A model generated the notes under the pieces. The model saw only the letters and a list, made by a program, of their open reading frames with translations, had not been told where the DNA came from and made no database searches. From contig NZ_LR593887.1 in the NCBI RefSeq assembly GCF_901538355.1, positions 4,564,920-4,628,919 on the forward strand: 64,000 nt of DNA, read 5' to 3'. The position numbers and the translations under genes were made by a program. The stretch comes from Tuwongella immobilis. Lineage in GTDB: Bacteria; Planctomycetota; Planctomycetia; Gemmatales; Gemmataceae. Below, one piece after another: positions 1 to 64,000 of this stretch (its first letter is position 1; every line of letters starts with the position of its first letter).

Positions 1-26
1 GTGGTTGACTCGGTGCGATCGGCCAT
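1..26 (-). CDS. Start of a downstream gene cut by the window edge (possible ABC permease)
   Basis: On the minus strand an ATG at position 26 opens a frame (M-A-D-R-T-E-S-T) that runs off the left edge. A GGAGG-like Shine-Dalgarno lies about 12 nt upstream, inside the 3' end of the ABC ATPase gene, and only 5 nt separate that gene's stop from this ATG. The tight spacing suggests translational coupling. ABC-2 exporters usually have the permease next to the ATPase, so a permease is a reasonable guess, but the eight visible residues carry no family information. It could equally be any other operon member. Confidence 0.4.
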
Positions 27-31
27 CGTCG

Positions 32-1018
32 TCAGCCCCTCCGCGCAGCGTCGCTGGTCGCCAAATCCTTGTCGGCGGCCACAGAACGCAAAAACAGTTC
101 TTCCAATGTCTCGTCGTCACGCTGCATCTGTCGCAGAACCACACCAGATTCGGCGGCCAGCGTGAAGAATTGCCGGTTGGACCACTGCGGCGGCACCAGC
201 ACGCGCAGATCCAGCGGACTGCTATCCGGCAGAATCGTAACTTGTTGCCGCTGAAGGGCTTGTCGAAACTGCGTCGCATCGCCATGCACGCTGATTCGGT
301 AGCGATCTTGGCGACGGGCACAGAGTTCCTCGACGGTCCCCTGCCCACGCACTTCGCCGTTGAACAGAATCACCACCCGTTCGCAGACGCGCTCGACATC
401 GGCCAGCAGGTGCGTCGAAAGCAGCATCGATTTCCCGTGATCGCGGCCCAACTCCAGCAGCAGCCGCAGCATGGTATCCCGACTGGCGGGGTCGAGGCCG
501 CTGGTCGGCTCATCCAGCAGCAGCATGGGTGGATCATGCACCAGGGCTTGCGCCAGCTTCAGCCGCTGCTTCATCCCCGTGGAGTAGGTTTCCAGGTTGC
601 GATAGCGGGCATCTTCCAATTCCAGATAGGTCAGCACTTCGTGGGCGCGTCGTTGGGCTTGGCGACGGGGCATGCCGTAGAGTTCGCCGGCGAGGGTGAC
701 GTAATCGACGCCCCGCAACCCCGGCACCAGGGCATCGGCTTCGGGCATGAAGCCGATCATCCGACGCAGTTCCCAGTTGGCTTCTTTGATTTCGCCGATC
801 TGAAGCGTTTGGCCCAGGATTTTGCCGCTGCCGCTGGTGGCGGGGAGAAGCCCCATCAGCAGTTTCAGCAGCGACGATTTCCCGGCACCGTTCGGGCCCA
901 ACAGACCGATTCGCCCCGGTGGCAACTGCAACGTCACCTCGCGCAGGGCGACAAACTCCCCGTACCGACGGGTGATCTGTTGCAGATCAATCAAAAAGTC
1001 ATCGGCTGGTTGGCTCAT
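32..1018 (-). CDS. ABC-2 type transporter ATP-binding protein
   Basis: This 328-residue protein is the cytoplasmic ATPase of an ABC exporter. It has a Walker A motif (GPNGAGKS, about residues 41-48), the signature region (YSTGMKQRLKLAQAL) and a Walker B motif followed by a D-loop (LLLDEPTSGLDP). An H-loop histidine follows in STHLLADVE. About 90 residues after the ATPase core match the small C-terminal domain common in ABC-2/CcmA-like ATPases. The ATG overlaps the argJ stop in an ATGA arrangement, which implies coupled translation from argJ. The substrate cannot be read from the sequence, and the partner permease probably begins at position 26. Confidence 0.9.
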   Translation of the reverse strand: MSQPADDFLIDLQQITRRYGEFVALREVTLQLPPGRIGLLGPNGAGKSSLLKLLMGLLPATSGSGKILGQTLQIGEIKEANWELRRMIGFMPEADALVPGLRGVDYVTLAGELYGMPRRQAQRRAHEVLTYLELEDARYRNLETYSTGMKQRLKLAQALVHDPPMLLLDEPTSGLDPASRDTMLRLLLELGRDHGKSMLLSTHLLADVERVCERVVILFNGEVRGQGTVEELCARRQDRYRISVHGDATQFRQALQRQQVTILPDSSPLDLRVLVPPQWSNRQFFTLAAESGVVLRQMQRDDETLEELFLRSVAADKDLATSDAARRG

Positions 1019-2208
1019 CAGGTGGTGTAATCCGCGTTGAGCCGAACATACTCGGCCGTCAGGTCACAGGTATAGAACGTGCAGCGGCCACTGCCACGCG
1101 AAAACCGAAGATGGAATTTCACATCCCGATTCTGCTTCAAATACGCGGAGGCCGTCGCGGCATCGAACGGCAACGGCTGGCCATCTCGATACAGTGGCAG
1201 ATCGCCCATCCACAGCGACAATTCCGTCTCTTCGAATGGCACACCGGCATATCCGGCGGCGGAGACGATTCGGCCCCAGTTGGGATCGGCTCCGTGAATG
1301 GCCGTCTTCACCAGCGCACTCTCCGCGACGGTTTTGGCGATTTTCTTCGCTTCGGCATCGTCCAGGCAGCCATCCACTTCGATGGTCACGAAATGGTCGG
1401 CCCCTTCGGCATCGGCGGCGATCGCTTTGGCGAGTTCGGCACACACTTCTGTCACCGCCACCCGGAATCGATGCAGCGATTCGCCGTGGAGCGGGTCGCC
1501 GGTGCCGTTGGCCAACATCAATACGGTATCGTTCGTGCTGGTGTGGCCTTCGACGCTGATGCAGTTGAAACTCGGCTCGACGGCGGCTCGCAGAATCGTC
1601 TGCAAGTCGTCGGCTTGAACGGCGGCATCGGTCATCAGGAACCCCAACATGGTCGCCATGTTCGGGCCAATCATCGCCGCGCCTTTGGCGAATCCGGTGA
1701 GCCGGATGGTTTGCCCGTTGAGTTCCAGCGTGCGGGTTCGCACTTTGATGTGCGTGTCCGTCGTCATGATGGCATGCGCGGCGTCGTTTAGCCCGGCGTG
1801 GGTGGGCGTCGCGGCGGTGACCACCTGCGGAATGCCAGACTCGAAGACGTGCATCGGCAGCAATCGGCCAATCACGCCGGTGGAGGCGACGAGGACTTGC
1901 TCCGGAGCGCACCCCAAGGCAGTCGCGGTGAGACTGGTCATCTGTCGGGCGTCGCGCAGCCCCTGTTCGCCAGTGGCGGCGTTGGCGTTGCCGGAACAGA
2001 TGATGACCGCGCGGGCATCGGTGCGAGGCAGACGTTCGCGGCAGACATGCACCGGGGCGGCACAGATGCGGTTTTGCGTGAACACCCCCACCGCAACGGC
2101 GGGACGTTCACTGACAATCACCGCCAGATCGCGGCGGCCCACTTCCGATCGCAACCCACTGGCAATGCCTCCAAATCGAAAGCCATCCGCCAGAATCCAC
2201 TCGCTCAT
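1018..2208 (-). CDS. argJ: Bifunctional glutamate N-acetyltransferase/amino-acid acetyltransferase ArgJ
   Basis: ArgJ transfers the acetyl group from N-acetylornithine to glutamate (the recycling arginine pathway) and may also make acetylglutamate from acetyl-CoA. The hallmark autoprocessing site is present: KGAAMIGPNMATML, where the family cleaves before the Thr of ATML to form alpha and beta chains. Other conserved pieces are the STNDT segment and GADPNWGRI near the C-terminus. The 396-residue length is normal. The ATG at 2208 is preferred because GGAG lies 9 nt upstream; a GTG two codons earlier is only 3 nt from that site. No other arg genes are in the window. The stop overlaps the ABC ATPase start, an unusual partner. 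Confidence 0.95.
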   Translation of the reverse strand: MSEWILADGFRFGGIASGLRSEVGRRDLAVIVSERPAVAVGVFTQNRICAAPVHVCRERLPRTDARAVIICSGNANAATGEQGLRDARQMTSLTATALGCAPEQVLVASTGVIGRLLPMHVFESGIPQVVTAATPTHAGLNDAAHAIMTTDTHIKVRTRTLELNGQTIRLTGFAKGAAMIGPNMATMLGFLMTDAAVQADDLQTILRAAVEPSFNCISVEGHTSTNDTVLMLANGTGDPLHGESLHRFRVAVTEVCAELAKAIAADAEGADHFVTIEVDGCLDDAEAKKIAKTVAESALVKTAIHGADPNWGRIVSAAGYAGVPFEETELSLWMGDLPLYRDGQPLPFDAATASAYLKQNRDVKFHLRFSRGSGRCTFYTCDLTAEYVRLNADYTT

Positions 2209-2247
2209 TCGCACCGGCTCCGTATCCGTCTCCGCGACGGTCAGAAG

Positions 2248-4623
2248 TTATCGTTTCAAGGCGTACAACACAATCGCCTGCCCGATTCGCAGGGCACTCT
2301 CGTGATTGTGTCCCTTACAATCACTGGACTGATGCTTTTCCAGGGCACAACCAATGTCATACTTGCTGTAGATCAGAACCCAGCGACCGTCAATCTGGAT
2401 CCCTTCCAGAAATGGGGCGACATTCTGAAATTCCGCCTCGGCACTGCCATCGGCCTTCTCGCGCCGACACATCACCGCCTTGAGCGGACTGCCGTTGAGC
2501 TTATCGCTGAAGAGATAATCATCCAGCGGAATCCGTTGCAGTTTCTGCTTGGGGAACAACTTGGCGGCGAAATCACGGAATGCCTCGTCGAATTCCTTTT
2601 TGCCACAGCAGGCATCGGCAAAGAGCAACCCGCCGGTTTCCAAGTTCGCCCGAATCGATTCCAACTCCACCTCATCGACCACAAAGCGATTGCGGCCATG
2701 CATATACATCAACTTGTACTGATACAAATCCGGGTGCGTGATCGGCAGCACTTCCTTCTGCAGCGCGACATCGAGTTTGGCCTGCTCGCGGACGTGGAAC
2801 ATCAGATTTCGCATCGCTTGCGGGGCCGGTTCCCAGTTCCCCTCATGCCGAATCTGCGCGACTTTCAGGTAGCTGCGCGGCACCTGGCGGGCGTCGTTGT
2901 CGGCAATCTCCACCCGAGTCAAGCGCGGCTTGGGCAGTTCCAGCCCAGTGGCGTAGGCGATGATATTCCCTGCCAAGCGGTAGGCATGCTCGCCGCGATT
3001 GGTTGCCGGTTGATCCAAACGTGGGGCGAAGCGTTTTTCTTCCCAATATCCGGCGATTGGCTCGGGACTGAACACAACGACCGTCTTGCAGCCCAATTCA
3101 ATCGCTTCCAACTTCGGGAATAATCCGGGCGGAACTGGGCGATGCGCTCGCCACAAGGGATGATCGGCAGGCACGGGCCGCAGCGGATTATTCGGGAAAA
3201 TCTCGCTCATCAGTTGCCGAAATCCGCGGGCAAATTCCTCGCGCCCGCAGCATGCTTCCGCGACCAAGAATCCGCCTTCTTCGATGTAGCGTTTCAGGAC
3301 TTTCTTTTGCCCATCGGTAATTCGGGGGGCTTGGTGCCCATTCATGAACAGAATCGGCGATTGCAGCAACCCCGTCACTTCTTCGCGGATGGTCGCTTCA
3401 TCGGAGAGATCGAGTTTTCGGCAATCGTAGATTTGCCACGCGAGCGGTTGCTTTTTGAACAATTCCTTGCTGGCGTATTCGACGAGATGCCGGGCATCGT
3501 GCTGCTTGTTGTTCCAGCCGCCGCCCCGGACATTCGCCTCATCGTCTGGACCATGCGCAAACTTGCTAATCAAAATCGGGGTGCGGCCCTTGGAAAGGAA
3601 CAGCAGCGAAAAACTGGTGGAGACAACCGACCAACTATCCGTTCCGGCATTTGGAATCGACCAGGAACCATCATCCAATTGCATATCGACCAGCAATTGA
3701 CACCCTTCGCGGTACCAATCATGCTCGCCGATGAACCGCCGCCCGGAGAGTCGCCCGACCCGCTCGATGCCGTAAATGTTGTAAAAGGTGTGCCCGCGCA
3801 CCTTGAAGCCGAAGCGGTTGTCATCCGCCATCCAGCGGAGTCCCTTGGCAATCGCGGCATTTTCTTCGTAGACATTGCACCGCGCGGCGACGCCGGTGAT
3901 TTCGTCTAACTTCTGCTGCCCGGCGTGCAATTCCAGCCCGCTGATGAACAGGCCGCAGATTCCGGCTTCGGTCATGGTCAGCGTCGTCACGCGCTGTTCG
4001 AGCAGATACCGCCAGCCGCCCGTGCCGTCATCTTCCTGCACCTGGGCTTTGATGTAAAAATCCCGGATTTCGCGCCAAACATCCTCGTCAATTTTCGCAC
4101 CGGCAGCCCGCCCGGCGGCCAATCCCAACAGCGCGTATTGCGAGTTCGAGCCATCTCCCCCGCCACCCTGACTGGTGTACGACCATCCCACAAACTGCCC
4201 ACCGCGGTAGACTCGTGCGCCAATCAGCCAATTGACGTTGCGTTGGATCAGCGGCAGGTCGCGCGGGAATCCGGCTTCGGCAAGGACCATCGTTTGCAAG
4301 CCGGTCACATAGGTGGCCTGTGCGGGCAAGGCGCGGACGTAATCCAATCCGCGTTGGATGACTGGATCGTCGGGCTTGACCCCGGCATTGAGCAACCCCA
4401 GCATGGCCAGGCAGGTCCATCCGCCGCGTTGCAGCAAAGCACCGGTGCCGATTTCCCAGTTGCCACGGCCCGCTTCGGTTTGACGCAAGTATTGAATGCC
4501 ACGATCGATGGAGCGACGGACTTGTTCGACCAACGGTTCTTCGGCGGCGATCAGGCTCATCGGCCGGGCCACGGTGATGAGCACCACTCCCAGGATGATC
4601 CCCCAACGTCGTACCGGCATCAT
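2248..4623 (-). CDS. Secreted cyclase-fold protein with two DUF4159-like domains
   Basis: This 791-residue protein begins with a signal peptide (hydrophobic residues about 7-27, Ala-rich cleavage region). Residues about 30-340 carry prenyltransferase/squalene-cyclase-type helical repeats, visible as recurrent GGW, GSW and GLxWL-type motifs. Two related modules follow at about 385-560 and 605-790, each with a hydrophobic MNGH or MYMHGR segment, a GGxLxA(E/D)ACCG motif and a Phe-rich stretch. They resemble DUF4159, a family seen in planctomycetes and often compared with ThuA/glutamine-amidotransferase folds. AGGAG lies 7 nt before the ATG at 4623. Catalytic function is unknown; a role in the periplasm or envelope is inferred from the signal peptide. 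Confidence 0.8.
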   Translation of the reverse strand: MMPVRRWGIILGVVLITVARPMSLIAAEEPLVEQVRRSIDRGIQYLRQTEAGRGNWEIGTGALLQRGGWTCLAMLGLLNAGVKPDDPVIQRGLDYVRALPAQATYVTGLQTMVLAEAGFPRDLPLIQRNVNWLIGARVYRGGQFVGWSYTSQGGGGDGSNSQYALLGLAAGRAAGAKIDEDVWREIRDFYIKAQVQEDDGTGGWRYLLEQRVTTLTMTEAGICGLFISGLELHAGQQKLDEITGVAARCNVYEENAAIAKGLRWMADDNRFGFKVRGHTFYNIYGIERVGRLSGRRFIGEHDWYREGCQLLVDMQLDDGSWSIPNAGTDSWSVVSTSFSLLFLSKGRTPILISKFAHGPDDEANVRGGGWNNKQHDARHLVEYASKELFKKQPLAWQIYDCRKLDLSDEATIREEVTGLLQSPILFMNGHQAPRITDGQKKVLKRYIEEGGFLVAEACCGREEFARGFRQLMSEIFPNNPLRPVPADHPLWRAHRPVPPGLFPKLEAIELGCKTVVVFSPEPIAGYWEEKRFAPRLDQPATNRGEHAYRLAGNIIAYATGLELPKPRLTRVEIADNDARQVPRSYLKVAQIRHEGNWEPAPQAMRNLMFHVREQAKLDVALQKEVLPITHPDLYQYKLMYMHGRNRFVVDEVELESIRANLETGGLLFADACCGKKEFDEAFRDFAAKLFPKQKLQRIPLDDYLFSDKLNGSPLKAVMCRREKADGSAEAEFQNVAPFLEGIQIDGRWVLIYSKYDIGCALEKHQSSDCKGHNHESALRIGQAIVLYALKR

Positions 4624-4848
4624 GATCCCACTCCTGGCAAGCCCACTCGCATCGGATTGATCCCATTGTAGGGGGAATTCGTCGCCGTTGACCAATTCTC
4701 GCACGGTTCGCACCAGCGCTGACGGGCCAAATCACCCGCCACGGAATGGGGTCATCGCCACTCGCAATCATCCCGTTGCTATTGTGGACCGCACCTTGCG
4801 GAGAAATCAACCATCCGGTTGGTCAACCGATCGATTCGGTCCAGTGGA

Positions 4849-5115
4849 TTATTCCGCCGATTGCAGTTCCTTGACGACTTTGGCCAGTAGTTCGGGGCTA
4901 TCTTTTTCCAGAAGATGATTGATGCGTGAATCGGGCAGCCCGAGCCGCTTCATGGCCGCCGCCGCCGTCTGCCAGAGCTTCTTGCGTTTGGCCCCTTCCG
5001 CGAGATAGAGTTCCGTCACAAGCTCTTGCAGGCGTTGCAGTTGCACCCCGCCATCCGCGGCGTAATAGCGTTTGATGATGCGTTGCTGGTGGGGCGAAAA
5101 ATCTTCCATGGCCAT
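4849..5115 (-). CDS. Small conserved-looking helical protein of unknown function
   Basis: The protein has 88 residues, is highly charged and is predicted to be mostly helical, with no membrane segment or signal peptide. I do not recognise a family. AAGGA 8 nt upstream supports the ATG at 5115 over an ATG nine codons earlier. The frame ends in KELQSAE. A perfect TATAAT-like hexamer lies 45-50 nt upstream on the minus strand, without a clear -35 box. The gene stands between divergent and codirectional neighbours with no obvious link, so no role can be assigned. Confidence 0.65.
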   Translation of the reverse strand: MAMEDFSPHQQRIIKRYYAADGGVQLQRLQELVTELYLAEGAKRKKLWQTAAAAMKRLGLPDSRINHLLEKDSPELLAKVVKELQSAE

Positions 5116-5442
5116 GGCACAATTCCTTTCAACCGCGGGCACCTGCCGGATCTGCGAAGATTATATCCTGAAATCCGCCCCGCCGCGCGGCCGATGCCGA
5201 AATTCTCCCCAAGCCACGCCACAACCCGGCGGAATCCGAATTCCATCCCGCAATCGTCGCCACGACGAACACCGATCGGGTCGTTGCCCAGATCCCCACA
5301 CGATCCCTCGATCCCTCTCCATGGGCGGATGGCGTTTGCAACTCGGGTGGAGATACGATAGGCTGGCGTGGGTGCAGGCGTTGGTTCGATTGATCGACCC
5401 AACACACCGCCCGCGACTTTGCATGCGAAAGGCTCACGGATC
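5116..5442. other. Divergent intergenic region
   Basis: This 327-bp stretch separates a minus-strand small gene from the plus-strand cytochrome gene. It holds a minus-strand TATAAT at 5160-5165 and a plus-strand TACGAT at 5354-5359. Neither has a convincing -35 box at 16-18 nt. I see no RNA gene or repeat in it. Confidence 0.5.
5160..5165 (-). promoter_or_regulatory. Candidate -10 hexamer for the 88-residue protein gene
   Basis: Read on the minus strand this is TATAAT, a perfect consensus -10 box 45-50 nt upstream of the ATG at 5115. The region 17 nt further upstream is GC-rich and lacks a TTGACA-like hexamer, so the call rests on the -10 alone. Confidence 0.3.
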
Positions 5443-7500
5443 ATGGCCGACTCGTCCTCGCCTCCACCGCCCGAACACCGCCCCTCCAACCCATCACGGG
5501 TCGGGAATCGGCGGCTCCTCGTGTCGTTGGTGGTCGTGACGGTGGCGGTCGCGGTGACGATTGGCGGCATCGTCTGGATTCGGACGCCCGATGCCCCCTC
5601 CGACGAGGAGCCGCTGCCGATGCCCGGACGGGAGCGGGTCGCTGATCCTCGCATCGGGTACGATTCGCCGTATCAGAATATCCAGCCAGGGGTTGCGTAT
5701 GTCGGGGATGCGGCATGCGCGGCTTGCCATGTCGAAATCGACCGCCACTATCATGCCCACCCCATGGGCCAATCGGCGGCATGGCTCACCGGGCCGGACG
5801 CCAAACCATCGACGATGGAACAGTTCGATTCCGCACATCGATCCCGATTCACCACGCAGGGATTCGATCTCGTCGCCAAGCGCACGCAATCGGGAATGAC
5901 GCATCAACTGGAAGCGATCGACGGCGACGGCAAACCACTGCCCGCCTATTCAGCCACCGTGCATCTGGCGATCGGCTCGGGGACGCGCGGCCGATCGTAT
6001 CTCACGCTGGAGCCAATGGATGCGTCAACGCTGGCCGATGCGAAACGGGTCGCCGTCTGGCAATCGCCGCTGAGCTGGTTCACCAGCAATCGACAGTGGG
6101 ACATTTCGCCGGGCTTTGATTTGAGCAAAGGCGGCCGACGACCGACGACGGCGGAATGCCTGTACTGTCATGTCGATTTGGTGGACCCGATTCCGGATCG
6201 ATTCAATCAGTTTTCCGCTCCGTTGCTGGTCCGGCAAAGTCAGATTGGCTGCGAACGCTGCCACGGGCCAGGGGAAAAACACGTCGCCGAAGCGGGGCTG
6301 ACGCCGAAAGTCAGCCATCGGGGAATGTCGTTCGATCCTTCCATTGTCAATCCCAAGCATTTGCCCCCGACATTGCGGTCGGCCATCTGCCAACAGTGTC
6401 ACTTGCAAGGCGAAGAATTGGTGCTGCGCCGCGGTCGACAATTGCACGAATTCCGACCGGGGATGCCGTTTGAGTGGTTCGCCACCGTGTTCACCCGCCA
6501 CCCGGAATATGCAGACAGTTCCCGAAGCGTGGGCCAATTCGAGCAGATGCACCAAAGCCGCTGCTTCACGCAATCCGCCGGCCAACTCGACTGCCTGAGT
6601 TGTCATGATCCGCATCAGAAACATATCGGCGACGCGGGGATTGCCCACTATCGGCAGCAGTGTCTCACCTGCCATCAATCGCAAGGGTGTTCGACTCCGC
6701 TGCCCGATCGCCAAGCGAAGGCGGACAATTGCCTTGCCTGCCACATGCCACGAGGCGATAGTTCGAATATCGCACATGCGTCGGTGACGGATCATCGGAT
6801 TCTGCGAAAGCCGCAAGCGGATGCCCCGAAGCGGTCGTTGGTTCTGCGGCCGGAACTGCTGCCGCTGCAAGCGTTTCTGAAAACCGCCGAGACACCCGCC
6901 GACGCCGAAATCGATCGGGATTTAGGCATCGCCATGAGCCGCTTGAGCGAGTCAATTCCGCCATCACAACGGGAGATTCGCAGTCGCATCGCCCGACTTG
7001 CCGCCGAGCGATTAACCACCGCAGTGGGCCGCTGGCCGGGCGATGATGCGGCGTGGATGGCGCTGTCGGTTGCGGAGAATGCCATTCGTCCGGGCGTCAA
7101 AATGTTGGAAGCCGCCGAGCGGGCCGCCGCACTCGCTCCCGAATCCGAATCCGCATGGAAACTCCTCGCCGAGGCCTCGCTCGCGAATGAGAAATGGGAT
7201 CGGGCGGAGTTGGCCGCGAATCGGCTCGTGGAAATCTCGCCACGCTCGATCGATCATTGGCTGACGAAATCGCAAGTGCATTTGCAGCAACGCGATTGGT
7301 CCGCAGCACTCGCCGCCAGCGAACGCTCGTTGGCGATTCAGCCGCTGTTCCCGCAGGCGTTACTCTTCCGCGCGGTCGCACAGCACCACCTGGGTCAGCG
7401 CGCGGAGAGCGAGCGCGATTCCGGCCACGCCTTCCGCCTCACCCACGATCCCGCCCTGCGAGCCGCCTACCGGGATTGGTTCCGCCGTCAGATTCGATGA
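5443..7500 (+). CDS. Membrane-anchored heptahaem cytochrome c with C-terminal TPR region
   Basis: This 685-residue protein has an N-terminal membrane anchor (about residues 24-46), then seven CxxCH haem-binding motifs: CAACH, CLYCH, CERCH, CQQCH, CLSCH, CLTCH and CLACH. The spacing resembles the cytochrome c554/doubled-CxxCH class. Residues about 490-685 form helical tetratricopeptide-like repeats with Ala/Trp/Leu patterning. It probably carries electrons on the periplasmic face, with the TPR part binding a partner; the redox partner is unknown. No cytochrome maturation genes lie nearby. The ATG at 5443 directly precedes the polar N-terminus of the anchor; an upstream in-frame start would add 25 residues without a usable signal. 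GAAAGG lies about 10 nt upstream. Confidence 0.85.
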   Translation: MADSSSPPPPEHRPSNPSRVGNRRLLVSLVVVTVAVAVTIGGIVWIRTPDAPSDEEPLPMPGRERVADPRIGYDSPYQNIQPGVAYVGDAACAACHVEIDRHYHAHPMGQSAAWLTGPDAKPSTMEQFDSAHRSRFTTQGFDLVAKRTQSGMTHQLEAIDGDGKPLPAYSATVHLAIGSGTRGRSYLTLEPMDASTLADAKRVAVWQSPLSWFTSNRQWDISPGFDLSKGGRRPTTAECLYCHVDLVDPIPDRFNQFSAPLLVRQSQIGCERCHGPGEKHVAEAGLTPKVSHRGMSFDPSIVNPKHLPPTLRSAICQQCHLQGEELVLRRGRQLHEFRPGMPFEWFATVFTRHPEYADSSRSVGQFEQMHQSRCFTQSAGQLDCLSCHDPHQKHIGDAGIAHYRQQCLTCHQSQGCSTPLPDRQAKADNCLACHMPRGDSSNIAHASVTDHRILRKPQADAPKRSLVLRPELLPLQAFLKTAETPADAEIDRDLGIAMSRLSESIPPSQREIRSRIARLAAERLTTAVGRWPGDDAAWMALSVAENAIRPGVKMLEAAERAAALAPESESAWKLLAEASLANEKWDRAELAANRLVEISPRSIDHWLTKSQVHLQQRDWSAALAASERSLAIQPLFPQALLFRAVAQHHLGQRAESERDSGHAFRLTHDPALRAAYRDWFRRQIR

Positions 7501-7572
7501 TCCCGTGATTGTCGCAACTCACCAAGTGTCGGATTGGGGGGCGATTCCCGAACGCAATCGCTTTCACCCATT

Positions 7573-7590
7573 TCATTTGTGAGCAAATGA
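7573..7590. repeat. Small perfect inverted repeat upstream of the DUF1559 gene
   Basis: TCATTTG and CAAATGA are separated by 4 nt (arms 7573-7579 and 7584-7590). The element sits about 35 nt upstream of a good promoter and about 140 nt before the gene. It could be an operator or a weak stem-loop after the upstream cytochrome gene; no T-tract follows. Confidence 0.35.
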
Positions 7591-7622
7591 TGAATCCCAA
7601 TCCGAATCTTGTAGAGACAATC

Positions 7623-7651
7623 TTGTCCATCCTTCGATGGTGGACTATGAT
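7623..7651 (+). promoter_or_regulatory. Sigma-70-like promoter for the DUF1559 gene
   Basis: TTGTCC at 7623-7628 and TATGAT at 7646-7651 are separated by 17 nt. The predicted transcription start would be near 7658, leaving a leader of about 70 nt before the ATG at 7727. Confidence 0.5.
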
Positions 7652-7726
7652 TATCACACTTCCCTGGATGAATGATTCCGGTGAAGTTCACCTCATCTCT
7701 CGCCTGTTTCCGATCGGAGTTTTTCC

Positions 7727-8647
7727 ATGACTGTACCGAAGCGTCGTGGGTTTACGTTGATTGAACTCCTGGTAGTGATTGCGATTATCGCGATTTTGAT
7801 TGGCCTGCTTCTCCCAGCAGTCCAAAAGGTCCGCGAAGCTGCGGCCCGAATGTCTTGTCAGAACAATCTGAAGCAAATTGGTTTGGCCGTGCATGGTCAT
7901 AATGACGCCATCGGGATGCTGCCCGTGGCGTGGGGGATGGCCAACGGCGACGGCACGCCGCATTTCCATCTGCTGCCGTTCATCGAACAAGATTCCTTGT
8001 TCCGTCAGGCCAACAACAACGTCAACACGGCCATCGCGGTGACGGGGGGATTCCAATACATCTCCAACTTCACCATCAAGCCATATCTCTGCCCGTCCGA
8101 TGCCACCGCACCAGATGACGGTCTGTGGGCGCGAGGTGGAGTCAGCCCAGAAGTTGGCAAATGGGGCTTCACCAATTACGCCTTCAACTATCAAGTGTTC
8201 GGCAACCCGGCTGCGGGGGATAATGCCACGATCAACATGGCGACCAAGAAGAGCATTCCGGCTGCGATTTCCGATGGAACCTCGAACACGATCATGTTCG
8301 CCGAAAAGTATCGTCGCTGTGGGAACAACGGAAGCCTGTGGGGCCACGGGGCATGGAATGTGCCTTGGATGCCGATCTTTGCGTACGGATCGGAGAATGG
8401 CTTGGTGGCGTACGCCAGCAATAGCGGCCCAGCGGGCAGCGTCGGCGTTGCCTCGAAGTTCCAAGTGCAGCCGAACCCGTACGCCACGGCATGTGATCCA
8501 TCGCGCGCATCGTCCCCGCACACTGGCGGCATCAACGTCAACTTCGCGGATGGTTCGGTGCGGTTCCTGTCGTCGGCGATCTCCGGGGCGAGCTGGTGGA
8601 CGATTCTGACTCCCAGCCAGGGCGATCTCCCCGGCAGCGATTTCTAA
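7727..8647 (+). CDS. DUF1559 domain protein with type IV prepilin-like N-terminus
   Basis: The 306-residue protein starts with a short basic leader followed by a [17 protein letters not shown] segment. This is a classic prepilin peptidase (PilD) cleavage and methylation site just after Gly, with Glu at +5. The hydrophobic helix runs to about residue 29 and leads into the conserved [15 protein letters not shown] stretch. The DUF1559 body ends with a motif like [11 protein letters not shown]. Planctomycetes carry many DUF1559 paralogues, generally thought to be secreted pseudopilin-like proteins of unknown role. GGAG lies 7 nt before the ATG, and a promoter is at 7623-7651. A small lipoprotein gene follows 33 nt downstream, a pairing common in this phylum. 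Confidence 0.92.
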
Positions 8648-8680
8648 GTTTTCGCTCTCTCCGCGAAAGGAATGGCAATC

Positions 8681-9133
8681 ATGACCGCTCTCCCGCGTTC
8701 CTTGGCTCTGGCGGCACTCGCATGTTCCATGGTCGGCTTGATCGGCTGTGGCGGAGTGCCCACTGGGACCGTCAAAGGAAAGATCAGTTACAACGGGCAA
8801 CCGATTGCCAACGGTCGTGTGATTTTCGTCTGTTTTGGTGGGGATGCCCCGAGTATCACCGGGTATGTGCGAAACGGCGAATTCACCGTCGAGAAGGTCC
8901 CGTACGGCAAGGTGCAAGTCACCGCCGCCAGCGATATCGTCAAACGGAATCGCGTGGCGAATATGCCCAAAGACATTCAAACGCCCGGTGAGGGCGAAGA
9001 ATCCGGGGCACCGCCGCGCGTGGAAGGCAAGGACGTTGCCCTGCCATCGAAATATGGCGTCCCGGCGACTTCCGGCATGGAATTCGAGATGGATTCCCCC
9101 CAGAAAATCGTCGAGTTCCCGCTGAAGAACTAA
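8681..9133 (+). CDS. Small lipoprotein with carboxypeptidase-regulatory-like fold
   Basis: This 150-residue lipoprotein has a signal peptide with an LIGC lipobox, so it is probably lipidated at the Cys near residue 23. The rest resembles the transthyretin-like or carboxypeptidase regulatory beta-sandwich: GTVKGKISYNGQPIANGRV, a G-Y-V-R-N-G-E-F turn, and a final KIVEFPLK strand. AAGGA lies 9 nt upstream of the ATG at 8681, which is preferred to an ATG three codons earlier. It follows the DUF1559 gene in the same direction with a gap short enough for co-transcription. Such lipoproteins often accompany DUF1559 genes in planctomycetes. Its function is unknown. Confidence 0.8.
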   Translation: MTALPRSLALAALACSMVGLIGCGGVPTGTVKGKISYNGQPIANGRVIFVCFGGDAPSITGYVRNGEFTVEKVPYGKVQVTAASDIVKRNRVANMPKDIQTPGEGEESGAPPRVEGKDVALPSKYGVPATSGMEFEMDSPQKIVEFPLKN

Positions 9134-9150
9134 CCCGCAGACTGGCATCC

Positions 9151-9202
9151 AACACCTGCCCCGCCCCGAGTCGCGTCGTAACGTGATTCCGGGCGGGGTG
9201 TT
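9151..9202. terminator. Bulged hairpin between convergent genes
   Basis: CCCCGCCC at 9159-9166 pairs with GGGCGGGG at 9191-9198, and AACA at 9151-9154 with TGTT at 9199-9202 across a bulge. It lies between two convergent genes and is followed on the plus strand by GCGTTTGA, so the T-tract is short. A bidirectional terminator is likely. Confidence 0.5.
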
Positions 9203-9237
9203 GCGTTTGATCTGGCGAGCAATTCTGAATCGCCGAA

Positions 9238-9858
9238 TCAGGTCGCTTTCTTGGGTTGCAGCGATTCCAAGAATTTCAACACGTCGGCAGCCGGTTCTCT
9301 GCCCATTTTGGCATGCACAATCAACGGAATGCCATGCGGGCCAGGCGTCTTTTCGATTCCCGGAAACGCCGTGACCATCGCCTTCACCACGTCCAGCTTG
9401 CCGAGCATGGCCGCCGCGAAGATGTCGAGCCGGGCTCCCTTGGCAATCAGGAATTCCGCGATTTCCCGCTGTCCGGTGTGCGCCGCACCACCGAGCGCCG
9501 ATTCGAAATCACCACCGCCCCAATCCCAGCAGGCGTTCACAAGGCCGGGCTTCGCAGCCAAGAGTTTCTTGACCTCTTCCAAATCTTTATGTGCCGCGAT
9601 CACGAAGGCTTTGACCAGTTCGGCCTCAATCGGCATTTTCTTCTCCCGTGGTTTCCCGGCCGGTTGCTTGGGGGCGGGGGTTCCCTCTTTAGGCCCGCCC
9701 GAAGTGGCGTCCTTGGGGGCATCTTTCGGCGTTGCCTTGGAATCCGCAGCGGATTGCGCCGCCGATTGACCCACTACCCAAGTCCCACCCGCGAGCAGAA
9801 TTGCCCCGCCTGCGGTTTGTTGCGTCAAAAACGAACGCCGATTCATGGAATGCGCCAT
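9238..9858 (-). CDS. Exported ankyrin-repeat protein with Tat-like leader
   Basis: The 206-residue protein begins M-A-H-S-M-N-R-R-S-F-L, a twin-arginine-like leader, followed by a Gly/Ala-rich hydrophobic helix. A long Lys/Pro/Ala-rich linker (about residues 35-75) precedes ankyrin-like repeats at about 85-190, visible as AAHTGQREIAEFLIAKGA and AMLGKLDVVKAM. A role in protein-protein contact outside the cytoplasm is inferred. GGGAG lies 8 nt before the ATG at 9858; an ATG four codons later would also leave the leader intact. No partner is evident. The divergent neighbour encodes a thioredoxin-like exported protein. Confidence 0.75.
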   Translation of the reverse strand: MAHSMNRRSFLTQQTAGGAILLAGGTWVVGQSAAQSAADSKATPKDAPKDATSGGPKEGTPAPKQPAGKPREKKMPIEAELVKAFVIAAHKDLEEVKKLLAAKPGLVNACWDWGGGDFESALGGAAHTGQREIAEFLIAKGARLDIFAAAMLGKLDVVKAMVTAFPGIEKTPGPHGIPLIVHAKMGREPAADVLKFLESLQPKKAT

Positions 9859-10056
9859 GGCACCAAGCTCCCGCGGAATGCTTCCGGTCGGGGAATGCTG
9901 CTCCCCCTCTCCTGTCTCAAGGGTAGTCATGGGAGTGGGAGCCTTGCCAGTACGAATTCGCCGAATCCGATTTTCCCGAAGAATCGTCGCCCGCATCGCC
10001 GCGATCCGCTACGCTAAACGCATGGTTGCGGCCCTTATTCCACGGAGGATGTCCCC

Positions 10057-10677
10057 ATGTTCCGATGCTTGGCCAGCCTTTCGCTCGTGCTCTTGAGCAG
10101 TCACCTCTGGGCGGGGGAATTCAACCCCACGCTCAAAATCGGCGATTCCGCCCCCGGTTGGAGCAAACTGCCCGGCACCGATGGCAACACGCACTCGATG
10201 GCCGATCTTGCCGACAAGAAAGTCATCGTCGTCGTTTTCACCTGCAATAGCTGCCCCACTGCGGTGGATTACGAACAGCGCATCGTGGCGATTGCCCGAA
10301 AATACGCAGCCGATCCGCAGTCGCCGGTTGCCGTCGTGGCAATCAACAGCAATACGATCGCCGCCGACCGCATGGATAAAATGATCGACCGAGCGAAAGA
10401 ACGCGGATTCCCATTCGCCTATCTGCACGATGAATCGCAGAAGGTGGCCAAGGCATTTGGTGCCCAGTACACCCCGGAAGCATTCGTGCTGGATGCCGAT
10501 CGCAAGGTGGTTTACATGGGTGCAATCGACGACAAGACCAAAGCGGAAGAGGCGAAAATCTCGTATGTCGCGCAGGCCATCGAAGCCGCGCTCGCCGGGA
10601 AAGCGCCCGAGAAAGTCGAAACGCTGCCACGCGGCTGCCGCATTCGCTTCAACAAAGCCCGACGCGATGACGACTGA
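10057..10677 (+). CDS. Exported thioredoxin-fold (AhpC/TSA-like) protein
   Basis: This 206-residue protein carries a signal peptide ending near W-A-G and a redoxin fold: IGDSAP, then a VVVFTCNSCP segment with a CxxC pair, and a conserved YTPEAFVLD segment before the last strands. The CNSC motif suggests a thiol oxidoreductase of the TlpA/ResA or redoxin type acting in the periplasm, with substrate unknown. GGAGG lies 8 nt before the ATG. The C-terminal tail contains an additional Cys in a GCRIRF context that could be structural. It stands alone between a divergent ankyrin gene and a convergent small membrane protein gene. Confidence 0.85.
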   Translation: MFRCLASLSLVLLSSHLWAGEFNPTLKIGDSAPGWSKLPGTDGNTHSMADLADKKVIVVVFTCNSCPTAVDYEQRIVAIARKYAADPQSPVAVVAINSNTIAADRMDKMIDRAKERGFPFAYLHDESQKVAKAFGAQYTPEAFVLDADRKVVYMGAIDDKTKAEEAKISYVAQAIEAALAGKAPEKVETLPRGCRIRFNKARRDDD

Positions 10678-10693
10678 GCCACTCTCGCCGCCG

Positions 10694-11173
10694 TCAGGAG
10701 TGGCTTGGCGGCGATGATTCCGATCGATTGCGGGTCACCAGCCAAATCAGCACGGTCATCCCCGCAATCACCACCAATCCGATCAGTGTGGCCGGGATTT
10801 GCAGCAGGGGAACTTTTTTCGCCGGTGCTGCAGTCCCGGGATTCCCAATCGCATTCGGATCTTCCAGTGTGAGCGTTTTGGTCGCGCGATGTCCCGCCGC
10901 ATCCGCTTGCACGCGATACAGCCCCGGTGACGGTTTCGGGAAACGGAACACGCCACGCTCATCACATCGACCTTCGGCAATGATCCGATCGGATTCGTTG
11001 AAGACGCTCACTTTCGCCAATTCTGCGGGAGTTTCGTCGTCGTAGTAGGCTTCGACACGCACTTCCGTGGCTTCGACAAACAGTTCCATCACCATGGCAT
11101 GCGCCCAGGCGAGTCCCGGCAGGAGCAGCACCATCGCCACAATCGCCCATCCTGCCGTTGGTTTGCTTTGCAT
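10694..11173 (-). CDS. Small envelope protein with carboxypeptidase-like domain and C-terminal membrane helix
   Basis: The 159-residue protein starts with a signal peptide ending W-A-H-A and has one beta-sandwich domain with DERGVFRFPKPSPGLYRV, typical of carboxypeptidase-regulatory or CbiL/NikL-like modules. A transmembrane helix at about 122-147 and a short basic tail follow. The HA-M start after cleavage recalls the periplasmic domain of metal-uptake proteins of the NikL/CbiL type, but no metal-transport genes are near, so this is only a resemblance. GGAG lies 8 nt before the ATG at 11173. It converges with the thioredoxin-like gene at a 16-nt distance. Confidence 0.7.
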   Translation of the reverse strand: MQSKPTAGWAIVAMVLLLPGLAWAHAMVMELFVEATEVRVEAYYDDETPAELAKVSVFNESDRIIAEGRCDERGVFRFPKPSPGLYRVQADAAGHRATKTLTLEDPNAIGNPGTAAPAKKVPLLQIPATLIGLVVIAGMTVLIWLVTRNRSESSPPSHS

Positions 11174-11279
11174 GATGCACGCTCCATTTTGAAGGTCGAA
11201 CCGAAACACAAACCGGCGGCCCATGCTCGCAAGCACAGACCGCCGGTTGTTATCGGGAATTCGCAATCATTTGCCAGGC

Positions 11280-14200
11280 TTACGGACGATAGCGATTCAC
11301 CGTATCCCGCAGTTGCCCTTGAATCCGCACCAGCGATTCATCCACCATTCGGCTGGTCGGCTTGCCCACCGCTTCCAGCTTCGCGGCTGCATCGAAATCC
11401 GACTTCGCCAGATCATCCTTTTGTTGCGCCAATCGGCTCAACGCCAGGAAGTAGAACAGTCGGGCATCGCGGGGTTCGTTCTGAATCGCTTTGCTCAGAT
11501 ACTTTTCCGCATCCGCAAATTGGCCGTTGTAGTAGGCATCCGTTCCCAGTCCGAAGAAGCGAGCGGCTTCGAGCGGATTCGGCTTCAGCGGCACATCCGG
11601 GCGTTGGAACGCAGGATGCACTTTGAGAATCTGCTCCAACAGCGCCCGATCTTCATCCGTCGGGTTAGGCACCTTCTGGAAGCCCTTGGTATATTCCGTC
11701 AGGGCCGCATTGTACTGCCCTTGCAGCAGCAATGCTTTGGCTTTGACAAAGTGCCCCGTGGCATCGCCGGATTGAATCAACTGATCGGCCAGTTCCAACG
11801 CCTTGGTCAGCCGATCGGAATCCGCTGGAACCGCGATCGGCTCCAGCATCACCAGCCCCAGCACCGTCAACGTCACCAAGCCAGAATCGATGCTCGGAGT
11901 GCGTTGCGTGGCCTTTTCCGGCGGGGTGACCGGCTTCGGCGTCACCGATGCCGGCTGACGCAGCAGCAAACGGGCCAGCGACAATTGAGCATCGCGCTTC
12001 ATGGCCGGAGAAATCTTCGGCATCGCCAGCACCTGACGATAGTATTCCTCGGCGATGACCAGTTGCCCCTTCTTGTCGGCGATTTGTCCGGCCAGCAGCG
12101 TGGCTTCCGCCATGGCACCGAGTTCGCGGAGCGTCGCCACATCAGTAAGGGCTTCGTCCAACTGCCCCGTCGTCAGATTCAGTCGAGCCCGTTGAGCCAC
12201 CAATGGCAACCCCGTGGTCGATTTCTGTTCCGCGGGCAGATTCTTCAGCAGCGATTCGATTTGTGCCAGCATCTGCTTCGGATCGGCCGATCCACTGCTG
12301 GTGCGCACCAACGCCTTCGCTGGATTCGCAATCGCATCTTCCGCCGCAAGCAATTGCTTGGCCCAAGCCGCATCGGCCTTCCAACCGGGGAGCTTCTTGG
12401 TTTCGGCAATCGCTGCCGTTGCCGCTGTCAGATCGCCCTGGTTGCGAAGCGCGAGCGCCTTCACCACCGAGGCTTTCGCCTGATTTTCCGGCGTCGCGGA
12501 TTCATCATCCAGCACCGCCTTGGCATCGACCAACGCCGATGGGGCGAGCGTGCCTTGCGAGGGATCATCCAGCGCGGCCATCCAGGTATCGAGCAGATCG
12601 ACCGGCTTGCGGGCTGTAGCGATGGCCTTCTCGAACGCCGCTTTTTGATCCGCAATCGCTTTCGCGGCGGCGGTCTTTTCGGCCGTGATGACCTTCTTCG
12701 CTTCTTCCTTCTCCGCTAGAATCGCCTTCTCGGCATCCATCTTGGCCGTCAGCAGTTGCTTCGCTGCGGTTTCGGTGGCCGCCTTCAGATCCGCCGCGGC
12801 CTTCTTCTCGGCATCCGCCAACTGCTTGGCGTAGGTCGATTGGGCATCGGTCAGCTTCTTCTCGGCATCCGCAAGCTGTTTGTTGTAGCTGGCTTGCGCA
12901 TCGGCGAGTTCCTTGGTGAACTTGTCCTTGTCCGCGTCCAGCTTCTTCTGATAGCTCACGCGATCATCCGCCAGCTGCTTTTCGAGCTTGGCCACAGATT
13001 CGGTCAGCGTCGTCTTCAGCTTGGCGATTTCGGCAGCCGACACGGTCTTGGCTTCCGCGATTTGCCCCTTGAGCATCTCCATCGCCACTTGGAAGCTCAG
13101 CGACGACGTCAGCGATGCTCCCGAGACAATGCCAACGCCCTGCCCGTTCGATGTCCCGCTGGGGGTCATCTTCGCTTTCACAATCGCTTCGTTGATGCCC
13201 GCCAGCACCTTCGCCGGGGTGGCTTCGCCTTCGATCAACTTCGATTGCGCCAACATCTTCGCGGCTTGACCGACGATTTCGTCCAGCGATTTCAGACGAT
13301 CCGTGACCGCCTTCGTGGAGGCGAGCAGGTCATCGCCTTTCAGCCCGGCGGCGGCATAGGCTTTCGCCAGCGCTTGCAATTTGTCGTCGGCTTCTTTCCG
13401 GCTCACCAACAATTGCACAATCGCTTTTTCCAGCTTCGGCTCATCGATGCCGCCGTCCTTGAGTTGCGCACTCAGGCTGGCGAGTTGCTCTTCGATGGTC
13501 TTCTTTTCTTTCTCAAGCGTCGAGGTGGCCAGGGCGAGGGTTGCAATCGCTTCCGGCAGCGGCTTCGTGTCGAGCTTCAATTCCTTCAGAGCCGCTTGCG
13601 CCGCTTGCAGTTGCGACGCCGACGATGCCGCATTCGCCACCATCTCCTTGATCGCCGTCGGCAGGCCCGACTTGTCTGCGACCGACTTCACTCCCGGAGC
13701 GCCATACAGTTGCTCGCGGAGTGCCCAATACGCCGACATTTCGTCGCAGGTCTTCGAGAAGATCGCCTCGAACGGATCGCTCACGGGATTGAGCCGCTTG
13801 CCCGGCAGCAGCAGCGATCGCTTGCGGTGGGCATCTTTGGCCGCTTCAATAGCCTTGCGAGCTTCCGCGTATCGATTCTGCTTCGCCAGTTGCAGCGCTT
13901 CCCAGAATTTGAAGCCCGCCTCGTCCGGAATCGCGGGCGAATCCGCCTTCGGAGCATCCGCCTTCGGAGCATCCGCTTCCGGCGATTGCAGGCCCAGCAT
14001 CGTGAACGCCAACAACACTTCGGCCCCGTTCATGCGGCGACCCATCGGCTGAGCGTCACCCGCACCAGCGTCCGGAGCGGGAGCAGCGGCGGGAGCGATG
14101 GCATCCAATCGGGTCAGGCCGATTTGGAACAGCCGTTGTTGCTCGGCGGCGAATCGCTTTTCGCCTTCGGAATAGATGCTGCGGGCCGCGTCATAGCGTC

Positions 14201-16481
14201 CCAGCGCTTCTTCGACCAAGCCCATCCACAGCATCGCTTGCGCGGCGTTGGCATCGGTGCTGGCTTCGGGGGTGTCTGCCGTCGCCTTCACAATCGCCTG
14301 AAGATCGGATCGCATTTTCTCGAACGCGGGATCTTCGGCACGCAGTTGCGCTTCCGCAGCCGTGGCCGCTTGCAACGCTTGCAGCAATTGCGTCTTGGTT
14401 CGCAGCAGTACAATCGCCGGAGCATTCGCGCCCGTGGAATCCAACTTTTCGATGACCGCAACCGCACCCGCGAGATCCCCCGCATCGACGGCTTTGCCCG
14501 CGTCCGCAAGGGTCATCGGGGCTGGTTTCGTGATCGTCGGCGTGACTTCGGCTTTGGTCTGCGGTTGTTCAATCGACGCAACCGGCTTCTTGGTCAACAA
14601 GTTGGGGCTTTGCGGCAGGAATCCCGCCAGCCAGGCACCACCCAGCCCAACGGTGCCAACCACCAGCCCTGCCACCCAGCTCGCCAGTGCCTTGTTCGAG
14701 ACACCGGAATCGGCCGGCGAAACGGTTCGCGCATCTTCGTCGAACGATTCCGGCGATTCATCGACGATTTCCGATGGTTCGGGAATCGGATCATAGACTG
14801 GTTCCGGAACCGGAGCCGCGGCTGGTTTGAATCCCGGAGAGGAAGGCGCGGCATTGACCGGACGGCCACGGAAGGTTTCCTGCGGCATTTCTTGATTGAA
14901 GTCCGCATTGCTCGGACGCTTCTGCGTCGTGAATCCCGGTGCCATCGCCGCCGATTCGGGATCATCCGGAATCAGTTCTTCATCGAAGCCCATCGGCATC
15001 CCACCAGGCAGCGACGATTTCGGTGCCCGCTTGCCGACGTTGGAGACATCGCCGAGCATCGTCGAGGGGTCGGAGCCGAGGTCGATCGACGAGGCATCTT
15101 GCGAGAGATCCAAGTAGGCATCGGGGAACGGAATCGAGCCAGACGGCTGATCCGCACCCAAGTAGGCATCGGGCCGACGCACTCCGACATCGCGGTCGGC
15201 CGGTGCCCCGAGATCATCTAGATTGATGGTCGAATTCGGGCCACCCACGAACGAGCCACCCAATTCGGCGGACATTTCCTCGAAATTGATCACACCCGAG
15301 ACATCCGTCCCGGTCGTGTTCTGCGGAGCGGCACCCAACACATCAAAGACGTTGGATTCATCGACCGTGCGGGGCTGACGCGGCGTCGCGGGGAAATCGC
15401 TGCCATCGTCTTGTTCCATATCTCGCAGCAAGGCTTCGGCTTCTTCGCCGGCCAGGAAGGCCATGTCATCATCGACCTGATCGCCCACGTTTGGCTCTTC
15501 GGGCGCATCCAGATTCATCAGCGGCTTCGAGCCGGGCGGGGTCACGCCGGGCAGATAATTGCCCATCGGCAGCACGCTGGAATTTTCTTCTTCCGGCGGT
15601 TGCTCGGCACCTTCCAGCGGATCCACCGAGCCAAGCATATCGCTCAGGTCCATCGGCTGGCCATCTTCCGGTTCCAGCATGAACTCACCCACCGACGCAT
15701 GCGGATTGGAATATCCATCATCGTCGGTCGGTTCGAGCGGTTGGGCATCTTCGGGGTAATCCATTCCACCGGCATTCAGATGCGCCATCAGCGGATCATC
15801 TGCGGCCGGGGTTGCGGTCGGCTCATCATCATATGGGAAACCACCATCGGCGCCGAAAATCGACGACAATTGTGCGGGTGGTGCTTCCATGGGGTCCGAT
15901 TCCCCGGAGAAGGCATTGCCGGAGACGATGTAATCATCCGGGCCATCCGGTTCGAGCGGCCCCAGCGGAATATCTTGCAATGGCTTATAGCGTGGCGCAG
16001 GTCGAGATTGAATCGGTGGCGGCGGCGGCAGCGGGGCCGGTTCTTCCGGCAGATCGTCAAACCCCAGTCCTTCCGTTTGGAAGCTATCGACATCCAACGG
16101 CATGGCATCTTCGGGATTCAATCCCGAGGGTTGCCCGTGCAGGAGCGGGTGTTGATCGGCTTGATCTTGTTGTTGCAGGTGCCGAAGCAGGTCTTTGTCG
16201 GAGACCGAATCAAACTGAACGGGATTCGCTCCCAGATCGGCTTCATCGGCATTGGCTTGCGGGGCCAGGAAGTCCGACCAGCTCACCCGCGAGGAACCAC
16301 TGGGAGCATCGGCAGGCATTTCGCCATACGGAACTTGCCCCGAGAGGTCCGACTCCGAGGCGAGATCGATCACCCCATCATCGTCTTCGGGCTGGTCAGG
16401 CGGGACCGGTCGCTTCTTCGCGGGGTCGAACGGCGGCAGCGATTCAAAGTCGTCATTCGGATCGGTCGTCACAGGTGCCAC
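11280..16481 (-). CDS. Giant single-pass membrane protein: acidic N-terminus, long coiled coil, TPR C-terminus
   Basis: At 1,733 residues this is the largest protein in the window. Residues 1 to about 590 are acidic, Pro/Asp/Glu-rich and probably disordered. One transmembrane helix follows at about 597-622 (ALASWVAGLVVGTVG region). Residues 650-900 are helical with TPR-like repeats. About 1150-1300 is a Lys/Ala/Glu heptad-rich coiled coil with repeats such as KQLADAEKKL. The C-terminal ~420 residues contain further TPR-like helices (ALFYFLALSRLAQQK-type). With a single central helix, the acidic half and the coiled-coil half lie on opposite sides of the membrane. I cannot name a family; a scaffolding or envelope-spanning role is only inference. 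Confidence 0.8.
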   Translation of the reverse strand: MAPVTTDPNDDFESLPPFDPAKKRPVPPDQPEDDDGVIDLASESDLSGQVPYGEMPADAPSGSSRVSWSDFLAPQANADEADLGANPVQFDSVSDKDLLRHLQQQDQADQHPLLHGQPSGLNPEDAMPLDVDSFQTEGLGFDDLPEEPAPLPPPPPIQSRPAPRYKPLQDIPLGPLEPDGPDDYIVSGNAFSGESDPMEAPPAQLSSIFGADGGFPYDDEPTATPAADDPLMAHLNAGGMDYPEDAQPLEPTDDDGYSNPHASVGEFMLEPEDGQPMDLSDMLGSVDPLEGAEQPPEEENSSVLPMGNYLPGVTPPGSKPLMNLDAPEEPNVGDQVDDDMAFLAGEEAEALLRDMEQDDGSDFPATPRQPRTVDESNVFDVLGAAPQNTTGTDVSGVINFEEMSAELGGSFVGGPNSTINLDDLGAPADRDVGVRRPDAYLGADQPSGSIPFPDAYLDLSQDASSIDLGSDPSTMLGDVSNVGKRAPKSSLPGGMPMGFDEELIPDDPESAAMAPGFTTQKRPSNADFNQEMPQETFRGRPVNAAPSSPGFKPAAAPVPEPVYDPIPEPSEIVDESPESFDEDARTVSPADSGVSNKALASWVAGLVVGTVGLGGAWLAGFLPQSPNLLTKKPVASIEQPQTKAEVTPTITKPAPMTLADAGKAVDAGDLAGAVAVIEKLDSTGANAPAIVLLRTKTQLLQALQAATAAEAQLRAEDPAFEKMRSDLQAIVKATADTPEASTDANAAQAMLWMGLVEEALGRYDAARSIYSEGEKRFAAEQQRLFQIGLTRLDAIAPAAAPAPDAGAGDAQPMGRRMNGAEVLLAFTMLGLQSPEADAPKADAPKADSPAIPDEAGFKFWEALQLAKQNRYAEARKAIEAAKDAHRKRSLLLPGKRLNPVSDPFEAIFSKTCDEMSAYWALREQLYGAPGVKSVADKSGLPTAIKEMVANAASSASQLQAAQAALKELKLDTKPLPEAIATLALATSTLEKEKKTIEEQLASLSAQLKDGGIDEPKLEKAIVQLLVSRKEADDKLQALAKAYAAAGLKGDDLLASTKAVTDRLKSLDEIVGQAAKMLAQSKLIEGEATPAKVLAGINEAIVKAKMTPSGTSNGQGVGIVSGASLTSSLSFQVAMEMLKGQIAEAKTVSAAEIAKLKTTLTESVAKLEKQLADDRVSYQKKLDADKDKFTKELADAQASYNKQLADAEKKLTDAQSTYAKQLADAEKKAAADLKAATETAAKQLLTAKMDAEKAILAEKEEAKKVITAEKTAAAKAIADQKAAFEKAIATARKPVDLLDTWMAALDDPSQGTLAPSALVDAKAVLDDESATPENQAKASVVKALALRNQGDLTAATAAIAETKKLPGWKADAAWAKQLLAAEDAIANPAKALVRTSSGSADPKQMLAQIESLLKNLPAEQKSTTGLPLVAQRARLNLTTGQLDEALTDVATLRELGAMAEATLLAGQIADKKGQLVIAEEYYRQVLAMPKISPAMKRDAQLSLARLLLRQPASVTPKPVTPPEKATQRTPSIDSGLVTLTVLGLVMLEPIAVPADSDRLTKALELADQLIQSGDATGHFVKAKALLLQGQYNAALTEYTKGFQKVPNPTDEDRALLEQILKVHPAFQRPDVPLKPNPLEAARFFGLGTDAYYNGQFADAEKYLSKAIQNEPRDARLFYFLALSRLAQQKDDLAKSDFDAAAKLEAVGKPTSRMVDESLVRIQGQLRDTVNRYRP

Positions 16482-16860
16482 TCCCGAAGGGGTCCATCAA
16501 GATCGTCGAATCATCGGAGGTTGCGGTAGAATCGTCATTGGCTGAGTCCAGAATTCAGATCGAATTTCGAGATTCAGCGAATTCTGCACGCAAAGAATCA
16601 TATTGCTCATCATGCTTCAAAAACCCCGGAAAGAGCAACCGATTTTCGCAGTTTTCGTGAGTTCCCCGAATTATCAACTTCCCACAGTCGCTACAAACCG
16701 ACCTTTGCGGAATTTTCTCAGAATGAATTCATCTTTGCCGCTTGCGCGGTGGCTCTCCGATGTCTATGCGCATGTCCAGAGCAGTTGGTGCATCCATCTT
16801 GGGCGATTCATTCGTTCCGCCGGGATGAATCCGGAGGGAAAGATTGGGCAATTCCTCGAA

Positions 16861-16900
16861 ATTCGACCAAAATTGCCGGAATTCGAGCAAAATTGCCGGT
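16861..16900. repeat. Two tandem 20-bp repeats
   Basis: Two adjacent 20-nt units differ at only two positions: units 16861-16880 and 16881-16900, each of the form ATTCGANCAAAATTGCCGG plus one base. They lie about 50 nt upstream of the predicted -35 of the next gene, so a regulator-binding site is possible. Confidence 0.6.
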
Positions 16901-16952
16901 CATGCTGCACATGGCACGGGAGTTGCATCAGGTTGATTCGAGCCAACTGTGG

Positions 16953-16981
16953 TTGTCCCGAAACCCGAAGACGACTATGGT
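16953..16981 (+). promoter_or_regulatory. Sigma-70-like promoter upstream of the 124-residue protein gene
   Basis: TTGTCC at 16953-16958 and TATGGT at 16976-16981 are separated by 17 nt, closely matching the candidate promoter at 7623. The leader would be about 80 nt. Confidence 0.4.
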
Positions 16982-17066
16982 TCGCGGCCTTCCGGCTGGC
17001 TGAATCGCTTCAACAGAGGAGTTGAGCGAACGCCGCATCCGGAATGCTCGATACGGAGTCCTTCCC

Positions 17067-17441
17067 ATGTCGAATCGACCGACCGCACCCATGAGCTACT
17101 CCAGACGCGCCCCGCAGGCGAGTCCGAACTTGCTCCAAGAAGCGTTGCAAGCCAAGCGGCAAGTCATTCGCCAACTCGTGGAAGGGGAATTGCCCCTCCT
17201 GGAAGCGGCGGCTCAGTTTCAGGCCATTACCACGCAATTGGGCACCCCCATCGAAGCCACGTTGGGACTCGCCCCCACAATCGATCAAGAATCGATTTGC
17301 CGAACGGTCATCGGCTGGGTCCACCTGTGCCTGAGCGATCGGCCCGAACATGCCGAAGCGATCTCGTGCCGGTTGGAATCGGAATTGCAGCAGCATTTGA
17401 GCCAAGCCGGTTCGCTGCAACTGCCCTGCATGCGAGCATAA
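17067..17441 (+). CDS. Small soluble protein of unknown function
   Basis: The 124-residue protein has an unstructured N-terminus followed by a helical block with QAKRQVIRQLVEGELPLLEAA, and it contains two Cys in the second half and one near the end. There is no signal peptide or membrane segment. I do not recognise a domain. GGAG 8 nt before the ATG at 17067 makes this a well-supported start, and a candidate promoter lies at 16953-16981. It is followed by a perfect 14-bp hairpin and another small gene. Confidence 0.65.
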   Translation: MSNRPTAPMSYSRRAPQASPNLLQEALQAKRQVIRQLVEGELPLLEAAAQFQAITTQLGTPIEATLGLAPTIDQESICRTVIGWVHLCLSDRPEHAEAISCRLESELQQHLSQAGSLQLPCMRA

Positions 17442-17503
17442 TCGCTCGGATTCGCCATCATCGATCGAAAGAAAAAACGGATCTTTCATGGCACAATTGG
17501 ACT

Positions 17504-17539
17504 GCTAGCGATTCATTCGCCTACAAATGAATCGCTAGC
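17504..17539. repeat. Perfect 14-bp inverted repeat with 8-nt spacer
   Basis: Arms at 17504-17517 (GCTAGCGATTCATT) and 17526-17539 are exact reverse complements. No T-tract follows on either strand. The element lies 62 nt after one small gene and 78 nt before the next, so it may be an intrinsic stem-loop that stabilises or ends the upstream mRNA, or a protein-binding palindrome. Confidence 0.75.
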
Positions 17540-17617
17540 CATCGGCTCACTCGGCTGGCTGTCACTGTCCTCTAACGGCGTTACGTGCAAACCTTCGCTG
17601 GATCGGAACGGTTGGAA

Positions 17618-17842
17618 ATGCGTATGTCCTCCTCACTGGGAACAGGAATGTCGAACTGGACACCGGAGGATCGGGGTTCTGCTCCGATGGATGCCGAAGT
17701 GGTCGAACTGGCCCTTTTGCTCCCTCGCTGGCAAGCCATGGCCTTGGAATCGGCCGCCCGCAAACGCAATATGACGACGGGACAAATGCTCCGTCGCCTG
17801 CTCGGTGAAATGCTCACCGGACCTCAGCCCAATAACGGCTGA
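17618..17842 (+). CDS. Small putative DNA-binding protein (ribbon-helix-helix-like pattern)
   Basis: The 74-residue product ends with a strand-helix-helix pattern: VVELALLLPRWQAMALESAA, then KRNMTTGQMLRRLLGEML. This resembles the layout of ribbon-helix-helix proteins such as CopG/Arc, where a short strand precedes two helices and the turn contains a Thr before the second helix. The match is by eye only. The start is uncertain: ATGs at 17618 and 17648 both have purine-rich upstream sequence (GGGA sits 6 nt before 17648). It lies just after a long perfect palindrome and 250 nt before lptB. Confidence 0.5.
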   Translation: MRMSSSLGTGMSNWTPEDRGSAPMDAEVVELALLLPRWQAMALESAARKRNMTTGQMLRRLLGEMLTGPQPNNG

Positions 17843-18092
17843 TCGCCGGACATTTCCCGTGGAGTCCTTCCGTTCAGACTCCACCGAATCGATTCGGAAC
17901 ACCGCCCTGCCCCTTCGTTTTCCAAAAAACGAAGGGGTTTGTCGTTTCTCCACACGGAATGACTCCCATTCTCGGCCCATGCTGCCAATCTCGTCTCGAC
18001 TTGTTCTGGAAAGCCGTTTCCGGTATGACCCCAGTTCCGGTGCGCTGCCGACATGGAGGGTATCGCAACCCGAGGCGAGGGAGAGCCGATCA

Positions 18093-19610
18093 ATGGCACT
18101 ACTGGAAGTGCGCGGACTGGTCAAATTCTTTGGCCGTCGCAAAGTCGTGGATGGCGTCTCGTTCGAGGTGAATCCCGGCGAGGTGGTCGGGTTACTCGGC
18201 CCCAACGGCGCCGGCAAAACCACATCCTTTCGAATGACCACCGGTCAGCTTGTTCCGAATGAAGGAACGGTGCTGTTCGATGGGCAAGACGTGTCGCATG
18301 ATCCGATGTACCGCCGCGCTCGACTCGGGATGGGCTATCTGTCGCAAGAATCGTCGGTGTTCCGCCGATTGACGGTTGAGCAGAACATTCTGGCGATTCT
18401 AGAAGCGATGCCATTTTCGCGCTCGTTGGGCCGCAAACTCCGCTCTCGCGAACGCTGGGAACGCACCAACGAAGTGCTGAAACGCTTCAATCTGGAACAT
18501 GTGCGACACACCCCCGCCGGGCGTGCATCGGGTGGCGAAAAGCGGCGGCTGGAAATCGCCCGCTGCTTGGTCTGCGAGCCATTGCTGATCATGCTCGACG
18601 AGCCGTTCGCCGCCGTTGATCCGCGCACCACAGAAGATATTCGCTCGAATATCCGCGAACTCGCCGTCTCCGGCATTGGCATCCTGCTCACCGACCATAA
18701 TGTGCGGGAAGTGCTCAAAATTACCGATCGCAGCTATCTCATCAAAGATGGCCAAGTGGTCACGCAGGGGACACCCACCAAGCTGATTAACGACCCCATC
18801 GCCATTCAAGCCTACCTGGGCAACACCTTCGTGGACGATGGGCTGTGGATGCAAGCGATTGCCGAACGGCATGGACAAGCCGCAACCGCCAATGGCACCA
18901 CAACTTCCGGTGTTCCCACAACCCCTGCGCAGCCCGCCTCAGCACCGTCACAGACCGCCGCTTCGGCCCCAGTTGCTCCGGTGGTCGCGCCGACAGTCGC
19001 TCCAGCGGCATCGAGCGAATCGCAATCGCCGACAAGCAGCCCGGCACCGACTGCCTCAAATGGTGCAGGCAATGCTCCCACTCCGGGCAGTGTCTATCGA
19101 TTCGGTGATCCGGCCCCCGCCCCGATGCCATCCGCGCCGCTATCGGCACCCGTTTCGCCGCTGCCGCCGATGACCGCTCCAGTGAGCGCAGCGCCCCAAG
19201 CGGCCAGCACACCGACCGCGCCCGCCGAGGCAGCGGCATCGCGCGTGCCGACAATTCCGATCATGCCGCCAACGACAATGACCCCAGCGGCGGGCACTCG
19301 CCCGGAACGCCCCGCGCCGGGACCAACTCCTGTGACCGAACAGGATCACATTCGTCGATTGATCGAACTACTTACGGTTAATGAGCATGCCCGAAACGCG
19401 GCCACGGAATTGGTCGCACGGGGTCGCACGACACTGCCAGCGCTGTTTGCCGCGCTCGAACGTCGGGACGTGAATTTGCGTCATCGGGCTTGGCAAGTCG
19501 TGCAGCAAATTCTGGTCATTTCCGGTGGCTACGATCCGTTCGCGCCCGAGGATCAACGTCGGCGACAACTCGCACAGCTCCGCGATGCCACCGAACGCCG
19601 CGCCGGTTAA
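18093..19610 (+). CDS. lptB: LPS export ABC ATPase LptB with a long Pro/Ala-rich linker and extra C-terminal domain
   Basis: Residues 1 to about 242 are a full LptB-type ATPase: GPNGAGKT Walker A, ASGGEKRRLEIARCL signature (LptB normally has LSGGE), Walker B with LDEPFAAVDP and the family-typical TDHNVRE switch. LptB powers extraction of lipopolysaccharide by LptFG toward the outer membrane. Normal LptB ends near 240 residues. Here about 170 low-complexity Pro/Ala/Ser/Thr residues follow, then an approximately 90-residue helical domain starting about EQDHIRRLIELL and resembling HEAT-type helices. GGGAG lies 9 nt upstream of the ATG. lptA, lptC, lptF and lptG are not adjacent. The next genes include bamA about 0.7 kb downstream on the opposite strand. 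Confidence 0.88.
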   Translation: MALLEVRGLVKFFGRRKVVDGVSFEVNPGEVVGLLGPNGAGKTTSFRMTTGQLVPNEGTVLFDGQDVSHDPMYRRARLGMGYLSQESSVFRRLTVEQNILAILEAMPFSRSLGRKLRSRERWERTNEVLKRFNLEHVRHTPAGRASGGEKRRLEIARCLVCEPLLIMLDEPFAAVDPRTTEDIRSNIRELAVSGIGILLTDHNVREVLKITDRSYLIKDGQVVTQGTPTKLINDPIAIQAYLGNTFVDDGLWMQAIAERHGQAATANGTTTSGVPTTPAQPASAPSQTAASAPVAPVVAPTVAPAASSESQSPTSSPAPTASNGAGNAPTPGSVYRFGDPAPAPMPSAPLSAPVSPLPPMTAPVSAAPQAASTPTAPAEAAASRVPTIPIMPPTTMTPAAGTRPERPAPGPTPVTEQDHIRRLIELLTVNEHARNAATELVARGRTTLPALFAALERRDVNLRHRAWQVVQQILVISGGYDPFAPEDQRRRQLAQLRDATERRAG

Positions 19611-19648
19611 GCCGTTCTTGCCGATTGTGTGAAACCTCGTAAGACAAC

Positions 19649-19690
19649 ACAGACCTCGCGGACAACCGTGGAGGTCTGTTTGCATTTCTT
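19649..19690 (+). terminator. Terminator-like hairpin after lptB
   Basis: ACAGACCTC at 19649-19657 pairs with GAGGTCTGT at 19671-19679, with a small inner CGG/CCG stem, and is followed by TTGCATTTCTT. It sits 38 nt after the lptB stop and before the DinB-like gene. Confidence 0.55.
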
Positions 19691-19712
19691 CCCTGTCTTC
19701 CGAGTGATCGCC

Positions 19713-20198
19713 ATGACGAACATCTCAACTCTCATCGACAACTACTTGGCCGTTGTGACGCAACTCAAGTCCGCAGTTGCGGATATGTCGCACGAGCAAC
19801 TCATCGCCCGGCCGATTGTCGGCAAGTGGAGCACGCTCGAACTGGTCTGCCACATCGCCGATTTTGAGTTGGTGCTGGTCGATCGCATGAAGCGGATCAT
19901 CGCCATGGATCGGCCGTTGCTGCTGGTGGCAGACGAAGATCGCTTCACCGAGACGTTGGGATACCAAGAGCGCGACCTGGAAGAAGAACTGAAGTTGATT
20001 GAAGTGACGCGGTCTCAAATGGCCCGGATTCTGCGACTGCTGCCGCTCGAGACATTCCAGCGATCCGGCGTGCATTCCTTCCGAGGGCTGGTGACGTTGG
20101 AAGCCACTCTGACGATGGCGACCAACCACATTCCGCATCACCTGAAGTTCCTGCACGAGAAACGCGCCGCGTTGGGGCTGCCGGTGCTGGCGAACTAA
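19713..20198 (+). CDS. DinB-like/DUF664-type metal-dependent protein
   Basis: The 161-residue protein fits the DinB four-helix fold. Candidate metal-binding histidines are one in ELVCHIADFE (about residue 49) and a pair in NHIPHHLKFLHEK near the C-terminus, spaced as in the family. Members include thiol-dependent enzymes such as bacillithiol transferases and maleylpyruvate isomerases, but the substrate cannot be read here. The ATG at 19713 is taken because the frame upstream contains the terminator hairpin. The gene is oriented toward bamA with a shared terminator-like stem between them. No DNA-damage box was seen. Confidence 0.8.
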   Translation: MTNISTLIDNYLAVVTQLKSAVADMSHEQLIARPIVGKWSTLELVCHIADFELVLVDRMKRIIAMDRPLLLVADEDRFTETLGYQERDLEEELKLIEVTRSQMARILRLLPLETFQRSGVHSFRGLVTLEATLTMATNHIPHHLKFLHEKRAALGLPVLAN

Positions 20199-20214
20199 GT
20201 CTGTCAAACGACAA

Positions 20215-20255
20215 CCCCCGCGAACCGGCTCGACGATCGAGTCCATTCGCGGGGG
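20215..20255. terminator. Hairpin between convergent dinB-like gene and bamA
   Basis: CCCCCGCGAA at 20215-20224 pairs exactly with TTCGCGGGGG at 20246-20255. It lies between convergent stop codons, 17 nt and 28 nt away, so it may serve both genes. T-tracts are weak. Confidence 0.6.
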
Positions 20256-20282
20256 TGGTGTCAGTTGCGGAATCCGACGGGA

Positions 20283-22622
20283 TCAGTTGAAGAAGCCCAG
20301 CCAGAAGCTAAACAATTGATCGCGGTCGGCAGCCCCCTTCACGACGGGGAAGCCGAAGTCCAACGCGATGGGCACTGGTCCCAACATTGGCATCACCAAC
20401 CGCAGACCGAACCCCGCCGAGACGCGATAGTCGCGGATCGCGATATCGTTTTCCACGGTGCCGGAATCCAAGAAGCTCACCACATAGAATTGGTCATTCG
20501 CCGTGATGGGGATCTGATATTCCACGCTGTTCAAGAAGGCGAACTGGCCACCGACGTTGTATCCATTTTCGAACGGGCCGACGCCGCGGAATTGGAAGCC
20601 CCGCATACTGCGGAAACCCCCGGCATAGAATCGTTCGTAAACCGGAGCGTCATCGCTGGTGACGGACAATTGCGACCGCATCGCCAGCACATGTCGGCCC
20701 GTGCCATCCGGACGCTCATACGTCGTCCAGAATTTCGTCGCTTCGGCAATGGCCAACGGATAGGTGTAGTCTCCCAAAATCTGCTCGTAGCCGACGTCGA
20801 TCATGCTCCCGGTGGTGGGTCGCATCAGCGAGTCCCGCGTATCCCGGTTGATGCCAACGCGAAGCCCTAAGAGCGTCGATTCGCCGACATCTTCGCGGAT
20901 CGATTCCGGAGCAAACGACGGCACCGGATCGACGGTGACGTTTTCGAGTCGCACGCTACCGCTGACCGACCACAGCGAATCGAGTTGGCGGCCCAGCGTC
21001 ATCCGACCACCGACGCGCTGTTCGGTGTATTCGTTGAATTGCCGGGTGTAGTAGTACGCGCTGTTGGCCAAACTCCAGGGTGAATCGAAGAGCATCGGTT
21101 CCCGGAAACTCGCGGTATAGCGTTGGAATTCGTTGCCGGGCACCGCTTCGAGTCGGAATTCCTGCCCACCCCCACGGAACGCTCGCCCCGCGAGAATGTC
21201 TTCGAAGCTCGTGGGCGGATTGAACAAGTCGAAGTTCCGTTCGTTGAGCACGATACTCCCGGACAACCCGGCATCGGAGTTGACCCCGACACCGACGAGG
21301 AAGCTGCCGGTCGGCTTTTCCTGCACTTGCACGACCACGTCGCGGAATGGGCTGCCATCTTCGGATTCGGTGACCGTGACCGTTGGGCCGGCGGCACCTT
21401 CCTGCGGGCCGGCGAAGATCCCGAGTCGGTTCAGGTTGTTCTGCGCCACCTGCACATTCGGAAAGCTCAGCAACTGACCGGGATAGAGCGGAATCTGGCG
21501 GCGGATGACGTTGTCCCGTGTCACGCTGTTGCCAGTGATGATGATCTGCCCCACGCGAGCCGGTTCGCGTTCGACAATTTCGTAGTGGACGTTGACGGTA
21601 CCCGGCTGCGATTCGGATTCGTAAATCTTTTCGTTGATGATGGTTTCGCGGCCCGTGTAGCCGTGATACGCCTTGAGTCGGGCCATGTCTGCCTGCACGA
21701 CTTGGCGATCGTACCATTTGCCGGGTTGCAGCTCGATATTCTGCCGCAACGTGTCTTCGCTAAACGACTTATTGCCTTCGATCTGCACGCGCCCGACCTG
21801 ATAGCGCGGCCCTTCGTTGATGTGGAAGGTGATTTTGACGTAGGTGTAATTCTCGTAAAATTCCAACTGACGATTGATCTTCACCGCATGGAAGCCAAGC
21901 ATGCGGTAATAATCTTGCAGCTTGCTGATGTCCAAATCGATCTGCTGCGGAACATACGTCCCACCCAGGCGACCGAGAAAGGCTTTGCTGCTCGCCAGTT
22001 GCAACTTCAACTGCTCGGTCCCAACGAAGGAATTGCCGACGAATTGGATGGAGCCGACCTTCACTTCGGGGCCTTCGATAATGTCGAAGACGACTCGCGT
22101 GTCGCCGAGCTTGTTGCCTTCCACGAGTTTGACATCGGCCCAGATGCGGCCTTTGCTTTCGTAGTATCGTTTGAGTGCCTGCACGGCATTCTGATTGGAC
22201 AGGGGGCTGAGTGGCGCCCCGCGCTTCAGTCCGGTGGTCTCATCGAGATTATCCGAGGAGATGTGCTGCGCGCCGCGATAGACAATGTCTTGAACGACGT
22301 TGGGCAATTCCACCACACGGACGAGCACCAGCACGCCGTCTTCGGTCTCGGACGGTTGTGTGTCGATGCGAACATCTTGGAACCATTTCGTTGCCATCAA
22401 TCGCCGCACATCATCTTGTGCGGTGAGTTGGCTGAATGGGCGATTCGGGCGTGTCTGCATCTGCGAGAGAATGCGATCGGATGACACGAGTCGATTGTTC
22501 TGCGGAATCACCTGCAAGACATTCTTGCCGACGCTGCCTTGCGCATGAACCACCGAGGTGAGTCCCAGAAGCACTGCACCGCACATCGCCCAGATCGCGA
22601 GCCGCCAGGGCATGCAATTCAT
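20283..22622 (-). CDS. bamA: Outer-membrane protein assembly factor BamA
   Basis: BamA inserts beta-barrel proteins into the outer membrane. The 779-residue protein has a signal peptide ending VHAQG, then about 390 residues of POTRA repeats (several GxxxF/V-xxI-x-GN motifs such as IQFVGNSF, VQIEGNKSF and IIITGNSV, fitting roughly five POTRA domains), and a C-terminal Omp85/D15 barrel from about residue 435. The barrel includes YERFYAGGFRSMRGFQFRGVGP, where RGF marks the lid-loop motif of Omp85 proteins. The last residues are WLGFFN, so the usual terminal aromatic is followed by Asn. GGAGGGAG lies 7 nt before the ATG, and a TTGACA-N17-TATGCA promoter lies about 110 nt upstream. No lpxD or skp neighbour is present. 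Confidence 0.93.
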   Translation of the reverse strand: MNCMPWRLAIWAMCGAVLLGLTSVVHAQGSVGKNVLQVIPQNNRLVSSDRILSQMQTRPNRPFSQLTAQDDVRRLMATKWFQDVRIDTQPSETEDGVLVLVRVVELPNVVQDIVYRGAQHISSDNLDETTGLKRGAPLSPLSNQNAVQALKRYYESKGRIWADVKLVEGNKLGDTRVVFDIIEGPEVKVGSIQFVGNSFVGTEQLKLQLASSKAFLGRLGGTYVPQQIDLDISKLQDYYRMLGFHAVKINRQLEFYENYTYVKITFHINEGPRYQVGRVQIEGNKSFSEDTLRQNIELQPGKWYDRQVVQADMARLKAYHGYTGRETIINEKIYESESQPGTVNVHYEIVEREPARVGQIIITGNSVTRDNVIRRQIPLYPGQLLSFPNVQVAQNNLNRLGIFAGPQEGAAGPTVTVTESEDGSPFRDVVVQVQEKPTGSFLVGVGVNSDAGLSGSIVLNERNFDLFNPPTSFEDILAGRAFRGGGQEFRLEAVPGNEFQRYTASFREPMLFDSPWSLANSAYYYTRQFNEYTEQRVGGRMTLGRQLDSLWSVSGSVRLENVTVDPVPSFAPESIREDVGESTLLGLRVGINRDTRDSLMRPTTGSMIDVGYEQILGDYTYPLAIAEATKFWTTYERPDGTGRHVLAMRSQLSVTSDDAPVYERFYAGGFRSMRGFQFRGVGPFENGYNVGGQFAFLNSVEYQIPITANDQFYVVSFLDSGTVENDIAIRDYRVSAGFGLRLVMPMLGPVPIALDFGFPVVKGAADRDQLFSFWLGFFN

Positions 22623-22731
22623 CGGCCATCTCCCTCCAGAACGCAAAGCCCGAAATGCCGAGCCGGGGTACCGACCACGAGCATTCGCGGATCGACTCCG
22701 ATGTCGAGCATGAAGACCATTTCGGGACGGG

Positions 22732-22760
22732 TGCATAAACTTGAGCGGATTTTCTGTCAA
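22732..22760 (-). promoter_or_regulatory. Strong sigma-70-like promoter for bamA
   Basis: On the minus strand TTGACA (22760-22755) and TATGCA (22737-22732) are separated by 17 nt. A perfect -35 box with good spacing makes this one of the best promoters in the window. The bamA ATG is about 110 nt downstream. Confidence 0.65.
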
Positions 22761-22856
22761 GCCGGAATTCCCCTGCTGGCCCCTTGCCTTCCGGTTGTCG
22801 GACTGCCAAGCTAATCAGCATGGTTGACGGCGATTCTCTGATCGTGGGCGGAAGTC

Positions 22857-23861
22857 ATGACGCATGCCATGTTCATTACCGGGGCCACCGGGTTTGTGGG
22901 TTCGCATTTGGTGGATGCCTGCGTGCAACGGGAAATTCCCGTCAAAGCGTTGGTGCGTGCGGGCAGTAAAACCGAATCGCTGCAACAACCCGGCGTGACA
23001 CTCGTGACAGGTGATCTGGGCAGTGATCCGATTCCGGCCGATGCGCTCGACGGCGTGAAGATGGTCGTGCATTGTGCGGCCAAAGTCGGCGATTGGGGAC
23101 CGGTGGAAGATTACCGGCAGGTCAATGTGGAAGGGCTGCGGAAACTGCTCGATGCCTGCATTGGCAAGCCGCTGGATCGCATCGTGATTCTTTCCAGCCT
23201 GGGCGTCTACGCGGCGGGAGATCACTACGGCACGGACGAAACGACTCCGCTGCCCGATTCGCACATGGACGGCTACACGCAAACCAAAGTGGAAGCCGAG
23301 AAACTCGCCCAGCAATACCGCGTCACCCACGGATTGCCGATTGTCATCCTGCGTCCCGGCTTCATTTATGGCCCGCGCGACCGCACCGTGTTCCCCACAC
23401 TCATCGACAAACTCAATCGCGGGCAGGTGATGTATATTGCCGGCGGGCGGCGGGCGTTGAATACGACCTATGTGGGGAATTTGATCCCGGCAATTTTTCT
23501 GGCGCTGGAACAGCCCCACGCCGTGGGCGAAATCTATAACATCACCGATGGCGAATTCGTATCGAAACGGCAATTCTTCGAGACGATCGCGGACGGCCTG
23601 GGGCTGAAACGGCCGAAAATTTCCGTGCCCATGTTCTTGGCCAAACGTGCGGCCCGATTTCTGGAACGCATGGCCCGGCGTCGGGGCTGGACCAGTCCGC
23701 CGCGCGTGACGCAAGCGCGATTGAAATTCCTGGGGTACAACCTCGATTTCAGCATCGCCAAGGCCCGCACCCAGTTGGGATTTGTCCCGGCGTATTCGTT
23801 TGCCGACGGCATGCGGGCCACCCTGGATGCGTATCGTGCTGAACATCCCTCGACGAAATAA
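22857..23861 (+). CDS. NAD(P)-dependent epimerase/dehydratase (extended SDR)
   Basis: This 334-residue protein has the extended short-chain dehydrogenase fold: a GATGFVGSH dinucleotide-binding motif at about residues 9-17, a downstream Asp/Leu-Gly region, catalytic YTQTK with a preceding SSLGVY strand, and the PGFIYGPRD segment. The Arg-rich RRRGWTSPPRVT tail region resembles 3-beta-hydroxysteroid dehydrogenase/isomerase-like or nucleoside-sugar epimerase relatives. Substrate is unknown. It diverges from bamA and precedes a PfpI-like gene by 12 nt, so those two are probably co-transcribed. The ATG at 22857 has GGCGGA a few nt upstream; a second ATG four codons later is possible. Confidence 0.88.
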   Translation: MTHAMFITGATGFVGSHLVDACVQREIPVKALVRAGSKTESLQQPGVTLVTGDLGSDPIPADALDGVKMVVHCAAKVGDWGPVEDYRQVNVEGLRKLLDACIGKPLDRIVILSSLGVYAAGDHYGTDETTPLPDSHMDGYTQTKVEAEKLAQQYRVTHGLPIVILRPGFIYGPRDRTVFPTLIDKLNRGQVMYIAGGRRALNTTYVGNLIPAIFLALEQPHAVGEIYNITDGEFVSKRQFFETIADGLGLKRPKISVPMFLAKRAARFLERMARRRGWTSPPRVTQARLKFLGYNLDFSIAKARTQLGFVPAYSFADGMRATLDAYRAEHPSTK

Positions 23862-23873
23862 GGATTCCACCTC

Positions 23874-24401
23874 ATGGAACAATCCGGCAAGCGCGTAGTG
23901 GTTTTGGTGGAGCAAATCTACCAAGAAATGGAAGTGTGGTATCCGATTTATCGGCTCCGAGAAGCCGGGGTGACGGTGACGACCGTTGGCCCCGAGGCGG
24001 GAAAAACCTACGCCAGCAAATTGGGCTATCCGGTGAAGGCCGATCGGGCGGCCGCGGATGTGACCTCTGCGGATTTTGATGCGATGGTCATTCCCGGTGG
24101 CTTTGCTCCGGACTATATTCGACGAAGCGAAGCGATGTTGAACTTGGTGCGGACCATGCTGGCGGAGAACAAGCCAGTGGCCGCCATTTGCCATGGCCCC
24201 TGGGTGCTTTGTTCCACCAAAGCGCTGAAGGGTCGTAAAGTCACTGCATTTCGTTCGATTCGGGACGACCTTGAAAACGCGGGTGCGATTTTCGAGGATG
24301 CCCCGGTGGTGGTGGATGGCAACATCATCACCAGCCGCACGCCGGATGACCTGCCCGCGTTTATGCAGGCAATCCTTGCGGCTCTGACAAACCGCGGTTG
24401 A
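23874..24401 (+). CDS. DJ-1/PfpI family protein
   Basis: The 175-residue protein has the flavodoxin-like DJ-1/PfpI fold with the nucleophile elbow AAICHGPW (Cys about residue 104), an upstream MVIPGGFAPD segment and an early Glu in VEQIYQEMEVWYP that matches the acid of this superfamily. Members act as proteases, glyoxalases/deglycases or chaperones; the His after the nucleophile favours the PfpI-like/deglycase group. AAGGA lies 9 nt upstream of the ATG. It follows the SDR gene by 12 nt and precedes xylA by 50 nt, suggesting a small carbonyl or sugar-metabolism group, which is inference. Confidence 0.9.
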   Translation: MEQSGKRVVVLVEQIYQEMEVWYPIYRLREAGVTVTTVGPEAGKTYASKLGYPVKADRAAADVTSADFDAMVIPGGFAPDYIRRSEAMLNLVRTMLAENKPVAAICHGPWVLCSTKALKGRKVTAFRSIRDDLENAGAIFEDAPVVVDGNIITSRTPDDLPAFMQAILAALTNRG

Positions 24402-24451
24402 GACGCGCAGATTCGATCGTTCCCCTCTCCTTGGAGCATAAGTAGCGTACC

Positions 24452-25765
24452 ATGGCGTATTTCCCCGAAGTCTCGAAGATTGTCTACGAAGGCCCCGATA
24501 GCAAGAATCCGCTCGCATTCCGCCACTACAACGCCGATGAGGTGGTGGAAGGCAAGACCATGCGGGAACACTTCCGCTTTGCCGCCGCCTATTGGCACAC
24601 GATGCGCGGCATGGGCGGCGATCCATTCGGACCGGGCTGCGCGATCCGTCCCTGGGAAGATGGCAGCGATTCGGTTGCCATGGCGCTCACCCGCGTCAAA
24701 GTCTTCTTCGAATTCATGGAGAAGCTTGGCACGCCGTACTATTGCTTCCATGACCGCGATGTGGCGCCGGAAGGCTCGACCCTTGCCGAATCGAATGCCA
24801 ATCTCGATCAAGTCGTCAAGGCGCTCAAAGGCGAGCAAGAACGCACGGGCATCAAGCTGCTGTGGGGCACCGCCAATCTGTTCAGCAACAAGCGATTTGT
24901 CCACGGTGCCGCGACCAGTCCTAATGCGGATGTCTTCGCCTACTCCGCCGCGCAAGTCAAGAAGGCAATGGAAGTTACGCTCGAACTGGGCGGCGAAAAC
25001 TACGTCTTCTGGGGCGGCCGCGAAGGCTACATGAGCCTGTACAACACCGACCTCAAGCGGGAAGTCGATCACCTGGCCAAGTTCTTTCATTTGGCCGTGG
25101 ATTACAAGAAGAAGATCGGCTTCACCGGCACGTTCCTGATCGAACCGAAGCCGAAAGAGCCGACGACGCACCAATACGATTTCGATTCGGCCAATTCCAT
25201 CGCCTTCCTGAAATCCAACGGGCTGGGCAACGAATTCAAGCTGAACATCGAAACCAATCACGCGACCCTGGCCGGGCACACGATGATGCACGAACTGGCC
25301 TACTGCGCCATGCACGGCATGCTCGGATCGATCGACGCCAACCGGGGCGATCTGCTCCTGGGCTGGGATACCGACCAATTCCCGACCGATCTCTATCTGA
25401 CCGCACAAACCATGTTGGTGGTGCTGGCTCAGGGCGGCATCGGCGCGGGTGGCTTTAACTTTGATGCGAAAGTTCGCCGCGAATCGTTCGATCCGATCGA
25501 TCTGTTCCATGCCCATGTCGGGGCGATGGATGCGTTCGCGCAAGGGCTCAAGATTGCCGCCGCCATTCGCAAAGACGGCCTGCTTACCGACATGATCAAG
25601 CAACGCTACGCCTCGTGGGATACCGGCATTGGTGCCCAGATCGAAGCGGGCCAAGTCGGATTCGCGGAATTGGAACAGTACATGCTGGCCAAGGGCGAAA
25701 TCACCCCGAACAGTTCGGGCCGCTTGGAAATGATCGAAAACATCATCAATCGCTACATTCGTTGA
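24452..25765 (+). CDS. xylA: Xylose isomerase
   Basis: XylA converts D-xylose to D-xylulose (and glucose to fructose) using two divalent metals. The 437 residues match the longer type II class. Visible signature elements are the catalytic [13 protein letters not shown] segment (His and Asp), VFWGGREGY, the metal-binding [12 protein letters not shown] (Glu/Lys) and the [12 protein letters not shown] stretch. The later DTDQFP segment supplies further metal ligands. No xylulokinase or xylose transporter is present here, so it may act on other aldoses. The gene is preceded by a PfpI-like gene and followed after 13 nt by a rhodanese gene. The upstream region shows a purine-rich GGAG but at a long spacing of 15 nt. 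Confidence 0.97.
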
Positions 25766-25778
25766 TGGGAGACTCGGC

Positions 25779-26156
25779 ATGGGGAAACATCACAGCCCGC
25801 GATTTCTGGCGATCGTGCAAGACGCTCGTTCTCGCGTGAAAGAATGCACCGTAGATGATGTGCTGGCTCGGCAACAAGCGGGCGAATCGTTCGTGTTGAT
25901 CGACGTGCGCGAAGAGAGCGAATTCGCCGCCGATCACCTGCCGGGAGCCGTGCATCTGGGCAAAGGAATCCTGGAACGCGATGTCGAAATCAAGTTCCCC
26001 GAATCCGATACGCCCATGGTGCTGTATTGTGGCGGTGGCTTCCGTTCGGCATTGGCCGCGGATAATCTGCAAAAGATGGGCTACACCAACGTCATTTCGA
26101 TGGATGGCGGCATCCGCGAATGGCGCGAACGCGGCTTGCCGTTGACCCGCGAATAA
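25779..26156 (+). CDS. Rhodanese-like sulfurtransferase
   Basis: This 125-residue single-domain protein contains the rhodanese pattern: VLIDVREESEFAADHLPGAVH near the middle and the active-site loop LYCGGGFRSALAA with the catalytic Cys about residue 88. Rhodaneses move sulfane sulfur to cyanide or to thiol acceptors. No signal peptide is seen, so it should be cytoplasmic. GGGAG lies 7 nt before the ATG, 13 nt after xylA, so the two are likely to be co-transcribed although no functional link is known. A strong hairpin follows the stop. Confidence 0.92.
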   Translation: MGKHHSPRFLAIVQDARSRVKECTVDDVLARQQAGESFVLIDVREESEFAADHLPGAVHLGKGILERDVEIKFPESDTPMVLYCGGGFRSALAADNLQKMGYTNVISMDGGIREWRERGLPLTRE

Positions 26157-26213
26157 TTCCAACCGCAGCGATCGGCTCCCACATGGGGAATCGATCGTTG
26201 CCCCGAAAACCAC

Positions 26214-26252
26214 CCCGCCCCGAGCGAATCCACAGGGATCACTCGGGGCGGG
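26214..26252. terminator. Bidirectional hairpin between convergent genes
   Basis: CCCGCCCCGAG (26214-26224) pairs exactly with CTCGGGGCGGG (26242-26252) over a 17-nt loop, between the stops of the rhodanese and protease genes. T-tracts are weak (TGCGTTGTT on the plus strand), so a hairpin-dependent but weak terminator is likely. Confidence 0.6.
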
Positions 26253-26301
26253 TGCGTTGTTCACCGATCATTTCGCGCATCGGAATTCACCGATTCCGCG
26301 C

Positions 26302-29300
26302 TTACCGCTTGGGATACGGCGGGGTCGGCGGCACCGGCTTGTATTCCGTGCGAATCTTTTCTTTGGCCACCTTGATGGCCTCGAGCAGTTGCTCGTCGAT
26401 GCCCGCGAATTCCTTGGCCGGGTCGTTATCCACGACGATATCGGGATCCACGCCGTAGCCTTCGATAATCCACGTCTTGCCATCGACGCCAAACCGGGAG
26501 AATTCCGGTCGATTCAGCGTGCCGCCATCCAAGAACGGCAGCGTGCCACGAATGCCGACCGTGCCCCCCCAGCTGCGCTTGCCGATGAGCGTGCCCAGCT
26601 TGTAGTGCTTGAAGCGATACGGGAAGATATCGCCATCGGAGGCGGAGAATTCGTTCATCAGGCAGACCAACGGGCCATTGAACGTGCCGTTGGGTTCCAC
26701 GCCGGGCACACCATTGCGAACAATGCTGTACATGGCGATTTCCCGCCGCAGTCGTTCGATAAGAATCGGCGAGACGTTCCCGCCTCCGTTGCCACGCACG
26801 TCGATAATCAACGCCTTTTTGCCCAATTGCGGGAAGTAGGCTTTGAAGAATTCATTCAACCCGCCGGTGAGCATGTCGGGCACATGCAGGTAGCCCACCT
26901 CGCCGTTGGTCGCGTCTTGCACCTTCTTCAGATTGGTTTGTACCCAATCGTGGTAGTACAAGTTCGCTTCGCTGCCCACCGGAGTGACGACCACTTGCCG
27001 CGAACCTTTGGCTTCGGGCGTCTTGTTGATGGTCAGAATCACCGGCTTATCGGCGGTATTCACCAGCAGTTGCTGAATGTTGGCGACCTCGTTGGTCGGC
27101 TTGCCATTCACGCGGATGATGAATTCCCCTTCGCTGATGTTCAGTCCCAACTCGTTGAGCGGAGCCCGCACCGAGCGATCCCAGTTCGAGCCTTTCAGAA
27201 TCTTGGTAATCTTGGCATATCCCGTTTCGGCATCGCGGGTGAATTGGGCACCCAGCAAGCCCATCGGGACTTTCTTGACTTCGGGCAACTCGCCGCCACC
27301 GACATATGCGTGACCGACGTTCAATTCCGAAATCATTTCACCGATGACATACGACAGATCCGCGCGATGGCGGACATGGGCGACGAGCGGTTCGTACTTC
27401 TTGCGAATGGCGGCCCAATCGTTGCCGTGCATGCCCGGATCGTAGAAGAAATCGCGCATTTGTCGCCACGATTCGACGAAGATTTGCTTCCATTCCGCGG
27501 GGTAATCGATGGTCACTTCCACGGCGGATTCATCGAGCGGCTTGCCCAGATTGAGCGGGCCTTTGGGCAGATCGATGATGTAATGCTTGCCGCCTTGCGC
27601 GACGATCATTTTCTTGCCATCGGCGGAAATCTCGAAGCCGTTGACATTGCCCAGCGTGGTTTCTTTCTTCGCGCCGACATCGAACAGCGTCAATCCGCCG
27701 GGGACTTTCTGATACCAAACACTGCTGCCGACGGATTGCAGCCCGCCGTAATTCCCCGCCGAAATCGGCAGGCTAAGCGTGCGTTCGATGATGCCATCGA
27801 GATCAATATCGATCGGGGCCGGGGCATCGCCTTCCTTCTTCGCTGCGGGTGCGGGCGGCGTGGCGGCGACATCGTCCAACTTGGTCGCAAACGGATTCGG
27901 CGTCTCGTTCGAGAGCGTCACCAAATAAATCTTCGACATATCCCGATACGCATAATTCCATTCCACAGCACTGGGGAACGGGTTGAAATCGCGATTCGAG
28001 ACGAAGAACAGATACTTGCCGTCCCCGCTGAATGCCGGGCTGCTGACGGTGTAGAACGGATCGGTCACGGGCGTCGATTTGCCGGTTTCCAGCGAGTGCA
28101 AATAGACTCGGGAGAACGCCGCCACTTCCGGATTGACATAGGCAATCCAGCGGCTATCCGGCGACCAGACATACTGACGAATTTCAAATCCCTTGGATTC
28201 GGCAATCGTCGAGACTTTCTTCGTGGCCAGATCGACCACATGCAGCTTTTGCTCGCGGTCGGTCCAGGCAATCTTCTTGCTATCCGGCGACCAGAGCAGA
28301 TCGTACTTGTAGTTTTTGCTGCCGGCGGTCACGGCCATTGGCGGGCCGCTGCCATCGGCGGGAATCGTGTAGATTTCGTCTTCCCCGCTGGCATCGCTAA
28401 TGTAGGCAATCGATTTGCCATCCGGCGACCATTTCGGATTGCGATCATGCACGCCCGGGGTGGCAGTCAGATTCTTGGTCAGGCCATTTTCTTGCGGCAC
28501 CGTGAACAGATCGCCGCGCGCTCCCAGCAGCGCCTTCTTTCCATCCGGCGAAATTTCAAACGCACCAACATTCCCCGAGACATTCCGGGTGGCGGAGCGA
28601 ATTTCCGAGAAATCTTCGACGATCGAAATCGTCAGTTTTTCGGTCTTCTTGGTTTGCAGATCAAATCGGTAGATGTAGCCGCCGTTTTCGAAGACAATCG
28701 AGGTATCGCCCAGCGACGGGAATTTGATGTCGAATTCCTTGAATCGCGTAAATTCCGAGATTTCCTTGGTGGCGATGTTCACCCCATACAGATTCATCCG
28801 CTGATCATCGCCGCGATCGGAGATGAAATAGACCGTGTCTCCCGCCCACATGGGGATAATGTCTTGCGCGGCATTCTCGACCAATCGGGTGGTCTGCTTG
28901 GTGGCAAAATCATACGTCCAGACATCGTCGGCCATGCCACCGCGGTAGCGTTTCCAGGTGCGGAATTCGCGGAACACGCGGTTGTACACCAATTGTTTGC
29001 CATCGGGGGAATAGCTGGCGAATCCGCCGCGGGGCAACGGCAGCGGTTCGGCCGGGCCACCATCCACGCTGACCGTGTACAGTTGGCCCAGGAAGTCGTT
29101 GAACGTGGTCATTCGGGAGCGAAACAGCACGCGCTTCCCGTCCGGGGACCAGCCCATGACGATGTTATTCGGCCCCATGCGATCGCTAACTTCGTCTCGA
29201 GAGAGCGTCGCGGTGTAGGTCAACCGCTTGGGCACGCCCCCCTCGGCGGGGATGGTATAGACCTCGGTATTGCCATCATATTGGCCGGTAAAGGCGATGG

Positions 29301-29541
29301 TCTTGCCATCGGGCGAGAATCGCGGGAACATCTCGTAGCCAGCGTGCGAGGTTAATCGCCGCGCCACGCCCCCCTTGAGGGCGACGGTGTACAGGTTCCC
29401 GGCATAGCTGAAGACGACCGAATCGCCGTGCTGCGTGGGAAAGCGCAGCAAGCGCGTTTCCTCGGCGGCCAATACGCGGGAACTGCCCGACAGGGTCAAG
29501 ACCCCCATCAGCAGGGCAATGCCCCAAGATCGAACGGACAT
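26302..29541 (-). CDS. Tricorn-like exported protease (beta-propeller, PDZ, S41 domain)
   Basis: The 1,079-residue protein starts with a signal peptide ending V-L-A-A, so unlike the archaeal tricorn it is exported. Many PD40/WD40-like repeats (SPDGK motifs) fill residues about 30-660, forming two propellers that in tricorn guide peptides. A PDZ-like domain spans about 763-840. The C-terminal S41/tail-specific peptidase core carries NEFSASDGD, with the probable catalytic Ser near residue 968, followed by WGGTVGIRG. It should degrade peptides in the periplasm. AAGG lies 9 nt before the ATG at 29541. A promoter with a perfect -10 box lies about 65-95 nt upstream. No gene adjacent suggests a specific target. 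Confidence 0.9.
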
Positions 29542-29605
29542 GCAACCCATCCTTCACATGTGGTGAATGCGTCCTACCGTCGGGTAGAACAGGGAATCTG
29601 GGGGC

Positions 29606-29635
29606 ATTATAGGTGCGCACCAAGGGGATTCCCAA
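29606..29635 (-). promoter_or_regulatory. Candidate promoter for the tricorn-like protease
   Basis: On the minus strand TTGGGA (29635-29630) and TATAAT (29611-29606) are separated by 18 nt. The -10 is a consensus match and the -35 is weaker. Confidence 0.5.
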
Positions 29636-29654
29636 TGAATCCCCGGGGGGCTTC

Positions 29655-29683
29655 TTGCGATCCGGAAATCGGCAGGCTAGAAT
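29655..29683 (+). promoter_or_regulatory. Candidate promoter for the TIM-barrel protein gene
   Basis: TTGCGA (29655-29660) and TAGAAT (29678-29683) are separated by 17 nt, about 60 nt before the ATG at 29746. Confidence 0.45.
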
Positions 29684-29745
29684 CGGCTGCGTTGAGACGA
29701 TTCCGCTCTCCACGCCAATCATCGATCCATTCGAGGATTTTTCGC

Positions 29746-30663
29746 ATGACTCCGATGCAAACTCGCCGCGATTTTCTCGCCACCGCCAGCGGCTTGACGG
29801 CGGGCCTGCTGTTGCCGTTCTCCCTGCGAGCCGATTCCAAGGCACCGCTGTATCAGATTTCGCTCGCCCAGTGGTCGCTGCACAAGGCGTTTTTCGCCAA
29901 GAAGCTCGACCCCATCAACTTCGCGGTCATCGCCAAGAAAGAATTCGGCATCGAAGCCGTGGAATACGTCAATCAGTTCTACAAAGACAAAGTTAGCGAT
30001 AATAGCTACCTGTCCGAATTGAAGAAGAAGGCCGACGGCGAAGGCGTCAAAGGCTTGCTCATCATGTGCGATGGCGAAGGTGCGTTGGGCGATGCCAACG
30101 AAAAGGCCCGCGCCAAGGCCGTCAGCAATCACCAAAAATGGCTCGAATGGGCCAAGTTCCTCGGCTGCCATTCCATCCGCGTGAATGCGCAATCGAGCGG
30201 CACCTACGAAGAACAACTGGATCGCGCTGCAGACGGGCTGGGCAAGTTGACCGAAAACGCCGCCAAGCTCGGCCTGAATGTCATCGTCGAAAATCACGGC
30301 GGATTGTCGTCCAACGGCGCCTGGTTGGCCGCCGTCATGAAGAAGGTCAATCTGCCCGGTTGCGGCACCCTGCCCGACTTCGGCAACTTCAACCTGGGGA
30401 ACGGCAAGCAATACGATCGCTACAAAGGCATCGAAGAACTCATGCCGTTCGCCAAGGGTGTCTCGGCCAAGTCGCACGATTTCGATGACAAGGGCAACGA
30501 AATCCACACCGACTATCGCCGCATGATGAAGATTGTGCTGGCCGCCGGCTATCACGGATTCGTCGGCATCGAATACGAAGGCAGCAAACTCGGCGAACCG
30601 GAAGGCATCCTCGCCACCAAGAAGCTGCTCGAAGCCGTCCGCACGGAAATGACCAAGGGCTGA
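29746..30663 (+). CDS. Exported sugar-phosphate isomerase/epimerase-like TIM-barrel protein
   Basis: The 305-residue protein begins with [12 protein letters not shown], a Tat-like leader, then ALA-rich hydrophobic residues. The mature part shows the xylose isomerase-like TIM-barrel pattern: [30 protein letters not shown] (metal-binding Glu), and a final VGIEYEGS. Such proteins bind a divalent metal and isomerise or epimerise sugars; the substrate is unknown. Sugar epimerase-like proteins with twin-arginine signals are common in planctomycetes. GAGGA lies 8 nt before the ATG at 29746, and a TTGCGA-N17-TAGAAT promoter is about 60 nt upstream. The gene diverges from the tricorn-like protease. 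Confidence 0.85.
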
Positions 30664-30803
30664 TCCCCCACAGATCGCAAACGCAACACGCCGATGTTGC
30701 ATCGCTTTCGGAGACTGCTCCGGCGGCGATGGCAACATCGGCGATTCATTTCATCCGGCGAAATTCGGCGACGGATCGTGGATCATCAGCGAAATGTGGG
30801 GCG

Positions 30804-31448
30804 TTAGCCGACGGGTTCCTTGCGTACACGCTTGAATGTCGCGGTAATGCCCGCGCCTTTGATGGCGTCGAGAATCTTGACCTCCACGCCCCAAGGCACC
30901 CCCTGCGTATCCAGGAATACCTCGGTCTTGCGTTCCCGCTCCACAATCTGGCGAATCTTCTTCTCCAAGTCCGACTCGCGCACCACCTCTTCATCCACGC
31001 GAATCACGGATTGATTGCCTTCCTTGCGGGCGACAATGCGGATGAGCTGCTGGACTTCTTCCTTCTGAATCGAGCGCGGTTTGGCCCCTTTGCCGCCTTC
31101 TTTCTCGACGTTGGCGGTCGGCAATTCAATCGCCTTGCGCTCAAAATCGACGGCCGTTTTCAGCATGAAAAAGATCAGCAACACCAGCGCCACGTCAATC
31201 AGCGGGTTCATGTCTAGCCGTGTGTCGTCTTCCATCGGAATCGGCGTCGGCGGCAGCATCTCTTCGATGGCTTTGGCAAAGTGCGGATGCGTTTCCAGCG
31301 GTTGCCAATCGCGGTCGTGCGGGCCACGGACTTCATCCGTCGGTTCCCAGACATCCTCACGAATGGCGTCGAGAATTTCTTCATCGGTCAGCGTTTCCCC
31401 CGCGAGCGCGGAACCAGCGGGGCGGACCATCCAGCGTGTCGCGCTCAT
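30804..31448 (-). CDS. ExbD/TolR-like protein with GYF_2-like N-terminal domain
   Basis: The 214-residue protein has one transmembrane helix at about residues 80-100, in the context DMNPLIDVALVLLIFFMLKT. This is the ExbD/TolR signature, whose Asp is needed for proton flow. The C-terminal periplasmic part ends GAGITATFKRV. Unusually, the N-terminal 70 cytoplasmic residues (WMVRPAG...W-Q-P-L-E region) resemble the GYF_2 domain, a planctomycete-rich protein-interaction module. The start overlaps the second ExbD gene by 4 nt, indicating translational coupling. It should energise an outer-membrane or periplasmic process with the ExbB upstream. Confidence 0.85.
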   Translation of the reverse strand: MSATRWMVRPAGSALAGETLTDEEILDAIREDVWEPTDEVRGPHDRDWQPLETHPHFAKAIEEMLPPTPIPMEDDTRLDMNPLIDVALVLLIFFMLKTAVDFERKAIELPTANVEKEGGKGAKPRSIQKEEVQQLIRIVARKEGNQSVIRVDEEVVRESDLEKKIRQIVERERKTEVFLDTQGVPWGVEVKILDAIKGAGITATFKRVRKEPVG

Positions 31449-32206
31449 GGGGATTTCTGGTTCACCTCGGCAAGCAGGGTCTCAATGGGAACGCCTTGGA
31501 CTTTGCGGGCCTCCAACTCATACGCCAACTGTTCGACCAACTCGCACGGCAGATCGCGGTGCATGGCAATATGCACTTGCACGGGCTTGGTTTCTCGGCG
31601 GAGCAGCTCATCGAATTTCGCAAACAATTTCGCCTGCGAATCGAGCCGTTCATCTCCCGCCTTCGGCTCTTTGCCATCCCGGCTGATCGCATACAACGGC
31701 GTATCGCCCGGCCCTTTTTCGACGCCAATCCAGTACGAACCTTTGGCATTCGCCGTGATCGAAATATTCTGCGTATCGGGCACATTCACCCGCGCCACCG
31801 GGGCCACTTTCGCCGTCATCATGAAGAAGACCAGCAGCACCAGCGAAATATCGATCAGCGGAATCATATCGACTTCATCGTCATCATCATCATGATGTCG
31901 AGGCCACGCTTCATCGGGCGGCTGCAATGGCGGTTCGGGGGGGGCTGGCGGGGCGTTGCCGGATTTCCGGGCGGATTCTGCGGCTTCAGACACCGCCAAC
32001 GCGCCGGCCAAATCCGGCACATACAGCGAAAATTGCTGCGATTGGCCGAACGCTTGCCAATTTTTCTGCCCGGCTTCGCTCACCCGATCTTCGACCGTGA
32101 GCTTCCCCTGCAGCAGCCACTCGGTAATCACCCCGAATGGCACCTGGCGAAAGACTTTGTTGGCCTGCACAAACCAGACATCGTAGGTTGGCTGCTTGCT
32201 CGCCAT
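31445..32206 (-). CDS. Second ExbD/TolR-like protein with GYF_2 N-terminal domain
   Basis: This 253-residue paralogue starts with a clear GYF_2-like domain (DVWFVQANK...RQVPFGVITEWLLQGKLT, then W-Q-A-F), then a Pro-rich and His/Asp-rich linker, then the ExbD helix VDMIPLIDISLVLLVFFMM at about residues 112-131 with the Asp in place. The periplasmic C-terminus shows QVHIAMHRDLPCEL-type motifs of TolR/ExbD. AAGGAGGG lies 7 nt before the ATG. It sits between the ExbB gene and the other ExbD in a tight operon, with 26 nt to ExbB and a 4-nt overlap on the other side. Confidence 0.87.
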   Translation of the reverse strand: MASKQPTYDVWFVQANKVFRQVPFGVITEWLLQGKLTVEDRVSEAGQKNWQAFGQSQQFSLYVPDLAGALAVSEAAESARKSGNAPPAPPEPPLQPPDEAWPRHHDDDDDEVDMIPLIDISLVLLVFFMMTAKVAPVARVNVPDTQNISITANAKGSYWIGVEKGPGDTPLYAISRDGKEPKAGDERLDSQAKLFAKFDELLRRETKPVQVHIAMHRDLPCELVEQLAYELEARKVQGVPIETLLAEVNQKSP

Positions 32207-32232
32207 GGCGAATCCCTCCTTCGCACGGCGAG

Positions 32233-32910
32233 TTAGCGACGGGCCAATTCCGGCTCACCCGAGGAACGGCTGCTCCCCTTGGTGGCGTTAAAGTTCTGCA
32301 TCACCACCAGAAACTTCTGGGCCGACAATTTCATGCGGGCCTCAAATCGGGCGATGAAATCCTTGAACAACACATGGAAGAACACCAGCGGAATCGCGGT
32401 GATGAGTCCCAGCGCGGTGGCGAACAACGCCAGACCGATGGCCCCGGCTTGCGAGCCGACCGCAGAGGGATCGCCACTGCTGTTGCTGATGGCGGAGAAC
32501 GTGTTAATCATCGAAATGACGGTCCCCAGCAGGCCGACCATCGTGGAAATTTTGGCGATTGCCAGAATCGGGGCGAGCAGGAAATTCATCTTCGGCATGA
32601 TTTCCAACTCCATGGTGGTGGCCATGTTGCGCTTCATCGCCGCCAGCCCTTGTGGGGCCGCTTCCAGCCCGGCGACGAACAGCTTGTTGGGAATCACCCC
32701 CGGTTCCACTTTGCACATCTTCAGCACCGCGTCCACCCCGCCCCGTTGGAGGCGTTCTTGGAACGCGGGCATAAAGTCATCCATATCCGTTTTCAGATTG
32801 ATATTGAGCAGCCAGCGCCAGGCGACCAGCACCAACGCGGTCAGCGACATGAGAAACATGGGGACCGCGAAATACCACTCATCGGTCACGAAGTGCTTAA
32901 AGGCTTCCAT
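32233..32910 (-). CDS. MotA/TolQ/ExbB proton channel family protein
   Basis: This 225-residue protein contains an N-terminal membrane helix (about 12-32) and two further helices around residues 110-195. The conserved TolQ/ExbB segment is ISTMVGLLGTVISMINTF, followed by GLALFATALGLITAIP, which form the proton channel with ExbD. GAGGG lies 5 nt before the ATG at 32910; the longer frame upstream overlaps hisA and is not supported. With two ExbD genes it forms a complete three-gene Exb/Tol-type energiser, but no TonB or TolB/Pal gene is near, so its outer-membrane partner is unknown. Confidence 0.9.
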   Translation of the reverse strand: MEAFKHFVTDEWYFAVPMFLMSLTALVLVAWRWLLNINLKTDMDDFMPAFQERLQRGGVDAVLKMCKVEPGVIPNKLFVAGLEAAPQGLAAMKRNMATTMELEIMPKMNFLLAPILAIAKISTMVGLLGTVISMINTFSAISNSSGDPSAVGSQAGAIGLALFATALGLITAIPLVFFHVLFKDFIARFEARMKLSAQKFLVVMQNFNATKGSSRSSGEPELARR

Positions 32911-32986
32911 CGACGCCCTCGCTGGCGAATCGCACGGGGAATTCCATCCGAATTTGGCAATAGCTTGGCACAATCGCAGTGCCGAA

Positions 32987-33733
32987 TCAAGTCGTGACTC
33001 CCAATGCCGCCCAGACTTGCGGCAACGTGATGGCATCTTCATACAGCGCGCGGCCAATAATCACCCCGGCTAACCCGCGATCCCGCAGGCGCACGATTTG
33101 ATCCGCTGCCGTGATTCCACCCGACGCGATGACGGGCAGCTTGACCGCCGCCGCCATTTCCGCTTGGGCTTCTTCGTTTGGGCCGCTCATCATGCCATCG
33201 CGGGCGATGTCGGTGTAGACGATACCTGCCAGGGGCCAGCCATCGCACATCCGGGCGAGTTCGAGCGCGGAGCGGGTCGAGGTGTGCAACCACCCTTCGG
33301 TCGCCACCATGCCATCGCGGGCATCCAATCCCAGCACAATCTTTCCGGGAAACCGCGTCGCCATGCTTTCCAACCATGCCGGATCTTGCAACGCGCGAGT
33401 GCCCAAGACAATGCGGGCGACGCCGAGATCGAAGGTGAGCGCGAGATGATCTGCAGTGCGAATGCCCCCACCGACTTGGCAGGGGACACCCGTTGCTTTC
33501 ACGATCGCCTGAATGACTTGCGAATTGACCGGATGCCCCGCCTTGGCACCGTCCAGATCGACCAGATGCAGCACGTTGGCACCATCGGCCACCCAGCGCT
33601 GCCCCATCGCGGCGGGGTCATCGGAAAAAATCGTCTCTTGGGCATAATCGCCCTGCCGAAGCCGCACACACCGGCCACCGCGGAGATCAATCGCCGGATA
33701 AATCAACATTTCGTTCTTCGGCACCGACTGCAT
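32987..33733 (-). CDS. hisA: HisA, phosphoribosylformimino-AICAR-phosphate isomerase
   Basis: HisA opens the ribose ring of ProFAR in histidine biosynthesis. The 248 residues fit the half-barrel repeat: YPAIDLRGGRCVRL with the first catalytic Asp, GGGIRT phosphate-binding loop, YTDIARDG with the second catalytic Asp, and ASGGI...GVIIGRALY near the C-terminus. GGAA is 5 nt before the ATG at 33733. No other his genes are present. It follows the orphan 472-residue membrane protein by 15 nt, so it is probably co-transcribed with it and placed before the ExbB gene rather than in a his operon. Confidence 0.95.
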   Translation of the reverse strand: MQSVPKNEMLIYPAIDLRGGRCVRLRQGDYAQETIFSDDPAAMGQRWVADGANVLHLVDLDGAKAGHPVNSQVIQAIVKATGVPCQVGGGIRTADHLALTFDLGVARIVLGTRALQDPAWLESMATRFPGKIVLGLDARDGMVATEGWLHTSTRSALELARMCDGWPLAGIVYTDIARDGMMSGPNEEAQAEMAAAVKLPVIASGGITAADQIVRLRDRGLAGVIIGRALYEDAITLPQVWAALGVTT

Positions 33734-33748
33734 ACCATTTCCATCCGA

Positions 33749-35167
33749 TCAAGGCATTCCCGGATTTCCACCCGGCCCGGTGGCCTGCACCCGATCCAAA
33801 TCGCTTTGCAGACCGACAATTTGCCAATCCAACCGTGACGATCGTCCCAAGAACGAGACTTTCGAAACATCCACATACGTATTCGGGTTCGATTTTGCTT
33901 CCGCCGCGAGTTCCTGCAACTTCTTGAGAATCTCTGGCGATCGCGATTCCATCACCACTCGCCCGCGAGCATACGTCTTGGATTCGTTGTACGATAGTTC
34001 CACATCCACCAATGCTTGAAGGCGATCCGGCAACAGTCGCACTTCCGGGAACGTCGGATTCGGGCTATTCGACGCGGTACCGCCCGGCACGATCCGGCCC
34101 AACGACCAGATTTGCGTGAAGAATTCGCGGCGTTGTTCTGCCGAAGATTCGCTGCCAGTATCGGTCTTCAGGAAGTCAGATTTGCCGAATTCTTCCAACG
34201 GAACGGGTGCGCGACGCGGTGCGGCACTCCCCAGCGAACCGGCCATGAGCATCGAGGCGGTCACGCGATCGACATAGTTTTGTTGTTGATCCGGGGTCAA
34301 TGTCAGCAGCAGGGCTTGTTCGATTTGCCGGGTGCCCATGAGGGTGAAGAACAGCCGCATGAATTCGGCGGAGTTGCCTCGGACTTCCCGAATCGCGTTG
34401 CCATATGCCGTGAATCGGGCCGCGCCCAGCATCGCCTGATCGCCCAGGAAATTGATGTGCCACTGCCGCCCGACCAGTTCGCGGCCTTCGCTGCCCATCA
34501 TCGGCATGGTCACGTCGATCTGCCCTTCACCGCTGCTAATGCGGTACAGTTGCACCACATCGAAGCCGGTGGGCTGTTGCTCCCACGCCTTCACGCCCAA
34601 GCCATCAATGGAGACGCCGTTGGGATTGCGTTGGAAGTAGCGGACCAATTCACTACTGCGGAATCCGGTGAGTTTTTCGCCGAAGGCGGCTTCGAGAGCC
34701 AAACCATCGCGCGGGCTGACCCCCGTACGACGGGCGGGATCCAACGTCATCACGAATGCCGAATTGATGTCACCTTCGTTGAGGTACGAGAAGAATTTGC
34801 GGGCAAAGGTGTCCGATTGTTGGCGGATGGCCAATTCAAACGCGACGATATATGCCAAATAGCCCAACCCGCCCAAAACGCTGATCCACCAGGCAATCCC
34901 GGCCAATCGCATGCCGTCGAGTGTGCCTTCGGATCGAGAGATTCGCAGTCGCGCGAGCACGGCCAACACCAAGCTGGCAATCGGCATCAGCAGCAAACCG
35001 GGCACCACTGCGGGCTTGCGCGAGGTGATCGCGGCCAGCCCCATCAGCAGGACAATGCCGAGGAACAACCCCGCGAAGCTAACGGCGACAATCGCCAGGG
35101 GAGCCAAAGGCTTGTAACTGACCGGATCGGCCGGTCGATCTGCAGGAGAAGGGATGGGTTCGACCAT
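33749..35167 (-). CDS. Orphan membrane protein with large soluble C-terminal region
   Basis: The 472-residue protein begins with a Pro-rich cytoplasmic segment, then three hydrophobic helices at about 23-45, 55-72 and 88-112, resembling DUF4190-like membrane modules. The remaining 360 residues are soluble, with a predicted alpha/beta character and no recognised motif. The start at 35167 is chosen because M-V-E-P opens the Pro-rich segment; the 19 residues before it lack a usable ribosome site. It lies 15 nt upstream of hisA. Function unknown. Confidence 0.65.
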   Translation of the reverse strand: MVEPIPSPADRPADPVSYKPLAPLAIVAVSFAGLFLGIVLLMGLAAITSRKPAVVPGLLLMPIASLVLAVLARLRISRSEGTLDGMRLAGIAWWISVLGGLGYLAYIVAFELAIRQQSDTFARKFFSYLNEGDINSAFVMTLDPARRTGVSPRDGLALEAAFGEKLTGFRSSELVRYFQRNPNGVSIDGLGVKAWEQQPTGFDVVQLYRISSGEGQIDVTMPMMGSEGRELVGRQWHINFLGDQAMLGAARFTAYGNAIREVRGNSAEFMRLFFTLMGTRQIEQALLLTLTPDQQQNYVDRVTASMLMAGSLGSAAPRRAPVPLEEFGKSDFLKTDTGSESSAEQRREFFTQIWSLGRIVPGGTASNSPNPTFPEVRLLPDRLQALVDVELSYNESKTYARGRVVMESRSPEILKKLQELAAEAKSNPNTYVDVSKVSFLGRSSRLDWQIVGLQSDLDRVQATGPGGNPGMP

Positions 35168-35377
35168 ATCAGCAAGCCGCCGCGTGAGGGTGATTATGCA
35201 AAACAAGCCGCCGACCGGAACCATCTTCGGTCGGCAGCCGGTGCTGATTCTACGATCCCCGATTCCAAACGGTTCGCCCCAACACCCAAGCTCACCGGCG
35301 AGACCGAGTGAGCGATGAATTCCAGAAACCTGACATGCCCCCCCGATCCGGCGCAGCGATTGGGGCGGAACGGAACC

Positions 35378-35587
35378 TCACTCTGTCGGGGGCTTTCGGA
35401 ATGCCCGCTGAAAGCAAACCAACCACACGATCAGGCCGAGGCACACCGGAAGGATGCTCGCTGCAATCTTTGCTCCGCCGTATGCGGTGCCAGAGTTGCA
35501 TTCCACGAGCGTTCGGAGGAGTTGAGCGATTCCGATGGCCGCGTACAAACCACCAAGCGACCCAATGATTATCAGGACAACCTTCAT
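35378..35587 (-). CDS. Small two-helix membrane protein
   Basis: The 69-residue protein has two hydrophobic helices (about 3-23 and 39-59) linked by a short loop with CNSGTAYGG, and a basic C-terminus (QRAFRKPP). A perfect GGAGGT Shine-Dalgarno lies 9 nt before the ATG at 35587, strong support for a real gene. It has no recognised family; it may be a small subunit or regulator of a membrane complex. It is downstream of rpoZ and upstream of the 472-residue membrane protein in the same direction. Confidence 0.6.
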   Translation of the reverse strand: MKVVLIIIGSLGGLYAAIGIAQLLRTLVECNSGTAYGGAKIAASILPVCLGLIVWLVCFQRAFRKPPTE

Positions 35588-35702
35588 CGTGATACCACCT
35601 CCGTCGCCGCACGCGTGATTCGACTGCGCGGTGCCCAATCGATTCCGGCTGGGGCGAGCCGGCGATCAATCGTGGGATTGCACGAAAATGCAAACCATGC
35701 GG

Positions 35703-35990
35703 TCAATCTTCTTCCGCAGCGGGGCCGACGGGTTGCGCAATCATCGGGCCGAACGATTCTTGCGGGTCGAGGTTCAGGTTGCGGGTCATGACCGTCCCGG
35801 TAACATCCAAGTAAATTTTGTCTTGAATGATTTCCTGAACGACGATTGCCAGCCGATCTCCGCCCGGCACATGCACCATCGGCTTCGCGCCTTTGCTGAG
35901 GCTCAGCAGGCGTTTTTGAATGAGCGTGGAGAGTTTGAAGCGACCGCCCACCTTGTTGACAATCTGTTCTTCTTTCAAATCGTCGAGCAT
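35703..35990 (-). CDS. rpoZ: DNA-directed RNA polymerase omega subunit
   Basis: The 95-residue protein shows the omega core [20 protein letters not shown], matching the conserved N-x-F-x-L-x-x-x-x-x-x-R-x-x-x-L pattern of omega, though it is more divergent after residue 35 than in proteobacteria. Omega helps assemble RNA polymerase by binding beta-prime. The assignment rests on this motif and on its location: it overlaps the 3' end of gmk by 16 nt, the classic gmk-rpoZ order. GGAGAGG lies 6 nt upstream of the ATG. Confidence 0.8.
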
Positions 35991-36562
35991 GATCCACCTC
36001 TCCGCTGGTACTGATCGCGTATCAACTGCTGCACGCGGCTGACGGTCTCATCCAGGTCTTCATTGACCAGTTGGACCATGTATTCCCCTGCCTGGGTAAT
36101 TTCCCAGCGGGCCGTTTGTAGTCGCCGTTGGATGGCCGCCTCATCCTCGCTCGCTCGATTGCGCAACCGCGCTTCGTAGCGATCTTCGGGGACATACAAA
36201 AAGATTGATAGATAATCATCACAATGTTGACGCACTTGGAAGAACCCCTGCACGTCAATGTCCAGAATCACGCCCGTCTGACAATCCCGATGTCGCTCCA
36301 CTTCGTCGCGGAGCGTCCCGTAGTAATTGCCATGCACTTGCGCGTATTCGAGGAATTGCCCCGCCGCGATCCCCGCCTCGAAGCGGTCACGATCCCAGAA
36401 GTGATAGTGTTGTCCATCGACTTCCCCGGCTCGTGGCTTGCGGGTGGTCGCCGAGACAGACAACCGCAACGGAAGGCTCGCATCGGCTAACAACCGCTGG
36501 ATCACCGTCGTTTTCCCCACTCCGCTGGGGCCGGATACAATGATTAACGGCGATCGACTCAC
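35975..36562 (-). CDS. gmk: Guanylate kinase
   Basis: Gmk phosphorylates GMP to GDP with ATP. The 195 residues include the P-loop [10 protein letters not shown], the GMP-binding [17 protein letters not shown] stretch and [10 protein letters not shown] followed by the lid [16 protein letters not shown]. Length is normal. The start is a GTG with GGGAG 8 nt upstream, at 36562. The gene is 15 nt downstream of the YicC-family gene and overlaps rpoZ, a conserved yicC-gmk-rpoZ arrangement. Confidence 0.95.
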
Positions 36563-36577
36563 CGGCGCAACTCCCGT

Positions 36578-37474
36578 TCATTCTACGTTTTGCAGCATTT
36601 CCCGGATTTTTTCGAGAATCGCCTTCATCTCAAACACTTGTTGCGAGATTGCCACATCGCCCGCCTTCGAGCCAATGGTGTTCGTCTCACGGTTCATTTC
36701 TTGCGTGACAAATTCCAACTTTCGCCCGGGGCTTTCGCCATCGCCGGTGATGAGTTGATGGAACTGCTGCAAGTGGCTCCCCAGTCGCATCACTTCTTCG
36801 GAAATATCACTCCGTTCCGAATAGACGGCGACTTCGCGGATCAAATCCGGCATCTCGATGGGGACTGCGGACTCTTGCAGTGCCTCGCGGATGCGTTCTT
36901 GGAGCCGTTGGCGGTATCCGGTGGCCACTTGCGGAACCAGCAGCTTGATTTGCTCCAAGCATTGCGTGAACACCCGAGCATGCTCGCGCAATTCTTCGGC
37001 CATTGCCGCGCCTTCTTGCCGACGCATCTCTTGCAGATTTTCGACCGCCGTTTCGATCGTCCGCTCGGCAATCGGCCATTCGGTATCGAAGGTATCTTCT
37101 GGCGGAGCCGCATCTCCAATCACGCCTGGCATTTGCGGCACTTGAGCAATCAGATGCGGCACCCAGGTGGGATTGCCGAATTCGACGCAAATTTCGGTCA
37201 ACTCGCGGATATACTGCCGAATGAGCTCATGATCGAGCCGCCGGGCTTCGACTTTCCCGCCGGTGCGTTCGGCACGAATATGGACCTGCACGGTGCCACG
37301 TCGCACGACTTTGCGAACGATCTTCTCAATGTCGGATTCCATCGCCGGGTAGGGATCGCTGCCCCGAACCGAGACTTTGAGATACCGGTTGTTGACCGCC
37401 CGCAGTTCGACCGTCAGCGAACCGAATTCGCCTTGGGATTGCGCTTTGCCGAAACCGGTCATGCTGAGCAGCAC
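36578..37474 (-). CDS. YicC family endoribonuclease
   Basis: The 298-residue protein opens MLLSMTGFG, the canonical YicC start, and continues with ELRAVNNRYLKVSVRG, RGTVQVHI, and the C-terminal FVTQEMNRETNTIGSKAGD motif that defines the family. YicC is an endoribonuclease that trims RNAs in Escherichia coli and relatives. The start is a GTG at 37474 (the MTGFG Met four codons later would be left without a good SD; GAGGG is close to the GTG). It sits directly before gmk and rpoZ, after a terminator hairpin that ends secG transcription. Confidence 0.92.
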   Translation of the reverse strand: MLLSMTGFGKAQSQGEFGSLTVELRAVNNRYLKVSVRGSDPYPAMESDIEKIVRKVVRRGTVQVHIRAERTGGKVEARRLDHELIRQYIRELTEICVEFGNPTWVPHLIAQVPQMPGVIGDAAPPEDTFDTEWPIAERTIETAVENLQEMRRQEGAAMAEELREHARVFTQCLEQIKLLVPQVATGYRQRLQERIREALQESAVPIEMPDLIREVAVYSERSDISEEVMRLGSHLQQFHQLITGDGESPGRKLEFVTQEMNRETNTIGSKAGDVAISQQVFEMKAILEKIREMLQNVE

Positions 37475-37496
37475 ACCACACCCTCAAAATAAAGCG

Positions 37497-37527
37497 ACAG
37501 GCGAGCCGATCATCTCGGCTCGTCTGT
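37497..37527 (-). terminator. Intrinsic terminator after secG
   Basis: A 13-bp stem (ACAGGCGAGCCGA at 37497-37509 with TCGGCTCGTCTGT at 37515-37527, one G-U pair) has a 5-nt loop. On the minus strand it is followed by CGCTTTATTTTG. It lies between the secG stop and the yicC start. Confidence 0.7.
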
Positions 37528-37558
37528 TTGAATTCTGGAGAACCCCGATCGGGACCAA

Positions 37559-37870
37559 TTACTGGGCATCAAGCGGCGACGAAACGACCGGGCCCGCATC
37601 GGCCCCACCCGACTTGGCGTCGGATTGAATCGCCCACACTTGCAGGATAATCAGAAGCACCCAAACGCCGGCGAATCCGATGGTGACCTTCACGAGGGCA
37701 TCCGCGGAGCGGTAGCCCAAGGGGGTCGAACCCGACATGCCGCCCAGCGCCCCGGTCAAGCCGCCGCCTTTGCCTTCTTGCAGCAGCACTAAGCCGATGA
37801 GCATCACGCCCAGCAGAATCACCAGCACGTTCAGGACATTCGCCACCCACCAGACACCGAATAGGGCCAC
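37559..37870 (-). CDS. secG: Preprotein translocase subunit SecG
   Basis: SecG assists SecYEG-mediated export. The 103-residue protein has two membrane helices (about 2-24 and 48-76) with the SecG-typical linker LLQEGKGGGLTGALGG and the loop GSTPLGYRSAD, matching the conserved Gly-rich SecG core. The GTG at 37870 is chosen because AGGAG lies exactly 8 nt upstream; a TTG eight codons earlier would extend it but places the Shine-Dalgarno inside the frame. A TTTCCA-N17-TATAAT promoter sits about 65-90 nt upstream. The C-terminus is short and acidic. Confidence 0.9.
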   Translation of the reverse strand: MALFGVWWVANVLNVLVILLGVMLIGLVLLQEGKGGGLTGALGGMSGSTPLGYRSADALVKVTIGFAGVWVLLIILQVWAIQSDAKSGGADAGPVVSSPLDAQ

Positions 37871-37932
37871 GAGGTTCTCTCCTGCTTGAACCAACTTCGG
37901 AGTGCACGTCCGAATTTCATCCGCGAATTCGC

Positions 37933-37961
37933 ATTATACTTGCGATTCCCGCCACTGGAAA
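37933..37961 (-). promoter_or_regulatory. Sigma-70-like promoter for secG
   Basis: On the minus strand TTTCCA (37961-37956) and a perfect TATAAT (37938-37933) are 17 nt apart. This could drive secG and, by readthrough of the terminator, the downstream yicC-gmk-rpoZ genes. Confidence 0.55.
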
Positions 37962-37968
37962 GGGGGGA

Positions 37969-38730
37969 TCACCCCATGGCGGCCCGAACAATCGCCAAAA
38001 ACGAATCGGCCTTCAGACTGGCCCCGCCCACCAGCGCGCCATCGACATCGGGCTGCGAGAGCAAATCCTTGGCGTTATCCGGCTTGACCGAGCCACCGTA
38101 CTGAATCAGGACAGCCTGAGCGACATTCTCGCCATAGGTTTTCGCCAATTGCGAGCGCACGAAGGCATGGGCATTTTGCGCCTGTTCGGTGGTGGCATTG
38201 ACGCCGGTGCCAATCGCCCAAACTGGCTCGTAGGCGATGACGACATTGGCCATGCCCGCCGCATCGACACCCGCCAAGCCGGACGACAATTGCTGTTCCA
38301 GCACGGCATTCGTTTCGTTGGCCTGCCGTTGAGCCAGGGTTTCGCCGATGCAGTAAATCACCTTCAGACCGCTGGCCAACGAGAATTTCACCTTCTCATT
38401 GATGAGCGAATCCGATTCCTTGATGACATGCCGACGTTCCGAGTGGCCGATAATCACATAGCTGGCCCCGGCATCGAGCAGCATTTCGGGGGCGACTTCC
38501 CCGGTGAATGCCCCTTCTTTGGCCGGGTAGACATCTTGCGCACCCACCAGCAGCGGCGTCCCTTTGACGACCGCAGCGACGCTGGCAATCCACGGGAACG
38601 GCGGGCAGACGGCGACGAGCAGATTTTCATCCGCGGTCAGCTCATCCGCCACCGCCTTGGCCAACTGAGCGGCACCTGCCGACAGCGTGAACATTTTCCA
38701 GTTGCCAGCGATCAATTTCTTGCGGGCCAT
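37969..38730 (-). CDS. tpiA: Triosephosphate isomerase
   Basis: TpiA interconverts dihydroxyacetone phosphate and glyceraldehyde-3-phosphate. The 253 residues show all signatures: GNWKM with the catalytic Lys, IGHSERR with the catalytic His, AYEPVWAIGTG with the catalytic Glu and the flexible loop, and YGGSVKPDNA phosphate binding. GGAG lies 8 nt before the ATG at 38730; the upstream 26-codon frame is not used. It lies between pheA and secG in the same direction. Confidence 0.97.
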   Translation of the reverse strand: MARKKLIAGNWKMFTLSAGAAQLAKAVADELTADENLLVAVCPPFPWIASVAAVVKGTPLLVGAQDVYPAKEGAFTGEVAPEMLLDAGASYVIIGHSERRHVIKESDSLINEKVKFSLASGLKVIYCIGETLAQRQANETNAVLEQQLSSGLAGVDAAGMANVVIAYEPVWAIGTGVNATTEQAQNAHAFVRSQLAKTYGENVAQAVLIQYGGSVKPDNAKDLLSQPDVDGALVGGASLKADSFLAIVRAAMG

Positions 38731-38779
38731 GGTGGATTCTCCCCAATCAGGCGGATGACGCAATTGCTTGTTGTCTGCC

Positions 38780-38808
38780 ACGATACGATTCGCCGGTGCC
38801 CCCGCCAA
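38780..38808 (-). promoter_or_regulatory. Weak candidate promoter for tpiA
   Basis: On the minus strand TTGGCG (38808-38803) and TATCGT (38785-38780) are 17 nt apart, about 50 nt before the tpiA start. It is just downstream of the pheA stop codon. Confidence 0.3.
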
Positions 38809-38823
38809 GGGAGCGCGCGGCGG

Positions 38824-39951
38824 TTAATCTTCCACCCGCGCCAGCGGGAACGAGCCGAGTACAAAGATCCGCTGGCAGTGCGTTCCGACTTCCCGCACGG
38901 TGTGCGCGACCTTTTCGTCGTCGAGATGTCCCTCGAAATCGACGAAAAAGATGTACTCGCCTTTGGTTTCTCGACTGGGGAATGATTCGATCCAGGTAAT
39001 ATTCACCGCATTCTGCTTGAAGACCATCAGCACATCGGCGAGCGCACCCGGATTATGCGGCGTGGTAAACATCAACGCCGTCTTGTCGCGCCCGGTCCGC
39101 CGCGCATGATGCGAGCCGATCACCGCAAAGCGGGTCTCATTATTGCTGGAATCTTCGATATTCGCACACAAAATCTGAATGCCGTACTTCACCCCAGCCT
39201 GCCGGGACGCGACCGCCGCCGTGTACGGCTCGGACTGCACCAATCGGGCGGCAGCCGTCGTGCTGGTGACTTCGTGCAGCGACGCATTCGGCACATTCTT
39301 GCTCAGCCAATTGCGACATTGCGACAACGCTTGCGGCTTGGAATAGATGCGGCGAATTTCGGATTGTTCGCAGTTTGCCAGCAAGTTGTGATGGATGCGC
39401 ATGCGAATCTCGTCGCAGATTTTGATCTGCGGAATTCGCACGAACATATCCAGCGAATCGACGATGCGACCGTCGGTCGAATTTTCCAGCGGCACGACGC
39501 CATAATCGACGCGCTTCTTGAGCACTTCCTCGAACACGGCGGAAATACTGCCAACTTCGACGAATTCGACGGTTTCGCCGAATCGGGTCAGCGTGGCAAT
39601 GTGGCTGTAGGAATGTTCCGGCCCCAGGAAGGCGACGCGGGGCATGCGTTGGAGCGCCCGGCAACCGCTGATGACTTCGCGGAAAATCGCCCGCACCGTC
39701 ACTTCATCCAACGGACCAGGATTGTGCGACAGCACATTTTGAAAGACTTCGGCTTCGCGATTGGGGTGAAAAATCTCGCTATTGCCATCGTTTTTGCATT
39801 TGCCAATCTGGGTCGCCAGGGATGCCCGTTGATTCATCAACTCAACGAGTTGGCGATCGACGGCATCAATCTGGTTGCGGATCGCTTTGAGCGACGCGGC
39901 CACCGATTCCGGCGTGGGAGTGGTTGCAGAATCATCCGAAGAACCGGCCAT
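38824..39951 (-). CDS. pheA: Bifunctional chorismate mutase/prephenate dehydratase
   Basis: This 375-residue protein carries the phenylalanine branch: chorismate to prephenate to phenylpyruvate. Residues about 16-100 form an AroQ-type mutase (IRNQIDAVDRQLVELMNQR with catalytic Arg, Lys and Glu positions). The dehydratase spans about 104-290 (VAFLGPEHSYSH, GVVPLENSTDGRI). The C-terminal ACT domain, about 295-370, contains NPGALADVL and the ESFPSRETKGEYIFFVDFEGH motif that senses phenylalanine. This fits the P-protein layout. A TTGACG-N17-TACATT promoter sits about 50-75 nt upstream. dnaK diverges from it. Confidence 0.95.
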   Translation of the reverse strand: MAGSSDDSATTPTPESVAASLKAIRNQIDAVDRQLVELMNQRASLATQIGKCKNDGNSEIFHPNREAEVFQNVLSHNPGPLDEVTVRAIFREVISGCRALQRMPRVAFLGPEHSYSHIATLTRFGETVEFVEVGSISAVFEEVLKKRVDYGVVPLENSTDGRIVDSLDMFVRIPQIKICDEIRMRIHHNLLANCEQSEIRRIYSKPQALSQCRNWLSKNVPNASLHEVTSTTAAARLVQSEPYTAAVASRQAGVKYGIQILCANIEDSSNNETRFAVIGSHHARRTGRDKTALMFTTPHNPGALADVLMVFKQNAVNITWIESFPSRETKGEYIFFVDFEGHLDDEKVAHTVREVGTHCQRIFVLGSFPLARVED

Positions 39952-40294
39952 ACCGTCGCCCCAATCAGCAGAAAAATCGACCCTGGAGAGATGGCTTCAA
40001 TGTAGTCCTGCCTGGGCGACTCGTCAACCGGCTGCGGGGCTGTCAATTTGGCAACTTCGGGTGATTCAGGGAACTCCCGTCGGCAGGTGGATCCGATTTC
40101 CAATTCCGCTAAATCCCGATGGATTCATCATTTACAGCGAATCAACGATCCTTCTGCGAGAATTGGCACACCGCTTGCAGGATGTTTGGCAACGACCCAT
40201 CATGAAACGTCGCGGAACCCGCGGCGGCTCGCCCAGGCGAGCGATCCATCCGGCTCGCCCCGGAAGGTGAGTCGGACGAGAGGAGCGAAGATCC
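39952..40294. other. Divergent pheA/dnaK intergenic region
   Basis: The 343-bp stretch includes the pheA promoter at 39999-40027 on the minus strand. On the plus strand I find a strong AGGAG Shine-Dalgarno before dnaK but no convincing -10/-35 pair and no CIRCE palindrome (TTAGCACTC-N9-GAGTGCTAA). How dnaK is regulated is therefore not visible here. Confidence 0.55.
39999..40027 (-). promoter_or_regulatory. Sigma-70-like promoter for pheA
   Basis: On the minus strand TTGACG (40027-40022) and TACATT (40004-39999) are 17 nt apart, leaving a leader of about 40 nt to the pheA ATG. Confidence 0.55.
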
Positions 40295-42247
40295 ATGGCA
40301 GAAGAAAAGATCATTGGCATCGACCTGGGAACCACCAACTCGGTCGTCGCCGTTATGGAAGGCGGTGAGGTCAAGGTCATCGCAAACCAAGATGGCAACC
40401 GAATCACCCCCAGCGTCGTCGCCTTCACCGATAAAGGCGAGCGGCTGGTTGGCGACCCCGCCAAGCGGCAAGCCATCACCAACCCCACCCGCACCATCTA
40501 CTCGATCAAGCGGTTCATGGGCCGACGCCACGAAGAAGTGGAATCCGAAGAAAAGCTGGTTCCGTACAAGATTGTCGGCGGCCGCAGCGACTTGGTGAAG
40601 GTCGAAATCGATAACAAGACCTACACCCCGCCGGAAATCTCGGCGATGATTCTTCGTAAATTGAAGGAAGCCGCCGAAGCCTATTTAGGCCACACCGTTC
40701 GCAAAGCGGTGATTACGGTGCCGGCGTATTTCAATGACTCGCAGCGTCAAGCGACCATTGATGCCGCGCAGATTGCTGGCTTCGACACGGAATGGGAACT
40801 CGAAGATCCCAAGACCGGCAAGAAGAGCAAGCAGCGCATGCGGATCATCAACGAGCCGACCGCCGCGTCGCTCGCCTATGCGTTGGACAAAAAGAAAGAC
40901 CAAAAGATCGCCGTCTTTGACCTCGGCGGCGGGACGTTCGATATTTCCGTGCTGGATGTCGGCGAAGATGGCGTCTTCCAAGTGAAGGCCACCAACGGCG
41001 ATACGCACCTGGGCGGTGACGATTTCGACCAAGTGGTCATCGATTACATCGCCGATGAATTCAAGAAAGAACATGGCATCGATCTGCGCAAGGACCAAAT
41101 GGCCCTGCAACGGCTCAAAGAAGCCGGCGAACGTGCCAAGAAAGACTTGTCGCAACAAGCGACCACGGATATCAATCTGCCGTTCATCACTGCCGATGCC
41201 AGCGGGCCGAAGCACTTGATGATGTCGATCACCCGCTCGAAGTTCGAGCAGATCGTGTCGCATCTCATCGAACGCTGCAAGAAGCCGGTGATGTCCGCGT
41301 TGAACGACGCCGGATACCGCCCCAGCGACATTGACGAAGTCGTGATGGTCGGTGGCATGACCCGGATGCCCCGCATTCAGCAACTGGTGAAGGAAATCTT
41401 CGGCAAAGAAGGCCACCGCGGCGTCAATCCCGACGAAGTGGTTGCCATTGGTGCCGCCATCCAAGGGGCTCAGTTGTTGTTGGGCAGCAAGTCCGAACTG
41501 CTGCTGTTGGACGTGACGCCGTTGTCGCTGGGGATCGAAACGCTGGGCGGCGTGATGACCACGCTGATTTCCCGCAACACGACTATCCCCAAGCGAGCGA
41601 GCGAAAAGTTCACCACCGCATCGGACAATCAGCCATCGGTGGGCGTGATGGTGTTCCAAGGCGAACGCCCCATGGCCCGCGACAACAAGCTGATCGGCGA
41701 CTTCCAACTCGACGGCATCCCCCCCGCTCCGCGTGGCGTGCCCCAGATTGAAGTCACCTTCGACATTGATGCCAACGGGATTCTGAATGTCAGTGCCAAG
41801 GATCTCGGCACCGGCAAGGAAAAGAATATCCGCATCGAAAATTCCAGCGGCCTGAGCGCGGAAGAAGTCGAACGGATGAAGCGTGATGCCGATGAGCATG
41901 CCGCCGAAGATAAGAAGAAACGCGAATTGATCGACGAGCGCAATCGCGGCGAACAGCTGATTTATCAACTGGAAAAGTTGATGAAGGAAAACGGCGACAA
42001 CATCAACGCCAGCGACAAAGCCCCGATCGATTCGGCGATCGAAAAGTTGAAGCAAGCGATGAGCCGCGACGATGTCGCCGCGATTCGCACGGCCATCAGC
42101 GAATTGGAAACCGCCTCGCAAGCCATGGCCCAGCACCTCTACTCCAAGGGTGGCGCGGCCGGAGCGGCTCCCGGTGGCGATGCCCCGAGCGGCAAGCCCG
42201 CCGGCGGCAAAGACGATGTCATCGATGCCGAATTTGAAGTGAAGTAA
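40295..42247 (+). CDS. dnaK: Molecular chaperone DnaK (Hsp70)
   Basis: DnaK binds exposed hydrophobic peptides in an ATP-dependent cycle. The 650-residue protein has the phosphate-1 motif [24 protein letters not shown], the [12 protein letters not shown] region and the linker/substrate-domain [14 protein letters not shown], plus a lid and a C-terminal VIDAEFEVK tail. Length is typical. AGGAG lies 9 nt before the ATG. No grpE or dnaJ gene is adjacent, and no HrcA (CIRCE) site is seen, so regulation differs from the standard dnaK operon. A hairpin terminator follows at 42274. Confidence 0.98.
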
Positions 42248-42273
42248 TTCGCTTCGATTCTCGGAAAATCACG

Positions 42274-42314
42274 ATCGCCGCAGGAATGTCGAACGACGCT
42301 CCTGCGGCGATTTT
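42274..42314 (+). terminator. Intrinsic terminator after dnaK
   Basis: A perfect 12-bp stem, ATCGCCGCAGGA (42274-42285) with TCCTGCGGCGAT (42300-42311), is followed by TTTTGCAT. It lies 27 nt after the dnaK stop. Confidence 0.7.
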
Positions 42315-42396
42315 GCATATCTCAATGGCGGAATCGCTGCGGATTCCATGCCGCAGATTGATTGACGCTATCCGCGGCCGACGCATCTCGAGCCGC

Positions 42397-45144
42397 TCAG
42401 TCGTCGTTCTCATCCGGAATCGGGGCGGATCGATCGCCCGCCTGGAATCGCTGCAATTGAAGCTGGTAATAGCGGCGATTCGGCTCTTTTTTGAGACATT
42501 CTTGAATTTCGCGGATCGCCTCGGCGGTCTTCCCCAGCCGGAAATAGGCCTCTGCCAGCGTATCGCGATAGCCGACCGAATTCGGTTCCAGCCGAGTCGC
42601 ATCTTTCGCGTGAGCCAAGGCTTGCGGCAGATCGCGATTGCAATTCACGGCCATCCACGCCAGCGAATTGTGCAGCCAACCGCTATTCGGATAATCCTTC
42701 AGCAGCACCGCATACACGTCGCGGGTTCGCTGATAAATGGCATCCGCATCGGCTTGTTTTCCGGCGGCATCCAGCAGCGGCACCACGGAAATGACCAGAT
42801 CGAGATTCCCCGGCAGGGCCGCTTGCGATTCCCGAATCCGAGGCAGCGCGGCGTCCCACTGGCGCTTTTGCAGCAGATCCCGAATCGCGTTCACCTCCAC
42901 CGCTTGGGGCACACTCAGATACGCCGTGTCATCCACAAAGCTGGCGTTGGTCCGCATCAGTCCCAAAATACTGCGTTGATAATTCCGCGATGCCGTGGCG
43001 AAATCCCCCCGCGCAATCGCCGCTCGCGCGGATCGATTCAGCAGATTCCCGTAGCTGAAATGCCGATACCGACCGCGCTGCAGAATCAGCTCGGCTTGCT
43101 CATCCGCCAGCCGAATCATTCCCAACTTGCGGGCCTCGGTTGCGAGTTCGGCGCGACTGCCTTCATTGCCCAAAGGCAAGAGAATCGCTTCGAATTCGCA
43201 GCGTTTGGCTCGCTCGAAATCGCCCGCATCCCGCCAGGCAAGCGCTTCCAGGAGCGCACATTCGACATTCGTCGGCGCGATGTCTCGGGCCTTGGCAAAA
43301 CATTCCGCCGCGCGCATGGGACGCCGTTGTTTCAGCAGAAATTCGCCAAATCGCTGCCAATCTTCAGCCAACGGCTTGAACGCCCGCGTGGCTTCCTGAA
43401 GTGCCTGTTCCTGCTCGGCTGGTTGCTTGGCAATCCGCGCCAGTTCGGCTCGCACCACCGCCGCTCGCAAGGGCGCTTTCGACCCCGAATACAAGTCGGC
43501 GAGCCATTCCGAAGCCTGATCGGTCGCCGATCCTTGCAGCAGCTTTCGCAGTTTGGCAATCGAATTCGCGTGGGTGTCGCCCCGCGCATTCGTCCGCAGA
43601 CTGCGCCAGAGGATTCGCAGCAAATCACGGGGTAATTCGTCGAAGGCGACTTCGAGCAGTGCATCGGCGGATTCGCCCATTTGCCGCGCATCCAACCATT
43701 CGATGCCGCGTGCCAAATGCTCATCCAACAAGCCGGTGAGACCGAATTTCTTCTCGGCTTTGAGCAAATCGACCAGGGTATACTGCGACGATCCGGTGGC
43801 CAGGAATGCCTGAAATTGTTGGATGAGCACCTGCCGGGCGGCTTCGCGTTCGCCCAACTGTTGGAGCATCTTCGCCCGACGCAATTCCATATCCAGCCGT
43901 GTCGTGGCGACGGCTTCCTGCTTGAGCAATCGCCAAGCGTCGATGTAGCGCAACTGCACGGAATACAAATCCATCAGGAATAGCGCATGATCGGGGATTC
44001 CCGCCAGGGCATCGAGTGCGAGTTGGTGCTGTTGATTGAGCAGCAAGGCTTCGAGCAAGCTGCGGCCTTCGCGGTAATCAAGTCCCTCTTGATTCAGGGC
44101 TTCCCGAATGAGGTCGATTTGGCGTTGCACTTCGGCCTGATTCCCTGCCAAGCGTGCGAATGCCAAGCGTTGCGCGGCTTCATTCCCGGCTCGGCCCCGT
44201 TCGGTCAGTGGGCGGTTGACCAGTGCGCCGAAATCGCCCAATTCCCAGAGCAAATCGCTCAGGAGATCGGCATCATCGGCCCGTTCCGCCGCCCGCCGCG
44301 CGGCATCGGGTTGCTTAGCAATCATGAACAACGCCACCAAAATGCGCTGCAACTGCTGTTCGCGGGGTCGATCACCGGCGGCGATGGCAGACGCGAGTTG
44401 ATTCTGATACTCGGCGATTCCCGAATCCAACTGGCGGGTGAGATACCAATACCAGGCCAAGTCTTCGGCAGCGACTTCTGAATAGCCCAAGTCCAAACTA
44501 AATCGCAGAAGCTGACTTAATTGCCGACTTTTGCCGGTCTGAATCCACTTCGGCGCGACTACCGTGCGAACTGCGAGATGGAAATCGCCCAACACGGTCG
44601 CCCGTTCCTCGGGTGTGAACTGATCGAAGATGCGGCGGATGGGTCCGAAACTGATTTCGCCCCAATCGGTCAGGCTGACAATCTCGTTGAGTCGTCGTTG
44701 CGGATGCAGTTGGCGGATGACGTGGATTTTTTCCCGCATTGCGAGCGGCAGACGCGGCTCGATCCCCCAGCGGAGATCGGCCCAGATCCGCTCAGCGCGG
44801 CGGGCAATCTCCGGATTCGGGTGCCCGAGCGCGGCTTGAACCGCATCGTAGGCATCATCCCCGGCAGCGATCAATTCCTGCATCGCGGCTTCCCGAATGC
44901 GAAACGACGGATGCCCGAGGCGTTCCACAATCGGCCCGAATGTCGGCGGAGGAGTGCGATGGTTGGGTGGGACAATCTCGCGGGGAGATTCCGGAGCGGC
45001 CCCCACGTCGGACGTGGTGGTCGGCGGTGGGTCGGGTGATGCAACCAGTGGGACCGTTGGTCGCCAGGTGCTGCCAAGGAACACCAGGACCAACAAGCCG
45101 GTGAGCCATTGCCCCCAGCGACGGCGGAGTGGGAATGCGATCAC
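42397..45144 (-). CDS. Exported or membrane-anchored HEAT/TPR solenoid protein
   Basis: The 915-residue protein has a basic N-terminus and a single hydrophobic helix at about 10-30 (signal anchor). A HEAT-like repeat, LGHPSFRIREAAMQELIAAG...LGHPNPEIARRAERIW, lies at about 75-130, followed by many TPR-type helices including ARATRLEPNS-like and GYRDTLAEAYFRLGKTAEAI at the C-terminus. The start is a GTG at 45144 with GGGAG 7 nt upstream, giving a classic signal anchor; the upstream frame would overlap the pfk gene end. It may act as a periplasmic scaffold; no enzyme domain is seen. Confidence 0.75.
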   Translation of the reverse strand: MIAFPLRRRWGQWLTGLLVLVFLGSTWRPTVPLVASPDPPPTTTSDVGAAPESPREIVPPNHRTPPPTFGPIVERLGHPSFRIREAAMQELIAAGDDAYDAVQAALGHPNPEIARRAERIWADLRWGIEPRLPLAMREKIHVIRQLHPQRRLNEIVSLTDWGEISFGPIRRIFDQFTPEERATVLGDFHLAVRTVVAPKWIQTGKSRQLSQLLRFSLDLGYSEVAAEDLAWYWYLTRQLDSGIAEYQNQLASAIAAGDRPREQQLQRILVALFMIAKQPDAARRAAERADDADLLSDLLWELGDFGALVNRPLTERGRAGNEAAQRLAFARLAGNQAEVQRQIDLIREALNQEGLDYREGRSLLEALLLNQQHQLALDALAGIPDHALFLMDLYSVQLRYIDAWRLLKQEAVATTRLDMELRRAKMLQQLGEREAARQVLIQQFQAFLATGSSQYTLVDLLKAEKKFGLTGLLDEHLARGIEWLDARQMGESADALLEVAFDELPRDLLRILWRSLRTNARGDTHANSIAKLRKLLQGSATDQASEWLADLYSGSKAPLRAAVVRAELARIAKQPAEQEQALQEATRAFKPLAEDWQRFGEFLLKQRRPMRAAECFAKARDIAPTNVECALLEALAWRDAGDFERAKRCEFEAILLPLGNEGSRAELATEARKLGMIRLADEQAELILQRGRYRHFSYGNLLNRSARAAIARGDFATASRNYQRSILGLMRTNASFVDDTAYLSVPQAVEVNAIRDLLQKRQWDAALPRIRESQAALPGNLDLVISVVPLLDAAGKQADADAIYQRTRDVYAVLLKDYPNSGWLHNSLAWMAVNCNRDLPQALAHAKDATRLEPNSVGYRDTLAEAYFRLGKTAEAIREIQECLKKEPNRRYYQLQLQRFQAGDRSAPIPDENDD

Positions 45145-45232
45145 GGTGGTTCTCCCGGTATGGAATCCTTCCGGGAGCGCGGCGTTGGACCACGCTCCCC
45201 CATTCCGACGGCTCCCGAATCCGCAGGAGCGA

Positions 45233-46660
45233 TTACGCACCCAAGAAGCGGATGCGCTTGTTGATATCCACGTTCACGGAGTGATACGATCGCACCAGAT
45301 TTCCGCTGTTGAACAGCCCGGTGCGAATCGCCTCGACATCGTCAGCGCCCACGCAATTGGTGAAAATCGGCAGCAGATAATCAATCCCAATTTGCGATGG
45401 ACGAAAATTCTTGGCATCGTAGAACGATTCGTGCATCTTGCGGGCATGAATCAGGCCCCAGCGATCGCGGAAATCGTTCGCTTGCACCGATCCCAGATGG
45501 AAGCCCTTCTCGCGGTTCCAATTCAGAATCGCCACCCCGTTGATGAATCCTTCCAGCAGCATATCCACGGCATGCCCGCCCAGTTGGGAGGCGTAGAAGC
45601 GGTCGAACAGAATCGGGCGCCCCCCACGTTGGGTGTGGCCGATCTTCCGGGTAAAGATGGCGGCCTTGGCGGATTCGTTGCGGCGTCGGCTGGTGAAGTA
45701 TTTGTCACCGAGTTTGGCGATGAGCAGATTCCGCAGCTTTTCCGATGCCCCGCTGAGCACCACATTCCCCGCCGGGTCGGTCGATTGTTCTTCTGCCCCG
45801 AGATCCTTACCGTGTTCGTCGATAATCCCTTCACCGCAGACAATCACACAATGCTTCTGCAGGTCGTAGATTTCCTGAATGCGATCGACCAAGCCGTCCA
45901 GATTCATGCGATGTTCGGGGACCAGCATCAAATCCGGCTGGCCAAACGCGGAGCCAAGCGCGATGTAACCCGAGTGGCGGCCCATCACTTCGACAATCGC
46001 AATTCGGCGGTGACTTTCGGCGGTGGTGCGGATGCGCTGCACCCCGGACGCCGAGACATAAACCGACGTGGCATAGCCGGGCGTCACATAATTGACCATC
46101 TGTTCCAAGTCAAACGATCGTTGCGAGGTTTTGCGAACGTATTGGAACGGCCCTTCGGGATCGACGACTTCGGAATCCTTTTCGACGAGTCCGGGATGGC
46201 TTTGCTCCATCGGCACGCGTTGCCATTCGTTCGGTTCGCTGGGGTAATTCAAACCCAGGTCGTTGTCGATGGTTTTGGGTGCGAGGACGGTGGGCAGCGA
46301 TTCGCTGAGGGCTTGCATGCCGTTGAGCGTGCCATCGCCGCCGATGCAGATCAGGCCATCGATGCGAAGTTGTTTGAGTCGGTCGGCAATGAGCGCGATG
46401 GATTCATGATCGTCGGCATCAACATAGTCGCGAGATGCGCCGATGAGCGTGCCGCCGCAGGTGGGGTCCAGTTCGGGGATGGTGGTATAAAGCGGGTTGA
46501 GCACCACATGGGGCACTCGGGGATTGAACAAGCTGCTGAATCCCTTAATGAAGCCCACCACTTCCACGCGGCGTTGATTGGCCCGTGTGACCGCGCCGTG
46601 AATGGTAGCGTTGAGCGCGGGGGTATCGCCGCCAGCCGTGAGGATGCCAATCCGCTTCAT
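45233..46660 (-). CDS. pfkA: 6-phosphofructokinase, long form
   Basis: The 475-residue enzyme phosphorylates fructose-6-phosphate. Seen motifs are ILTAGGDTPALN (phosphate loop), GGDGTLNGM (Gly where ATP-type enzymes carry Gly104 of the E. coli numbering), and APKTIDND with Lys at the 124 position. Gly104 plus Lys124 is the combination known from plant and trypanosome ATP-dependent PFKs, so ATP is the more likely donor but PPi cannot be excluded. About 55 residues are inserted after the TIDND loop, before TPGYATS. The catalytic TIDND Asp is intact. AAGGAGAG lies 7 nt before the ATG at 46660. The gene is between the HEAT/TPR gene and the kinase gene, all on the minus strand. Confidence 0.9.
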   Translation of the reverse strand: MKRIGILTAGGDTPALNATIHGAVTRANQRRVEVVGFIKGFSSLFNPRVPHVVLNPLYTTIPELDPTCGGTLIGASRDYVDADDHESIALIADRLKQLRIDGLICIGGDGTLNGMQALSESLPTVLAPKTIDNDLGLNYPSEPNEWQRVPMEQSHPGLVEKDSEVVDPEGPFQYVRKTSQRSFDLEQMVNYVTPGYATSVYVSASGVQRIRTTAESHRRIAIVEVMGRHSGYIALGSAFGQPDLMLVPEHRMNLDGLVDRIQEIYDLQKHCVIVCGEGIIDEHGKDLGAEEQSTDPAGNVVLSGASEKLRNLLIAKLGDKYFTSRRRNESAKAAIFTRKIGHTQRGGRPILFDRFYASQLGGHAVDMLLEGFINGVAILNWNREKGFHLGSVQANDFRDRWGLIHARKMHESFYDAKNFRPSQIGIDYLLPIFTNCVGADDVEAIRTGLFNSGNLVRSYHSVNVDINKRIRFLGA

Positions 46661-46818
46661 GCGAAAACTCTCCTTGCGATCATGCCATGCGAAGGGAATG
46701 CGAGCAGGCACCGACAGCGGAGGTTGGAGAGGAATCTGCTGCCGAATACCCCATGGAGCCGACTTCGACTCCACCCCCGAAGGTCTCGCACGCCTGGGGG
46801 ATGGAGTGCATTCTAGGG

Positions 46819-48192
46819 TCACCCCATCAGATAGGCACGCAGATCATTTTGAATTTTTGCACAGCGTTGCTGCCAGGAATGCAAATCGGCAGGCCGAGTG
46901 CCATCCATCGGCTTACATGTGACTTGCACGCGCAACCGATTGGTGTTCAGTTCGGGCTTGTCCAACTGCAACTCCAACTCGGCGATTTCTCGTGGGCCAA
47001 TGGGCGGCGGTGGGGGCGACATGCGGCTCAACCAGCCGAGAATTCCGGTAAGTGGCGGCGGTGCCACCGAGGGATTGTGCAGCCGAACTTTGATCAATCC
47101 CGGATCACTGGCCAATACTTCGCCCCCGACATCGCTGAGAAATCCACGCAGTTTGGTGATGGCGATTTTTTCCGGCATCCACGCATCAAAATCAAAGGTG
47201 ATGACGTAAGGATCGGTCAATTTGGCAGGGACCGCCAGCGACCGAGTCTTGGTGGGTGTATGCGGCACGGCGGGCATCAGCACCGAATCCGTACTGGGAT
47301 CTTCCGGCGGGCGGGTCATCGACCAGACATCCAGGCCAATGGCTTCGCCATAGCGCTTGGCGATTTCGCGAGGCGTCGAAGGTCGCTCGGCGGGGAATTT
47401 CTCCAAGCATTGCATAATCAACGCTTCGACCGCGTGCGGAATGTTCAACACCGCTCGAATTCGATTGAACGGAATCGGCTTGGCACTGCGATGGGCTTCG
47501 AGCTGCGCTTGCGTGCCAATCGCGTCGTAGGGCATCATTCCCGTGAGCATTTCGTAAAGAATCACGCCGAGCGCGTAAATATCCGCTCGGGCATCAATCT
47601 CGTCGCCGCGCACCGCCTCAGGGCTGACATAGTCGGGCGTGCCGATCACGCGAATGTCGCTGCTGCCGTTGAGTTTTTCTAGGGAGAGATGCGGCTTGGC
47701 CGAGAATTGCGACAGTCCGAAATCCATCACGCGCAGCGATTCGACCGGCGTGTCGGATTCCAGAATCATCAGATTCGATGGCTTGAGGTCGCGGTGGACG
47801 ATACCCTGCCGATGGGCGGCTTGCAGGGCGTGACAAAGTTGCGCGAGCATCACCCCCGTCCGCTCGACACCGAGACGCTTGTTGCGCCCCAGCACCACTT
47901 CGAGCGTTTGACCGGGCAGATATTCCATAATGATGCACGGACCACCAGCGGAATCCAACGAGGATTCGAGCAATTGCACGGCATACGGGTGGTGAAACCG
48001 CGACATGAATTCCATTTCCCGTTGAAATAGGGCACGGAATCGCGGTTGATTGGCGATGTTGGGATGCATCACCTTGATCACAACGAGTCGGTTGGGTTTG
48101 TGTCGATCGCGGGCCACAAATACGCGGCCCATGCTTCCCTGACCTAGGAAGCCAACCACTTCGTACTGACCTAAAAATATCGTGCCGATCAT
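46819..48192 (-). CDS. Soluble Hanks-type Ser/Thr protein kinase with a novel C-terminal region
   Basis: Residues 1 to about 275 form a complete eukaryotic-type kinase domain: the glycine loop GQGSMGRV, VVIKVMH catalytic Lys, HRDLKPSN loop, DFGLSQ and VSPEAVRG, with DIYALGVILYEMLTG. The remaining ~180 residues of the 457 contain no transmembrane helix, FHA or PASTA motif; they hold a run of Pro residues (SPPPPPIGPREI) and alternating strands with conserved-looking DFDAWMPEKI and DLHSWQQRC. This suggests a soluble signalling kinase with a ligand-sensing or substrate-recruiting tail. Start at 48192 (an ATG 12 codons upstream is possible). A TTGTTT-N17-TATTCT promoter lies about 70-95 nt upstream. 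It is divergent from ggt and codirectional with pfk. Confidence 0.87.
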   Translation of the reverse strand: MIGTIFLGQYEVVGFLGQGSMGRVFVARDRHKPNRLVVIKVMHPNIANQPRFRALFQREMEFMSRFHHPYAVQLLESSLDSAGGPCIIMEYLPGQTLEVVLGRNKRLGVERTGVMLAQLCHALQAAHRQGIVHRDLKPSNLMILESDTPVESLRVMDFGLSQFSAKPHLSLEKLNGSSDIRVIGTPDYVSPEAVRGDEIDARADIYALGVILYEMLTGMMPYDAIGTQAQLEAHRSAKPIPFNRIRAVLNIPHAVEALIMQCLEKFPAERPSTPREIAKRYGEAIGLDVWSMTRPPEDPSTDSVLMPAVPHTPTKTRSLAVPAKLTDPYVITFDFDAWMPEKIAITKLRGFLSDVGGEVLASDPGLIKVRLHNPSVAPPPLTGILGWLSRMSPPPPPIGPREIAELELQLDKPELNTNRLRVQVTCKPMDGTRPADLHSWQQRCAKIQNDLRAYLMG

Positions 48193-48258
48193 CTCGACAC
48201 CCGGAGAGGATTCGAGCCGACTGAACAATTACCCGAAATGGGCAAGATTTCATCTTCC

Positions 48259-48287
48259 AGAATACGCAATTCCTTCATCCCAAACAA
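48259..48287 (-). promoter_or_regulatory. Sigma-70-like promoter for the Ser/Thr kinase
   Basis: On the minus strand TTGTTT (48287-48282) and TATTCT (48264-48259) are 17 nt apart. The leader to the ATG at 48192 is about 60 nt. Confidence 0.45.
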
Positions 48288-48425
48288 GTCCCAACGACTC
48301 GCGTAGACCGATGTTTTTGCAATCGCTGGATTCCCAGGCCGCGAAATGCGAAGATGATGACGATCCTCGCCCGGCGGGACAGTTAGCACCCGATCCGAAT
48401 CAACGTCCATTTCGAGGCCCGAATC

Positions 48426-50219
48426 ATGAGATGGCCAATCAATCGAATCCCGACTGGTCTGGGACTTGCCTGGATTCTCTTCGGAGGAATATGGCTCATG
48501 TCCCATTCTGCGGACCCGTTGCAAGCCGACGAACGCCCAATTCCGCGACCGATCGTGCAGCCCGGTCAGGCGGGTCGCTCGGTGACGCACGCGCCGCACG
48601 GCATGGTCGCCACCAGCCACCCGCTGGCGGCACAAGTGGGGCTGGCCGTGCTGCAACGCGGCGGCAATGCCATCGATGCCGCCATTGCCGTCAATGCGAT
48701 GCTTGGAGTCGTCGAGCCGATGTCCTGCGGAATCGGCGGCGATCTGTTCGCCATTGTCTGGGACGCGAAAACCGGAACGCTTCATGGCCTGAATGCCAGC
48801 GGTGCTGCGCCACAACTGGCGACCATGCAAGCCTTTCGGGATCGCAAGCTCAGCGAGATTCCCACCCTAGGCCCACTGAGCTGGTCGGTGCCCGGCTGCG
48901 TCGATGGCTGGTTTGCGCTACACAGCAAGTTCGGCAAGCTGCCCATGCGCGACATTCTCGGCCCCAGCGCGGAATACGCCGAAACGGGCTTCCCGGTCAG
49001 TGAGGTGATTGCCGGGTATTGGAAGTCCGCCGAAGGCAAACTCCGCAAGGATGAGGGGTCGTCGCAGATCTTTCTAATTCCGGACAATTCACCGGCAATC
49101 GATTCCGTCACTCCCCCGCAGCGTTCGCCCCGAACCGGCGAGCGGTTTCGCAATCCCGCACTGGCAGCCACCTATCGGGCGATTGCCAAGGATGGCCGGG
49201 ATGCCTTCTATCGTGGGGCGATTGCCGATGAGCTGGATGCCTATTCGCAACAGCAAGGTGGTCTGCTTCGCAAGGCCGATCTCGTGGCCAATGCCCCGAC
49301 GTGGATTGATCCCGTTTCCACAACCTATCGGGGCGTTCAAATCGCGGAACTGCCGCCGCCCGGTCAGGGAATTGCGGTGCTGCAAATGTTGAACCTGTTG
49401 GAGCCACACGATTTGCGGAAACTGGGTCCGAAGTCGCCGGAATTCTGGCATCTGATGCTGGAAGCGAAGAAACTCGCCTATGCCGACCGAGCGCGGTATT
49501 ACGCCGATCCGCGATTCGCCCAGGTGCCCACCGCGGAACTCATCTCGAAAGACTATGCCGCGCGGCAAGCCAAGCGCATCGACCCGAAACGGGCCGCCGA
49601 GAATCTCCCGCCCGGCGATCCCAAGCTCGGCAAGGCAGACACGGTCTATCTCTGTGTCGTGGACAAGGATCGCAATTGTGTCTCACTGATTCAAAGTCTG
49701 TACAACGGCTTCGGATCCGGCAAGACGCCGGCCAAACTCGGATTCCCGCTGCAAAATCGCGGCACCCTGTTCGCACTCGATCCGAATCACCCGAATCGGC
49801 TCGAGCCGGGCAAGCGACCGTTCCACACGATTATTCCGGCAATGGCATTGCGAAACGGCAAACCGTGGCTGGTATTCGGCGTCATGGGCGGCGATATGCA
49901 GCCGCAGGGGCATGTGCAAGTGCTGGTGAATTTGCTCGATTTCCAGATGAATCTCCAGCAAGCCGGGGAAGCACCGCGGATGGAGCATGTCGGCTCGGCA
50001 TCGCCCACGGGTGAGCCGGAATCGCCGCCGGGGGGCACCGTGAAAATCGAGCCGGGCATTTCGGATGCGCTCATGCGAGCATTGCAAGCCAAGGGACACC
50101 GCATCGAGCGCGTGCCGGTCAACGGTGGTGGCTTTCAGGCGATTCTGATCGATCCGGATACCGGCATGCTCCAAGGTGCCAGCGAACACCGCAAAGACGG
50201 AGCCGCCATCGGATACTAA
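48426..50219 (+). CDS. ggt: Gamma-glutamyltransferase
   Basis: Ggt transfers the gamma-glutamyl group of glutathione or glutamine and is made as a proenzyme that autocleaves before a Thr. The 597 residues show an N-terminal membrane anchor or signal (about 9-30), then GQAGRSVTHAPHGMVATSHPLA, AIDAAIAVNAMLGVVEP, and the small-subunit start KADTVYLCVVD, where Thr (about residue 406) is the likely nucleophile, followed by SLIQSLYNGFGSG. The later oxyanion region (VMGGDMQPQGH) is present. The Thr after KAD fits the usual GDT/T-H-T cleavage context loosely. GAGG is 8 nt before the ATG. It converges on the YmdB gene with a 4-nt overlap. Confidence 0.93.
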   Translation: MRWPINRIPTGLGLAWILFGGIWLMSHSADPLQADERPIPRPIVQPGQAGRSVTHAPHGMVATSHPLAAQVGLAVLQRGGNAIDAAIAVNAMLGVVEPMSCGIGGDLFAIVWDAKTGTLHGLNASGAAPQLATMQAFRDRKLSEIPTLGPLSWSVPGCVDGWFALHSKFGKLPMRDILGPSAEYAETGFPVSEVIAGYWKSAEGKLRKDEGSSQIFLIPDNSPAIDSVTPPQRSPRTGERFRNPALAATYRAIAKDGRDAFYRGAIADELDAYSQQQGGLLRKADLVANAPTWIDPVSTTYRGVQIAELPPPGQGIAVLQMLNLLEPHDLRKLGPKSPEFWHLMLEAKKLAYADRARYYADPRFAQVPTAELISKDYAARQAKRIDPKRAAENLPPGDPKLGKADTVYLCVVDKDRNCVSLIQSLYNGFGSGKTPAKLGFPLQNRGTLFALDPNHPNRLEPGKRPFHTIIPAMALRNGKPWLVFGVMGGDMQPQGHVQVLVNLLDFQMNLQQAGEAPRMEHVGSASPTGEPESPPGGTVKIEPGISDALMRALQAKGHRIERVPVNGGGFQAILIDPDTGMLQGASEHRKDGAAIGY

Positions 50220-51043
50220 GTCATGGATTCGCCAAGGCTTGCGCCATCCACCGCCAATTCTCGCTCCCGCAGGCAGATGCGGCGGATTCCGGTGGCGCGG
50301 CCGGTCGTCGGCTGAATGTCGACAATCACCCCGCCCAGCCGAATATCGCCGCTGGCGACATCAAACGGCACCGGCGTAAAGTGAATCGTCGATTGCAGCA
50401 CACGATCAATGTCGCGGCCAATAATGCTGTGATACGGGCCGGTCATGCCGACATCGCACTGGAATGCCGTTCCGTTGGGCAGAATCTGCTCATCGGCCGT
50501 CGGCACATGCGTATGCGTGCCAAGCACCGCGCTCACCCGCCCATCCAGGAAGTGGCCCACGAGATACTTGTCGGCCGTGGCTTCCGCGTGGACATCCACC
50601 AGCACGCAATGCCCCTTGCCCACGCCGGCTTCCGCCAGCACTCGCTCGACTGCCGCAAATGGACAATCGACTGCACGCATGAATGTCCGCCCCATGACGG
50701 AAATCACGGTCAAGGTATGGCCACTCTCGGAAGTCACTTGTACGAATGTGCGACCGGGTGCAGTCGGCGGATAATTCGCGGGTTTGCAGATGATCGATTC
50801 GGATTCCAGAATCGAAATCAGCTCCCCTTTTTTGTAGATGTGATCGCCCATGGTGAAGGCATTCACCCCAGCCGCCCGCAACTTGCGAAAGACACTCGGC
50901 AGCATCCCCGACCCGTTGGACGCATTCTCCGCATTGGCAACCACCAGATCCAGCGACTCCCGCTGCCGCAAGAACGGAACAGCCCGCCGCACCAACTCCA
51001 CCCCCGGTTGCCCGACAATATCGCCAATGAACAGCACACGCAT
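50216..51043 (-). CDS. YmdB-type metallophosphoesterase
   Basis: The 275-residue protein contains metal-binding motifs of the YmdB family: GDIVGQPG at the start, VVANAENASNGSG, MGDHIYKK, VDVHAEATADK and GTHTHVPTAD. YmdB is a 2',3'-cyclic nucleotide phosphodiesterase required for biofilm and sporulation decisions in Bacillus. The gene lies directly downstream of rny, 72 nt away on the minus strand, an arrangement that recurs in many bacteria (rny-ymdB). The ATG at 51043 is preceded by GGGCGG. The last 4 nt overlap the convergent ggt stop. Confidence 0.92.
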   Translation of the reverse strand: MRVLFIGDIVGQPGVELVRRAVPFLRQRESLDLVVANAENASNGSGMLPSVFRKLRAAGVNAFTMGDHIYKKGELISILESESIICKPANYPPTAPGRTFVQVTSESGHTLTVISVMGRTFMRAVDCPFAAVERVLAEAGVGKGHCVLVDVHAEATADKYLVGHFLDGRVSAVLGTHTHVPTADEQILPNGTAFQCDVGMTGPYHSIIGRDIDRVLQSTIHFTPVPFDVASGDIRLGGVIVDIQPTTGRATGIRRICLRERELAVDGASLGESMT

Positions 51044-51115
51044 GGACCGCCCTACCTTGTCTGCATCGCTGGTGATTCGCATCGCGGACAGATTGCCGGA
51101 ACCGCTGAAGCGTCA

Positions 51116-52714
51116 CTACTTTGCGACTTCTACGGCTCGTAACTCGCGGACCACGGTGACTTTGATTTCGCCCGGATAATCCAACTGCTTCTCAATCGAA
51201 CGAGCAATGTCGTAGCAAATTTTCTGGGCTTCTGCATCGGTCGTGCGAACCGCATCGGCAATCACCCGGAGTTCGCGGCCAGCCTGAATCGCAAACGCCT
51301 GTTCCACACCGGGGAATCCGCAGGCCACCGCTTCTAGCTCCTCCAGACGCTTGACATATTTTTCGAGCGTCTCCCGTCGCGCCCCAGGCCGCGAGGCGCT
51401 GATGGCATCCGCCGTGGCCACCAAGACCGTGTAGACATTGTCGATCTGAATATCGTCATGGTGTCCGGCGATGGCGTGCAGCACCTCGGGGCTGGTCTCG
51501 CCGTAGCGACGTGCGAGTTCCGCGCCAATCTTGGGGTGCCCCCCTTCCATCTCATGGTCGGCGGCTTTGCCAATATCGTGCAAGAGTGCGCAACGTCTGG
51601 CCAGTTGACCGTTTAGGCCCAATTCATCCGCGATCATGCCCGCCAAGAAGCAGACTTCCAGCGAATGTTGCAGCACGTTTTGCGAGTAACTCGTGCGAAA
51701 CTTCAGGCGACCCAACAGCTGCTGGATCTTCTCATGGACCATGCCAATATCGGCCTGCTGGACGGCATCGCGACCGACTTCGAGAATCGTGCGATCCATC
51801 TCTTTCTGCGTTTCGGCCACCACTTCTTCGATTCGCGTCGGGTGAATGCGGCCATCTTGGATCAGTTTGGTGAGCGCCAACCGAGCGGTTTCACGGCGGA
51901 CATTATCAAACGCACTCACAATCACCACGCCGGGCGTATCATCCACGATGACATCCACCCCCGTGCATTTCTCGAACGTGCGAATATTCCGCCCTTCTCG
52001 GCCAATGATCCGGCCCTTCATATCGTCAGACGGAATATCAACGGTGCTCACGGTGGTATCGGTGGTGTGCTGAGCCGCGTAGCGATGAATTGCCATCGCC
52101 AGCAGCGAGCGTGCGCGCTGGTCGGTTTCCTGCCGGAATCGCTCCTCGAATCGGGTGATGCGTTGGGCGAGTCGGTCGTTCAACTCGCGTTCAACGCGCT
52201 CGAACAGCAGTCGTTCGACCTGCTCGCGGTTCATCCCGGAGATTTCTTGGAGTTTGGCGATTTGCTGCTGGCAGAGCTCGTCCACTTCGCGGGTTTTGCG
52301 TTCGAGCACCTCGCGGCGGTCGGCTAACTTTTTCTGCGTATGCTCCAGCGATCGTTCTTTCTTGAGCAGCAGTTGGTGCTTTTGTTCGACCAAATCTTCG
52401 CGTTTTTCCAGGCGACGTTCTTGCTCGCGGACCTCGTTGCGGGCGAGTTCGGCTTCGCGGTTCAGTTCCTCACGTCGGCGAATTTGTTCATCTTTGGCCC
52501 GCAGATCGGCCTCTTTGAACAGCCGCTCGGCATCGCGGGCCGCATCCGCAAGAATTTGCTGGGCCTGGGCTTGCGCTTGGATGACCGCTTGCTGAGCATC
52601 GGAAACGTGCTGCTGTTGCCGCTGCCGCTCCAGCCGTTTTGCCAGCGCAAAACCAAGAGTCGCGGCAATGACGGCCGCTCCCACGGTTAACGCAATGGTT
52701 TCAAATAAGCCCAT
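51116..52714 (-). CDS. rny: Ribonuclease Y
   Basis: RNase Y is a membrane-anchored endoribonuclease that starts mRNA decay. The 532 residues show an N-terminal helix (about 5-25), a long charged coiled coil (30-200), a KH domain with [21 protein letters not shown] at about 223-245, and an HD domain with catalytic [10 protein letters not shown] at about 376 and [10 protein letters not shown]. The last segment ([18 protein letters not shown]) is typical. AGGAG lies 10 nt upstream of the ATG at 52714. An inverted repeat (52761-52783) lies just upstream. ymdB follows in the same direction. Confidence 0.96.
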
Positions 52715-53115
52715 TGGTGGGCCACTCCTCATGGGCGGCCCGAACGGCTTCTGGATCGAGGTTCTGAACGTCACATTCAGAACTCGCCTGGAGTCTGCCA
52801 AAGATCCTCGGCCTGGAGCGCACGACACTACGACTGTCGAGCCATCTCGGCAGTCGCGGCGAGGTTCCAGCGCGGTTCGTCGATCGGTTCGTTGGGTCCC
52901 AATCGAGCAGAAGCTCCCACCCGAACGATTGAATTCGAGTGAGAAGGTTCGGTCCGTATCAATCAGCGGAGATGCGAGATCCCCGATCGATGGTGCGGTT
53001 ATGTCGCCAGTCGAGTTTTGGACACTCCAGCCCTGATGCGAATGGCGACCCGTGGCATTATTATGCGATGCAGCGCGTGCGGCTTCAACCCAATTCGCGC
53101 CAGCATCGCAACGAC
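52715..53115. other. 401-bp non-coding region upstream of rny
   Basis: The region lies between rny and an orphan membrane-protein gene, both on the minus strand. It holds an 8-bp inverted repeat at 52761-52783 and otherwise no open frame that reads as protein. A frame on the plus strand at 52668-53036 lacks codon-bias support and no known domain is visible, so I do not annotate it. Confidence 0.5.
52761..52783. repeat. Perfect 8-bp inverted repeat upstream of rny
   Basis: GTTCTGAA (52761-52768) and TTCAGAAC (52776-52783) are exact reverse complements across a 7-nt spacer. It lies about 50 nt upstream of the rny ATG, so it may be an operator or a 5'-leader stem-loop. Confidence 0.55.
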
Positions 53116-53724
53116 TTACGACCGGCTTGCAAAATAGAAGGCAATCATCGCCACAATCACTGCTTCCCAGGTGGTGCTGGTGAGCTTATTCTGCATGCCG
53201 GGTTGGATGAAGGTCTGATAGACGAGATCCAACACCAGCATGAACATCGCAATCAGCGATAACCAAGCCTGGATGGTCAGCACAAACGGCTGATCGCGCA
53301 CGGGCAGCAGCCGCAGGAAGTAGCCCAAGGTGAAGCCGGTCACCAACGCAATGCCCAAGGTCGGCCAAGCGGTGAGTTGTTCGGGCTTGGGGGTGAGGAA
53401 GGTGAGAAACGCCTCGCCCTCTTGCGAATATTTGTATGCGGTCAATCCGATGGTGACGCCCAGCAACAAGATGCGGAACAATCCCGCCGGAATTCCCAGC
53501 GGTTGCAAATCTTGGAATTCATTCGGATTCGCGCCGCTGACCCGGCTGCGGCTGACAAAAAACAGAAAAATCACCGACAGCAAAAAGTACAAATACAAGG
53601 GCACCGGCACGCGGATCGATTCCGGCAACAGCATCAGCAACCAATATTGCAGGCAGATTTGCAGGGCCAACAACGCCCGCACGCTGCCCTCGGGCAACCC
53701 CAATGGGTGTCGAATTCCGGACAT
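53116..53724 (-). CDS. Orphan multi-span membrane protein
   Basis: The 202-residue protein has five or six hydrophobic helices, at about 15-35, 40-58, 78-98, 120-140, 150-170 and 180-200, with short loops and a cytoplasmic PxxFQDL stretch. No signal peptide and no recognisable motif are visible. GAGGA lies 6 nt before the ATG. It is divergent from rplM. Function unknown. Confidence 0.6.
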
Positions 53725-53840
53725 GATTCATCCTCAGAACGAGATCGATATCTGAACTTCACGTCATCGAATGAAGTGTCGCATCTTTCGCAACACCCCT
53801 CCAAGGAAATTCGGAATCCGCCGCGATTTCTTGGCTCCTC

Positions 53841-53868
53841 TTGACGAGTTCGGGTTCGCCCTTATGAT
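53841..53868 (+). promoter_or_regulatory. Sigma-70-like promoter for rplM-rpsI
   Basis: TTGACG (53841-53846) and TATGAT (53863-53868) are separated by 16 nt. The ATG of rplM is about 40 nt downstream of the -10, consistent with a short leader and a strong operon. Confidence 0.6.
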
Positions 53869-53910
53869 GGAGGTTTTACGAGACTGGATTTGCGAGAGGA
53901 TCGGTCTGCC

Positions 53911-54342
53911 ATGTCTACCTTCATGGCCAATGCGAATAATACAAAGCGCGAATGGTACGTCATTGACGCCACGGATTTGGTGGTTGGTCGCTTGGCGGTC
54001 CAGATTGCGAACATTCTGCGTGGCAAGCACAAACCCGTTTACACCCCGCACTGCGACACCGGCGACTTCGTCATTGTCGTGAATGCCGAAAAAGTTCGCT
54101 TCACCGGCAATAAGTGGGAAACCAAGACGTACAACCACTATACCCACTACGCGGGTGGTCTGAAGAAGATCGAAGCGCTGGAAATGCTGGAACGCCGCCC
54201 GGATCAAATTCTCCGTGAAGCCGTTCGCCGCATGGTCCCCCGCAATCGCTTGGGCCGCGCTCAAATGACCAAACTGAAGATCTATGCTGGCCCGACCCAC
54301 GAACATCAGGCCCAGCAGCCCAAAGAATTCAAGCTCGCCTGA
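53911..54342 (+). CDS. rplM: 50S ribosomal protein L13
   Basis: L13 is an early-assembling large-subunit protein. The 143 residues show the typical REWYVIDATDLVVGRLA, GKHKPVYTPHCDTGDFVIVVNAEKV and MVPRNRLGRAQMTKLKIYAGPTHEH motifs. GAGAGGA lies 10 nt before the ATG at 53911; a TTG seven codons earlier is not used. It is followed by rpsI after 23 nt, the universal rplM-rpsI pair. The promoter is at 53841-53868. Confidence 0.97.
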   Translation: MSTFMANANNTKREWYVIDATDLVVGRLAVQIANILRGKHKPVYTPHCDTGDFVIVVNAEKVRFTGNKWETKTYNHYTHYAGGLKKIEALEMLERRPDQILREAVRRMVPRNRLGRAQMTKLKIYAGPTHEHQAQQPKEFKLA

Positions 54343-54365
54343 GTGAACCAAGGGACGATTCCATC

Positions 54366-54875
54366 ATGGCCGAACAGAAGACGTTTTATCGCGGAACCGG
54401 GCGTCGCAAAAGCGCCGTCGCCCGGGTTCGTATCATGGAAGGCACCGGCAAGGTCACGGTCAACGCCAAGCCGCTCGACGTGTACTTCACCGAAATGAAG
54501 GACCACGCCGCCATCCTGGGACCGCTGCAAGTCACCGACTTGGTCAATCGCTTGGATGTCGTCATTGACGTCCGTGGCGGTGGCTACTCCGGCCAAGCCG
54601 GGGCCGCTTCCCAAGGCGTGGCTCGCGCGATCAAGTCGATGTTTGCTCCGCAATTGGCCGCCGCCGCTGCGAAAGCCGCCGAAGCCGCTGCCGCTCCCGC
54701 CCCGGTCGAAGGCGAAGCGACCCCAGTTGCTGCGGAAACCGAAACCGACGGCACGGTCGGCATGGTCAAGAAGCTGCGGACCACGGGTTATCTGACCCGC
54801 GATAGCCGCATGAAGGAACGGAAGAAGTACGGTCGCAAGGGTGCCCGTAAGTCCTTCCAGTTCTCGAAGCGTTAA
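54366..54875 (+). CDS. rpsI: 30S ribosomal protein S9 with a long Ala/Pro-rich insertion
   Basis: S9 sits at the head of the small subunit; its C-terminal Lys/Arg tail contacts tRNA. The 169-residue protein is longer than the usual ~130. The normal features GTGRRKSAVARVRIMEG, GGGYSGQAGA, LTRDSRMKERKKYG and the basic SFQFSKR end are present. Between residues about 97 and 133 an Ala/Pro/Glu-rich, low-complexity stretch of about 36 residues is inserted where other S9 proteins are continuous. The stretch is in frame with no frameshift sign. It is co-transcribed with rplM and ends in a strong terminator. Confidence 0.95.
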   Translation: MAEQKTFYRGTGRRKSAVARVRIMEGTGKVTVNAKPLDVYFTEMKDHAAILGPLQVTDLVNRLDVVIDVRGGGYSGQAGAASQGVARAIKSMFAPQLAAAAAKAAEAAAAPAPVEGEATPVAAETETDGTVGMVKKLRTTGYLTRDSRMKERKKYGRKGARKSFQFSKR

Positions 54876-54946
54876 TCCGCTTCCCGATATTGCTCCGATC
54901 CTCGCCCCATCCTCGATTATTCTTTCGGGGATGGGTTTGATGCTGC

Positions 54947-55002
54947 GCCACCCACGCACGATCCACTCTCGCACCGGATCGCGCGTGGGTGGCTGCGTTT
55001 TT
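54947..55002 (+). terminator. Intrinsic terminator of the rplM-rpsI operon
   Basis: An 18-bp stem (54947-54964 with 54976-54993, one mismatch) and 11-nt loop are followed by TGCGTTTTT. It lies 71 nt after the rpsI stop. Confidence 0.8.
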
Positions 55003-55191
55003 CAGTTCACCTGCAGCCAGTCGATCTCAACCCACATTTTACAATCGAATCAACAGCCAAACATTTAATAAAAATCGGACCGATGAAAGAAGCCCGGATG
55101 GAGTCGGGAGATTGACTCGATCCGGGAAGTTCGATTGGAGATGGAACCACCTTGGGAATCAGGAGTTGCGGCAATTCGCCTGCAATGATGA

Positions 55192-56022
55192 TTACTTCGG
55201 GTCGGATTGCGGGGGGAGCTTTGCGTCTTTCGGCTTTTCCAGGCCGATGACGTTGCGAATGCCGATGAACAGCAGCATCGAGATCGACCGGAGTGCCTCT
55301 TTGAAGTTGACCTTGGACGCACCCGCACGGCGATTCTCGAAGATAATCGGATATTCGCCGAGTTTGCAGCCCACTTGATAGCAACGAAACAGCACTTCTT
55401 GTTGGAATGAGTAGCCACGCGAGCGAATCCGGTCGAAGTTAATCTCGCGTACTTTGGCGATGCGGTAGCAGCGAAACGCACCGCTGGCGTCGCGGACTGG
55501 CATTCGCATGAGCGTACGAACCATTCGATTCACGGATTGGCTGATGAATCGACGCATCCAGGGCCAGTTCTCCGTTCCACCGCCGGCGACGTATCGGGAA
55601 CCGATCATGACATCAAATTGCTTCATTCCGGCAAGAATTCCGGGCAAATAGCGCGGCGGGTGGCTAAAATCAGCATCCATGATTTGGATGTAGTCGTACT
55701 GATGTTCCATGGCGTGGCGCATGGCCGCGATGAGTGCGGTTCCCAGACCGAGCTTTCCGGGGCGATGGATGACCTGAATTCGAGAATCCTTGGCTCGCAT
55801 GGCATCCGCCAGTTGCCCTGTGCCGTCGGGGGAGTTATCGTCAATGACGAGCACATCCGCGGTGGGAACCTGCTGCTGGATTTCTTCGATGAGGCGTTGC
55901 AAATTATCCCGCTCGTTGTAGGTGGCCAAAGCGACGAGCAGTCGGCCATCAATCAGCGGAGCGATCGGTTCGATCGAATGGGCCCCGAGCGGGGATTGAG
56001 TTGGCGACGTTCCAGCTTGCAT
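55192..56022 (-). CDS. GT2 polyprenol-phosphate glycosyltransferase (DPM1-like)
   Basis: The 276-residue protein matches the dolichol-phosphate mannosyltransferase group: LLVALATYNERDNL near residue 29, VLVIDDNSPDGTG, DADFSHPPRYLP (the DxD motif) and a GSRYVAGG segment. Polyprenol-phosphate mannose synthases charge undecaprenyl phosphate with a hexose for later transfer to glycans or lipid A. A C-terminal hydrophobic run (SISMLLFIGIRNVIGL) could be a membrane contact; full GtrA-type helices are absent. GGGAG lies 9 nt before the ATG. It is divergent from the zinc-ribbon gene. Confidence 0.9.
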   Translation of the reverse strand: MQAGTSPTQSPLGAHSIEPIAPLIDGRLLVALATYNERDNLQRLIEEIQQQVPTADVLVIDDNSPDGTGQLADAMRAKDSRIQVIHRPGKLGLGTALIAAMRHAMEHQYDYIQIMDADFSHPPRYLPGILAGMKQFDVMIGSRYVAGGGTENWPWMRRFISQSVNRMVRTLMRMPVRDASGAFRCYRIAKVREINFDRIRSRGYSFQQEVLFRCYQVGCKLGEYPIIFENRRAGASKVNFKEALRSISMLLFIGIRNVIGLEKPKDAKLPPQSDPK

Positions 56023-56102
56023 GAACAGAGGCTCCCGAACTATCCTAAACGAATCTGGTTATCCGCCATCTCCGCGGAATTATTCAACGAGGCATCCGCA
56101 GC

Positions 56103-56777
56103 ATGAATATCGTCGTGAGTTGTCCTGAATGCGAGAAAAAGATTCGCGTGCCCGAGGAAAACATCGGCAAAAAGGTCCGATGTCCGGCCTGTAGCGCCGT
56201 GTTTGCCATCAAGGCTCCGAAAACCGCTGCCTCGGCCGCTGCCCCTGCGAAGCCAAAGCCTGCCCCCGCTTCGCCGCCCCCGCCACCGCCGCCGGCTCAT
56301 ACCGACGATGATGAGGATAACGACGCCAATCCGTATGGGGTGACGTCGGAGGATCTGACGCCACGCTGCCCGCACTGTGCCAAGGAATTGGATTCCGAAA
56401 ACGCGGTGATCTGCCTGCATTGCGGCTACAACCTGCGAAGTCGGGTCCGCACCGAGCAGAAGGCCGTTTACGCCCCCACGGCCGGTGATTACTTCTTGCA
56501 CCTGCTGCCAGGGATTATATGTGTTTTGGTCATCATCGGCCTGATTGTTCTGGATGTCATCTGCTATCGCAACATGGAGAACTGGCTGGACGGCTCATTT
56601 TTAGGCAATAAAGCCCGCACCCCCGGCGAAAAAGATGAGTGGATTGTTCGGCCCAGTATGTTCACGTTGTACATCGTGTTGGCGACGGGATTTGCGTCGT
56701 ACAAACTCGGCATGTTCGCCTTCCGACGGCTGGTGCTGAACAATCGCCCGCCCGAAGTGATTCTGCGATCCGAATAA
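56103..56777 (+). CDS. Membrane protein with MJ0042-type and second zinc ribbon
   Basis: Residues 1-36 match the MJ0042 zinc-ribbon family (CPEC...VRCPAC), which is common in planctomycetes. A Pro/Ala-rich acidic linker (about 37-82) follows, then a second zinc ribbon (CPHC...ICLHCGY) at about 93-110. Two transmembrane helices at about 140-160 and 195-215 anchor it. It might be an assembly or quality-control adaptor of a membrane process; that is inference from the domains. GAGG lies 10 nt before the ATG. Confidence 0.75.
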   Translation: MNIVVSCPECEKKIRVPEENIGKKVRCPACSAVFAIKAPKTAASAAAPAKPKPAPASPPPPPPPAHTDDDEDNDANPYGVTSEDLTPRCPHCAKELDSENAVICLHCGYNLRSRVRTEQKAVYAPTAGDYFLHLLPGIICVLVIIGLIVLDVICYRNMENWLDGSFLGNKARTPGEKDEWIVRPSMFTLYIVLATGFASYKLGMFAFRRLVLNNRPPEVILRSE

Positions 56778-56885
56778 TTCGATCCCGAATCAATCGCACC
56801 TGAGATGGAACACGGCCCTGACTGGAGTGATGCACTCGAGCCGGGGCCGTTGATGTTCATCCCATTCGCGTGAACGAAATCCCGA

Positions 56886-58229
56886 TTACTTGCTCGGTGC
56901 CGGTCGCGGTGCGCTGGGAATCAGTTCCGCAGCGGTCGCCTGGGTCGGTTCCGGCTTTGGCATCGGCTTGGGCGCATCCGTCGGCTTTACCTTGGGTCGC
57001 AGAGCGCGCTCGATCGGATTGAGCTTGTCTTCGGGCATCTCGGGCATGGGATCGCCGATTGGTTCGGGAGGCACCTCGTTGGCTTCCTTCGGATCCGGTT
57101 CGGGCACCTCATCGGCATTCATGGCGGCTTCGGTGGCGGGTTTGGCGGCGGCTTCGGCTTCGGCCTTGGCTTTTTCGAATTCGGCCTTTTCCGCGGCCAA
57201 TTGCGGTTCCACCACTTTCACCATCACCAATCCCCCGCCCGCGCCGGCGATGGCGAACAAGCCCAGCAGCACGATGCGGCCGACAATGCTATACATGTTG
57301 AACAATCCGAGGATGATTTGCAGCATCAGCCCCAGGCCGACCACGCCGCCAGTGGCCATGATGCCCAGCGCGAAGTACGGTCCCACCCCTTCGAGCCGCG
57401 CCAACCACCAGCAGCCGATGTCCAGCACAGAGGCAACCAGCACGATTGGAGCCAATCCGACGCGCATCCAAATCGGATAGCTGCTGAACGCAAAGATCAC
57501 GCCGGTCAGCAGATACAGCATCGAGAAGCTGAGCAAGTGGGCATGGGTGGACTGCGTGAGTTGTTCGACGGAGATCTGCTTGGCCTTGGCCGGGTCGCCG
57601 GATTCCTTCACGACCAAATACTTTTTCAATTGATCGTAGGTTTCCAGCGGATACGCGGCTTGTTCGCCATCCGCACAGTGACAGCGGGCACAGCGATCAA
57701 TCATGATCGTCTGAATCTTGACCATCTTGGTGGCATCGTCCAGATAGTCCGCCGTAATCGTCTTGACGGATTCCGGCAGCGGGAACGCATCGGCTTCAAA
57801 CGGGGCTTTGGGGGCACCGGCTTCGAGCCAAGCGATGAGGGTTTTCTGTTCGCCGGCGCGCTCGGGGCGCAGGGTTTCTTCTTCGCTCTTGTCCCAATCG
57901 GTCGACTTGGTGGTGAACGCCTTGGCCATGCTGCCGCTGCCGCTCCACGGTTCGGATTCCGGGGCTTGGATGAGCTGCTGGAGTTTGCTCACCGGTTTGA
58001 CTTTTTCGACGGGCTGGTCGGGGATTGGCCAGGTGACGCCGGAATAATGGGCGACCACTTCGGCGGGTCCGGGGATGGGCTGGCCGGGGCTGGCTTCTTT
58101 GAAGTGCAGTTGCACCATGGCGGAAAGGTAGCCCACGCCCACGGCAATGAGGTAAGCGGAGAGCACCAGCCGAACCGGCAACGGAAACTGGCGCAAGGTC
58201 GGAATCACGGGGGAGTTAGTCGTACTCAT
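56886..58229 (-). CDS. Multi-span membrane protein with a single CxxCH haem motif
   Basis: The 447-residue protein has an N-terminal helix (about 20-40), then a soluble segment with one CARCH haem-type motif (about residue 180) preceded by MIDRCA. A block of four or five helices between about 225 and 335 follows. Its last ~100 residues are Pro/Glu/Lys-rich and disordered. The presence of one haem in a membrane context suggests a c-type cytochrome domain, periplasmic, with no known partner here. The ATG at 58229 has GAGAG 6 nt upstream and is preferred to one six nt earlier. Function unknown. Confidence 0.7.
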   Translation of the reverse strand: MSTTNSPVIPTLRQFPLPVRLVLSAYLIAVGVGYLSAMVQLHFKEASPGQPIPGPAEVVAHYSGVTWPIPDQPVEKVKPVSKLQQLIQAPESEPWSGSGSMAKAFTTKSTDWDKSEEETLRPERAGEQKTLIAWLEAGAPKAPFEADAFPLPESVKTITADYLDDATKMVKIQTIMIDRCARCHCADGEQAAYPLETYDQLKKYLVVKESGDPAKAKQISVEQLTQSTHAHLLSFSMLYLLTGVIFAFSSYPIWMRVGLAPIVLVASVLDIGCWWLARLEGVGPYFALGIMATGGVVGLGLMLQIILGLFNMYSIVGRIVLLGLFAIAGAGGGLVMVKVVEPQLAAEKAEFEKAKAEAEAAAKPATEAAMNADEVPEPDPKEANEVPPEPIGDPMPEMPEDKLNPIERALRPKVKPTDAPKPMPKPEPTQATAAELIPSAPRPAPSK

Positions 58230-58336
58230 TCGCATCTCTCGTTGCGAGGCCAAAGCCAGCGGAGACAATCCAACGCTAGCGGTTATTCGTCGGCGGACAC
58301 AGCGGATGATCCAAAATTCGAAATCCGTGGATCGGA

Positions 58337-59326
58337 TCAGGCAGGTGGGAGAGCCAAAAGCAGCGGTTCAAACAGCGCAACAATCTGGGCACGAACGGTT
58401 TGCAGATCACCGGGCAGAATCGCGGCAGCGGCCATGCGGTGCCCTCCTCCGCCAAACTGTTCCGCAATCTGCGAGACATCGACTCGCCCGCGGGAGCGAA
58501 AACTAATCTTCACGCGTTCGGGCCATTCGGTCAGCAGCATGGCCACATCAACCCCGGCGAGACTTCGAGGGTAATGGATAAAATCGCCGCTGTCCACAGT
58601 CCCGACGCCAGATTGTTGCAGATCGCTTTGCCACAACTCCGTCCAAGCCAACCGTCCCAAATGGGCGGTTTGCAACCGTCCCAACACGCGGCCCAACAGT
58701 TGCATCTGAGCCAGCGTGCCTTGTTCGTAGAGTGAATCGTAAATTTTCGTCGGATTGGCCCCTTGCGTCATCAGCGATTCCGCCAGTCGATAGGTCGATG
58801 GCTTGGTGCTGGCGTGGCGGAACCATCCGGTATCGGTGGCCAGGGCTGCGAACATGCGGGTGGCTGTTGGCGGGGTCAACTCAATTCCCAGGGCCACGCT
58901 GGCATCGTAAATCAATCGTCCAGCAGCTTCTGCGGTGACATCCACAAACCGAAACGGGGTGTCAATGTCTTGGGTGACGTGGTGATCGATCACCGCGACG
59001 GGAATCCCCAGCGACCGCACAAATGTGCCGGTATCGCCGAGTTGATTCCAGGTGCCGGTATCCATGACAATGACGGCATCGACATCCCGAAGCGTATCGC
59101 CTGGTGGAACGAATGTTTGGACGCGATTGTCGGCATCCAGAAACGCCAATCGTTCGGGCATCGGCCCCTGAATCACTGGCCGCACGACTTTGCCCAGTTG
59201 CGTCAGGCAATCGGCCATCGCCAGGAGCGAGCCGAGGGCATCCGGATCGGGCCGCACATGCGTGAGCAGCAAAAAGCGATGATGCTTTTGGACAAATTCC
59301 CGGAACGGCTGCCAATCAATCGACAT
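58337..59326 (-). CDS. nrnA: DHH/DHHA1 phosphoesterase, NrnA-like
   Basis: The 329-residue protein belongs to the DHH superfamily. Motif I is HVRPDPDALGS, followed by VMDTGTW, DHHVTQ and TDTGWF; the DHHA1 part ends with GGGGHRMAA. NrnA-type enzymes hydrolyse short oligoribonucleotides and 3'-phosphoadenosine 5'-phosphate. The layout fits that class, although recJ and c-di-AMP phosphodiesterases share motifs. The ATG at 59326 is chosen because the 139 residues upstream have no motifs. It follows ThuA on the minus strand with a hairpin between. Confidence 0.85.
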   Translation of the reverse strand: MSIDWQPFREFVQKHHRFLLLTHVRPDPDALGSLLAMADCLTQLGKVVRPVIQGPMPERLAFLDADNRVQTFVPPGDTLRDVDAVIVMDTGTWNQLGDTGTFVRSLGIPVAVIDHHVTQDIDTPFRFVDVTAEAAGRLIYDASVALGIELTPPTATRMFAALATDTGWFRHASTKPSTYRLAESLMTQGANPTKIYDSLYEQGTLAQMQLLGRVLGRLQTAHLGRLAWTELWQSDLQQSGVGTVDSGDFIHYPRSLAGVDVAMLLTEWPERVKISFRSRGRVDVSQIAEQFGGGGHRMAAAAILPGDLQTVRAQIVALFEPLLLALPPA

Positions 59327-59494
59327 ACCAGCACTCGCTGAGGAGAAGAACTTTCGAGTAATCGTACCATTTCTCGGAGTGCAGGCCAAGCAATCTCGTG
59401 GGTTTCCAGGGATTCCCGGAGACGAATCGCTCCGCATTCCTTGGCATGAAACCCCTGATGGGACGTGGAGTCTCGGCGAGATCCCGTCCATGAC

Positions 59495-59529
59495 CCCGCC
59501 TCTTTGGAATCGACTCCCAAAGAGGCGGG
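59495..59529 (-). terminator. Hairpin between ThuA and the DHH gene
   Basis: CCCGCCTCTTTGG (59495-59507) pairs exactly with CCAAAGAGGCGGG (59517-59529) over 9 nt. There is no T-tract on the minus strand, so it may be an attenuator or an RNA-processing stem rather than a classical terminator. Confidence 0.5.
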
Positions 59530-59571
59530 CAGCATGCACGGTGCGATCGGAGTGGTGGCGGTGATCCGAAG

Positions 59572-60498
59572 TTACTTCGCGGCAGCTTTCTTGCCGCTGG
59601 GTTCGCTCGAACCCGGAGCGTTGCTCACCGTCCAATTCAGCCCGCCGAACAGATGCTGCTGGAATCGGGCATCTTTCCAGACGTCTTTGCGGTGTCCCAA
59701 CGAGGTGTAGAAGACTTTGCCCTTGCCCACCGATTGCACCCAAGCAATGGCGTAATCTTGATCCGGTCGTTTGCCCTTCGTCACGTCGATCGACGAATTA
59801 TCCACGCTGAGAATGATCCGGAGTTTGTCGCGGCTGTAGGGGGTGGCGCGGAATTGATAGATTTCGTCGGTGATTTCATCGCCTTCGCGGAATCCCTTGG
59901 CGGCGGCGTGGGCGGCATCTTCGACTCGCAGCTTAATCTTTTGATGCCAGGGGTGATTTTCAAAGTATGCCCCGATGAGTTCGCCGTAGCTGGTGCCGTA
60001 CAGCGTATCGGTGGCGCAGTGGGTGCCCGCGAATGCGCCGCCGGCTTTGACCCACTCCGTGAGATCGACCAATTCCTGTTTGGTCAGCGGGTTGCCGGTG
60101 GTGAAGAACAGCACGGCGTCGAATTGCTTGAGCGTCTCGGCATTCACCCGGCCACATTGTTCACGGGTGACGGTTTGCCCGGTGGAGCGGCGGAAGGCTT
60201 GGCTATACGCTTCCAGCGCGGTGATGGTTTTTTGGACTTTCTTGCCATCCACGGTTTCCGTGATGGTGCGCTTTTCGTCCGGATCGCTCGTGAATCGGAA
60301 GCACGTCACGGTGAAACCGTATTTCGGGGCGATTTCTTTGAGGATTTCTTCGGAAAGCGCGACCGAGTCGTGGACAAACCCGGCGGAGTGGGTGACCAGC
60401 AGCAGTTTTTTCGGCTCAGCGGCGCGGACGGTGCCTGCCGAGATTCCCGTCAGGAGAACCAGCCCCACGACGAGCATGCGGGAGAGGGAACGAATCAT
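59572..60498 (-). CDS. Exported ThuA-like protein
   Basis: The 308-residue protein has a signal peptide ending V-R-A-A and the ThuA fold (class I glutamine-amidotransferase-like): KKLLLVTHSAGFVHDS, VLFFTTGNPLT, GGAFAGTHCATDTLY and a C-terminal GHRKDVWKD region. ThuA proteins in planctomycetes are often exported and linked to sugar or glycoside use; the catalytic role is not settled. AAGGA lies 6 nt before the ATG. It is divergent from the BBP7 gene. The DHH gene follows on the same strand. Confidence 0.9.
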   Translation of the reverse strand: MIRSLSRMLVVGLVLLTGISAGTVRAAEPKKLLLVTHSAGFVHDSVALSEEILKEIAPKYGFTVTCFRFTSDPDEKRTITETVDGKKVQKTITALEAYSQAFRRSTGQTVTREQCGRVNAETLKQFDAVLFFTTGNPLTKQELVDLTEWVKAGGAFAGTHCATDTLYGTSYGELIGAYFENHPWHQKIKLRVEDAAHAAAKGFREGDEITDEIYQFRATPYSRDKLRIILSVDNSSIDVTKGKRPDQDYAIAWVQSVGKGKVFYTSLGHRKDVWKDARFQQHLFGGLNWTVSNAPGSSEPSGKKAAAK

Positions 60499-60814
60499 GA
60501 GGATTCCTTCTTCGATACTTCACAAAAAGGCAGCGATATCTTCAGTTTAAGCCGTGCGAAGCGGTGATGCCAGCAGCAAATTCGGCACAGAAAATCGCAC
60601 CATCGCATGCGCATCACTTCAAAATGGTAATCTGTACCGATTCTCGCGATCACCGATTGCGGGGCGATGATGAATTTTGCGGGGCAGCAGACGGTCGCTT
60701 GGTCGGAAGCGTCGATGCAAAGAGAGAAGGTCGAGCCGCAGTGTGACCAGTCCGACAGAACGGATTTCCGTCGGAGGTCGCCCCCTGCGATTGTTCGGAA
60801 ACAGGAGGTTTCCA
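60499..60814. other. Divergent region between ThuA and BBP7 genes
   Basis: The 316-bp region contains an AGGAGGT Shine-Dalgarno before the plus-strand gene and no obvious hexamer pair. I see a small stem near CCGAC...GTCGG at about 60751 but nothing convincing. Confidence 0.45.
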
Positions 60815-62191
60815 ATGCGTTCCCGTTGGTTTCGATTGGGTGCCACCCTGGGGGCGGCAGTGACAATGTCGCTGGGGACGGTCTCCGCACAAAGTCCCGG
60901 CGTGGCCAGCCTGTCCAGTAGTGATTCGCCCGGAGTGGCTCGACTCAGCGAGCCAGCGGTTCCCGGCACCGCTCGGGTGGGTGACAGCGTGGACAGCGGC
61001 ATCATCACTGGCATGCCGATCGACGGCGAAATCATCGAAGGCAACCGCCGTCGATTCGCCGAGCATCATCGCGAACGATTCGACAATCTGTTCACGCAGA
61101 TTCGCAATCGGGATTATGAAATTTACGGCGACGTTAACTACATGCTCTTTTTCACCAAGGGCGCGCCCGTTGGCGGGGCATTCGTCACCACCGGCACCCT
61201 GAATCGAGGCCAACTGGGGCTGGCCGACACGCAAGTGCTGTTCGGGAATGAGCGCGTCGATGCTGGCGTTGTCTCGGGCATCAGTCACCGATTCGGTGCG
61301 GATTTCGACGGCTTCTTCACGCAGGGCGGCGGCTTCTGGCTGCCCAAGACCATCACCAAGAGCACGTTCCAATCGAACGCCATGGGCGACCCATTGATCG
61401 CACGGCCGTTCATCGATTCCGCTACCGGAGCGAACGAAACCCTGGCCGCCAGCCTGCCGGGATTCGCCCCCGGACTCGTCGCGGTGCAGTCGGAATTGGA
61501 AGTCCGCAGCGGCGAATTCACGCTCGGCATGCGCCCGTTGGAAGCCGACAAGGATCTGCCGTTGACCATCCGATTGGGCGGCGGGTTCCGCTACTTCCAC
61601 CTGCAAGAAGCCTTACAAGTCGATTCGTTCACGAATCTCGGGGCCGGATTCCCCGCTTCGTTCAACGGCGGGACGCTGGTGGGACCGGGCACGCTGGTGG
61701 TGTCGGACCGATTTGACACGGACAATAAATTCTACGGCGGTCAAGTGGTGGCAGCGGCGACCTACCGCAGCGATTTGTTCTTCGCCAATGTGATTACCAA
61801 ACTGGCGATGGGCACGGTGCAACAGGAACTGAATGTTCGCGGCTTCACCAATGCCCAACTCCCCGGCGGCACGCTTTCGGCCACCGGCGGGTTACTCGCC
61901 CAGCCCAGCAATATCGGCGGCTTCTCGCGCTCCGGATTCGCCGTCATCCCGGAAGTCGGCCTGCAACTGGGCGTGCGGCTGACCGAGCATATCACCGGGA
62001 TCGTCGGATACGAATTCGTTTACATTAGCAATGTGCTGCGGCCCGGCGATCAAATCGACCCGACCGTCAGCATCACGCAACTGCAAACTTCGCCGACGTT
62101 CAACGGCAACGGCAACCGCCCGGCGACGCAGTTTGTCGAAAGCGATTTCTGGGCCCAAGGCATCACCTTCGGCCTGAGCATCGCCTACTGA
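60815..62191 (+). CDS. BBP7-family outer-membrane beta-barrel protein
   Basis: The 458-residue protein has a signal peptide ending V-S-A-Q and a pattern of aromatic-Gly strands. Motifs such as GDVNYMLFFTKGAP, RLGGGFRYFHL and the final FGLSIAY fit the planctomycete BBP7 family (predicted outer-membrane beta barrels). No substrate is known; it may be a channel or structural porin. A near-perfect AGGAGGT Shine-Dalgarno lies 5 nt before the ATG, suggesting high expression. The next gene, on the minus strand, encodes a purple-acid-phosphatase-like protein. Confidence 0.85.
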   Translation: MRSRWFRLGATLGAAVTMSLGTVSAQSPGVASLSSSDSPGVARLSEPAVPGTARVGDSVDSGIITGMPIDGEIIEGNRRRFAEHHRERFDNLFTQIRNRDYEIYGDVNYMLFFTKGAPVGGAFVTTGTLNRGQLGLADTQVLFGNERVDAGVVSGISHRFGADFDGFFTQGGGFWLPKTITKSTFQSNAMGDPLIARPFIDSATGANETLAASLPGFAPGLVAVQSELEVRSGEFTLGMRPLEADKDLPLTIRLGGGFRYFHLQEALQVDSFTNLGAGFPASFNGGTLVGPGTLVVSDRFDTDNKFYGGQVVAAATYRSDLFFANVITKLAMGTVQQELNVRGFTNAQLPGGTLSATGGLLAQPSNIGGFSRSGFAVIPEVGLQLGVRLTEHITGIVGYEFVYISNVLRPGDQIDPTVSITQLQTSPTFNGNGNRPATQFVESDFWAQGITFGLSIAY

Positions 62192-62224
62192 TTGCGAACA
62201 CCCAGCCGCGGTTATCTGCGGGGG

Positions 62225-63757
62225 TTAGCGAATCGCGGCTCCACGTCGCAAGGCCCGCAGCCCCCAGCCGATGCTCGCCAGCAGCATCAACAGCCCAATT
62301 GCCATCACCGACATCGGGAGTGGCATTTGGGCGTTCGCCGTTGGCACGGCATCGATGATCCGCTCTTGCACAAGCTGATCCCGTTCCACCAGCGTGTTCA
62401 CGCCCTTGTCGTTCTTGCGCAGCTCAAACACATCGAACAATTGCCCCGTGGCGGTTCGTGCATCGTAATGCAGCACATTGTCTTTGATCGAAATCACCTG
62501 ATACAGTTGGGTATATTCCGCCGAGGTTTGCATCCACGGCTGTTGATTCAACTTATACATCTTCGGCCCGCTTACCGAGACGACGTACACCGTTCCCGTG
62601 GGCTTGTCTTGGGCTCGCGCTCCGGCAGTCTGATTCTTGTCGCCCACCAGCAAGCCACTGCGACCATAGCTGTGATCGTGCCCGGTCAGCACCAGATCGA
62701 CGCGATACTTGTCGATAAGCGGCTGCCACAAATCGCGCAGTTTCGGATTGTCGCGTCCCTTGGCGGTGGAATACATCGGATGATGGAACGTCAACACAGT
62801 CCAGCGGTTCGGGTTATTCTTCAGCCGTTCTTCCAACCAAGGCACCTGCTCCGCCTGCTTTTGATTCGAATTCAAACTGATGAACCGCACTCCCTGATAA
62901 TCGAACGAGTACACCGTCTCTTCGAGTCCTGCCGGACCATCGGTCGGGAAGGCAAATTGCGGTCGCCAATACGGACTCAATCGCGGCTTGGTCAGAAATC
63001 CCGAATACTCGTGATTCCCCGGTGTGGCCACATTCGTCACACTGCCATTGATCCAACCACCGGCATCGAACCACTCGCCCCATTCCGCATCGCGGGTGCC
63101 ATCATTGATGAGATCGCCCGCATGCAGCAGAAACGCGGGCTTCGGTGCATCGCGGAGCGATTCCCGCAGAACCCGCGACCAGAATTCCCGCAGATTATTC
63201 TGAGCGTCTCCGTAATACACGAAAGTAAACGGATCGGGCTTGTCGCTGGCTGTCTCGAAATGGAACCACTCGCTCCAGTTATTGCCATCGCCCACCCGAT
63301 AGGCGTACTTGGTTTTCGGCTTCAGCTTGGTGAATTCCGCGGTGTGTTGATGCACCAGATTCAAATCGGTCTCAAACTTTGTGGTGGTGGCCACCCGAGT
63401 TTCCGCAGTTTTCGCAAAGTCGCGGTTCTTCCCGGCGATCGCCAGTTGCGCTAATGCTGAGCCTTGGCCAACGGTCGAATCGGTTCGCCAGGTCACGGCT
63501 TGCGTCGTGCAGGGGTCGCCGCTCCAGGTCAGAATAATCCGCGATGGAATCGCCGAAGGACGGTACCGCACCTTATCCGGAACGCGGGCGATGGTGACTT
63601 TGCGCTCCGCCACGGGCGGGGGTGTCTCGGCCGGTGGTTCGGTCGGCGGGTTGATCTTCGGCTGAATCAGTACCGCGATCATGACAATTGCCAGACAGAT
63701 GGTTCCCAGCAACCACCGTCCTGCAAGCGAATGTTTCGAAGTTGTGGAGGATGCCAT
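62225..63757 (-). CDS. Purple-acid-phosphatase-like metallophosphoesterase with membrane anchors
   Basis: The 510-residue protein has an N-terminal signal anchor (about 16-32) and an acid-phosphatase N-terminal fibronectin-like domain (ILTWSGDP...VTWRTD). The calcineurin-like core follows, with YGDAQ, HAGDLINDG, TPGNHEY, LTFHHPMYS and GHDHSYGR. These supply the metal ligands (D, N, H) expected of purple acid phosphatases. A C-terminal helix (MSVMAIGLLMLLASIGWGL) and basic tail give a second anchor. It should hydrolyse phosphoesters outside the cytoplasm. AAAGAG lies a few nt before the ATG at 63757. Confidence 0.85.
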   Translation of the reverse strand: MASSTTSKHSLAGRWLLGTICLAIVMIAVLIQPKINPPTEPPAETPPPVAERKVTIARVPDKVRYRPSAIPSRIILTWSGDPCTTQAVTWRTDSTVGQGSALAQLAIAGKNRDFAKTAETRVATTTKFETDLNLVHQHTAEFTKLKPKTKYAYRVGDGNNWSEWFHFETASDKPDPFTFVYYGDAQNNLREFWSRVLRESLRDAPKPAFLLHAGDLINDGTRDAEWGEWFDAGGWINGSVTNVATPGNHEYSGFLTKPRLSPYWRPQFAFPTDGPAGLEETVYSFDYQGVRFISLNSNQKQAEQVPWLEERLKNNPNRWTVLTFHHPMYSTAKGRDNPKLRDLWQPLIDKYRVDLVLTGHDHSYGRSGLLVGDKNQTAGARAQDKPTGTVYVVSVSGPKMYKLNQQPWMQTSAEYTQLYQVISIKDNVLHYDARTATGQLFDVFELRKNDKGVNTLVERDQLVQERIIDAVPTANAQMPLPMSVMAIGLLMLLASIGWGLRALRRGAAIR

Positions 63758-63873
63758 GCGCGACTCTTTCAGCGGGGGGATTTCACGGTCCTGCAGAGGT
63801 CGATGATAGAATGATTCCATGGCGATTTCGATTCATCGTTTGCGAAAAAACGAAGAAGACTTCCGAGATTCGC

Positions 63874-63902
63874 TTGTCGATCGGGAAAAACCGTGGTAGA
63901 AG
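63874..63902 (+). promoter_or_regulatory. Candidate promoter for the gene at the right edge
   Basis: TTGTCG (63874-63879) and TAGAAG (63897-63902) are 17 nt apart, about 40 nt before the GTG at 63940. It is similar to other TTGTCC/TTGTCG promoters here. Confidence 0.4.
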
Positions 63903-63939
63903 TGAGACTGAAGAACACCCGAAATTGGAGTGAATCTCG

Positions 63940-64000
63940 GTGATCATGTCCCTGCGAAGCCAGACTGCCCGGAACAATGCGATGATCGCATTGCAGGGGA
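63940..64000 (+). CDS. Start of a gene cut by the right edge
   Basis: A GTG at 63940 with GGAG 9 nt upstream opens a frame that continues to the window end (V-I-M-S-L-R-S-Q-T-A-R-N-N-A-M...). An ATG two codons later is also possible. A TTGTCG-N17-TAGAAG promoter precedes it. The 20 codons do not identify a family. Confidence 0.4.
   Translation, partial: MIMSLRSQTARNNAMIALQG

Follow-up and report, generated by a model that had tools for sequence, protein, structure and literature searches.

The window (the whole stretch of 64,000 nucleotides of DNA that was analysed) contains an operon for a proton motor of the Exb/Tol type, made up of one ExbB/TolQ and two different ExbD/TolR proteins, both of which start with an additional small domain; our comparisons support a GYF-like fold and a predicted cytoplasmic location for both of these heads. 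In relatives of the operon from other families, a zinc ribbon or a kinase is found at the same spot, which suggests cytoplasmic control of the motor. A protein family genetically linked to this motor type, here called RWT after its invariant Arg-Trp, is the likely partner. Ton/Tol motors are usually drawn as being driven by the proton gradient, and little is said of cytoplasmic control; a shaft whose cytoplasmic modules can be exchanged, a kinase among them, opens such control to direct tests. Also, RWT is a candidate route for energy to the outer envelope in a planctomycete genome that has no recognisable TonB C-terminal domain.

The three genes form a tight operon on the minus strand of a genome which consists of a single contig of 6.69 Mb. 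The channel subunit is encoded by exbB (32233-32910), which starts at the ATG at 32910 and not at an upstream TTG; its product is an ExbB/TolQ-type protein of 225 amino acids (Pfam MotA_ExbB, 1.9e-19). A gap of 26 nucleotides separates it from exbD-A (31445-32206), and exbD-A overlaps exbD-B (30804-31448) by 4 nucleotides. The products of these two genes, 253 and 214 amino acids long respectively, have the same order of parts: a GYF-like head, a linker (short in ExbD-B), a membrane helix and a periplasmic ExbD domain (Pfam ExbD, 3.8e-12 for ExbD-A and 3.3e-14 for ExbD-B). Directly upstream of the operon lies hisA (32987-33733). The coordinates, strand, gap, overlap and Pfam matches all agree with the coupled operon of one ExbB/TolQ and two ExbD/TolR genes that was proposed in the preliminary description.

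Concerning the channel core, ExbB scores 70.1 bits against PF01618 (ExbB/TolQ/MotA; curated cut-off 22.9), and ExbD-A and ExbD-B score 46.8 and 53.5 bits against PF02472 (ExbD/TolR; curated cut-off 25.4). Met1, Thr130 and Thr165 of ExbB are invariant in an alignment of 26 sequences. The two threonines align with those of solved ExbB, with GTV and ATA stretches common to 6ye4, and we take them to be the channel-lining threonines of the third and fourth helices. Each ExbD has an invariant aspartate in its membrane helix (alignments of 30 sequences, helices on the minus strand): Asp119 of ExbD-A (helix at 31805-31870) is aligned with the helix Asp of solved TolR 9ddm_Y, and Asp85 of ExbD-B (helix at 31146-31211) with residue 25 of solved ExbD 6tyi_Y. 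The predicted periplasmic domain of ExbD-A matches TolR 5by4 (Z 9.8, rmsd 3.0 over 87), and that of ExbD-B matches ExbD 8p9r (Z 10.2, rmsd 2.2 over 72). Both ExbDs miss the cut-offs of the NCBIfam equivalogs for TolR and ExbD, the best being TIGR02801 with 36.8 and 43.2 bits vs 127.3. The core has each feature of the ExbB/ExbD families for which it was tested, and by the equivalog cut-offs neither ExbD counts as a true TolR or ExbD. A plasmid search with ExbD-A gave no match. In ExbD/TolR proteins the N-terminus is cytoplasmic and is followed by one helix and a periplasmic ExbD domain. Because of this established topology the heads are predicted to be cytoplasmic; the earlier placement of the heads on that side of the membrane is supported in this way, and the matches of the predicted periplasmic domains to TolR and ExbD are in line with it.

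In alignments of 30 sequences for each ExbD (the window's protein and 29 relatives), some 60 residues at the start of the protein form a conserved domain, with Trp and Asp positions which are invariant across two families. AlphaFold models based on these alignments have strand-strand-helix-strand heads in both ExbDs, with block means of pLDDT over residues 1-60 of 88-97 for ExbD-A (model m87014a01bd06) and 91-97 for ExbD-B (model m97fcb3f19012). The GYF-like head of ExbD-A comprises residues 1-64 (32015-32206, minus strand; hhalign, Foldseek and VIA-align) and that of ExbD-B residues 1-63 (31260-31448, minus strand; hhalign and VIA-align).

The heads had been described as resembling GYF_2, and the absence of a significant GYF_2 match had been named as the finding that would speak against this. 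For single sequences this absence is what was observed: hmmscan of the window's two ExbDs gave no match to Pfam GYF_2 (PF14237) at E<=1, the NCBIfam scan was likewise negative, and a GYF_2 search of the genome at E<=0.001 found two other places only, not the ExbD heads. Among the aligned sequences, weak GYF_2 matches at E<=1 are found in 5/30 ExbD-A (best 0.0084) and 7/30 ExbD-B (best 0.0015). As the direct scans were negative, profiles were compared with profiles, with 28 Pfam-GYF_2 stretches of other proteins of the genome and its relatives as the source of the GYF_2 reference profile. Against this profile hhalign gave 94.8% for head A and 94.5% for head B, in alignments spanning 39-40 columns (the helix, the third strand and the Trp, with the first strands outside), and 96.2% for head A against head B. 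Column-shuffled controls, 60 per head, reached a maximum of 8.6% (A) and 6.2% (B). The likeness thus holds at the level of family profiles and fold, and not for the window's single sequences. The Gly-Pro signature that precedes the helix in GYF_2 is lost: ExbD-A sequences have VP in its place and ExbD-B has no counterpart.

Looking at the structures, ranks 1, 3-7 and 9 of the Foldseek search with the ExbD-A model are GYF domains (Smy2, GIGYF1 and Myxococcus GltJ; E 0.0098-0.043, prob 0.93-1.00), with no row below E 0.001 and a large rmsd in some rows. With the whole ExbD-B model the top rows are TolR and ExbD, and GYF domains are absent from the best 50 rows. VIA-align of head A gave Z 7.0 with the GYF domain of Smy2 (3fma; rmsd 2.3 A over 58), 6.7 with GIGYF1 and 6.5 with the GYF domain of GltJ (7z3c; rmsd 3.2 A over 62); head B gave Z 6.2 with the GYF domain of GIGYF1 (7ruq; rmsd 2.9 A over 58), and against a chain of the chloroplast translocon it reached Z 7.7. 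Values of Z below 8 may mean a common arrangement, and those of the heads are modest for a small domain. The predicted GYF-likeness rests on the sequence profiles, with which the comparison of structures agrees modestly.

Records of Gemmataceae and Gemmatales, for example Zavarzinella formosa, Limnoglobus roseus and Gemmata, contain relatives of ExbD-B; f1 and f2, the two families closest to the window's genome, are probably Gemmatales, and the class is probably Planctomycetia. Of the 44 genomes of f1 and f2, 31 have both ExbD-A and ExbD-B with their heads; in one of these (G028) the match to ExbD-A is weak and split. The search with the ExbD-B profile in the other 13 genomes gave five matches, all of them outside the head. 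Two relatives (G003 and G020) have their exbD genes separated on different contigs, and in G003 these genes are not at contig ends. As starts in the relatives were script-chosen or set at the earliest start codon in the reading frame, some of the N-terminal extensions may be false. Besides RWT, the neighbours of the operon in f1 and f2 include hisA in 11 of 33 stretches and a putative translation GTPase (identified by eye) in 9 of 33; we read these two as housekeeping neighbours.

Outside these families, 36 exbD pairs were compared: 34 from loci with the gene order RWT-exbB-exbD-exbD, and two from a further family (f3) fetched by their ExbD. The head of the second ExbD, which corresponds to ExbD-B, is a zinc-ribbon motif in 25 of the pairs, GYF-like in 6 and a Ser/Thr kinase in 4; one has none. 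The zinc ribbon was counted as C-x2-C, 12-24 residues and C-x2-C within the first 90 residues, and any single Pfam zinc-ribbon model matched at most 10/36 among the families shown. The six GYF-like heads were called from the head and GYF_2 profiles, with a best E per protein of <=2.6e-5; Pfam GYF_2 itself matches 2/36 ExbD-B at E<=0.01. Pkinase matches the four kinase heads, all of which keep the [VA]A[VI]K, HRD and DFG motifs, and in the form scanned in detail Pkinase (1.1e-48) and ExbD (1.6e-19) lie in one reading frame. For one ExbD-B (G071) the score with the A profile was slightly higher, and gene order decided its assignment.

In 35 of the 36 pairs no GYF-like or zinc-ribbon head was recognised on the first ExbD by the GYF_2, head and zinc-ribbon criteria. 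In the remaining pair (G105, L208) both ExbDs are GYF-like (best-domain E 1.9e-14 and 2.8e-10), and RWT lies within the operon. Weak matches to the GYF_2 or head profiles (E 0.00092-0.018) in eight ExbD-A of other families were not counted as heads: seven of these proteins have fewer than 40 residues before the helix, and the eighth (L195) has 168 by a script-chosen start, with an ambiguous position of the match.

RWT proteins are 307-376 amino acids long, with a glycine-rich linker between a single N-terminal helix and a conserved C-terminal domain. A single copy is present in the window's genome (G000:C1:2727162-2728118), 1.87 Mb away from the operon. RWT is present in 30 of the 31 genomes with the headed pair vs 5 of the 13 without it (Fisher p 5.7e-5, uncorrected for phylogeny), and in genomes at least 90% complete the numbers are 27/27 vs 3/8 (p 1.7e-4, likewise with phylogeny uncorrected). 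The exceptions are five f1 genomes which have RWT and lack the headed pair, and one genome (G043) with the pair and no RWT. It adjoins the headed operon, in convergent orientation, in 5 of the 31 genomes. Across the class, RWT was found in 182 of the 198 genomes searched. We also read 48 RWT-centred loci from other families, 38 picked for their spread across genera among the matches listed and 10 from another search. The order RWT-exbB-exbD-exbD on one strand is found in 34 of the 48; RWT is alone in the stretch read in 13, and one locus has motor genes nearby on the opposite strand. In f3, RWT is alone in all nine loci, and the two exbB-exbD-exbD sets of that family, which were retrieved separately, have no RWT adjoining. 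RWT looks like an old partner of the motor which has moved away in Gemmatales and f3.

A Pfam scan of six RWTs gave no match of any kind, vWA included. In the comparison with solved structures, the best matches fell inside the glycine-rich linker (profile positions ~136-185), and the remaining ones seem fortuitous. Many f1 and f2 RWTs have a Ser/His helix pattern that recalls TonB/TolA; the protein of the window's genome has Tyr there, and the pattern is absent from the other families aligned. The preliminary description had seen no TonB near the operon and had left its target open. The first point extends to the whole of the window's genome, in which no TonB C-terminal domain (TonB_C) was found (controls positive in 3/14), and the second is narrowed by the linked RWT.

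The reading that we favour by a little is a proton motor with a mixed ExbD-A/ExbD-B shaft, cytoplasmic docking or input heads of the GYF fold, and RWT as its output. An ExbB pentamer around two ExbD helices would form a proton-driven motor as in known motors of the 5:2 type, the two ExbD places being filled by different proteins, probably one each of ExbD-A and ExbD-B. The heads would be docking or input modules for a cytoplasmic protein or peptide, the binding of which may position the motor or change its gating, and RWT, as its gene order suggests, could pass the motion of the ExbD pair across the periplasm. Several of the observations above weigh against this reading: the missing direct GYF_2 match and the lost Gly-Pro signature, the modest Foldseek results, the headless first ExbD in 35 of the 36 other pairs, the separated exbD genes of G003 and G020, the distant RWT of the window's genome, the genomes with only RWT or only the headed pair, the loci in which RWT is alone, and the patchy Ser/His pattern. 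Alternatively, the heads may be structural, A pairing with B or with loops of ExbB, and in this way enforce the mixed ExbD pair without any signal. The profile of head A is somewhat closer to that of head B than either is to GYF_2, and exbD-A and exbD-B occur in the same genomes, as would be expected if they pair. However, pairing of two heads is not general: since 35 of the 36 pairs of other families have a recognised head on ExbD-B only, or none, a head on both subunits is unnecessary for this motor type. A Ser/Thr kinase in the head slot is also hard to reconcile with a mere scaffold, and we regard a purely structural role as possible and rather unlikely. An input or docking role is preferred mainly because unrelated domains, including a signalling enzyme, swap at one cytoplasmic position; this swap supports cytoplasmic control of the motor and is no proof of it.

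The linkers bear on a further explanation, in which the heads bind proline-rich stretches inside the complex itself, such as the linkers of the ExbDs, and would work as a plug or latch comparable to the plug of the flagellar stator. GYF domains bind proline-rich peptides, according to the title of 3fma. As had been remarked earlier, the two linkers of the window differ in composition: that of ExbD-A is proline-rich and acidic, and that of ExbD-B is short. PP is present in the linkers of 16/30 ExbD-B, and PPP in 9/30. However, only 5/30 ExbD-A linkers contain PP, so that proline-richness of this linker is not general, and PP is found in 0/7 ExbD-B linkers of f2; with the GYF signature lost as well, we consider a latch of this kind improbable. 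We give the least weight to the explanation that this is an ordinary energiser, Tol-like or Ton-like, whose N-terminal extensions are neutral. The standard ExbB/ExbD core would fit it, but neutral tails would not be conserved in two families and keep Trp and Asp positions invariant; moreover, the ExbDs fall under the NCBIfam TolR/ExbD equivalog cut-offs and TonB_C was not found in the genome. We disfavour it as very improbable.

Beyond the favoured reading of the window's motor, with its docking or input heads and RWT output, a broader one can be put forward tentatively, with appreciably less than even confidence. Motors across the class would use one ExbD as a regulatory input, the head of which swaps between GYF-like, zinc-ribbon and Ser/Thr-kinase forms; in Gemmatales both ExbDs would be headed, and the output would go via RWT, an undescribed transducer replacing TonB/TolA. 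If this were true, the kinase forms would be receptor kinases in which the shaft of a proton motor serves as the single membrane helix, and channel state and phosphorylation could therefore be directly coupled.

The system shares with ExbB-ExbD-TonB and TolQ-TolR-TolA of E. coli the ExbB/TolQ and ExbD/TolR core, the helix Asp and the periplasmic ExbD fold. It differs from them in having two different ExbDs with folded cytoplasmic heads, in a genome where TonB_C was not found, and in its candidate partner RWT, the C-terminal domain of which has no Pfam match. GYF_2 (PF14237) proteins are similar to the heads in profile and fold, whereas in the window's pair the direct match is absent and the domain is fused to ExbD. 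Force transducers with a vWA domain have been described in the PVC group, adjoining one tolQ-like and two different tolR-like genes, for which a mixed pair was modelled (PMC12204202). By section 8 of that paper, both systems have one tolQ-like and two tolR-like genes and a helix-anchored periplasmic transducer, for which RWT is the candidate here, but the transducer there ends in a vWA domain and has a TPR neighbour, whereas RWT has no Pfam match; cytoplasmic heads are not mentioned in that section, and here both ExbDs are headed. A second ExbB-ExbD-ExbD set of the window's genome was considered as a possible vWA system of the kind seen in PMC12204202; the next gene (L182:7345-8418) has no Pfam match. 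No description of headed ExbDs was found in the literature searched on ExbD/TonB and GltJ, a coverage that leaves most subscription papers outside.

The heads have their closest parallel in Myxococcus GltJ (7z3c), which likewise has a GYF domain in a trans-envelope machine. We take the Agl-Glt gliding machinery to be driven by an ExbB/ExbD-type motor, AglRQS. The GYF domain of GltJ is presumably cytoplasmic and next to a zinc finger, and these would be the two small head types met here. A link to MglA/MglB polarity, as suggested by GltJ, was not retained: the MglB-type family Robl_LC7 was found in 0/59 genomes (controls positive in 3/14), and because of this the parallel with Agl-Glt is limited to architecture. 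Within that architecture, GltJ has these domains on a separate membrane protein, whereas in the motor described here the heads are part of ExbD itself.

The genome of Tuwongella immobilis contains a second exbB-exbD-exbD set, which together with the next gene occupies L182:5291-8418, a locus within G000:C1:3289000-3303000. The two ExbDs of this set are 179 and 203 amino acids long, and ExbD is the only Pfam match in both; the 358-aa protein encoded after the set has no Pfam match. RWT, the helix-anchored candidate partner of the motor, is found in 182 of the 198 genomes searched in the class. In T. immobilis it is present as a single copy on the minus strand (G000:C1:2727162-2728118, corresponding to L163:5163-6206), and Pfam gives no match for the protein. 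Concerning two other genes of the window, both also on the minus strand, a tricorn-type protease of 1082 aa (26302-29550) contains PD40 repeats and PDZ and S41 peptidase domains, and a 491-aa protein is encoded upstream of hisA (33749-35224), with no NCBIfam match and none in Pfam above the cut-off.

Four genera from a different planctomycete family encode a Ser/Thr protein kinase and ExbD in a single frame (L189:3769-5340, L191:3633-5231, L194:3678-5213 and L200:3690-5318), and the fusion genes adjoin exbB and a headless exbD. A relative of ExbD-B is also found in a record titled Bacteroidales (L239), a title which may be a mislabel.

Outside the two nearest families (f1 and f2), genome G105 contains GYF-like heads on both ExbDs (L208:3161-4540), and RWT is still within this operon. 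Against the f1/f2 profile, the ExbB of this operon reaches 176 bits, versus 58-109 in the remaining loci from other families of the class, which makes lateral transfer possible.
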